DNA of 34,948 nt from positions 1-34,948 of the forward strand of contig CALVCV010000014.1 of NCBI GenBank assembly GCA_944326155.1, read 5' to 3'. The translations under genes and the position numbers were made by a program. The notes beneath the pieces were generated by a model. The model was not told the DNA's origin, did not search any database, and was given only the letters and a program-made list of their open reading frames with translations. The stretch comes from an uncultured Bacilli bacterium. Its GTDB lineage: Bacteria > Bacillota_I > Bacilli_A > ML615J-28 > CAG-313. Below are positions 1 through 34,948 of this stretch, one piece after another; the first letter of the stretch is position 1, and each line of letters starts with the position of its first letter.

Positions 1-11
1 CTTCTCCGCCA
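1..11 (+). tRNA. 3' end of a tRNA gene, probably tRNA-Ser (truncated by window edge)
   Basis: The first eleven bases read as a 7-nt acceptor strand (CTTCTCC), discriminator G and an encoded CCA. Bacterial tRNA-Ser has a G discriminator, and the matching 5' acceptor would be GGAGAAG, a common tRNA-Ser start. These bases are also much richer in G and C than what follows, and a strong terminator lies 44 bases downstream. Only the tail is visible, so the amino-acid assignment is an inference; other G73 tRNAs such as Asn or Asp are less likely from the acceptor sequence. Confidence 0.55.
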
Positions 12-54
12 AAGCAGTTATTGCAAAATATCGCCTAGGCAATACAAGAATTTT

Positions 55-108
55 ACATAAAAATAGACTATTTTACTATAAAATCAGTAAAATAGTCTAT
101 TTTTATGT
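55..108. terminator. Perfect 22-bp hairpin, terminator of the upstream tRNA
   Basis: Two perfectly complementary 22-nt arms (55-76 and 87-108) enclose a 10-nt loop. The right arm contains a five-T run, as in an intrinsic terminator. It closes the tRNA unit that ends at position 11. The left arm carries the matching A-run, so it could also stop transcription from the right. Confidence 0.8.
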
Positions 109-435
109 TATAAAATATGTATAGTTTTAGTTTATGCTATTTATTTTAAAGAACTCAAACAAAAAAAGTGTAGTTAACAACAATTATTTTTAAGTGTACA
201 TAAAATTATAGAAAAAGATAAGTTACAATTAAATTTTAATATAATTTTGTAGATAAGATATATAACGTATAAAATACAAAAATCTAAGAATCTACTTGAT
301 ATTGATTTTTTTCTTTTTATAAAAATTTATATAATTTTATTTTATATAATTATATCATATTTTGATTATATATATAATTTTAAATAAATAAACTTATATT
401 TTTTATAATTTTCTATTTTTTTCGATAATTCATAA
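109..435. other. AT-rich gene-free stretch
   Basis: There is no open frame with a credible start and ribosome-binding site, no tRNA fold, no repeat array and no recognisable riboswitch. The DNA is very AT-rich with long A and T runs. It separates the tRNA terminator from the promoter of the amidase gene. Confidence 0.6.
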
Positions 436-444
436 TGATATAAT
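436..444 (+). promoter_or_regulatory. Extended -10 promoter for the amidase gene
   Basis: TGATATAAT (TGN plus a perfect TATAAT at 439-444) sits 143 bases before the amidase start. No good -35 hexamer stands 16-18 bases upstream, which is acceptable for an extended -10 promoter. The implied leader of about 135 nt is unusually long for this window. Confidence 0.45.
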
Positions 445-587
445 GAAAATAGAGTATTAAACTTCTAAAAACAATATAAGATAGGGAGAGTGGTTGAAAT
501 GGTAATTTAACAAAATAAGTTGTTTTGAACTGATTAGTAGGAAAAAGTACAAACAAAGAAATTTAAAAAGAAAAGGAGAAGGAATTT

Positions 588-1472
588 ATGAAAAAAATTT
601 TAAGTTTGATATGTATATTTTCAATAAGTTTATTATTAGGATCAATTACAAAACCTATAAGTGTTAAAGCAGCAGGTGAGCCTAATCTTCATCAATTAAT
701 ATTAACAAATAACAATTGTTATATAGCAGGGCAATATATTACACCTTCTGGTATTATGGTTCATTCTACAGGTGCCAATAATCCAAATTTGAGACGCTAT
801 TTAGCACCTAATGATGGTTTAATTGGTGTAAATACAGGAGGAAATCACTGGAACCAGCCTACACCAGATGGTCAAGAAAAATGTGTCCATGCTTTTATTG
901 GAAAATTAGCAGATGGAACAGTTGCTACATATCAAACTCTTCCATGGAATATGAGGGGATGGCATGCAGGTGGTGCCGCAAATAATACGCATATTGGTTT
1001 TGAAATTTGCGAAGATGATTTAACAGATGCCAATTATTTTAACGCTGTTTATCAAGAAGCTATAGAATTGTGTGCATATCTTTGTGAATTATACAATTTT
1101 AATCCATTAGCAGATGGTGTTATAATTGGTCATTTTGAAGGATATCAGCTTGGCATTGCTTCGAATCATGCTGATCCAGGTCATTGGTTTTCAAGATATG
1201 GAAAAACAATGGATGATTTCCGTCAAGATGTATATGATGAAATGAATGATACAACAACGTTATATTGTGTACAAGTTGGCGCATTTTCAATAAGAGCAAA
1301 TGCCGAAGCACTTCTTGAGGAAATTGAAGCAGCTGGTTTTGATGGATATATTAAAACTTATGGAGCTTTATATTGTGTACAAGTTGGCGCATTTTCAATA
1401 AGAGCAAATGCCGAAGCACTTCTTGAAGAAGTTGAAGCAGCTGGTTTTGATGCTTTTATTAAGATTGAATAA
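588..1472 (+). CDS. Secreted N-acetylmuramoyl-L-alanine amidase (Amidase_2) with C-terminal SPOR repeats
   Basis: Peptidoglycan hydrolase predicted to cut the bond between N-acetylmuramic acid and L-alanine. Residues 1-28 form a signal peptide (KK, hydrophobic core, VKA cleavage site). The Amidase_2/PGRP-like domain spans about 33-215; candidate zinc ligands are H59 (in MVHST), H194 and H199 (in NHADPGHWF), and the GWHAGG and GFEICED motifs are present. The tail holds two nearly identical 36-residue units (225-260 and 261-294) with the core YCVQVGAFSIRANAEALLEE, which together make one SPOR-type peptidoglycan-binding domain, as in B. subtilis CwlC. The catalytic domain resembles amidases common in gut Firmicutes phages and mobile elements. 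Ribosome-binding site AAAGGAGAAGG precedes the ATG. It stands alone between terminators. Roles in cell separation, mother-cell lysis or a captured phage lysin are all possible. Confidence 0.85.
   Translation: MKKILSLICIFSISLLLGSITKPISVKAAGEPNLHQLILTNNNCYIAGQYITPSGIMVHSTGANNPNLRRYLAPNDGLIGVNTGGNHWNQPTPDGQEKCVHAFIGKLADGTVATYQTLPWNMRGWHAGGAANNTHIGFEICEDDLTDANYFNAVYQEAIELCAYLCELYNFNPLADGVIIGHFEGYQLGIASNHADPGHWFSRYGKTMDDFRQDVYDEMNDTTTLYCVQVGAFSIRANAEALLEEIEAAGFDGYIKTYGALYCVQVGAFSIRANAEALLEEVEAAGFDAFIKIE
1260..1452 (+). repeat. 108-bp-period tandem duplication in the amidase gene
   Basis: Segments 1260-1344 and 1368-1452 match at 83 of 85 bases (differences at 1319/1427 and 1323/1431); similarity weakens in the 24-base spacers. 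The period of 108 bases is 36 codons, so the frame is kept. The near identity at DNA level, including synonymous positions, points to a recent duplication or ongoing gene conversion. Confidence 0.92.
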
Positions 1473-1473
1473 T

Positions 1474-1518
1474 AATAAAAAGTATGGTATTTTAAAAAAA
1501 AATACCATACTTTTTATT
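1474..1518. terminator. Terminator of the amidase gene
   Basis: Perfect 19-nt arms (1474-1492 and 1500-1518) around a 7-nt A-rich loop, with T-rich sequence in and after the right arm. It begins two bases after the amidase stop codon. Confidence 0.85.
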
Positions 1519-1590
1519 TATTGTTTTTTAAAAATATAAAAATCGAATAAATTTAATATAAATATAATATGATGTGGTAATGGTGATAAT

Positions 1591-2502
1591 GTGAAAAAAA
1601 TAGTATATGGTTTTTTATTTGGTATAAGTTGTTTGATTCCTGGTTTTAGTGGAGGGACAATGCTACTTATCTTAGGTATATATGAAAGTTTTACTTCATC
1701 TTTGTCTAAACTTTTGCAAAAACCAAAGGAAGCATTTGGAGAACTTTGGTTGTACGGGATTGGTGCAAGTATAGGAATTGTGGTTGGAACTTTTACAATT
1801 GCTAATAGTTTACAATATTTTCCCTTTATAATTGCAAGTTTTTTTGTAGGATTAGTACTAGCAACAATTCCCATTACTTTAAGAAAAATAAATATTGCAA
1901 AAATGAAAATTATAGATATATTAAGTTATTTGGTAGCAATTTTTATAAGTATGATATTAACCTTTAGTGATGATTTTAATATAAGTTACATACAGTTAAA
2001 AACACCATCTATTTCTCTTATGATATATATATTGATTCTAACTGCTATTGCGAGTGCTACTATGGTAATTCCTGCTGCAAGTGGTATGACAATTCTTTTA
2101 ATATTTGGTATGTACGAACCTTTAATGTTAATATTCGATCAAGTTTTTAAAGATATTTTAAAACTAAATTTTATATCACTTAGAAATAATTTATGGATAT
2201 TATTGACTTTTATTATTGGGGCAATAATTGGTGTTGTCGGTATTTCAAAAATTATTTCAAATTTGTTTAAAAAAAATGTTTTTTTTATTTGGTATTTTAT
2301 TTTAGGATTACTTGTAGTATCTCCTATTACTATTTATAAAGCCGCATATGAAAAACAATTATTATATATGAACAATTTTATAAGTAAACATTTTTTTGGT
2401 CATCTTGTATTATGTATTATTTTTTTAATCTTAGGAATTTTTTTAATTACATTTTTAAATTATTTACAAAAAAAGCATAAAACAAAAAATAAAGATAAAT
2501 AA
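1591..2502 (+). CDS. DUF368 polytopic membrane protein (PopT-like)
   Basis: A 303-residue membrane protein with about eight hydrophobic segments. Near the N-terminus it has the DUF368 hallmark IPGFSGGTMLLILGIYES (about residues 16-33), and the inverted-repeat half carries a second related stretch, IPAASGMTILLIFGMYEP (about 158-175). DUF368 proteins of the PopT type have been implicated in moving undecaprenyl phosphate back across the cytoplasmic membrane for wall-precursor synthesis; assigning that activity here is an inference from family membership. Translation starts at GTG (1591) with a weak GGTGA upstream. A TATAAT lies at 1563-1568, but I see no matching -35. The tail after residue 293 is rich in lysine and probably cytoplasmic. 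Confidence 0.82.
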   Translation: MKKIVYGFLFGISCLIPGFSGGTMLLILGIYESFTSSLSKLLQKPKEAFGELWLYGIGASIGIVVGTFTIANSLQYFPFIIASFFVGLVLATIPITLRKINIAKMKIIDILSYLVAIFISMILTFSDDFNISYIQLKTPSISLMIYILILTAIASATMVIPAASGMTILLIFGMYEPLMLIFDQVFKDILKLNFISLRNNLWILLTFIIGAIIGVVGISKIISNLFKKNVFFIWYFILGLLVVSPITIYKAAYEKQLLYMNNFISKHFFGHLVLCIIFLILGIFLITFLNYLQKKHKTKNKDK

Positions 2503-2587
2503 ATTATATATAAAAATTTAAAATTGTAAAGTTTTAGTATAGATATAAAAAAAATTCTCATAATATATGTGATAGGAGGAAATAAAT

Positions 2588-3013
2588 ATGAAACTTTTAA
2601 CAAAAAATCGCTATGATAATCCAAGTTTTTTTGATGATTTTTTTTCAACATATCCTTTTGGTAAACCCTATCAAAGTAATATGATGAGAACAAATATTTC
2701 AAAAAGAAAAGGAAACTATGTTTTTGATATTGATATTCCTGGTTTTCAAAAAGATGATATAAAAGTTCAATTAAATGATGGATATTTAAATGTTTTTGTT
2801 GATGCAAATAAAGAAGGAAAACCTTGCGATTCAGATGATTGTGAGTGGCTTCATCAAGAGAGATTTCAAGGTGAATATGCTAGAAGTTTTTATGTAGGAT
2901 GTCCAAATGATGTAAAAGCCAATGCCACATATCATAATGGTGTTTTGACGGTTGTTATACCAGAAGAAGATACTAAAAAAGAGGATAGTAGCAAATACAT
3001 TAGGGTTGAATAA
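2588..3013 (+). CDS. Hsp20/alpha-crystallin family small heat-shock protein
   Basis: A 141-residue ATP-independent holdase. The alpha-crystallin domain covers about residues 36-125, with the opening pattern YVFDIDIPGFQKDDIKV and the closing YHNGVLTVVIPEE, which correspond to conserved A-x-[YF]-xNGVL-type elements of the family. The N-terminal arm is short and contains F-F-D-D-F-F and PYQ motifs; the tail has no clear I-x-I, ending in YIRVE. The ribosome-binding site ATAGGAGGAAA is strong. I found no CIRCE element and no CtsR-type repeat upstream, so its heat-shock control is not evident from the sequence. Confidence 0.92.
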   Translation: MKLLTKNRYDNPSFFDDFFSTYPFGKPYQSNMMRTNISKRKGNYVFDIDIPGFQKDDIKVQLNDGYLNVFVDANKEGKPCDSDDCEWLHQERFQGEYARSFYVGCPNDVKANATYHNGVLTVVIPEEDTKKEDSSKYIRVE

Positions 3014-3015
3014 GA

Positions 3016-3045
3016 AAAAGCACATTAGATGACTAATGTGCTTTT
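3016..3045. terminator. Bidirectional terminator between hsp20 and the zinc-ribbon gene
   Basis: Perfect 13-nt arms (3016-3028 and 3033-3045) around a four-base loop, with A-runs on the left and T-runs on the right. It follows the hsp20 stop by two bases and overlaps the stop codon of the minus-strand gene that ends at 3044, so it serves both convergent genes. Confidence 0.88.
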
Positions 3046-3574
3046 ATTTTGTTACGCTATTTTTATCTAGTAAGGTGCCACAGTAACTACATTTATAAAT
3101 ATCATCTGTAATTTTACAACTTGCGCCACAATTTGGACATTTGATGATTAAAGTATCATTCATCACACTTGACATGTAGTCTTTTTTATCACCAACAGTA
3201 GATAAATCAATCAATTTTTCATTATCTTTTAAAAGATAATGAATCAAATACCCCTTTGTAATCAAAAAATTAATATCAGATAAAATACTTTTAATATCTT
3301 TTTGATTAGTCTCTGATAATAAAGAAACGTAATTAATTTTTTCTACAATAATTTGGTGACAAAGACGATAATAATATTTAAATTCACCATATTTTGACCA
3401 TAAAATTGGCATGCCATAAAAACCTGCTACAACAATAACAATTCCTAATACACCAAGAAAAATAATACCATTTGCAAAACCAAATATAATCATTAAAATA
3501 CCAGGCACAAAAAGAATCGATAAAAGTAAAGAAGTATAAAATAAAATATTTTTTGTTTTTGTAATGTTTTTCAT
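3044..3574 (-). CDS. Two-TM membrane protein with a C-terminal zinc ribbon
   Basis: Not a named family to me. The 176-residue protein has two membrane segments at about residues 10-33 and 36-58, a soluble helical middle (about 70-140), and a C-terminal zinc ribbon with C146-x2-C149 and C162-x2-C165. The frame extends upstream to a TTG at 3592, but that codon lies inside the promoter, so I chose ATG at 3574. There is no Shine-Dalgarno before it, and the promoter predicts a transcript that starts on or next to the ATG. It is divergent from an XRE-type regulator that also carries membrane segments; the operon of that regulator ends in another two-TM zinc-ribbon protein, suggesting a functional link. 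No enzymatic motif is visible. Confidence 0.72.
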   Translation of the reverse strand: MKNITKTKNILFYTSLLLSILFVPGILMIIFGFANGIIFLGVLGIVIVVAGFYGMPILWSKYGEFKYYYRLCHQIIVEKINYVSLLSETNQKDIKSILSDINFLITKGYLIHYLLKDNEKLIDLSTVGDKKDYMSSVMNDTLIIKCPNCGASCKITDDIYKCSYCGTLLDKNSVTK

Positions 3575-3580
3575 ATTTTT

Positions 3581-3609
3581 ATTATAGCACAAAAAAAAGG
3601 AAGTTGCAA
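3581..3609 (-). promoter_or_regulatory. Strong promoter of the minus-strand zinc-ribbon gene
   Basis: On the minus strand: TTGCAA (3609-3604), a 17-base spacer, then TATAAT (3586-3581) preceded by TGC, giving an extended -10. The expected start point, about seven bases further on, coincides with the ATG at 3574-3572. Confidence 0.75.
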
Positions 3610-3634
3610 TCTTTTTAGATGTCTTTTATTGCAA
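3604..3634. promoter_or_regulatory. Inverted repeat TTGCAAT-N17-ATTGCAA, possible operator
   Basis: TTGCAAT at 3604-3610 and ATTGCAA at 3628-3634 form an inverted repeat in the divergent intergenic region. The left arm is the -35 of the minus-strand promoter; the right arm is placed as a -35 (TTGCAA 3629-3634, 17 bases before TATAGA 3652-3657) for the XRE gene. It may be simply two -35 boxes facing apart, or an operator for the XRE protein. Confidence 0.4.
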
Positions 3635-3668
3635 ATATTAAAAAAATAATTTATAGATTTGTTATAAT
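3629..3668 (+). promoter_or_regulatory. Promoter region of the XRE-HAD-TPR operon
   Basis: Two alternatives are visible: TTGCAA (3629-3634) with a 17-base spacer to TATAGA (3652-3657), or an extended -10 TGTTATAAT with TATAAT at 3663-3668 but no -35. The second leaves only about 12 bases of leader before the GTG at 3687, enough to include the GAGGTGG ribosome-binding site. Confidence 0.5.
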
Positions 3669-3686
3669 AAGATATGAGGTGGTATT

Positions 3687-4316
3687 GTGAGAAATATTCA
3701 TACAAACATTAAGGTGTTAAGACAGGAAGCAAGATTATCACAAGAAGAATTTGCTGAACAAATAGGTACAACAATAGAAACTGTTAAACTTTGGGAAAAA
3801 GGAAAATTAGATCCAACTGATGATGAAATTACAAAAATGTGTCCTGTCTTACGAATACATAAAGAAGACTTTTTAGAAAGAGATATATTAACAGAAAGAA
3901 CAAGTGCCAATGCAAAAATGAAAAAAAATTATCGTTCTAATTACAATTGGTATTATGGCAATCGTTTGCATATGGCTTTTTATATATCTTATTTGATTTT
4001 GATTCCTATAGCTATTATAGGTGGATATTTTATTGCAAGTATCTTCTACTCTGCTCAAGAAGAACTATTAAATACAACAATTCCATATAAAACAATTTAT
4101 CAAATTGGTTATGGAATTGGAGTTGGTGGTACAATTAGTACAATATATGTTCTAATATACGTTTTTAAAAAAGGGATTATAAAATTTCAATGGTGGTTTC
4201 TCTTCTTCATCTCTTTTGCAATATCACTACTTATTTTTATTTGTAGTATTTTATTAATTGTTTTGTACGGTTTTGCTTTTTATAAAGGTATAATTAAAAA
4301 AGGAAAAAATTATTAG
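3687..4316 (+). CDS. XRE-family HTH regulator with three or four C-terminal membrane segments
   Basis: A 209-residue protein. Residues 4-63 form an XRE/Cro-type helix-turn-helix (LRQEARLSQEEFAEQIGTT followed by IETVKLWEKG). After a basic linker (about 70-92), the remainder is membrane-embedded: segments at about 94-116, 133-158 and 166-200 (the last may be two). Such membrane-tethered XRE proteins are common in Firmicutes, but their signals are mostly unknown. It starts at GTG with GAGGTGG upstream. It is divergent from the zinc-ribbon membrane gene and is the first gene of a tight operon (9-base gap to the HAD gene), so it probably regulates itself and the divergent gene. That regulation is an inference. 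Confidence 0.8.
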   Translation: MRNIHTNIKVLRQEARLSQEEFAEQIGTTIETVKLWEKGKLDPTDDEITKMCPVLRIHKEDFLERDILTERTSANAKMKKNYRSNYNWYYGNRLHMAFYISYLILIPIAIIGGYFIASIFYSAQEELLNTTIPYKTIYQIGYGIGVGGTISTIYVLIYVFKKGIIKFQWWFLFFISFAISLLIFICSILLIVLYGFAFYKGIIKKGKNY

Positions 4317-4325
4317 AGAGGTAAT

Positions 4326-5192
4326 ATGGAAAATAAACAACCAATTATTGCGTTAATGTATGATTTTGATAAAACACTTTGTGCAAAAGATATGCAAGAG
4401 TATAGTTTTATCCCAAGTGTAGGCATGGATGCACAAACATTTTGGAAAGAATCAAATGAAATATCAGTTAAGAATAATATGGATAGAATTCTTGCATATA
4501 TGTTATTAATGATTAAACATGCTAAAAATAAGAATGTTGGTATTAAAAGAAGTGATTTTACAAATCTTGGTAAAGATGTTATCTTTCTTAAAGGGGTGAA
4601 ATCTTGGTTCAAAAGAATTAATGAATATGGCAAGAGTTTAGGAGTTACTATTGAACACTATATTTTATCATCTGGCTTAAAAGAAATTATTGAAGGAACG
4701 TCCATTGCTAAAGAATTTAAAAGGATTTATGCTTGTGAATTTTACTATAATAAAAGTGGCAATGCTGATTGGCCAAAACAAGTTATCAATTTTACGACCA
4801 AAACGCAGTTTATCTTTAGAATTTCTAAAGGCGCACTAGAACAATTAGATGATCAAAAACTAAATAGTGTAATGGATAATGATGATAGAAGAATTCCATA
4901 TCGAAATATGATTTATATTGGTGATGGAATGACAGATGTTCCTTGCATGAAACTTGTTACGATGCGTGGTGGTGAGGCGATTGCTATTTATCACAAAGAT
5001 ACCATTGATGTAGCCAAAAGACTATTTCAAGATAAAAGAGTAGGTTATATTTGCAAAGCAGATTATAGTAAAGATTCTAGTTTAGAAACAATTGTTAAGA
5101 CATTAATCCATAAAATGGCTTTAACAAGCCAATTAGTAGAAATTCATCAAAAGCAAAAAGAACAGTATATTGGAGATTCTCATGAACAATAA
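4326..5192 (+). CDS. HAD-superfamily phosphatase, phosphoserine-phosphatase-like
   Basis: A 288-residue cytoplasmic enzyme of the haloacid dehalogenase superfamily. Motif I is D13-F-D15-K-T (nucleophile D13, acid D15), motif II is probably S106/S107 in YILSSG, and motif IV is GDGMTDVP with D200 and D204. The large insert between motif I and motif II (about residues 20-90) would form a helical C1 cap. The substrate is not evident; the family includes enzymes on phosphoserine-like small molecules. The ribosome-binding site AGAGAGG is good. It sits nine bases after the XRE gene and overlaps the next gene by 11 bases, so the operon is translationally coupled. Confidence 0.82.
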   Translation: MENKQPIIALMYDFDKTLCAKDMQEYSFIPSVGMDAQTFWKESNEISVKNNMDRILAYMLLMIKHAKNKNVGIKRSDFTNLGKDVIFLKGVKSWFKRINEYGKSLGVTIEHYILSSGLKEIIEGTSIAKEFKRIYACEFYYNKSGNADWPKQVINFTTKTQFIFRISKGALEQLDDQKLNSVMDNDDRRIPYRNMIYIGDGMTDVPCMKLVTMRGGEAIAIYHKDTIDVAKRLFQDKRVGYICKADYSKDSSLETIVKTLIHKMALTSQLVEIHQKQKEQYIGDSHEQ

Positions 5193-6261
5193 AGAAATTA
5201 TTGATGAGATTAAAGCGAATCTAACAAATGAAAAAGATGTAGATATTGCTTATTTACAAACCGAAATGGAAATTTATAAAAAAATGCATAATGAAGAAGT
5301 TATTTATGCCATTGCTGATATGCTTTTTCATTATTTAGATCCTAAGGTTAAAGAAAAATTAGATTTAAAAACTCATCAAGTATTAGATGAAAGAAGAGAA
5401 GAATATGAAAAAGTACTTAATCTTTTAGAAAACGATAGGTATGATGAAGCAAAAGCGATATTGATTAAATTATCTTTGACATTTAAAAAAGCATCTTATG
5501 TCAAAGAAAAAAATTATTATGACTTTGATCAAATGATTGAATATTTTCTTTTTTGTGAAAATGTTCAAAATGCTAAAAAATTAAAGATTAGAAGATATCC
5601 AGAACCTATAACTTACTATCTATATCAACTTGCTTCCATATACCAGAAAGAAAATAATATCTATAAAGCAATTGATAGTCTTGAAGAAGCATTAACGTAT
5701 AATCCAAGATGCCAATATGTTATGCAAGAATTGATGTTATTATATGAAGAAGTATCAAAAGATGAAGAAGCTTTTGAACTTGCCAAAACGAGTTTAAAAT
5801 ATGCTTATGCTAAGGAACAACTTGCACAAGCATATCAATTTATTGCTAAATATTTTTTTAAAAAACAATGCTATGATATTGCAATTGTCTGCTATTTGAC
5901 AAGTGATTCTTATCGCAAAACACCACAGAATAAAGAAGTAGTAATTCAACTTGTTAAAGAGTATAGTAAAGTTCCACTAGAACAAATTTCTGATGTGAAT
6001 GATATTTTTGCAAAATATCATCTACAACAAGGAATTGCGGAAAATGTTATTTTTACAATTAATGATTTTATCGCTTATGCCAAAAGATTGAATGATTATG
6101 AAACAGTTTTATATTTATTAAATATTGCTAGTGAATTAACTGATGATGCATATTATCAAATACAAATTGCGGAAAATGCCAAAAAACTAGAGGAAAAAAC
6201 AAATGGAAACAAAAATAAAAATTTTACAAGTGATGAAGTGGATATATTTTATAACAATTAG
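5182..6261 (+). CDS. TPR-repeat protein of unknown function
   Basis: A 359-residue soluble, mostly helical protein. Tetratricopeptide-like helix pairs are clearest at about residues 145-180 (YYLYQLASIYQKENNIYKAI then SLEEALTYNPR) and continue to about 260; shorter helical hairpins occur at about 75-110 and 300-345. No signal peptide or membrane segment. The frame opens at a TTG (5170), but the ATG at 5182 follows GGAG with a 6-base gap and is preferred. It overlaps the HAD gene by 11 bases and the following zinc-ribbon gene by 59 bases. TPR proteins usually act as scaffolds, so it may connect the phosphatase with the membrane proteins of this operon; that is inference. Confidence 0.75.
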   Translation: MNNKEIIDEIKANLTNEKDVDIAYLQTEMEIYKKMHNEEVIYAIADMLFHYLDPKVKEKLDLKTHQVLDERREEYEKVLNLLENDRYDEAKAILIKLSLTFKKASYVKEKNYYDFDQMIEYFLFCENVQNAKKLKIRRYPEPITYYLYQLASIYQKENNIYKAIDSLEEALTYNPRCQYVMQELMLLYEEVSKDEEAFELAKTSLKYAYAKEQLAQAYQFIAKYFFKKQCYDIAIVCYLTSDSYRKTPQNKEVVIQLVKEYSKVPLEQISDVNDIFAKYHLQQGIAENVIFTINDFIAYAKRLNDYETVLYLLNIASELTDDAYYQIQIAENAKKLEEKTNGNKNKNFTSDEVDIFYNN

Positions 6262-6538
6262 TATTTTTATTTTTGGTTTTTGGTTTATTATTCAATATAA
6301 GTGGTCTTTATATGTTATGGTAGGTTTCTTAGTAGTTGTTTTAGTTTTATATTTTACGATTCATCTTTTACGTAGTAAGATATATGTTTATACTTGTCCC
6401 AAGTGTCAACATCAATTTCAAATATCTATAGGTAAAGATATTACATCTTATAATGCACAAATAGGTGGAAAAGTTTTGGTTTGTCCTAAATGTGGTGTCA
6501 AAGAAGTCATGAAGGCAAAACCTAAAGATGATAAATAA
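6203..6538 (+). CDS. Small two-TM membrane protein with zinc ribbon
   Basis: A 111-residue protein with two membrane segments (about 12-31 and 36-56) and a C-terminal zinc ribbon whose knuckles are C65-x2-C68 and C94-x2-C97. It resembles in layout the divergent protein at 3044-3574 but has no obvious sequence identity outside the cysteines. Its start lies 59 bases inside the TPR gene in another frame; GAGG at 6191-6194 serves as ribosome-binding site. An internal ATG at 6233 (residue 11) lacks such a site. It closes the operon: a terminator follows directly. Function unknown. Confidence 0.72.
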   Translation: METKIKILQVMKWIYFITISIFIFGFWFIIQYKWSLYVMVGFLVVVLVLYFTIHLLRSKIYVYTCPKCQHQFQISIGKDITSYNAQIGGKVLVCPKCGVKEVMKAKPKDDK

Positions 6539-6570
6539 AAAAACTTGATAGAATCAAGTTTTTTTATTTT
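6538..6570 (+). terminator. Terminator of the XRE-HAD-TPR-zinc-ribbon operon
   Basis: Arms 6538-6549 and 6553-6564 (core CTTGAT/ATCAAG extended by A/T pairs) around a 3-base loop, followed by a T-rich tract. It overlaps the last base of the stop codon. Confidence 0.85.
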
Positions 6571-6579
6571 TTAAAGATA

Positions 6580-6608
6580 TTGCAAAAAACCAAAAAAAGG
6601 TGTATAAT
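6580..6608 (+). promoter_or_regulatory. Promoter of the zinc uptake operon
   Basis: TTGCAA (6580-6585), a 17-base spacer and TATAAT (6603-6608). The start point would fall near 6615, inside the inverted repeat described separately. Confidence 0.75.
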
Positions 6609-6611
6609 AAA

Positions 6612-6628
6612 TTGATATAGAGTATCAA
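6612..6628. promoter_or_regulatory. Inverted repeat TTGATA-N5-TATCAA, candidate Zur/Fur-family operator
   Basis: A hexamer inverted repeat with 5-base spacer spans the expected transcription start of an operon whose first gene is a Fur-family regulator and whose others are zinc transporter parts. Position and symmetry fit a repressor site. It does not match the longer classical Bacillus Zur box closely, so assignment is provisional. Confidence 0.5.
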
Positions 6629-6653
6629 ATTTAAAAAACAAGAAAAGAGTAAA

Positions 6654-7070
6654 ATGATGAATAACACCAAAAAATATCAAACCAAACAAAAACAGTTTGT
6701 TAGAAATGTTTTTATGAGTAATCCAAATGATAATTTTACCATTGAAAAATTAATGAGTAACTTATCTCACAATAATACATTTGTAAGTAAGGCTACTTTA
6801 TATCGCACACTAGACTCTATGGTTCAAAATGGTGAAATTATGAGATATAATATCGATAATCATCACTCATGTTATCAATATAAAGTTTGCGAAGGCGATA
6901 GTCACATTCATTTTAAATGTAAAAAGTGCGGTAATATTTTACATGTTAAAATACCAAATATTATCAAAATAAGCCAAAATATTGAAAAGATATATGGTAT
7001 TGAAGTAGATATGAGTAAAACAATTTTATATGGTCTATGTGAAAGATGCAAGGGAGAACAAGAAAAATGA
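6654..7070 (+). CDS. zur: Fur-family metalloregulator, probably the zinc sensor Zur
   Basis: A 138-residue Fur-type repressor. The winged helix covers about residues 8-75 (VSKATLYRTLDSMVQNGEI is the recognition helix region); the dimerisation domain follows with H84-x-H86 and two structural-zinc knuckles, C89-x2-C92 and C129-x2-C132. It is the first gene of an operon with a zinc-type ABC transporter and its stop overlaps the next start (ATGA), which is why Zur is preferred over Fur or PerR. ATG at 6654 is immediately followed by another ATG; the ribosome-binding site is weak (AAAGAG). It would repress its own operon when zinc is plentiful. Confidence 0.82.
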   Translation: MMNNTKKYQTKQKQFVRNVFMSNPNDNFTIEKLMSNLSHNNTFVSKATLYRTLDSMVQNGEIMRYNIDNHHSCYQYKVCEGDSHIHFKCKKCGNILHVKIPNIIKISQNIEKIYGIEVDMSKTILYGLCERCKGEQEK

Positions 7071-8077
7071 AAAAAAGAATATTTTCGATATTTGCCATAA
7101 CAATATTATGTTTTAGTTTAAGTAGTTGCGCTTTCATTCAAAAATATAGTGAAAAAAAACAAATTGTAACTACTTTATATCCACAATATGATATGGCATG
7201 CAAAATTATTGGTGATAATCCAGAAACAAAAAATTTATTTGATGTAACCATGATAGTACGACCTGGTCAAGATTCACATACATATGATCCTAGTATTGAA
7301 GATATTATTACAATTAAGAATGCTGATATTTTTATTTATACAAGTAATGAAATGGAAACATGGGTTAGTGATATCGATTTTTCTAGTAAGACAGAAGTCA
7401 TCAATTTATCGGAAAGTGATGACATTGTGCTATTAAAAGTTGAAGAAGAACATGAAGAAGAATCCTCAGGTTATGAACATCACCATTCTCATTCATATGA
7501 TCCTCATTACTGGGTATACCCACCATATGCGATTTCCATGGTTAAACAAATAAAAGATGCTATTAGTAAATCTTTAAAAGATCCATATGGTAATATTAAT
7601 CTAGTTTTGGAAGAAAACGCCACCCAATATATTAATCAATTAACAAAAATTGATGAAGATATTAAAATGTTAGTGAAAAATGCTAAAAATACAACAATGT
7701 ATTTTGGTGCGCCATTTGCTTTTTATTACTTTGCTTATTATTATGGTTTAAAATATGAACTTGTCTATGCAACGTGTTCAACCGAAACAGAGCCATCGGT
7801 TGAAACGTTAATAGCGATTATTGATAAAATGCGTAAAGAAAATATTGATGTTATTTTTTCCAAAGAGTTAGTAAATGATGAGGCTTGTCAAATGATTGCT
7901 AATCATACAGGTGCTATCATTTTAGAATTACATTCTGGACATAATGTTAGTGCTCTTGATTTTAATAACCCTAATGTATCCTATATCACGATTATGAGAC
8001 AAAACTTAGTTAATTTAGCAAAAATGTTAAAGGTAGATCAAAATATTATTGATCAGATAGAACAGGAGGTACAATAA
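7067..8077 (+). CDS. znuA: Zinc ABC transporter substrate-binding lipoprotein (ZnuA/AdcA-like)
   Basis: A 336-residue lipoprotein that captures Zn2+ outside the membrane and hands it to the permease. The signal peptide ends in the lipobox LSSC with C21 as lipidated residue. Cluster A-I features: PGQDSHTYDPS with ligand H71; an acidic and histidine-rich loop at 126-147 (runs of E, then HHHSH); DPHYW with H147; and a C-terminal SKE motif in the second lobe. The His-rich loop marks a zinc rather than manganese binder. The longer frame starts upstream at 7046, but ATG at 7067 follows GGGAGAACA and overlaps the zur stop by 4 bases. Confidence 0.9.
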   Translation: MKKRIFSIFAITILCFSLSSCAFIQKYSEKKQIVTTLYPQYDMACKIIGDNPETKNLFDVTMIVRPGQDSHTYDPSIEDIITIKNADIFIYTSNEMETWVSDIDFSSKTEVINLSESDDIVLLKVEEEHEEESSGYEHHHSHSYDPHYWVYPPYAISMVKQIKDAISKSLKDPYGNINLVLEENATQYINQLTKIDEDIKMLVKNAKNTTMYFGAPFAFYYFAYYYGLKYELVYATCSTETEPSVETLIAIIDKMRKENIDVIFSKELVNDEACQMIANHTGAIILELHSGHNVSALDFNNPNVSYITIMRQNLVNLAKMLKVDQNIIDQIEQEVQ

Positions 8078-8796
8078 TGATTTTAGTAAGTAAAAATTTG
8101 GTTATCGGTTATGAAAATCGTGTTGTATTAAAAGATGTTAATTTAGAAATTAATGAAGGCGATTATGTTTGTCTTTTTGGTAATAATGGTGCTGGTAAAT
8201 CAACTTTAGTCAAAACGATTCTAGGCCTTATTCCAAAACTTAAAGGTGAGATTACTTTTTCCAAAGATATATCTCAACGTTCTATCGGTTATCTTCCACA
8301 ACATAATGATAATTTGGATAATTTTCCCGCATCGGTTTATGAAGTCGTACGATCAGGTTGTTTAAATAGAATTAAAAATCGCCCGTTTTATACGAAAAAA
8401 GAAATTCAAAGAACCAAAGAGATGTTAAAAATTTTAGAGATTGAAGATCTTGAAAATCGTTCATTTAGTGAATTATCAGGTGGTCAAAAACAAAAAGTAT
8501 TACTAGCAAGAGCCCTTTGCGCAACTGATAAAGTATTAATTTTAGATGAACCCTTTGCTGGACTTGATGGAGCTACTGCTAAAAAATTATATACAACACT
8601 TGATAAAATCAATAAAGAATTAGGTGTTACTTTAATTATTGTTTCCCATTTTATTGAAGATTTATTGAGGCATGCGAATAAAGTAATTCATCTTAGTCAA
8701 AGTTGTTTATTTTGTGGTAATCCTGAAGAATACAAAGAACATCTAAAAAAAGAGTATTTATTATCTAGATATCAAACTGTAATAGAAGGTGATTAA
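8077..8796 (+). CDS. znuC: Zinc ABC transporter ATPase (ZnuC-like)
   Basis: A 239-residue ATP-binding subunit on the cytoplasmic face. Walker A is GNNGAGKST (35-43), the Q-loop is in YLPQHND, the signature is LSGGQKQK (about 134-141), Walker B is VLILDEP, and the switch histidine lies in IIVSHF. The start shares one base with the znuA stop (TAATG), and AGGAGGT precedes it. It works with the preceding binding protein and following permease. Confidence 0.92.
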   Translation: MILVSKNLVIGYENRVVLKDVNLEINEGDYVCLFGNNGAGKSTLVKTILGLIPKLKGEITFSKDISQRSIGYLPQHNDNLDNFPASVYEVVRSGCLNRIKNRPFYTKKEIQRTKEMLKILEIEDLENRSFSELSGGQKQKVLLARALCATDKVLILDEPFAGLDGATAKKLYTTLDKINKELGVTLIIVSHFIEDLLRHANKVIHLSQSCLFCGNPEEYKEHLKKEYLLSRYQTVIEGD

Positions 8797-8797
8797 A

Positions 8798-9640
8798 ATG
8801 AGTAATAATAATATTGTACAAAACTTATTCAATAATTTTGATATTATCAAATATCCGCTATTTGTTGGTATTTTGTTATCTATAACGGCTTCTATACTAG
8901 GTGTTGTTTTGGTCTTAAAAAGATATTCAATGATTGGAGATGGTTTAAGCCATATTAGTTTTGGTGTATACGCTGTAGCAATTGGTCTAGGTTTTACAGA
9001 TACACCAATTTTGGTGGTAATTCCGATTGTTGTCCTTGCTGCATATATTTTATTAAGAATTGGTGAAAGTAAAAAAATAAAAAGTGATGCGGCAATCGCT
9101 CTTTTCTCATCAAGTGCCCTTGCTATTGGGTACATAGTGGGTTCGATGAAACATGGTGGTTTTACTATAGATATCAATAGTTTGATGTTTGGTAGTATAG
9201 TGTTTGCCAATAAACAGGATTTAATTATTATGGCTATTACTGCCGCAATTGTTATTGGTACATTTGTCCTTTTATACCATCGAATTTTTTCAGTAACTTT
9301 TGATGAATCATTTGCAAAAGCAACCGGTATTCATACAAGATTATTTAATATTTTATTCGCTTCATTGACTGCAATTACAATTGTAATTGGTATGCGTATT
9401 ATGGGAACTTTATTAATTTCTAGTATTATTATTTTTCCCTCACTTTCATCTATGCAAGTTTTTAAGAAATTTAAACATGTTATTTTTTCTTCTGCCATTA
9501 TATCAGTTGTTGCCTTCCTTGTTGCTTTCTTCATCTTTACCAATTATCCTTTTGGCGCAAGTGTTGTAGTTGTCAATTTAATTTTCTTTATTATTTTTGC
9601 AACAATTGGTAAATTATCCAATCGCTATGCAAGAGAATAA
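8798..9640 (+). CDS. znuB: Zinc ABC transporter permease (ZnuB-like, ABC-3 family)
   Basis: A 280-residue membrane protein with about eight hydrophobic segments. ABC-3 family signs include the N-terminal PLFVGILLSITASILGVVL, KRYSMIGDGLSHISFG, and the later ATGIHTRLFNILFASLTA. The open frame begins at GTG 8789, but ATG 8798 with AAGGTGA six bases upstream is the better start. It forms the membrane channel for the adjacent ATPase; the stop overlaps the next gene by 14 bases. Confidence 0.9.
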   Translation: MSNNNIVQNLFNNFDIIKYPLFVGILLSITASILGVVLVLKRYSMIGDGLSHISFGVYAVAIGLGFTDTPILVVIPIVVLAAYILLRIGESKKIKSDAAIALFSSSALAIGYIVGSMKHGGFTIDINSLMFGSIVFANKQDLIIMAITAAIVIGTFVLLYHRIFSVTFDESFAKATGIHTRLFNILFASLTAITIVIGMRIMGTLLISSIIIFPSLSSMQVFKKFKHVIFSSAIISVVAFLVAFFIFTNYPFGASVVVVNLIFFIIFATIGKLSNRYARE

Positions 9641-10382
9641 AAAAAACTTTCTTAAAGCCTATCAACTTGCAAAAGCAGATAAAACTCATATAAATGTAAT
9701 TGGCATCCAACAAGAAAAGATTCTTCATAAAACGATAAAGTATTATTTATCTAATGATAGTATTAAACATGAGATTAAAATAGCAAAATCAGCTTCTAGT
9801 TTTATTTATGTTGATGTTTTATCTAATGGTATGATTTATGAAGTACAAACAGCTAATTTTAATAAATTAAGAGAAAAATTAACTTTTCTTTTAGATAAGT
9901 ATCCTTTGACTATTGTCTATCCACTTGCTCATAACAAAACCATTTATAAAATAGAAACATTAGGTACCATATCTTCTAGCCGTAAGTCGCCAAAGGTGGG
10001 GAATATTTTTGATGCATTTAAAGAACTTTATAAAATTAAATTTTGTTTAAAACATCCTAATTTAAAAATTAAAATCTTATTAATTGATGTTGACGAATAT
10101 CGCGAAGTGATTCTTAAAAAACATATTCGTAGTAAAGGATATCTAAAACTGATTCAAGTACCAAAAGACTTATTTTTAGAAATTGATTTAAATAATCAAA
10201 TAGATTATCAAAATATTCTTTTAGAACTAAATCTAAAGAAACAGTTTACTTCAAGTGATTTTGCAAAAAGTGCTAGAATTACTAATCAAAAAGCAAGAGT
10301 CGCTTTAAATATTTTGTTATATTTAGGCATTATAAAAAAAATTGGTAAAATAAAAAATAGCTTTTTATATGAAAAAAATTAA
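9627..10382 (+). CDS. Uncharacterised EVQT-motif protein: PD-(D/E)XK-like domain plus winged helix
   Basis: A 251-residue soluble protein that I do not recognise by name. The N-terminal part has the order H34, K38, E49, D63, then E72-V-Q-T75, spaced as an alpha helix, a beta hairpin and the E-x-Q pattern of some PD-(D/E)XK nucleases; the next segment (LLDKYPLTIVYPLAH) is strongly conserved-looking. The C-terminal 55 residues (about 200-250: FTSSDFAKSARITNQKARVA, then a LGIIKKIG wing) look like a winged helix. Start ATG 9627 overlaps znuB by 14 bases, with no strong ribosome-binding site, so translation is probably coupled. It is the last gene of the zinc operon and ends at the terminator. Nuclease activity is inferred, not shown. 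Confidence 0.6.
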   Translation: MQENKKNFLKAYQLAKADKTHINVIGIQQEKILHKTIKYYLSNDSIKHEIKIAKSASSFIYVDVLSNGMIYEVQTANFNKLREKLTFLLDKYPLTIVYPLAHNKTIYKIETLGTISSSRKSPKVGNIFDAFKELYKIKFCLKHPNLKIKILLIDVDEYREVILKKHIRSKGYLKLIQVPKDLFLEIDLNNQIDYQNILLELNLKKQFTSSDFAKSARITNQKARVALNILLYLGIIKKIGKIKNSFLYEKN

Positions 10383-10421
10383 CAAAAAAGTAGTCTAAAT
10401 TTTTAGACCACTTTTTTGTTA
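10380..10421. terminator. Bidirectional terminator after the zinc operon
   Basis: Twenty-base arms (10380-10399 and 10402-10421) with a single A/C mismatch; A-runs on the left and T-runs on the right serve the plus-strand zinc operon and the minus-strand TSCPD gene. Confidence 0.87.
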
Positions 10422-10423
10422 AA

Positions 10424-10684
10424 CTATTTATTTCGTTCAATTGCTTGAAGTAATGCTATTGATAATTGATCAGCACAACTTGTAGGACGAGGGCCACAAG
10501 TGTTACCTCTTAGTAAAGTTGCAGCATCTTTTGCAAATCTACCTTCTAACAATTTGGAGATGGCTTTTAAATTGCCTGCGCAACCACCTAAAAAGCCAAG
10601 ATTATGGATGCGTCCATCATCTGTTAAGTCAAAACTAATTAATCTTGAGCATACTCCGGTTGGTACAAATTCAACATGTTTCAT
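10424..10684 (-). CDS. TSCPD-domain protein (TIGR03905-like)
   Basis: An 86-residue protein made of a single TSCPD domain, related to the C-terminal domain of adenosylcobalamin-dependent ribonucleotide reductase. The diagnostic PTSCADQLS is at about residues 67-75, and further conserved cysteines occur at C12, C35 and C63, which could bind metal. Free-standing members are common in Clostridia and Bacilli; their role is unknown. The ribosome-binding site AAAGGAGGA is strong, six bases before the ATG. It is transcribed divergently from nifS with a shared -35 element. Confidence 0.85.
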   Translation of the reverse strand: MKHVEFVPTGVCSRLISFDLTDDGRIHNLGFLGGCAGNLKAISKLLEGRFAKDAATLLRGNTCGPRPTSCADQLSIALLQAIERNK

Positions 10685-10708
10685 AAGCTATCCTCCTTTG
10701 CAAATAGT

Positions 10709-10737
10709 ATTATACATAAAAACTATAACTTTTGCAA
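10709..10737 (-). promoter_or_regulatory. Promoter of the TSCPD gene (shares its -35 with nifS)
   Basis: On the minus strand: TTGCAA (10737-10732), 17-base spacer, TATAAT (10714-10709). The hexamer TTGCAA is its own reverse complement, so the same six bases also serve the opposite promoter. Confidence 0.75.
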
Positions 10738-10760
10738 AAGTTTTGCTTTTATAGTATAAT
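10732..10760 (+). promoter_or_regulatory. Promoter of nifS-thiI (shares its -35 with the TSCPD gene)
   Basis: TTGCAA (10732-10737), 17-base spacer, TATAAT (10755-10760). The two divergent -10 boxes are exactly equidistant from the shared palindromic -35. Confidence 0.75.
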
Positions 10761-10789
10761 AGTCAATAGATAGAAAATAGGTGAGAAAA

Positions 10790-11929
10790 ATGATTTATTT
10801 AGATTGGACAGCTACTTCTAAACCATTAAAAGAAGTAGTCGAAGTATATAATAAAATGAATGAAGAGTATTGGTATAACCCTAGTAGTATGTACAAAAAT
10901 GCCGCCATCGTAAAAAGTTTAATTGATCGTGCATCCCAATCCATTTTTGCAACTTTAGGATTACATGATAAAAGTATTTATTATACATCAGGTGCTACAG
11001 AAGCTAATAACATGGCAATTCAAGGTTTTGTGATGCCATATAAAAACCAAAATAAACATATCATTACAACTGAAATTGAACATGCTTCAGTATATAATGT
11101 TTTTGAATTTTTAGAAAAAGAAGGATTTCGTGTTACATATTTAAAATGTGAAAATGGTATGATTGATTTAGATGAACTAGAAAAAGCTTTGACAAAAGAT
11201 ACCATTTTAGTTTCAATTATGTGGGTGAATAATATTATTGGTAGTATTAACCCAATGAAAAAAATAATTGATTTGGTAAAAGCTAAGTCACATGCTAAAA
11301 TTCATTCAGATCTTGTACAAGGTATCTGTAAAATTCAACCCGATTTTGATTTTAATGACCTTGATTTAATGACAATTACATTTCATAAAATTGAAGGTTT
11401 AAAAGGTATTGGTGCATTAATTATCAATAAAAATTTACAACTTAATCCACTTTTTTATGGTGGTCATCAACAAAATCAGTTAAGACCAGGTACAAATGAT
11501 GCTTCTTTAATTGTTGCTTCAGCAAAGGCTATACGCATTAATTTTGCAAAAACCATTATACATTATCAGTATGTCCAAAAGTTATATCATTATTTAGTAG
11601 AAAAATTAGCAAAGTTTTCCTTTATTGATATCAATAAAAAAGGTGATTATGATTTACTTGATGGATACTATTCTCCATATGTTTTAAGTATTAGTTTTAA
11701 AAATATCAAAGCTGAAACTGCTATGCATTTCTTAGAAGAAAATGATATTTTGGTTGGAATAGGTTCAGCGTGTAATGAAAAGACTAAAATGGTTGATAGG
11801 AGTGTATATGCTTTAACGAAAAGTGAAACAAAAGCATACCATATGATTCGTATTAGTTTAGGTTATCACAACACGATTCAAGAATTAGATTATTTTATCG
11901 AAAAATTACAAGAGTTAGGAAATAAATAA
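10790..11929 (+). CDS. Cysteine desulfurase, NifS/NifZ type
   Basis: A 379-residue PLP enzyme that takes sulfur from cysteine and carries it as a persulfide. The N-terminus MIYLDWTATSKP is a variant of the usual YLDxxAT; the PLP lysine is K200 in FHKIEGLKGIGAL, and the sulfur-carrying residue is C328 in GIGSACNE. The length suits the family. ATG 10790 is chosen over GTG 10781, since AGGTGAG would then be the ribosome-binding site. One base separates its stop from thiI, and in B. subtilis the desulfurase NifZ next to thiI delivers sulfur for tRNA thiolation; the same partnership is inferred here. Confidence 0.9.
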   Translation: MIYLDWTATSKPLKEVVEVYNKMNEEYWYNPSSMYKNAAIVKSLIDRASQSIFATLGLHDKSIYYTSGATEANNMAIQGFVMPYKNQNKHIITTEIEHASVYNVFEFLEKEGFRVTYLKCENGMIDLDELEKALTKDTILVSIMWVNNIIGSINPMKKIIDLVKAKSHAKIHSDLVQGICKIQPDFDFNDLDLMTITFHKIEGLKGIGALIINKNLQLNPLFYGGHQQNQLRPGTNDASLIVASAKAIRINFAKTIIHYQYVQKLYHYLVEKLAKFSFIDINKKGDYDLLDGYYSPYVLSISFKNIKAETAMHFLEENDILVGIGSACNEKTKMVDRSVYALTKSETKAYHMIRISLGYHNTIQELDYFIEKLQELGNK

Positions 11930-11930
11930 C

Positions 11931-13178
11931 ATGGAAGATCATATTTTAATTAGATATGGCGAATTAAGCCTTAAAAAAAGCAATCGTAAACAATTTACTC
12001 AACGAATTCAAAATCATATCAAACGAGCTTTAAAAGTTTTTAGTAAATTATCTTTTGAATCAAGAGGTATGCGCTTTTATATTATGCTAAATGACGAAGA
12101 TTCGAAACCAATTATTGATATTTTACAAAAAATTCCGGGAATTTATTCTTTTAGTGTTGTTTCAAGATGTGCATCTAATATGGATGATATATATTTTTTA
12201 GCAAAAAAGCTTGTATTAAATGAATTAAAAGATGATAAAAATAAAACATTTAAAATTGAAACCAATCGTGGTGATAAAAGTTTTCCTTATACATCAATTG
12301 AAATTACCAAAATGGTTGGTAGTTATCTATTCAAAAATATTGAAGGTTTAAAAGCTGATGTACATCATCCAAATTTTACTCTTTATTTAGATGTAAGACA
12401 TGAAGGTTCTTTTTTATTTACTAAAACTTTTATAGGAATGGGTGGCTTTCCAGCGGGTAGCCTTGGTAAAACTTTATTGATGATATCTGGTGGCATTGAT
12501 AGTGTAGTTGCGGGATATTTAACTATTAAAAAAGGAATGAGTGTAGATGCTATCCACTTTGCGGCACCACCTTACACATCACCACTTGCTGTTCAAAAGG
12601 TCATTGACCTATTAGAAACCATAACACCTTATACCGAGTATCAAGATATTAACTTATATGTTGTTCCTTTTACGGAAATTCAAAAAAGCATCTATGAGTA
12701 TACCCAAAGCGATTATTGCATCACAATCATGCGTAGAATGATGTATCGTATTAGTGAACAAATTGCTAAACGTATAGGTGCGTTAGCTTTAGTCAATGGT
12801 GAAAATGTTGGCCAAGTAGCTAGTCAAACACTTGAAAGTATTCAAACCATTGAACAAGTTACGTCGATGCCAGTTATTAGACCACTTGCAATTTTTGATA
12901 AACAAGATATTGTTAATATTGCAATGCGAATAAAAACTTATGATATATCGATATTACCTTATGAAGATTGTTGTACAGTTTTTGTTCCTAAGCATCCACA
13001 AATTAAACCTAATCTAAATTATACCATTGTTGAAGAAAACAAAATTGATTATAAGAGGATGATTGAAAAAGCAATTGCTGATACTGAAAGAATAGTTTTA
13101 AGAGTCAATAAACATTATGATTATTTACTCAACAATCAAGATAAGAATAAAAAACAAGAAATAGAAGAATTATTTTAA
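11931..13178 (+). CDS. thiI: tRNA 4-thiouridine synthase ThiI (no rhodanese domain)
   Basis: A 415-residue tRNA sulfurtransferase that makes s4U at position 8 of tRNA. The N-terminal ferredoxin-like and THUMP region runs to about residue 170; the PP-loop ATP-binding motif is SGGIDS (186-191). Cysteines C263 (SDYCITIMRR) and C347/C348 (EDCCTVF) are candidate sulfur carriers. The protein stops after the PP-loop domain, lacking the C-terminal rhodanese domain of the E. coli protein, like the Gram-positive version that works with NifZ. It follows nifS with one base between. Confidence 0.93.
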   Translation: MEDHILIRYGELSLKKSNRKQFTQRIQNHIKRALKVFSKLSFESRGMRFYIMLNDEDSKPIIDILQKIPGIYSFSVVSRCASNMDDIYFLAKKLVLNELKDDKNKTFKIETNRGDKSFPYTSIEITKMVGSYLFKNIEGLKADVHHPNFTLYLDVRHEGSFLFTKTFIGMGGFPAGSLGKTLLMISGGIDSVVAGYLTIKKGMSVDAIHFAAPPYTSPLAVQKVIDLLETITPYTEYQDINLYVVPFTEIQKSIYEYTQSDYCITIMRRMMYRISEQIAKRIGALALVNGENVGQVASQTLESIQTIEQVTSMPVIRPLAIFDKQDIVNIAMRIKTYDISILPYEDCCTVFVPKHPQIKPNLNYTIVEENKIDYKRMIEKAIADTERIVLRVNKHYDYLLNNQDKNKKQEIEELF

Positions 13179-13200
13179 CCATAAATTACCAGTTAAATTA

Positions 13201-13231
13201 TGTTATAAAGGTTATAAAATCGTAAATACTA
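13201..13231 (+). promoter_or_regulatory. Possible forespore-type (sigma-G-like) promoter of the spore protein gene
   Basis: AATACTA (13225-13231) resembles the sigma-F/G -10 consensus CATAxTA at six of seven positions, and GTTATA-like sequence stands about 18 bases upstream, though the -35 match is poor. No vegetative TTGACA/TATAAT pair is visible in the 75-base gap. The reading rests mainly on the nature of the gene. Confidence 0.35.
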
Positions 13232-13253
13232 TTTTTGACAGGAGGTGTAATTA

Positions 13254-13454
13254 ATGAATAACTCATCTTACTCTAAAAATAGATTAGTAGTACCTGGTTC
13301 TGAAAATGCAATTAGTCAAATGAAATATGAAATTGCAAGTGAATTAGGTGTAAACCTTGGCCCTGATGCAACAGCTCGTCAAAACGGTTCCGTTGGTGGT
13401 GAAATCACACGTCGTTTAGTGTCTATGGCTCAATCAAATTTACAAGGTAAATAG
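13254..13454 (+). CDS. Alpha/beta-type small acid-soluble spore protein
   Basis: A 66-residue DNA-coating protein of the dormant spore that protects DNA and serves as amino-acid store at germination. The family core is clear: [20 protein letters not shown], then [19 protein letters not shown] and [11 protein letters not shown]. The germination protease site is Y-E26-I-A-S-E30, cut after E26. Ribosome-binding site CAGGAGGTG is strong, and a terminator follows. It is a single-gene unit. Its presence is direct evidence of sporulation ability in this lineage. Confidence 0.96.
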
Positions 13455-13457
13455 TTT

Positions 13458-13492
13458 AAAAAAGGTGCAATTGATAGATTGCACTCTTTTTT
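13458..13492 (+). terminator. Terminator of the spore protein gene
   Basis: Stem GTGCAAT (13465-13471) with ATTGCAC (13478-13484), extended by A/T pairs with one mismatch, then a T-run. Confidence 0.82.
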
Positions 13493-13522
13493 ATTTAAAT
13501 AGGAAGAAAAATTAAAATAATA

Positions 13523-13531
13523 TGATATAAT
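13523..13531 (+). promoter_or_regulatory. Extended -10 promoter of the RNA methyltransferase gene
   Basis: TGATATAAT with TATAAT at 13526-13531; no convincing -35. The leader would be about 23 bases and includes the AAAGGA ribosome-binding site. Confidence 0.5.
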
Positions 13532-13560
13532 AAATTGAAATTAAAATAAAAGGATAAGTT

Positions 13561-14328
13561 ATGGGACAAGTAAAACATATCACATCAACTAATAATGAAA
13601 AAATTAAATATTTTATAAATTTAAAAGATAAAGCTTTTAGAAAAGAAACACAAAAATTTTTAATTGAAGGCTATCATTTAGTGGAAGAAGCAAAAAAAGC
13701 CCAAGTTTTAGAAGCAATTATTACGTCTGATGAAAAGATAGTGAATGTTTTTTCTGATTTTAATGTATATTTTGTAAATGATGCCATTATTAAAAAATTA
13801 TCGTCAACTAAAACGCCTCAACCTATTATTGGTGTTGTCAAAATGTTGAATCATTCAACAACTAAATTATATACTATTTTAAAAAAAGAAAAGGTAAAAC
13901 TTGTTTTATTAGATGAAATTAATGATCCTGGTAATTTAGGTACCATTATTAGAACGGTAGCTGGTTTAGGATATGATGCTATTGGGATGAATAATGAATG
14001 TGTAGATATATATAATGAAAAAGTAATTCGTTCGACTCAGGGAGCTTTGTTTAAAATTCCGATTATTAGAGGAGATTTACTATCTATTATTGGAGAACTT
14101 AAAAAAGCTCAAGTAAAATGTTTGGGTACTGCACTTAATGGTGCGAATGAGTTGGAAAAGGTTCAAAAAATTGACCGCTTTGCAATTTGTGTTGGCAATG
14201 AGGCAAGAGGCATAAGCAAAGATGTGCTTCAGGTGATGGATGATAATATTAAAATTACAATGCATAATGATGTGGAATCGTTAAATGTTGCCATTGCTTT
14301 AGCCATTTTAATGTATAAATTAAAATAA
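13561..14328 (+). CDS. TrmH/SpoU-family RNA 2'-O-methyltransferase
   Basis: A 255-residue SAM-dependent methyltransferase, most likely acting on 23S rRNA. The N-terminal substrate-binding domain (about 1-95) is of the L30e type; the knotted SPOUT domain shows motif 1 DEINDPGNLGTIIRTV (about 118-133), motif 2 AICVGNEARGIS (about 208-219), and motif 3 IKITMHNDVESLNVAIALAI (about 230-249). The target ribose cannot be told from sequence. It stands alone, closed by the large hairpin shared with glnN. Confidence 0.9.
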   Translation: MGQVKHITSTNNEKIKYFINLKDKAFRKETQKFLIEGYHLVEEAKKAQVLEAIITSDEKIVNVFSDFNVYFVNDAIIKKLSSTKTPQPIIGVVKMLNHSTTKLYTILKKEKVKLVLLDEINDPGNLGTIIRTVAGLGYDAIGMNNECVDIYNEKVIRSTQGALFKIPIIRGDLLSIIGELKKAQVKCLGTALNGANELEKVQKIDRFAICVGNEARGISKDVLQVMDDNIKITMHNDVESLNVAIALAILMYKLK

Positions 14329-14427
14329 AAAAGTAAGTTTCAATGTATGAAATGGTAAAATAAAAGTAGACACTAAAAAAGTGTCTACTTTTACTTGACT
14401 ATTTCATTTCAATGTACTTACTTTTTT
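14327..14427. terminator. Long composite hairpin between the methyltransferase and glnN (bidirectional terminator)
   Basis: An outer stem (AAAAAAGTAAG 14327-14337 with CTTACTTTTTT 14417-14427), a middle stem (TGAAAT with ATTTCA) and an inner perfect 14-bp stem (14361-14374 with 14380-14393, loop AAAAA) stack into a structure of about 100 bases. Between outer and middle stems both arms carry TTTCAATGTA in the same orientation (14338-14347 and 14407-14416), so these blocks cannot pair. A-runs and T-runs at the ends fit termination on both strands. Confidence 0.75.
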
Positions 14428-16535
14428 TATTCATCAAATAATAAATCTGTATAAGTTGGTACAGGCCAATATTCTTTAGCAACCAAAGTTTCTAAAGTAT
14501 CAATTGTTTTTCGTAATTTTTCCATTTGAGGAACTAAATTATCCTTATAAAAAAAGGCTTGTTTACTGTTTTGGAAAGAAGCAGCTTGAGATTCAAGTTT
14601 TTTTAATTCGTTTAGTTGATAATTTGCATCATCAATAGTTTTTGAAATTGCATTAATCAAAGTCAAAATAGTGTCTAATTTTAAATTTTGGTCAACTGCT
14701 TTTATTTTTTGATTGGTATCGCATAGATAATTTAAATATTTTAATGAACTAGGAATATATTGTCTTTGGACCATATCAATCATTGTTAAGACTTCAATAT
14801 TGATTGTATTAGAATATAACTCATAATCTACTTCAGCACGTGAAGAAAGTTCTTTCTTGGTTAAAACATGATGCTTTTCATATAAATCAATTGTTTTTGG
14901 ATCATTTAGGGTAGCAATTGCATCAATAAATGATTTGGCATTTGGGAGACCGCGACGTGCTGCTTCTTTTACCCAATCATCACTATAACCATTTCCATTA
15001 AAGATAATTCTTTGATGATCAGTTAGCGTTTTTCTAATTAAGCGTTTAATTGCTTTTTCAATATTCGTTGATTTTTCTAATTTGTCCGCAATTTTTCTTA
15101 ATTCTTCGGCCACTGCAACGTTTAAGGCAGTGTTAGTATCAGCAATTGAAATACTTGATGCTACCATTCTAAATTCAAATTTGTTGCCGGTAAAAGCAAA
15201 AGGTGAAGTTCTATTACGATCAGTAGAATCTTTAAAAATAATTGGAAGGCTGTGAATACCAATGTTCATATTACCACCAGCTTTAGAGGTATTTGCTTCC
15301 CCTTTATCAATAATTTGTTCAACAATATCTTCTAATTGATCACCTAAGAAAATAGAAATAATAGCAGGAGGTGCTTCATGAGCACCAAGACGTTGGTCAT
15401 TACCAGGATTAGAAGATACTAAGCGTAGTAAAAGAGCATTTTCATCTACTGCCGCAATAATAGCCGATAAGAACAAAAGAAATTGGGCATTTTCATGAGG
15501 GGTTTTACCAGGTTCTAGAAGGTTTCGACCCGTATCAGTTGTCAAAGACCAGTTATTATGTTTACCACTACCATTAACACCCTTAAAAGGTTTTTCATGT
15601 AGAAGACATTCTAAACCATGTCTTTTAGCAACTTTCTTCATCATTTCCATAGTAATTTGGTTATGGTCGGTTGCAATATTGACATTTGTATAAACTGGTG
15701 CACATTCATGTTGTGATGGTGCTACCTCATTATGTTCGGTTTTCATATTTACACCTAATTTCCATAACTCTTCATCTAATTCTTTCATAAAGAAAGCGAC
15801 TTTTTCTTTAATACTACCAAAATAGTGATCACCCATTTCTTGGCCTTTTGGTGGTTTAGCACCAAAAAGGGTTCTACCAGTTAGACGTAAATCAAGGCGC
15901 TTCATATATTTTTCGTGACTTACTAAGAAATATTCTTGTTCAGCACCTACTGAACATTCAATTTTTTTGATATTTTTCTCTCCAAACAAAGATAAGATTC
16001 TTTTAGCTTGAATATTTAGCGCTTCACAAGATCGAAGTAAAGGGGTCTTTTTGTCAAGTGCTTCACCTGTATAAGCACAAAAAATGGTTGGAATACAAAG
16101 GACAACACGACTTGCCTCAACTTTTAAAAAGGCAGGAGAAGTACAATCCCAAGCCGTATATCCTCTTGCCTCAAAAGTGGAGCGGATACCACCAGAAGGA
16201 AAACTTGATGCATCAGGTTCACCTTTAATCAGCTCTTTACCAGAAAATTCCATAATGGCTTTACCAGTACCAATTGGTTTAATAAACGCATCATGTTTTT
16301 CAGCAGTTACACCTGTTAGAGGTTGAAACCAGTGTGTATAATGTGTCGCACCACGAGCTAATGCCCATTCTTTCATTGCATGGGCAACAGTGTCAGCAAC
16401 TGTAGAATTTAATTCAACATTTTCTTCAAGTGTACTTTTTAACTTTAAATAAATTGGCTTTGGTAAATAGTCTCGCATGACTTCATCAGTAAATAAATTC
16501 TGACCGAAAATGCTACTAACATAATCTTTTTGCAT
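14427..16535 (-). CDS. glnN: Glutamine synthetase type III
   Basis: A 702-residue ATP-dependent enzyme joining ammonia and glutamate to glutamine. Length and motifs fit GSIII rather than the ~450-residue GlnA: the N-terminal FGQNLFTDEVM, the ECSVGAEQEYFLV box (metal-binding glutamates), KTEHNEVAPSQHE, GVNGSGKHNNWSL, and NDQRLGAHEAPPAI. A helical C-terminal extension follows from about residue 590. The open frame extends 22 codons further upstream, but AAAGGAAGG lies directly before the ATG at 16535. A TTGTAT-N17-TAAAAT promoter precedes it. There is no GlnR gene or clear GlnR site next to it. Confidence 0.95.
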   Translation of the reverse strand: MQKDYVSSIFGQNLFTDEVMRDYLPKPIYLKLKSTLEENVELNSTVADTVAHAMKEWALARGATHYTHWFQPLTGVTAEKHDAFIKPIGTGKAIMEFSGKELIKGEPDASSFPSGGIRSTFEARGYTAWDCTSPAFLKVEASRVVLCIPTIFCAYTGEALDKKTPLLRSCEALNIQAKRILSLFGEKNIKKIECSVGAEQEYFLVSHEKYMKRLDLRLTGRTLFGAKPPKGQEMGDHYFGSIKEKVAFFMKELDEELWKLGVNMKTEHNEVAPSQHECAPVYTNVNIATDHNQITMEMMKKVAKRHGLECLLHEKPFKGVNGSGKHNNWSLTTDTGRNLLEPGKTPHENAQFLLFLSAIIAAVDENALLLRLVSSNPGNDQRLGAHEAPPAIISIFLGDQLEDIVEQIIDKGEANTSKAGGNMNIGIHSLPIIFKDSTDRNRTSPFAFTGNKFEFRMVASSISIADTNTALNVAVAEELRKIADKLEKSTNIEKAIKRLIRKTLTDHQRIIFNGNGYSDDWVKEAARRGLPNAKSFIDAIATLNDPKTIDLYEKHHVLTKKELSSRAEVDYELYSNTINIEVLTMIDMVQRQYIPSSLKYLNYLCDTNQKIKAVDQNLKLDTILTLINAISKTIDDANYQLNELKKLESQAASFQNSKQAFFYKDNLVPQMEKLRKTIDTLETLVAKEYWPVPTYTDLLFDE

Positions 16536-16572
16536 ACAAAATTTCCTTCCTTTTTTTAAAAAACTTAAAGTA

Positions 16573-16601
16573 ATTTTACACTTTTTTTTAATTAAATACA
16601 A
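16573..16601 (-). promoter_or_regulatory. Promoter of glnN
   Basis: On the minus strand: TTGTAT (16601-16596), 17-base spacer, TAAAAT (16578-16573). The leader would be about 30 bases. A TGTAA half-site overlaps the -10 but lacks the second half of a GlnR box. Confidence 0.5.
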
Positions 16602-16691
16602 AAAAAATGCATATTTTTATTACATTTATTTAAAAAAATAGATTTTTTTAAATAGATTATTAAAAAATAATAAAAAATATTTTAAAAAATA

Positions 16692-16739
16692 AAAAAATAC
16701 ACTAAAATATTAAAAAATATAACTTTTAGTGTATTTTTT
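16692..16739 (-). terminator. Terminator of the nucleoside kinase gene
   Basis: Perfect 16-base arms (16692-16707 and 16724-16739, core TACACTAAAA/TTTTAGTGTA) with A/T runs; on the minus strand it follows the stop codon at 16745 within six bases and ends in a T-run. Confidence 0.85.
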
Positions 16740-16744
16740 AAAAA

Positions 16745-18403
16745 TTATAATTTAAAGCAACTTCCACCAATAAATTCTTTTAAAAGGGAATTACATGGAA
16801 TAATTGATTCATCTTCAATTGGTCTAAAGTATTTTAAATATTTAATTAAGCGATTGGCAACTAAATACTCAGAATCTGTTGATTTAATTTCGCGAAGAGC
16901 AGGAAGAGCTTTAGTTCTTAAAACACATAATTCATATGAAAGTTCTGAATTAAATACAAAATTTGCACCTTCTTGATTTGGATAAATCCATTTAAATTCT
17001 CCGTTTCTAACTGATTGCCACATGTTAATTGTAGCAGCAGCAGGACTATTACGATATTTCATATCACGAACAATTCTTCGAATTAATCTTAAGTCTGTTG
17101 TATTTAGTGGAGAATGATCATCAATATTGATTTGTGCTTGAGGGGAAATATAAATTTTGTATTTTTGATGTTTTGGAATAGATGAGGTAAGTTTTTCATT
17201 TAAAGCATGGATTCCCTCAATAATAATGGGACTATTTGGTTCAACTCTAATTGTTTTTCCAACTTCTCTTTTACCAGTTACAAAATTAAATTTTGGTAAT
17301 GTTACTTCTTCACCATTAATCAATTCAAATAAATCTTTATTAAAAAGTTCAATATCAAGACAGTTAATATGTTCTAAATCAAGTTGACTAACTGGCACTT
17401 TTTGAATTTTACTAATAGTTTCTTTTTCTAAATAGTAATCATCCATAGAAATTGTCACAGGATTAATTCCTCTTGATAAAAGTTCAATTCGGAGTCTATT
17501 ACAAAAAGTTGTTTTGCCACTTGAACTAGGTCCAGCAATCGCAATCAAACGAATATTAGCAATATCTTCTTCAATAAAGTTACCAAGTCTTGCTAGCATC
17601 GTATTATGTTTTGCTTCACACATTTGTATGAAATCAACAACATTATTTTGTTCAATTTTATGATTGATATCAGATATCGTTTGTAATTTTGCTTTACTGC
17701 TCCATAAGAAGGCATTTTTTAAAGTTCTACCATAAGTCGATTCTTCAATAAATTCTGGTATTTCAGCATTTAATTCATAACGTGGATATTGAATAATAAT
17801 TCCAGGGCTATATGGTCTAATTGAATAATTTTTAATACAACCAGTAGATGGTAACATGTAAGAATGCATATAATCATAGTAATTATCACATTTATATAAA
17901 TGAACCATATTTTCAGGACGATATTTTAAAATTTCAAGTTTATCTAAGTGATTATAGTCTTGATATATTTTTTTTGCTTCATCAATTGTTATGGTTATTC
18001 TTTCAATTGGTAAATCGGCATCAATGATTCGTTTCACTTCCTCAATAATTTTGTCTGTAGCACGAGATAAGTGAAAATTTGGTGTTTTAATTTGACAAAA
18101 GATTGATCTAGAAACATTATAACTAAAACGAATATTAACACCTTTATATAAATTATAAAAAGCCATTGCAATAATGTATCTAAGTGTTGCTTCATATGCT
18201 TTACCCGCTTCAATATTATCAAGACCAATAAGTTTAATATGCATATTATTATTTCGTTCTGTTAAAATATAGCGTAGTTCTTTAATTTGTGAATCAATTT
18301 GACAAACCATATAGTCTGTTTTATGATTAGGTTCAATTAAATCTAGAACCATCGTACCTATAGGTACGATTTTCATTTCATCGTTAAAATATATTTTTAT
18401 CAT
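16745..18403 (-). CDS. Nucleoside (uridine-type) kinase fused to a TGS/ThrRS-like N-terminal region
   Basis: A 552-residue cytoplasmic protein. The first ~60 residues look like a TGS domain, residues ~60-200 like the second additional (editing-type) domain of threonyl-tRNA synthetase, and residues ~285-500 are a P-loop kinase of the uridine kinase/phosphoribulokinase group: Walker A AGPSSSGKTT (290-299), then SMDDYY and IIEGIHALN. This architecture is known in Clostridia and Bacilli and usually annotated as nucleoside kinase; what the synthetase-like part binds is unknown. Ribosome-binding site AGAAAGGA. A 20-base perfect palindrome lies in its first codons (18351-18370). Confidence 0.85.
   Translation of the reverse strand: MIKIYFNDEMKIVPIGTMVLDLIEPNHKTDYMVCQIDSQIKELRYILTERNNNMHIKLIGLDNIEAGKAYEATLRYIIAMAFYNLYKGVNIRFSYNVSRSIFCQIKTPNFHLSRATDKIIEEVKRIIDADLPIERITITIDEAKKIYQDYNHLDKLEILKYRPENMVHLYKCDNYYDYMHSYMLPSTGCIKNYSIRPYSPGIIIQYPRYELNAEIPEFIEESTYGRTLKNAFLWSSKAKLQTISDINHKIEQNNVVDFIQMCEAKHNTMLARLGNFIEEDIANIRLIAIAGPSSSGKTTFCNRLRIELLSRGINPVTISMDDYYLEKETISKIQKVPVSQLDLEHINCLDIELFNKDLFELINGEEVTLPKFNFVTGKREVGKTIRVEPNSPIIIEGIHALNEKLTSSIPKHQKYKIYISPQAQINIDDHSPLNTTDLRLIRRIVRDMKYRNSPAAATINMWQSVRNGEFKWIYPNQEGANFVFNSELSYELCVLRTKALPALREIKSTDSEYLVANRLIKYLKYFRPIEDESIIPCNSLLKEFIGGSCFKL
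18351..18370. repeat. Perfect 20-bp palindrome inside the start of the kinase gene
   Basis: ATCGTACCTATAGGTACGAT reads the same on both strands. It encodes part of IVPIGTMV at residues 12-18 of the kinase, about 35 bases into the coding region. Confidence 0.9.
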
Positions 18404-18448
18404 TACAATTCCTTTCTTCTTAAATTTTTTTTATTATAGTAGTACTAT

Positions 18449-18477
18449 ATTTTACCATATTATTTTTATTTTTGCAA
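18449..18477 (-). promoter_or_regulatory. Promoter of the nucleoside kinase gene
   Basis: On the minus strand: TTGCAA (18477-18472), 17-base spacer, TAAAAT (18454-18449) preceded by TGG, giving an extended -10. A second TATAAT lies closer to the gene (18432-18437 region) without a -35. Confidence 0.6.
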
Positions 18478-18500
18478 GATATATTACAATAGCATATGTC

Positions 18501-18530
18501 TTTACAAAAAGATATAAACAAGTATATTAT
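18501..18530 (+). promoter_or_regulatory. Promoter of the MATE exporter gene
   Basis: TTTACA (18501-18506), 18-base spacer, TATTAT (18525-18530). The leader of about 48 bases ends with AAAGAGGT before the ATG. Confidence 0.5.
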
Positions 18531-18584
18531 AGATATAAGTATAGATATTAATGAAATTTTAATAAGATAAAGAGGTAAAAAATT

Positions 18585-19973
18585 ATGCATGATAAAACTT
18601 TTCTTGGTAAGGGAAGTGTATTAAAATTAGTTATAAAACTATCTATTCCAACCATTATTGCTCAACTTGTCAATTTACTATACAATATTGTCGATCGTAT
18701 TTATATTGGAAATATTCCAAAAGTAGGTGGTTTTGCTTACACAGGCGTAGGAGTATGTATGCCAGTTATTTTACTAGTTTCAGCTTTTGCTGCACTAGTT
18801 GGTTATGGTGGAGCGCCTAAATCAACTATTTATCTTGGTCAAAAAGAAGATCAAAAAGCTGAAATTGTTGTAGGAAATAGTTTTACTTTACTTTTGATAT
18901 TAGGAATTCTTTTAACAATTATACTACTTATTTTTTATGAGCCATTATTATATTTATTTGGTGCAAGTGAAAATACCATAGGATTTGCAAGTGATTATTT
19001 ACTCATTTATGCAATTGGTACAATTTTTGTGATGATGGCATTAGGTATGAATGCTTTTATTTCAGCACAAGGGTTTACAAAAATAAGTATGCTTTCCGTT
19101 TTAATTGGAGCAATCTTAAATTGTATTTTAGATCCTATTTTTATCTTTGTTTTTTCAATGGGAGTACAAGGTGCTGCCTTTGCGACTATCATTTCACAAG
19201 CCATATCATCTTTTTTTGTTGTTTGGTTTTTGCAAAGTAAGAAAGCACTTGTTCGTTTAAAATGGAGTAATTTAGTTATTAAATGGGATATCATTTTACC
19301 GACTTTAGCACTTGGTTTATCTCCTTTTGTTATGCAATTTACGGAAGCCGTCATTACGGTATGTTTTAATGCTTCACTAAAGAAATATGGTGGTGATATT
19401 GCGGTTGGGGCGATGACCACACTTGCTAGTTTAATGCAATTTTCTATGTTACCACTAATGGGACTTTCACAAGGTGCACAACCTGTCACAAGTTATAATT
19501 ATGGTGCTAAAAATGTTGATAGAGTTAAAAAATCTTTTATCATTCTATTAATTGCATCGGTAATTTATTCAACTATCTTTTGGCTTTTTTTGATGTTATT
19601 TCCACATGGTTTTGCCAATCTTTTCCTTAGTGCCGATGAAGTAGAACTAATTGATTATACAGCATGGGCAATTCGTATATATTTTGCGATATCTTGTTTA
19701 TTTGGTATTCAAATTGCTTGTCAGCAAACTTTTATTGCAATTGGCAATGCCAAAATATCACTTTTTTTGGCAGTATTAAGAAAAGTGATATTACTTATTC
19801 CACTTATTTTTATTCTTCCTTTATTTATTGAAGATAAAGCAATGGCAGTATATCTTGCAGAACCTCTTGCTGATGGTATAGCCGTAAGTGTTACCGCAAC
19901 GATGTTTTTGATTTATTTTAATAAAACCTTAAAAAAATTAGCAACTGAAACAGAATTAGAAATTGCAAAATAA
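18585..19973 (+). CDS. MATE-family multidrug exporter
   Basis: A 462-residue membrane protein with twelve predicted hydrophobic segments. The N-terminal LVIKLSIPTIIAQLVNLLYN and DRIYIGN, and the two-fold repeat with SQGAQPVTSYNYGAKN starting the second half, are typical of the MATE family of sodium- or proton-driven drug exporters (DinF/NorM-like branch). Substrates cannot be told. Ribosome-binding site AAAGAGGT. No clear terminator separates it from the next gene 73 bases on, but that gene seems to have its own -10. Confidence 0.92.
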   Translation: MHDKTFLGKGSVLKLVIKLSIPTIIAQLVNLLYNIVDRIYIGNIPKVGGFAYTGVGVCMPVILLVSAFAALVGYGGAPKSTIYLGQKEDQKAEIVVGNSFTLLLILGILLTIILLIFYEPLLYLFGASENTIGFASDYLLIYAIGTIFVMMALGMNAFISAQGFTKISMLSVLIGAILNCILDPIFIFVFSMGVQGAAFATIISQAISSFFVVWFLQSKKALVRLKWSNLVIKWDIILPTLALGLSPFVMQFTEAVITVCFNASLKKYGGDIAVGAMTTLASLMQFSMLPLMGLSQGAQPVTSYNYGAKNVDRVKKSFIILLIASVIYSTIFWLFLMLFPHGFANLFLSADEVELIDYTAWAIRIYFAISCLFGIQIACQQTFIAIGNAKISLFLAVLRKVILLIPLIFILPLFIEDKAMAVYLAEPLADGIAVSVTATMFLIYFNKTLKKLATETELEIAK

Positions 19974-20018
19974 TTTCGAAATAAAAAATAAATTATTTAC
20001 ATGAAAAATAAAAAATTG

Positions 20019-20035
20019 CCAATTATAATAATTGG
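20019..20035. promoter_or_regulatory. Perfect palindrome overlapping the -10 of the Rieske oxidoreductase gene
   Basis: CCAATTAT-A-ATAATTGG is a 17-base palindrome that contains TATAAT at 20024-20029, twelve bases before the ribosome-binding region. An operator over the -10 is plausible; it could instead be a weak end hairpin of the MATE gene, but no T-run follows. Confidence 0.4.
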
Positions 20036-20046
20036 TGATAAAATGA

Positions 20047-21354
20047 ATGAAAAAAGGTAAATCTTTATGGGTTGATACTACGACATTGCCTTCTTTTCCT
20101 ACATTAGAGGAAAATTTAAAAACGGATGTTGTAATTATTGGTGGTGGTCTTTGTGGTATTTTATGTGCCTATTATTTGCAACAAGTGGGAAAAAAGGTGA
20201 TTGTTTTAGAAAAAAATAAAATAGGAATGGGTATTACTAAAAATACAACTGCTGTAATCACTGCCCAACATGATGTGTTATATGCAAAAAGAATTAAAAA
20301 AGATGGTTTTGCCAAAGCTAAACAATATTTGGAAGCAAATCTTTTAGCGGTAGAAGAATATAGAAAGTTAAGTAAACGATTCAATTTTGATTTTGAAGAA
20401 AAAGATTCCTATTTATATTCAACTAAAGACATAACGCCTCTTGAAGAAGAAGTAAAAGCCTTACAAGCATTAGGTGTTGATGCAAAGTTAGTTGATGAAA
20501 TACCCCTACCTTTTATGATAAAAAAGGCACTTAAGTTTCCAAGACAAGCCCAAATGAATGCTTTAAAATTAATTAATCAGTTAGCAAAAGAATTGTCTAT
20601 TTATGAACACACAAATGTTATCAACATTAAACAAAATAAAGTTTATACAGATAAACATTTTATCGAAACTAGCCATATCATTGTTACGACTCATTATCCT
20701 TTTTTAAAAAGATGGGGAATGTACCCCGTAAAATTATTCCAAAGACGTTCTTATGTTGTGGCCATTAAAAATAGTAATAATATAAAAGGCACATATACAA
20801 ATTTAGAAAAAGCAGGCTTTTATTTTCGAAATTATCAAGATTATCTTCTTATCGGTGGTAATGATGAAAAAACTGGAGTATATCAAAAGCAATATGAAAA
20901 TTTAGTTGCTTTTTGCCAGAAATATTATCCTAATAATCCAATTGCATATATGTGGGCAAATCAAGATTGCGTTACTCTAGATGATACACCTTATATTGGT
21001 TTATATAGTCACTTCAATAAACATATCTATGTAGCAACAGGTTTTAATTTATGGGGCATGACACAATCAATGATTAGTGCGATGCTTTTAAAAGATTTTA
21101 TCACAAAACAAAAGAATAAGTATCAAAGTTTATATCGACCACATCGTCCAATTATAAATAAAAAATTATTTTTACACATGAAAAGTTTTTTTAAAAATGT
21201 AGTCAAACCTCTAAAACCAAGATGCACACACTTAGGATGTTCTTTAGTTTGGAATGAAGTAGAAGAAACTTGGGATTGTCCATGTCATGGTTCGCGGTTT
21301 ACAAAAGAAGGGAAAGTAATTGACAATCCAGCAACGAAAAATTTATATTTTTAA
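20047..21354 (+). CDS. FAD-dependent oxidoreductase with C-terminal Rieske domain (YhfW-like)
   Basis: A 435-residue cytoplasmic flavoprotein. The dinucleotide-binding fold is near the N-terminus (VVIIGGGLCGILCAYYL, about 28-44, ending in VLEKN), with a DadA/glycine-oxidase-like body. The last ~50 residues are a Rieske [2Fe-2S] domain: C393-x-H395 and C411-x2-H414 bind the cluster, and C398 and C413 are placed to form the usual disulfide (CTHLGC and CPCHGSRF). The same fusion occurs in B. subtilis YhfW, whose substrate is unknown. An overlapping ATG at 20043 leads to an immediate stop, so 20047 is the start. Electron flow from FAD to the iron-sulfur cluster is inferred from architecture. Confidence 0.88.
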   Translation: MKKGKSLWVDTTTLPSFPTLEENLKTDVVIIGGGLCGILCAYYLQQVGKKVIVLEKNKIGMGITKNTTAVITAQHDVLYAKRIKKDGFAKAKQYLEANLLAVEEYRKLSKRFNFDFEEKDSYLYSTKDITPLEEEVKALQALGVDAKLVDEIPLPFMIKKALKFPRQAQMNALKLINQLAKELSIYEHTNVINIKQNKVYTDKHFIETSHIIVTTHYPFLKRWGMYPVKLFQRRSYVVAIKNSNNIKGTYTNLEKAGFYFRNYQDYLLIGGNDEKTGVYQKQYENLVAFCQKYYPNNPIAYMWANQDCVTLDDTPYIGLYSHFNKHIYVATGFNLWGMTQSMISAMLLKDFITKQKNKYQSLYRPHRPIINKKLFLHMKSFFKNVVKPLKPRCTHLGCSLVWNEVEETWDCPCHGSRFTKEGKVIDNPATKNLYF

Positions 21355-21371
21355 GTTTAGTGGTTTACTCC

Positions 21372-21400
21372 TTGACGTAAATAAAAAAGTATGGTATAAT
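21372..21400 (+). promoter_or_regulatory. Strong promoter of the rimP-nusA-infB operon
   Basis: TTGACG (21372-21377), 17-base spacer, TATAAT (21395-21400) preceded by TGG. It is the closest to consensus of the plus-strand promoters in the window. Confidence 0.82.
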
Positions 21401-21426
21401 ATATATAAGCAAAAATTGTTTAACAA

Positions 21427-21456
21427 GGTGAGCTCAAACAAAGCTCACCCTTTTTA
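21427..21456 (+). promoter_or_regulatory. Terminator-like leader hairpin before rimP (possible attenuator)
   Basis: GGTGAGCT (21427-21434) pairs perfectly with AGCTCACC (21442-21449) around a 7-base loop, followed by CTTTTTAA. It lies between the promoter and the ribosome-binding site of rimP, so it can only terminate the operon's own transcript early. NusA, encoded in this operon, acts on such hairpins. Confidence 0.65.
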
Positions 21457-21467
21457 ATGGAGTGCAT

Positions 21468-21956
21468 ATGAAAAATGATTATTTAGAAAGTATCAAGCAA
21501 GTAGCATTGAATATTGTGCAAAAACATCAAAAAGAATTAGTTGATGTAAAGGTTCGTAAAGAATTTGGAACTAATATCATTAGTGTGATTGTTGATGATA
21601 TAGAAACATTTAGTTTAGATATTGATGAAGTAGCTTTAATTAATACTGAACTTTTAGATGAAGTAAATGATTTAATTCCTGATGGATATTATTTAGAAGT
21701 CACAACTTTAGGAATTGAAAGAGAATTAGTAACTGAAAAAGATATTCAAAAAGCAATTAATCAATTTGTACATATCAAGACTTATCAAAAAGTTGCAACT
21801 GCATATAATTTGAAAGAAATAGACGGATATCTAAAAGAAGCAAATGATGAAGAATTTACATTAGAAGTCTTTTTAAACAATAGAGAAAAAATGGTCGTAA
21901 TACCAAGAGTTGTTGTCGCAAAAATAAGATTAGCCATAGATTTTAGGAGGAATTAA
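21468..21956 (+). CDS. rimP: Ribosome maturation factor RimP
   Basis: A 162-residue assembly factor for the 30S subunit. It shows the family's N-terminal alpha/beta domain with the motif LEVTTLGIERELVTEKD (family: VSSPGLxRPL, here with TTLGIERE) and a C-terminal SH3-like domain. It is the first gene of the conserved nusA operon. A GTG (21462) and an ATG (21468) are both possible; ATG lies five bases after GGAG and is preferred. Confidence 0.93.
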   Translation: MKNDYLESIKQVALNIVQKHQKELVDVKVRKEFGTNIISVIVDDIETFSLDIDEVALINTELLDEVNDLIPDGYYLEVTTLGIERELVTEKDIQKAINQFVHIKTYQKVATAYNLKEIDGYLKEANDEEFTLEVFLNNREKMVVIPRVVVAKIRLAIDFRRN

Positions 21957-21959
21957 TAA

Positions 21960-23042
21960 ATGATTAGCAAAGGTTTTTATGAGCAATTAGAAACAATAGC
22001 AAATGAAAGACATATCGAAATAAATGATGTATTAGCAGCTGTCAAAACAGCTTTAGTAAAAGCTTGTCAATTAGAAGGTTGCAAAGGTGAAATTGAAGTG
22101 GAATTTAACGATGAGCAAAAAAATATTCGTATTTTTGAAGTTTTTCATGTTGTAGAAGAAGTTAATCCTGAAGGCCCTGAAGGTCAAATTACCTTGGAAA
22201 ATGCAAAAGAAATGAGAGCTAGAGTAAAAGTAGGCAGTGAATTTAGACGTGAAGTTAAATTTTCTCAAATTGGTAGAAAAGGTGCGACTAGATTTAAACA
22301 AATCTTTATTCAAAGTTTAAAAGAACTTGGTGGTAAGAGAGCCTATGAATATTTTAAAGATCGTGAAGGCGAAATTGTTAGTGGTACAATTATTAAAAAA
22401 ACAGATAGTGCGATTGGTTTAAATATTGGCTTAGATGTTGTGACTTTCATGCCAATAGAAGAGATTTTACCTGGTGAAAAAACTGATTTAGGTACAACGA
22501 TGAAAGTTTGTATTACAAAAGTTGAAGAAACTGGCAAAGGACCAAAAGTTTTTGTTTCAAGATCAAATCGTGATTTAATTAAACGTTTATTTGAAATGTA
22601 TATACCTGAGGTAGCAAGTGGTGTCATTGAAGTGATGGCAATTGCTAGAGAACCAGGTAGTCGTACAAAGATTGGCGTAAAAAGTAACAATCCTAACGTT
22701 GATGCAAAAGGTTCTTGCGTTGGTCTTAAAGGTTCAAGAGTAAGACAAATTAATGATGCATTAGCTGGTGAAAGAATTGATATCTTCAATTGGAGTGATA
22801 ATCCTATTATTTTGATTGCTGAAGCATTAACACCTGCTAAAGTTATTTCTGTTTTAGCTGATGAAGAAACGAAAAAATCAATTGTTATTGTTCCTGATGA
22901 TCAATTTTCACTTGCCATTGGTAAAGGTGGTCAAAACGCTCGTCTTGCCTCTTTAACTACTGGTTGGAAAATAGATATTAAAGATGAGACAACTGCATAT
23001 CGTGAAGGGATTAGTTTCAAACCAAATGTTTACGGCTATTAG
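21960..23042 (+). CDS. nusA: Transcription termination/antitermination factor NusA
   Basis: A 360-residue RNA polymerase-binding factor controlling pausing and termination. In order: N-terminal polymerase-binding domain (1-125), S1 domain (about 135-200, GEIVSGTIIKK), and two KH domains (KIGVKSNNPNVDAKGSCVG and then VPDDQFSLAIGKGGQNARLA). It lacks the acidic repeats of proteobacterial NusA, as is normal for Gram-positives. Ribosome-binding site TAGGAGGA. May feed back on the leader hairpin of its own operon. Confidence 0.96.
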   Translation: MISKGFYEQLETIANERHIEINDVLAAVKTALVKACQLEGCKGEIEVEFNDEQKNIRIFEVFHVVEEVNPEGPEGQITLENAKEMRARVKVGSEFRREVKFSQIGRKGATRFKQIFIQSLKELGGKRAYEYFKDREGEIVSGTIIKKTDSAIGLNIGLDVVTFMPIEEILPGEKTDLGTTMKVCITKVEETGKGPKVFVSRSNRDLIKRLFEMYIPEVASGVIEVMAIAREPGSRTKIGVKSNNPNVDAKGSCVGLKGSRVRQINDALAGERIDIFNWSDNPIILIAEALTPAKVISVLADEETKKSIVIVPDDQFSLAIGKGGQNARLASLTTGWKIDIKDETTAYREGISFKPNVYGY

Positions 23043-23051
23043 AGGTGAATG

Positions 23052-23333
23052 ATGGCTAATAATATAAAAGTAAGAAAAATTCCCCTTCGCAAATGTGTAG
23101 CAACAAACGAACAACACCCTAAAATGGAGATGTTTCGAATTGTTAGAACACCGGAAAATCAAGTTGTTATTGATTTAACGGGTAAGGTAAGAGGGCATGG
23201 CGCTTATTTAAGCAAGAAAAAAAGTGCGATTCTACTTGCCAAGAAAAAGCAGATTCTTAATCATCATTTAGAAATTGAGGTTCCAGATCAGATATTTGAT
23301 GAATTATTAGAATTAATAAATGAGGGAAAATAA
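23052..23333 (+). CDS. ylxR: YlxR (RnpM) family RNA-binding protein
   Basis: A 93-residue basic protein of the DUF448/YlxR family, always found between nusA and ylxQ. The family pattern RKIPLRKCVATNEQHPK followed by RIVRTPENQVVIDLTGKVRGHGAYL is clear. In B. subtilis this protein (RnpM) binds the RNase P RNA. Two tandem ATGs are present (23049 and 23052); GAGGTG is at better spacing from the second. Confidence 0.9.
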   Translation: MANNIKVRKIPLRKCVATNEQHPKMEMFRIVRTPENQVVIDLTGKVRGHGAYLSKKKSAILLAKKKQILNHHLEIEVPDQIFDELLELINEGK

Positions 23334-23335
23334 AT

Positions 23336-23644
23336 TTGAATAAAGTATTAAATTTACTTGGTTTAGCAAGAAAGGCGGGTAAAACTATTCTGGGAACCGA
23401 TTCTGTTATTAAACTTTTACCCAGCAAACAAATTAAATTGATTTTCATAGCAAATGATACGTCATTTGCAACATATGATAAAATTGATAAAAAAGCGTAT
23501 TTTTATCAAGTACCAACGATTAACCAATTTTCTTGTGAGGAATTATCACAAGCACTAGGTGTAAATGCAATTAAAATTATTGGCATTTCTGATATTGGAT
23601 TTGCCCAAGCAATAAAAAAAGAAATAGAAAGAGGTGATTTTTAA
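23336..23644 (+). CDS. ylxQ: L7Ae-family kink-turn RNA-binding protein YlxQ
   Basis: A 102-residue protein of the L7Ae/L30e fold: [20 protein letters not shown] at the N-terminus, followed by LIFIANDTS and a C-terminal conserved [15 protein letters not shown]. Translation starts with TTG at 23336, two bases after the ylxR stop; GAGGGAA is the ribosome-binding site. No in-frame ATG fits the family's start. Its stop overlaps infB by one base. Confidence 0.9.
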
Positions 23645-26136
23645 TGAAAGTTAAAGAACTTGCGGAAATTTTAAAAACAACCACAGCAGAACTAATTAAA
23701 AATATATCAAATGTTATTTTTACAGAAACGATTACTGAAGAATATGAAGTAGCAAAAGATTTAGAAAAAAAATTGGCAAAAATGTATGGTGTTGCTTATC
23801 CTTTTAAATCAAATAAGGCCAAGGATAAACCAGCACCAGCAGTTAAAATTGGTTCTAAGACACAAGAAAATCGAAACAAGCCGAAAGATGCAGTAACATT
23901 AAAGCAAGCTAATAGTTCATCTAATGCCTCAAAACCTACCTCGCCTGTTTCTAAACCTTCAGAAAAAAAAGATGATCATAAAGTTTCTAATCCTCAAACC
24001 AACAATCGTCTTCATTCTAATAATGTAAAGGTAGTACCAAAGCCTCAGGTTTCGCATACAAAAAATATAGAGACATCTATTACAAAACAACCTATAACTA
24101 TACCAAAGCAAACATTTTCAAAACCTCAAGTACCAAAACCAAAGTATGAAGAAGAAATTATTGTACCTCGTGTAGATGAACAAACTCTTGAAAAATATGG
24201 TGATTATTTAGAAGAAGATGAGTACAATTTAACAAGAGAAACAAGAAGTACAAAAAATAAAAAGAATACTTTGTCAGAAAATACGGTTGATATCAAACAA
24301 CATAAGAAAAATAGCAATAAGAATAAAAATAATAATGCAAAAAAAGAAAAACGTACAAGTAACATTCCAACTCAAGAAGTTACTGAAGACCATGTATTAT
24401 ATTATGAAAATGGTATGAGCGTAATGGAAGTTGCTGAAGGCCTTGGTATTACTGTTACTGAATTAGTTAAAAAACTTTTTGTTTCAATGGGCATTATGGC
24501 TAGCGCAACACAAGCTTTAGATCGTGATACCGCTGAATTAATTGCTATTGAATACGATTATGAATTAAAAGATAAGAAAATTACTGATATCACGCGTTTT
24601 GATGAATTAGAAGTTGAAGATAAAGAAGAGGACTTAGTAAGCCGTCCTCCAATTGTTACAATTATGGGTCACGTTGACCATGGCAAAACAACTTTACTAG
24701 ATACTATTCGTTCAAGTCATGTAGTAACTGATGAAGCTGGGGGTATTACACAACATATTGGTGCTTATCAAGTGGTTAAAAATAATAAAACTATTACCTT
24801 TATTGATACTCCAGGACATGCAGCATTTACTGAAATGCGTGCAAGGGGTGCTCAAATCACAGATATTGTTGTTTTAGTTGTTGCAGCTGACGATGGTGTA
24901 ATGCCACAAACGAAAGAAGCAATTGAACATGCACAAGCAGCTGGTGTACCAATTATTGTTGCTATAAACAAGATGGATAAACCAGGTGCTAATCCAGATC
25001 GTGTAAAAACCGAATTAACTGAATATAATTTGGTTAGTGAAGATTGGGGTGGCGATACAATATTTGTTAATATCTCAGCTTTAACAGGTAAAGGTGTAGA
25101 TGAATTATTAGAGATGATTATTCTTGTTAGTGATTTAAAAGATTATAAAGCTAATCCAAATCGTCTTGGTATCGGTACTGTAATTGAAGCAAGACTTGAT
25201 CGTGGTAGAGGACCTGTTGCTACTTTACTTGTCCAAAATGGTACAATTAAAGTAGGCGATATTATTGTCGTAGGCACAACTTATGGTCGTATTCGTTCAA
25301 TGGAAGATGAATTAGGCCGTAGTGTAAAGAGTGCTGGTCCATCAAAACCTGTATCAGTTACTGGTCTTGTTGAAGTACCTTTTGCTGGTGAGAAATTTAT
25401 GGTTTTTAATGATGAGAAAAAAGCTCGTGAAATTGCGGAAGTACGTGCTCAAAATAAATTTAATGAAGAAAAAGGTGTAGGTAAGGCAGCATCTTTAACG
25501 GATTTATTCCAAAATGAAAATACTGATAAAACATTAAATTTAATTATCAAATGTGATGTGCAAGGTTCAATTGAAGCCGTTAAAGGCTTATTAGAAAAGA
25601 TTCATATTGAAGGCACCAATATCAATATTATTGGTGCTCGTGTTGGTGGTATTACCAATAATGATATCATTTTAGCAGTAGCATCTAAAGCAATTGTTGT
25701 AGGTTTCAATGTTAGACCAACAGCCCAAATTACTGATTTTGCAAAAGAACAAGGTGTTGAAATTCGTTTATATAATATTATCTATAAATTACAAGAGGAT
25801 ATTGAAAAAGCCGTTAAAGGTCTTCTTGATCCGGTATTTGAAGAAAAAATTACCGGTCAAGCAGATGTACGAGAAATATTTAAAGTTAGTAAAGTAGGTA
25901 CAATTGCTGGAAGCTATGTGACCACCGGCTCAATTGTAAGAAGTGGCAGCGTTCGCTTAATTCGCGATAGTATTGTGATTTATACTGGTAAATTAGCCGG
26001 TCTTCGTCGTTTCAAAGATGATGTAAAAGAAGTAAAAGCTGGTTATGAATGTGGCATTACAATAGAAAATTATAATGATATTAAAGTTGGTGATATTATT
26101 GAATGTTTTATTATGGAAGAAACAGAAAGAGAGTAA
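23644..26136 (+). CDS. infB: Translation initiation factor IF-2
   Basis: An 830-residue GTPase that brings initiator tRNA to the ribosome. The N-terminal domain (1-50) is followed by a long unstructured linker (about 55-245) rich in K, N, S, P and Q; a second IF2-N type region is at about 258-310. The G domain has G1 GHVDHGKT (342-349), DTPGHAAF and NKMDKPG; then domains II, III and the C-terminal fMet-tRNA-binding domain. The start overlaps the ylxQ stop (TAATG). Confidence 0.97.
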
Positions 26137-26139
26137 TGT

Positions 26140-26478
26140 ATGGCGTATAAAGTTGAAAGAGTCGAAAAAATTATTAAACGCGAACTTGCCAATATCCTTT
26201 TTGATAGTACGAATAATAATAAACTCAAATTTGTTTCTATCACCAAAGTATCTCTAACAAACGATTTATCAATTGCGACAATTTATTATACTGTTTTAGG
26301 AAATTCTGGTGAGATTGAATCAACTAAAGAAGATTTAGAAAAAGCGAAAGGTTATTTAAGAAGCTCACTTGCCAAAAGAATTGATTTAAGAAAAACTCCT
26401 GAACTTCGCTTTAAATATGATACATCTTTAGAATATGGGAATCATATTAGTGAAATTATCGAAAGTTTTAAAAAATAA
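26140..26478 (+). CDS. rbfA: Ribosome-binding factor A
   Basis: A 112-residue KH-like protein for late 30S maturation. The N-terminal MAYKVERVEKIIKRELANIL and the C-terminal LRKTPELRFKYDTSLEYGNH match the family. Three bases after infB; last gene of the classic operon, though no terminator separates it from uvrC 28 bases on. Confidence 0.94.
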   Translation: MAYKVERVEKIIKRELANILFDSTNNNKLKFVSITKVSLTNDLSIATIYYTVLGNSGEIESTKEDLEKAKGYLRSSLAKRIDLRKTPELRFKYDTSLEYGNHISEIIESFKK

Positions 26479-26506
26479 GTATTTTTCTTTTAACAATAGG
26501 TAATAT

Positions 26507-28321
26507 ATGTTAACAAAGTCTGAAATCTTAGAAAAAATAAAAACTAAACTATCACTTGTTCCTAAAAAGCCTGGTTGTTATCAAATGTATAATAGTAATC
26601 ATGAGATTATATATGTTGGTAAGGCTAAAATACTTCAAAATCGTTTAAAAAGTTATTTTATGGGTAGTCATGATGCCAAGACAACTAGAATGCTACAAGA
26701 TGTTGTTGATTTTGAATATATTATTACTCATTCTGAATTAGAAGCATTTTTATTAGAATCAAATTTTATTAAAAAAAATAGGCCAAAATATAATATTTTA
26801 TTGATGGATGATAAAACATATCCCTATATTGTTTTAACAAAAGAAGAAAATCCTAGAATTTTATATACAAGAGATATCAAAAAAGAATTTAAAAAAAAGA
26901 ATCAATATGTTTTTGGTCCATATCCAAATGCAAAAGCATGTAAGGATATTGTTGAAATTTTAAATAAAGCATATCCGTTTAGAAAATGCAATCATATTCC
27001 TAAGAAGAAATGTTTGTATGCGCATTTGGGACAGTGTCTTGCTCCATGTGAAAATCATGTGCAAAGAAGTGATTATAACGAAGATATTAAAAGTATTATT
27101 CGCTTCTTAAACGGGAACAATAAGGAGTTAGTTGAAAGAATTACAAATTTGATGAATCAAGCATCATTGGATATGCGTTATGAGGAAGCAATTGAATATC
27201 GTGATTTACTTTCTTCGATTGACACAGTCATCGAAAAGCAAACCATGGAATTAAGTGATAATATTCCCCGTGATATATTTGGTTATTTTACCAAAGATGG
27301 TATGATTGCTATTCAAGTCTTACATATGCGTTTGGGTAAAATTATTGAACGTAAAGGTGAAATTTTTGATTTAGTTGAAAATGTGGATGATGCAGTACTA
27401 TCTTATATATATCAATTTTATGATAGTGGTATCAATATGCTTCCAAAAGAAATTATTATTCCATATCTAGAAGGTAAAGAAATCATCGAAGAATTATTAA
27501 ATATTAAGATGACAACTCCTATAAAAGGTATTAAAAAGCAACTTCTTGAAAATGTTATGGAAAATGCAAAAAATAATATAGATAACTTAAAGAAATTACG
27601 ATTGATTGAAATTGCTAAAACAACTATTCCATTACAACAATTAGCCCAACTTTTGAATATTGAATATCCCCATACAATTGAATTATTTGATAATTCTAAT
27701 ATTCAAGGTGCAAGTGCAGTTAGTGCAATGGTCAAATATGTTGATGGAAAAGCAGTACCTAAAGAATATCGTAAATACAAAATCAAAACAGTTAGTGGAC
27801 CTGATGACTATCATACGATGATGGAAGTAATAGAAAGAAGATATAAAAGATTACTTATGGAAAATGCTTCCCTACCATCATTGATTATTGTGGATGGTGG
27901 CAAAACTCAAATTAATGCTGCCTTAACCATTTTAAAAAAATTAAATTTGGATGAAGAAATTAATTTAATAGGTCTTTTAAAAGATAATCACCATAAAACA
28001 AGAGCTTTAATGACATCTAATTACGAAGAAATTGCGATTGACAAAAAGAGTGACTTATTTTTACTTTTAGAGTCAATGCAGGATGAAGTGCATCGCTTTG
28101 CGATTACATTTTTTCAAAAGACGCACAATAAAAATATTTTAAGTTCAATGTTCAATGATATTAAGGGAATTGGTAAAAAAAGAAAAGACACTTTGTTAAA
28201 TAATTTTGAAACCCTTGAAGATATCAAAAATACATCAATTGATAAATTAAAATCTCTTGGTTTCCCAAAAGATGTAGCCCAAAACCTTTTAGAAAAATTA
28301 AATCAATCAAGTAACCTCTAA
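26507..28321 (+). CDS. uvrC: UvrABC system protein C (excinuclease)
   Basis: A 604-residue nucleotide-excision repair nuclease. N-terminal GIY-YIG domain (PGCYQMYNSNHEIIYVGKAK, about 21-40), the conserved cysteine cluster with CLAPC (about 183-187), the UVR/UvrB-binding motif (about 205-240, MRYEEAIEYRDLL), the RNase H-like nuclease with the NIQGASAV and VDGGKTQINAA motifs, and a C-terminal helix-hairpin-helix pair (IKGIGKKRKDTLLNNF). Cysteines in the N-terminal third may hold an iron-sulfur cluster. It probably shares transcripts with rbfA. The sigma-K type promoter of gerE overlaps its end. Confidence 0.95.
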   Translation: MLTKSEILEKIKTKLSLVPKKPGCYQMYNSNHEIIYVGKAKILQNRLKSYFMGSHDAKTTRMLQDVVDFEYIITHSELEAFLLESNFIKKNRPKYNILLMDDKTYPYIVLTKEENPRILYTRDIKKEFKKKNQYVFGPYPNAKACKDIVEILNKAYPFRKCNHIPKKKCLYAHLGQCLAPCENHVQRSDYNEDIKSIIRFLNGNNKELVERITNLMNQASLDMRYEEAIEYRDLLSSIDTVIEKQTMELSDNIPRDIFGYFTKDGMIAIQVLHMRLGKIIERKGEIFDLVENVDDAVLSYIYQFYDSGINMLPKEIIIPYLEGKEIIEELLNIKMTTPIKGIKKQLLENVMENAKNNIDNLKKLRLIEIAKTTIPLQQLAQLLNIEYPHTIELFDNSNIQGASAVSAMVKYVDGKAVPKEYRKYKIKTVSGPDDYHTMMEVIERRYKRLLMENASLPSLIIVDGGKTQINAALTILKKLNLDEEINLIGLLKDNHHKTRALMTSNYEEIAIDKKSDLFLLLESMQDEVHRFAITFFQKTHNKNILSSMFNDIKGIGKKRKDTLLNNFETLEDIKNTSIDKLKSLGFPKDVAQNLLEKLNQSSNL

Positions 28322-28341
28322 ATAATTTTAAGCATAATATA
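28313..28341 (+). promoter_or_regulatory. Near-consensus sigma-K promoter before gerE
   Basis: AACC (28313-28316; consensus mACm), a 16-base spacer and CATAATATA (28333-28341; consensus CATAnnnTA). All specified positions match. The start point near 28349 leaves a leader of about 15 bases to the GTG of gerE. Confidence 0.65.
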
Positions 28342-28363
28342 CCAATGAAAGTGTGGGAAAATT

Positions 28364-28573
28364 GTGCCAATTAAGAGGTTTTTGACAATGAGAGAAAGAC
28401 AAATCTTTGAATTATTAATTGAAAATAATGATACAGAAACGATTGCCAAAAAATTACAAATAAGTAGTAAAACTGTACGCAATCATATATCAAATGTAAT
28501 TCAAAAATTAGGTGTTAAGGGAAGAAGTCAAGCAATATTGGAATTATTAAAAATGCATGAAATAACATTATAA
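28364..28573 (+). CDS. gerE: GerE-like spore coat gene regulator (LuxR-type HTH)
   Basis: A 69-residue protein consisting of a single LuxR/FixJ helix-turn-helix with no sensor domain, as in B. subtilis GerE (74 residues), the last regulator of the mother-cell cascade. Tell-tale stretches are LTMRERQIFELL, KTVRNHISN and QKLGVKGRSQA, the last two shared with GerE from memory. GTG start at 28364 after a modest GGGAAA site; the next in-frame ATG (residue 9) would remove the first helix boundary. It has its own sigma-K promoter and may be cotranscribed with the exonuclease 20 bases on. Other LuxR-type regulators are possible but less likely given the length and promoter. Confidence 0.85.
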   Translation: MPIKRFLTMRERQIFELLIENNDTETIAKKLQISSKTVRNHISNVIQKLGVKGRSQAILELLKMHEITL

Positions 28574-28593
28574 TTGTTGAAAGGAGAAAAAAT

Positions 28594-29460
28594 ATGCGAC
28601 TAGTATATGGTAGCATTAGAGGGTTTAGCGATACAACTAGAATTTTTGAAATTTTAATTAAAAATAAAGTTGAAATGTTTTATTTATCACGCAGTCAATA
28701 TAAAAAATTTAAACCCTATATGAATGAAGGACTAGTCGTTCACTTTACATGTAAGGATGAAGCAACTATTCAATCAGGATATAAAGTTTATGAGGTTATG
28801 AATTTTGTAAAAATGATGCGCCATTTACCTAGAAAAACAATTATTTATTATGATTTTTCAACGATTAAACAAGGTGTTAAGAAAATTTTAAATCGTGATG
28901 GTTATCGTTTATTTTTAGATTTAGAATTTACAATGCCTCCCCATGGCTACATACATGGTGGTGGTTTTGTTTCAGAAATTATTCAATATGGTTTATATCT
29001 TGAAGATAGCGATGGAAATGTGATTACAACGGATTGGGGAATGATTCGACCAAAATATCAAATGGGTATTAATTCACGAACCGTTGAATTTTTAAAGACG
29101 ACAGAAACTAAAATTAAAAATGCCCCAACATGCTATAAATTTTATAATAAACTGAAAGACATTTTGTCATTGTATCAACCTACAATTTATGTTTGGGGAC
29201 GTAATGATATTATGATGCTTGATGCTTTTTATCAAATAAATAAATTAAAACCGCTTGCGGAAAGAAAGAAATTTGTCAACTTAATGCAAATCATTAAAAA
29301 TTATTATGGAATTAAAACAGATATTGGTCTATTTAACGCTTATGAGTTATTTCATACCAAATCAAAAACTGAGCAAGATCATAACGCTCTAAATGATTCA
29401 ATTGCAACAGCTGATGTTTTTCATCTTTTTCAAGAAGAATTAAATCAAATGGTAGAATAA
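28594..29460 (+). CDS. DEDDh-type 3'-5' exonuclease with an extra N-terminal domain
   Basis: A 288-residue protein. The RNase T/DnaQ fold starts at about residue 104: D109-x-E111 (FLDLEFTM), D205 (WGRNDIMML) and H263-x4-D268 (DHNALNDSIATAD) form the DEDDh active site. Residues 1-100 form a separate region of mixed strands and helices (GSIRGFSDTTRIFEIL near the start) that I do not recognise. A large insert lies between the first and second motifs. Ribosome-binding site AAAGGAGA is strong. Following gerE by 20 bases, it could be a mother-cell nuclease; B. subtilis KapD is a sporulation-linked protein of the same catalytic class, though shorter. Substrate (RNA or DNA) is not evident. Confidence 0.8.
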   Translation: MRLVYGSIRGFSDTTRIFEILIKNKVEMFYLSRSQYKKFKPYMNEGLVVHFTCKDEATIQSGYKVYEVMNFVKMMRHLPRKTIIYYDFSTIKQGVKKILNRDGYRLFLDLEFTMPPHGYIHGGGFVSEIIQYGLYLEDSDGNVITTDWGMIRPKYQMGINSRTVEFLKTTETKIKNAPTCYKFYNKLKDILSLYQPTIYVWGRNDIMMLDAFYQINKLKPLAERKKFVNLMQIIKNYYGIKTDIGLFNAYELFHTKSKTEQDHNALNDSIATADVFHLFQEELNQMVE

Positions 29461-29504
29461 AAAAAGTCACAATTTTGAGAAAATCCCAAAATTGTGACTT
29501 TTTT
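29460..29504. terminator. Bidirectional terminator between the exonuclease and rnj
   Basis: Seventeen to eighteen perfect pairs (29460-29477 with 29487-29504) around a 9-base loop, flanked by A- and T-runs on both sides. It starts on the last base of the exonuclease stop and reaches the rnj stop. Confidence 0.9.
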
Positions 29505-31206
29505 AATTTTTATTAATAACATTAATAATAGGAACAATAAGTGGTCTACGTTCAATTTTTTGATAAATAAATTGACCAAGTCCCATAATAATATTCTTCT
29601 CAATAAATTTAACATTAATATTTTTGTATTTTTTTAAAGAATTGTATAAAATATCATTTGCTTTTTGTCCAATACTATTTTCTAGTGATTTAGAAGTTTC
29701 ACTATTGGTAAAACCGCTAGATTTCACAATTGCATTACCGATTAAACGCTTATTTTTAGTTAGTGTAAAAGTAATGGTTAAAAGTCCCTCATCAGCCATA
29801 TGTTTTCTTTCTTTAATGATATTGCTATCTACATCACTTAAAGAGGAATCAATATAAACTTCTGATGCAGGAATTTTCTTTTTATAAACTTTAGCTCCTT
29901 TTTCATTAAAGGATAAAACATCTCCTACATCTAGTACAAAACAATTTTCTTTTTTAATACCTATTTCAGTAGCAATTTTAGCATGCTTTTTTAACATTAA
30001 ACTTTCTCCATGAACAGGCATAAAATATTTAGGTTGCATAAGAGATAACATCATTCGCATTTCGTTTTGAGAAGCATGTCCGGTGGTATGGGTATCAGTT
30101 AGGGGACTATTTTCAATCACATGGGCACCTGCCATAACAAGTTTATTGATGTTACGATGAATAAATAACTCATTACCTGGAATAGCTTTACTTGAATAAA
30201 TAACTGTGTCATTTGGTAAAAGTTTTATTTGTTTGTGTGTACCATTGGCAATTCTCGATAAAGCGGCCATTGGTTCACCCTGTGAGCCTGTACAAAGAAT
30301 AGTAATAAAATTTGTATTTTGTTTTTTTAATTCACGAGAATTTAATACCCAACCCTTTGGATAATTAATATATTTTAATTTACTAGCAATTTCAATTGTT
30401 TTTTCCATGCTATGACCAAAAACAACAACTTTCCTACCTGAAGCAATTGAGGCTTGGATAATTTGTTGAACACGATAAACGTTAGAAGCAAATGCGGCAA
30501 CAATAATTCTCCCTGTAATTTGCGAAAAGAGATTCATCAAGGTTACACCTACTTTTGATTCACTAGAAGAAAATTGTGCAATATCAGCATTTGTACTGTC
30601 AGCCATTAAGCATAGTACACCTTCATTACCAAGTGAAGTCATGCGATAATAATTTGATTTTTCACCAATTGGAGTAAAATCAAATTTAAAATCACCTGTA
30701 TTTACAATATAACCAAGTCTAGTTTTAATTGCAATACCAAAAGAATCAGGAATACTATGATTGGTTCTGAAAAACGAAATTTCAAAATTTTTATATTTAT
30801 AAATAGAATTTTCAATATATTCTTTAAGATTGTAGTTGATAGTATTATATTCTAACATTTTATTTTTAATAATACCTACAGCTAAACCACTGGCATAAAT
30901 AATAGGAATGTTAACTTGTTTTAACAAAAAAGGAATAGCTCCAATATGATCTTCATGACCATGAGTAATAAACAAGGCAACTATTTTTTTTTGATTTTGT
31001 TTTAAGTATGAAAAGTCAGGAATGATGTAATTGACACCATAAATATCATCGTCAGCAAACAAAATTCCAGCATCCATAATTACAATTTCATCATCGCATT
31101 CTACTACATACATATTCATTCCAACTACGCCAAGGCCGCCAAGTGAATAAATTTTAATATCATTATTTGGTTGATTGCCTTTTTTTGAAGTTGTATTATT
31201 TTTCAC
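29503..31206 (-). CDS. Ribonuclease J
   Basis: A 567-residue beta-CASP metallo-beta-lactamase ribonuclease (5'-3' exonuclease and endonuclease) central to RNA turnover in Gram-positives. The N-terminal IYSLGGLGVVGMNMYVVE and the zinc motif HGHEDH (82-87) are clear, as are GSQGEPMAALSRIA and MPVHGES in the beta-CASP part. The frame extends upstream to a TTG at 31239, but the AGAAAGGA ribosome-binding site sits inside that extension, so GTG 31206 is the start. Either paralogue (RNase J1 or J2) is possible; the intact motif favours an active J1-like enzyme. Confidence 0.93.
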   Translation of the reverse strand: MKNNTTSKKGNQPNNDIKIYSLGGLGVVGMNMYVVECDDEIVIMDAGILFADDDIYGVNYIIPDFSYLKQNQKKIVALFITHGHEDHIGAIPFLLKQVNIPIIYASGLAVGIIKNKMLEYNTINYNLKEYIENSIYKYKNFEISFFRTNHSIPDSFGIAIKTRLGYIVNTGDFKFDFTPIGEKSNYYRMTSLGNEGVLCLMADSTNADIAQFSSSESKVGVTLMNLFSQITGRIIVAAFASNVYRVQQIIQASIASGRKVVVFGHSMEKTIEIASKLKYINYPKGWVLNSRELKKQNTNFITILCTGSQGEPMAALSRIANGTHKQIKLLPNDTVIYSSKAIPGNELFIHRNINKLVMAGAHVIENSPLTDTHTTGHASQNEMRMMLSLMQPKYFMPVHGESLMLKKHAKIATEIGIKKENCFVLDVGDVLSFNEKGAKVYKKKIPASEVYIDSSLSDVDSNIIKERKHMADEGLLTITFTLTKNKRLIGNAIVKSSGFTNSETSKSLENSIGQKANDILYNSLKKYKNINVKFIEKNIIMGLGQFIYQKIERRPLIVPIINVINKN

Positions 31207-31242
31207 AAAATTAATCCTTTCTAAATTTTTATATTTCAAATT

Positions 31243-31271
31243 ATTATATAATATTTTTGCGTAAAAGTCAA
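31243..31271 (-). promoter_or_regulatory. Promoter of the RNase J gene
   Basis: On the minus strand: TTGACT (31271-31266), 17-base spacer, TATAAT (31248-31243). Confidence 0.72.
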
Positions 31272-31275
31272 CTTG

Positions 31276-31304
31276 TTGAAATAGAATAAACTTTATGTTA
31301 TAAT
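31276..31304 (+). promoter_or_regulatory. Promoter of the HAD-exoA operon
   Basis: TTGAAA (31276-31281), 17-base spacer, TATAAT (31299-31304) preceded by TGT. Only four bases separate this -35 from the divergent -35 of the RNase J promoter. Confidence 0.75.
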
Positions 31305-31328
31305 ATAAAAAACATTATGAGGGACAAT

Positions 31329-32120
31329 ATGGATAAACGCATCGCCCTATTTTTTGATATTGATGGGACTCTACTAGATAATAAAACTAAAAGTATTTTA
31401 CCATTGACACAATATATCTTAGAAGAATTAAATAAAAAAACAAATTATGATTTATATCTATCAACGGGTAGATCACTTGCTACTTTGGGTAAAATAGCGC
31501 CATATAAAAAATATTTCAAAGGCATGAATCTTAGTAATGGTCAAGAAATATATATAGGTGAAAAAGCATATTTTGGCACGCCTATCGCTAAGCAAACAAT
31601 CAAAAAGCTATTGATGAGAGCTGAAGTAGAAATGGTTTCGATTGGTTTAATTTTAAAAAATGAAATTGTAATGAATTTTTTTACTAATGAAAGTCATTTT
31701 AATTTTATTCATTATGTACAAGCTAAAGTAACTAATTTAAATCATAAGCCTTTTGATTTTACCAAAGACGTACTTCAAGTATGGCTTTTTGCTAGTAATG
31801 AAATTATTCAAACATATCGTGAGGTTTTTCCTAATCTTGATTTTATTGATTGGGGAGGATATGGAGCTGATGTTTTACCTCATGGTGCTTCAAAAGCAAA
31901 TGGTATTCAAAAAATTGCAAATCTTATTGGTTATGAAAAAGCAAATATGTATGCTTTTGGTGATGGAGATAATGATGCACCAATGTTTGAAGTAGTTGGT
32001 ACATCAGTTGCAATGGGAAATGGAAGTATACTTGCTAAAAAAAAGGCAACCATGATTACTGATGAATCATCAAATGATGGATTATATAAAGCAATTATGC
32101 AATTAAAATTATTAGATTAA
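31329..32120 (+). CDS. Cof-type HAD-IIB family phosphatase
   Basis: A 263-residue cytoplasmic phosphatase of small phosphorylated metabolites. Motif I is FFDIDGTLLDN (D10 nucleophile, D12 acid), motif II STGRS (about 51-55), and motif IV GDGDNDAPMFE; the alpha/beta cap between II and III (about 80-185) marks the Cof/HAD-IIB group, common in Firmicutes. An ATG at 31317 is in frame, but it precedes the GAGGG ribosome-binding site, so 31329 is taken. First gene of the operon with exoA nine bases on. Substrate not evident. Confidence 0.88.
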   Translation: MDKRIALFFDIDGTLLDNKTKSILPLTQYILEELNKKTNYDLYLSTGRSLATLGKIAPYKKYFKGMNLSNGQEIYIGEKAYFGTPIAKQTIKKLLMRAEVEMVSIGLILKNEIVMNFFTNESHFNFIHYVQAKVTNLNHKPFDFTKDVLQVWLFASNEIIQTYREVFPNLDFIDWGGYGADVLPHGASKANGIQKIANLIGYEKANMYAFGDGDNDAPMFEVVGTSVAMGNGSILAKKKATMITDESSNDGLYKAIMQLKLLD

Positions 32121-32129
32121 GAGGAAAAA

Positions 32130-32876
32130 ATGAAACTTATAAGTTGGAATGTTAATGGTCTTAGAGCCTGCATGAATAAAGGATTTAATACTTTTTTTAA
32201 AGAAATGGATGCAGATATTTTTGCGATACAAGAAACAAAATTACAAGATGGGCAGACAACTTTAGAAAAGAAAGGTTACTATTACTATCTAAATAGTGCT
32301 ATCAAAAAAGGATATAGTGGTACTTTGATTTATACTAAAAAAAAGCCACTTAATGTAGTTTATGGTTTAGATAAACATAATGATGAAGGAAGAGTCATTA
32401 CTTTAGAATTTGACAAGTTCTTTTTTGTAACTATTTATTCACCAAATAGTCAAGAAGGCTTAAAACGAATTGGCTATCGAATGGAATTTGAAGATGATTT
32501 AAGAGCTTATTTAACAAATTTGAGAAAACAAAAATCTGTTGTAATTTGTGGCGACTTAAATGTTGCTCATAATCCAATTGATCTTAAAAATCCCCATTCT
32601 AATATGTTGAACCCGGGTTTTTCGCAAGAAGAGCGTGAGAAATTTAGCAAACTATTAGAAAGCGGTTTTGTAGATACATTTCGGTATTTATATCCAACTA
32701 AAATACTTTATTCTTGGTGGAGTTATCGCTTTTTTGCAAGAGCCAAAAATATAGGCTGGCGAATTGACTATTTTGTGGTATCAGAAGATTTAAAAAAACA
32801 ACTTATTGACTCTGATATTATGACAGATGTATTAGGCAGTGATCATGCACCAGTTGTTTTAAAAATAAATCTATAA
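32130..32876 (+). CDS. exoA: Exodeoxyribonuclease III / AP endonuclease (ExoA)
   Basis: A 248-residue base-excision repair enzyme that cuts DNA at abasic sites. Family motifs in order: MKLISWNVNGLRAC at the start, FAIQETKLQ (catalytic E), VTIYSPNSQEG (family: xxVYxPNxQ), CGDLNVAH (D and N), RIDYFVVS, and GSDHAPVVL (catalytic D-H). Ribosome-binding site AAGAGGA. It follows the HAD gene and precedes a secreted protein. Confidence 0.95.
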   Translation: MKLISWNVNGLRACMNKGFNTFFKEMDADIFAIQETKLQDGQTTLEKKGYYYYLNSAIKKGYSGTLIYTKKKPLNVVYGLDKHNDEGRVITLEFDKFFFVTIYSPNSQEGLKRIGYRMEFEDDLRAYLTNLRKQKSVVICGDLNVAHNPIDLKNPHSNMLNPGFSQEEREKFSKLLESGFVDTFRYLYPTKILYSWWSYRFFARAKNIGWRIDYFVVSEDLKKQLIDSDIMTDVLGSDHAPVVLKINL

Positions 32877-32893
32877 TGGAAGGAAGATAAAAA

Positions 32894-33538
32894 ATGAAAG
32901 CATTAGTTAAAGGTATTATTACAATTTTATTAATGAGTGTTTGCTATCTTGATGTAATGAGTTGCCGACCAGTTTACGCAACTATTCGTGTGTATAGCTA
33001 TGATGGCGAAAGTTTTTTGTTAGAAAAAGAAGAAAAAGTACAAAGATATCATTTATTTTCTTATTCAGAATATGATGATATATCACTAGATGGATATACT
33101 TTTTTAGGTTGGTATGCATCACCTTATTCAATTGAGGCAATTGACGAAATGACAGAAAAATATAGCATCTATGAAACCATTGCAGATAGAGCAACAAGTT
33201 CAATGGGGTATTATCCACTTTTTGTTAAAAATGAAGAACTGGATACTTTTTTACAAACTTCGCCACTTGCAAAAGTAAACATTTGCGTTGTAGATATACT
33301 TGATGGTAATCGTTTTAAAGATAAAACATATTTAAGTAATCTTCTTGAAACATATGAAAGTTCACTTGAAAATCCTAGTATGTATGAAAATTATGAATTT
33401 GTTGGCTATTCATTAGAACGTCTTGATTATGAAGATTATTACATCGATGGTATCCCTGATGATTTAAAAATAAACGTTAAGTCACAACTACCTAAATGTA
33501 GTAATATTACTATTTATGCTTATTATCTTAGTAATTAA
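32894..33538 (+). CDS. Secreted protein, possible InlB-B-repeat-like domain
   Basis: A 214-residue protein with an N-terminal signal (residues 1-29; cleavage possible after VYA, alternatively a weak lipobox at VMSC24). The mature part holds the stretch SLDGYTFLGWYASP (about 64-77), characteristic of the beta-grasp InlB B/Flg_new repeats on Gram-positive surfaces, and a weaker second copy (YEFVGYS) near residue 170. I see no anchor or enzymatic motif, so role is unknown; adhesion or envelope binding are options. Ribosome-binding site GGAAGGA. It is 17 bases after exoA and two bases before the transporter gene, suggesting joint expression. Confidence 0.65.
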   Translation: MKALVKGIITILLMSVCYLDVMSCRPVYATIRVYSYDGESFLLEKEEKVQRYHLFSYSEYDDISLDGYTFLGWYASPYSIEAIDEMTEKYSIYETIADRATSSMGYYPLFVKNEELDTFLQTSPLAKVNICVVDILDGNRFKDKTYLSNLLETYESSLENPSMYENYEFVGYSLERLDYEDYYIDGIPDDLKINVKSQLPKCSNITIYAYYLSN

Positions 33539-33540
33539 AT

Positions 33541-34575
33541 ATGGATTTAAATCGTGCTTTAAAAATTAAAGTATGGTTATTAACCATTTTGCATTTGCTA
33601 GTTGATGGTCTTTGTGCCTATACTGTTTTTAATAGACTATATCTAACAGAGTCTAATATATCTATTATTGTCACTTTTGTTGGTTATAATACACTTGCTT
33701 TTTTGTTACAACCTTTATTTGGATATTGGTTTGATAAAATAGAAAAAGAAAAAATAACTTTAACAATTTCCTTGATATGTATTTTGATAGGTGCTATTTT
33801 TTCTTTGCCTAAATATATAAGTTTATTCTTAATTGGCGTTGGTAATTCAGTTTTTCATGTGATAGGTGGCAAGTATAGTATTAAAGTTTCTTCCAATAAA
33901 CTTACTTATCTTGGATTATTTGTTTCGCTTGGTGCATGTGGTTTAGCCTTAGGTACTTATTTATATCAAAAAATAACTTTGATTATTTTTACAATACTTA
34001 CGATTATATTGGGAGTATTTTGTCACTTGATAAAAGATGAAAAGACCATTCAAAAAGATGTACCTCCTTTAAAATTAAAAGGTAAAAAAGACATATTATT
34101 ACTTATATTAATCCTGGTAGCGGTGATGATTCGCGCCATTATTGGTAAAGTGACAGCGCCTTTATTTGAAGCTTCAATTTTAGATCTTATCATTATAGCA
34201 CTTTTTGCAAGCTTAGGAAAAGCGCTTGGTGGTATTGTAGCTGATTTAATTGGCATCAAAAAAACGATTTTTGTTACACTCACTTTATCACTTATAGGTT
34301 ATTTTTTCTTTAGAAATTATATTGTCGTTTATCTTTTAGCAACTCTCTTATTTAATACAACGATGCCACTCACTTTATTTTTATCCAATCGACTTTTAAA
34401 ACACTATGAAGGCTTTAGTTTTGGCCTTTTAGCGTCTGTTTTATTTATAGGTTATTTGCTTGGCGAATTATATATATATCTGAACTTTTCATATACCCCT
34501 ATTTTATGTGTTTCAATCGTTGCAACTATTTATATTATTTTATATGTAAAAAAGAAAGTGGCAAAAGAATTATGA
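33541..34575 (+). CDS. MFS-type transporter
   Basis: A 344-residue membrane protein with about ten hydrophobic segments, short for the ~400-residue MFS norm. The GYWFDKIEKEK loop (about 60-70) fits the conserved MFS loop 2-3, and GVGNSVFHVIGGKYS (about 100-114) resembles the Fsr (fosmidomycin resistance) branch. The second half has GGIVADLIGIKK as the repeat of the loop. No good ribosome-binding site precedes the ATG, which is two bases after the previous stop, so translation is likely coupled. Substrate unknown. Confidence 0.78.
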   Translation: MDLNRALKIKVWLLTILHLLVDGLCAYTVFNRLYLTESNISIIVTFVGYNTLAFLLQPLFGYWFDKIEKEKITLTISLICILIGAIFSLPKYISLFLIGVGNSVFHVIGGKYSIKVSSNKLTYLGLFVSLGACGLALGTYLYQKITLIIFTILTIILGVFCHLIKDEKTIQKDVPPLKLKGKKDILLLILILVAVMIRAIIGKVTAPLFEASILDLIIIALFASLGKALGGIVADLIGIKKTIFVTLTLSLIGYFFFRNYIVVYLLATLLFNTTMPLTLFLSNRLLKHYEGFSFGLLASVLFIGYLLGELYIYLNFSYTPILCVSIVATIYIILYVKKKVAKEL

Positions 34576-34940
34576 TATTTGCTTTAATTTTAACACTTTT
34601 TATCGAGACTATAATGCTATTTATTTTAAGATATAAAGATTATAGGATATACCTATTAGCAATCTTAATGAATCTTATAACCAATCTTCCTCTTAACTTT
34701 ATTTTAACTTACTATCCGTTTGAAACTTACATAGGCTACTTTATAGTAGGAATTATTTTAGAAATTTTTATTTTATTTATTGAATCGTTTTTTTATTTGT
34801 TTTATTTTAAAAATTATAAAAAAGCCTTAAAAGTTTCTCTTCTTTTAAACTTAACCAGTTTTCTAATTGGTCTAGTTTTCGTTTTTTTTTTAAACTTTTC
34901 GTTAATAAACGATATCTATAAGACAATAAAAAAAGACTAG
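34572..34940 (+). CDS. Small four-TM membrane protein
   Basis: A 122-residue, very hydrophobic protein with four likely membrane segments and a lysine-rich C-terminus. The start overlaps the MFS stop (ATGA). The open frame reaches further upstream, but only the ATG at 34572 makes sense in context. It could be a companion of the transporter; no family recognised. The sequence ends eight bases later, so its terminator is out of view. Confidence 0.65.
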   Translation: MIFALILTLFIETIMLFILRYKDYRIYLLAILMNLITNLPLNFILTYYPFETYIGYFIVGIILEIFILFIESFFYLFYFKNYKKALKVSLLLNLTSFLIGLVFVFFLNFSLINDIYKTIKKD

Positions 34941-34948
34941 ATAGAATT

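Follow-up and report, generated by a model that had tools for sequence, protein, structure and literature searches.

In this Bacilli genome, the divergent TSCPD gene and nifS-thiI operon are separated by two promoter sequences that share a single palindromic -35 hexamer, TTGCAA, and this architecture was exactly conserved at all ten divergent nifS/TSCPD loci of the family and absent where the two genes have been separated. We consider it likely that the site works as a compact bidirectional sigma-A promoter, with two divergent transcripts served by a single palindromic -35 and with mutually exclusive starts. The first-pass annotation had described divergent promoters with one common palindromic -35, a description that family-wide comparison bears out as a feature kept by selection.

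The window, meaning the whole stretch of 34,948 nucleotides that was analyzed, is contig 14 of a 1.44-Mb genome with a G+C content of 24% (435-kb sample). The intergenic interval from TSCPD to nifS spans 105 bases between start codons ATG 10684 (minus strand) and ATG 10790 (plus strand), with good Shine-Dalgarno sites for both genes (AGGAGG and AGGTGAG, respectively). The pattern ATTATA-N17-TTGCAA-N17-TATAAT lies within it at 10709-10760 and comprises the shared -35 (10732-10737), the nifS-thiI -10 box TATAAT (10755-10760, plus strand), and the TSCPD -10 box TATAAT (10709-10714, minus strand). The sequence and coordinates annotated earlier were exact, including the minus-strand TATAAT at 10714-10709 and both 17-bp spacers. 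In a promoter scan, these two promoters alone were listed for the interval with matches at 10 of 12 positions, each with an additional 18-bp register. Predicted starts at ~10702 (TSCPD) and ~10767 (nifS-thiI), ~65 bp apart, would give leaders of ~18 and ~23 bases.

TSCPD (10424-10684, minus strand) encodes a TSCPD-domain protein of the 4-Cys family (TIGR03905, 91.2 bits, cut-off 67.7). On the other side, nifS (10790-11929, plus strand) encodes a nifS/iscS-type cysteine desulfurase (Aminotran_5; best NCBIfam matches NifS/DndA/IscS, all under equivalog cut-offs), followed one base past its end by thiI, encoding tRNA uracil 4-sulfurtransferase (11931-13178, plus strand; TIGR00342, 363 bits, cut-off 264.5). 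A terminator-like hairpin with a 20-pair stem and a T tail lies 3' of TSCPD (10379-10422, minus strand); because the inverted repeat is long, it may double as a terminator for the convergent gene (9597-10382), which encodes a 261-amino-acid protein without a significant Pfam match, whose homologues sit beside TSCPD in several of the family's genera. Downstream of thiI is a gene for an alpha/beta-type small acid-soluble spore protein (13254-13454), from which we judge that the organism probably sporulates.

TTGCAA is the sole palindromic hexamer that starts with TTG, and hence presents TTG first on either strand. It matches the -35 consensus TTGACA at four of six positions each way, and by this comparison it is a compromise -35, predicted to be weak in either direction. 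Both promoters had been called consensus-like, which holds for the two -10 boxes and the spacing but not for the -35.

We compared 15 genomes of family f1 and 13 divergent nifS/TSCPD loci of its sister family, f2, the relatives including metagenome assemblies. All ten f1 genomes with divergent nifS and TSCPD, distributed over five genera, kept TTGCAA with 17/17 spacers and -10 boxes 40 bp apart, although five of the ten belong to one genus (g1) and are not independent. The nifS-side TATAAT was present at all ten loci and the TSCPD-side TATAAT at nine, with TATACT in G008. NifS in these genomes was 43-64% identical to that of the window; given that unselected DNA would be scrambled at such divergence, the conservation of the promoter reflects selection. 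Invariant columns of the 52-mer fell nearly all within the three hexamers, where one -10 base varies, a GCA at -44 to -42 of the TSCPD promoter, and the TT before the -35. In f2, nifS and TSCPD are also divergent, and a -35 common to both was found at 0 of 13 loci; there, judged from the top-scoring promoter of either strand, the -10 boxes were 53-130 bp apart and each side had its own -35. Among 80 TSCPD loci from other genomes, just 8 had a NifS homologue nearby, and we rejected the idea of nifS and TSCPD as a universal functional pair.

Genus g2 provided a natural experiment. In its genomes, TSCPD has been relocated downstream of thiI, beyond a spore-protein gene in some of them, and the hexamer of its promoter is TTGAAA in three, TTGACA in one, and degenerate in one of five genomes; the nifS promoter of g2 is unrelated. 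In the NifS tree, whose deep forks are weakly supported, g2 paired with g1 (99/98 support). Given that g3, g4, g5, and g6, which have the shared box, fall outside this pair, the ancestor of g2 most likely inherited the shared box and later gave it up. Most simply, the palindrome would be kept because both strands need a TTG.

In a pattern search, the full pattern occurred once in the 1.44-Mb genome, whereas base composition predicts ~0.002 occurrences per genome and ~8e-8 in an interval of 105 bp. A pattern search of 395 Bacilli genomes found it in 18, and the reversed pattern had zero matches in the same genomes. The 18 sites consisted of nine nifS/TSCPD loci, six Cca/YigZ loci (genus g151), two miaA loci (g90), and one other; the tenth nifS/TSCPD locus, with TATACT, lies outside this count. 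When the centre was relaxed to WWGCWW, TTGCAA accounted for 18 sites versus 13 for the other 15 centres together. Counting shared palindromic -35 boxes against chance in related genomes, as the first-pass annotation had proposed, thus gave an excess of TTGCAA centres (4 independent loci observed, ~0.9 expected, Poisson p ~0.01), though just four independent loci have them. The decisive evidence against chance is the conservation at nifS/TSCPD.

The Cca/YigZ locus represents a second, independent conserved case of a shared -35, in six species of genus g151: TTGCAA and the 17/17 spacers were intact despite Cca identities of 53-82%, so that at least two loci have retained a shared box. At these loci (L079-L084, ~1501-1552), the box lies between divergent genes for Cca (tRNA nucleotidyltransferase) and YigZ/UPF0029, and the YigZ-side half (29 bases) is identical throughout. 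In two other species (L085 and L086, ~1494-1552), TTGCAA with 17/17 spacing adjoins miaA, with the miaA-side -10 box ~6 bases from the start codon; this position would leave the miaA mRNA with almost no leader, unless the match is one-sided. A looser form, with one spacer of 18 and, in G000, TATAAA on one side, is conserved in G000 and G004 (L041 and L033, 1501-1553) near a gene resembling the RNA polymerase delta subunit.

Given the established recognition of the -35 by sigma region 4, only one RNA polymerase should be able to occupy the box at a time. We infer promoter activity both ways with mutual exclusion: sigma region 4 would hold the hexamer in one orientation at a time, so that initiation in one direction should preclude initiation in the other and, by this reasoning, the two genes are probably started only one at a time. 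TSCPD and nifS-thiI would then divide initiation at one polymerase-binding site used in two orientations, and a strong activator on one side would act as a repressor of the other side.

The pair also includes a candidate directional element omitted from the first-pass annotation. It belongs to the TSCPD promoter and consists of AGCA at -45 to -42 (minus strand, 10747-10744, within the nifS spacer; the numbering rests on the predicted start), an A-rich stretch, and GC at -33/-32. Its GCA begins nine bases ahead of the hexamer in the TSCPD direction and was invariant at all ten family loci; it was also kept at three of five g2 loci and at several f2 loci whose -35 is not shared. AGCA is absent on the nifS side. 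The Bacillus subtilis Spx promoters trxA, trxB, and nfrA likewise have AGCA at -45 to -42 and an A-rich stretch, and of these only trxA and trxB share GC at -33/-32 with the TSCPD promoter (PMC2801614). At trxB, the promoter is read by Spx with alphaCTD, and T at -34 improves the sigma-A -35 (PMC2801614). Unlike in the B. subtilis promoters, the -35 is here common with a divergent operon, and the element also occurs before ribosomal genes in the family. We suggest, with less confidence than for mutual exclusion, that alphaCTD, with or without Spx, could use AGCA to tip the choice toward TSCPD.

Overlapping divergent promoters are known from other systems. By sequence, our locus belongs to the back-to-back type of overlapping divergent sigma-A promoters, given that both -35s are the same six bases at 10 of 10 loci. 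It would resemble the bidirectional promoters described by Warman, Grainger, Wade and colleagues in that two mutually exclusive RNA polymerase orientations arise via core-element symmetry; however, in those promoters the -10 is shared and the distance between starts is commonly 10, 18, or 23 bp (PMC12825309, PMC10268837), whereas here the -35 is common, the -10s are separate, and the starts are predicted ~65 bp apart. Their definition leaves out separate divergent promoters (PMC12825309, PMC10268837), and with -10 hexamers 40 bp apart and starts ~65 bp apart, the TSCPD/nifS promoter lies outside that class, though it may work like its members. The Pc/Pr pair of plasmid pLS20 likewise consists of divergent overlapping sigma-A promoters of a Gram-positive element, used by one polymerase at a time, but the model preferred by its authors places either -10 on the -35 of the opposing promoter (face to face), and one of its two genes encodes the regulator (PMC4207663). 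In contrast, our promoters have coinciding -35s (back to back), with no known regulator gene next to them. Given that neither system has a common -35, this feature sets the locus apart from both as a variant of overlapping divergent promoters. A literature search for a shared -35 yielded no named precedent, which is weak evidence since subscription papers were mostly outside its coverage. Overlapping -35 regions in individual divergent promoters are mentioned in older literature.

Whether the geometry amounts to a switch is a separate question. In a reciprocal switch, raising one direction would lower the other, and tRNA sulfur transfer and the TSCPD protein would alternate, a reading that we regard as possible but somewhat unlikely. 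Consistent with it are the common -35 and the optimally spaced pair of consensus -10 boxes, the repression of the opposite direction by activated Escherichia coli bidirectional promoters (PMC12825309), and the operation of pLS20 Pc/Pr in this manner, with a regulator (PMC4207663). However, all five E. coli bidirectional promoters tested had basal activities insufficient for competition, which was seen only upon strong one-sided activation (PMC12825309), the -35 of our promoters is weak, there is no known need for both products to alternate, and g2 has separated the genes. Given that competition needs strong activation, a switch needs a regulator and not geometry alone; the earlier proposal of a built-in reciprocal switch, which named no regulator, is therefore not supported as stated. 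The Spx-type element is, from its sequence, the only candidate that we found for steering direction.

A special case of the bidirectional promoter is a redox switch steered by Spx, in which oxidised Spx with alphaCTD on AGCA and GC would load polymerase toward TSCPD and shut off nifS-thiI in disulfide stress. The layout equals that of B. subtilis trxB, and the genome encodes one Spx orthologue (G000:C2:116298-116621, CxxC motif; NF002459, 153.5 bits, cut-off 123). Genus-wide, among the matches listed, GCA stood six bases before TTG in 39 of 150 TTG-N20-TATAAT rows, versus ~8 per other offset (~5x), a significant enrichment in which orthologues among the rows are not independent. Some other genes with the element, named by eye from sequence, are redox-linked (ferredoxin and a Fur/PerR-like regulator). 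Nevertheless, GCA at -44 was not enriched in a 435-kb sample of the genome itself (2 of 78 TTG-N20-TATAAT sites), g2 has lost GC at -33/-32, and the stricter form GCA-N6-TTGC also stands, in family genomes, ahead of the growth genes tuf, rpsL, rpsF, rplS, rpmB, secG, and pheS (names assigned by eye). The hallmark Spx target trxB mostly lies close behind another gene, with no separate promoter in evidence, and the trxB loci examined had no GCA element upstream; we dropped trxB as a test of the element on account of this missing promoter. We consider a redox switch of this kind unlikely.

Because it is found before ribosomal and tuf genes too, the AGCA/GC layout does not appear specific to thiol stress in the family. 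In f1, GCA-N6-TTGC-N19-TATAAT was seen ahead of tuf, rpmB, secG, rpsL, rpsF, rplS, and ferredoxin (e.g., L096, L110, L212, L214, L215, L116, L217, L184, and L174), and may represent a promoter element for alphaCTD or Spx that is used throughout the lineage. In B. subtilis, alphaCTD itself supports ribosomal-protein genes (PMC4495994), and repression of translation genes by Spx has been reported (Schafer 2019, cited in PMC8957991). Distinctly doubtful is the broader proposal of a promoter class with one shared palindromic -35 (TTGCAA, 17/17) in which a one-sided AGCA, bound by Spx-alphaCTD, would direct polymerase and thiol stress would turn it from nifS-thiI to TSCPD by geometry alone.

The weak -35 also counts against a bidirectional promoter as what selection preserves; that may instead be the binding of another factor to the palindrome GCA-N7-TGC. 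As the operator of an unknown dimeric regulator, this palindrome (GCAAAACTTTTGC here), which overlaps both promoters, would place both genes under joint control, consistent with its palindromic layout and the invariance of GCA and TTTTGCAA at 10 of 10 loci. We find this quite improbable, given that no known regulator gene adjoins the site, that the palindrome is broken in g2 (GCAATACTTTTGA) yet GCA is kept, and that neither the constant 17/17 spacing nor the CAA half would be accounted for. A regulon of such an operator was rejected as a candidate: outside the nifS/TSCPD interval, GCAANANTTTTGCAA occurred only within coding regions. Promoter-like matches abound in this AT-rich genome (25 observed, 28 expected), which would fit a chance coincidence of two -35 boxes with no consequence. 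We find this reading barely credible given 10 of 10 conservation in five genera, an expectation of ~0.002 occurrences per genome, and the lack of the box where nifS and TSCPD have moved apart.

Until now, descriptions of bidirectional promoters have relied on a shared -10, and a conserved shared -35, as in the bidirectional promoter that we favour here, would represent a second geometry. The family offers a natural experiment, in which the box was kept while the genes were divergent and replaced once they were separated, together with an independent second case. With this system, one can ask directly if competition between polymerases is by itself sufficient to couple two genes, and if a one-sided alphaCTD element can choose the direction of transcription.
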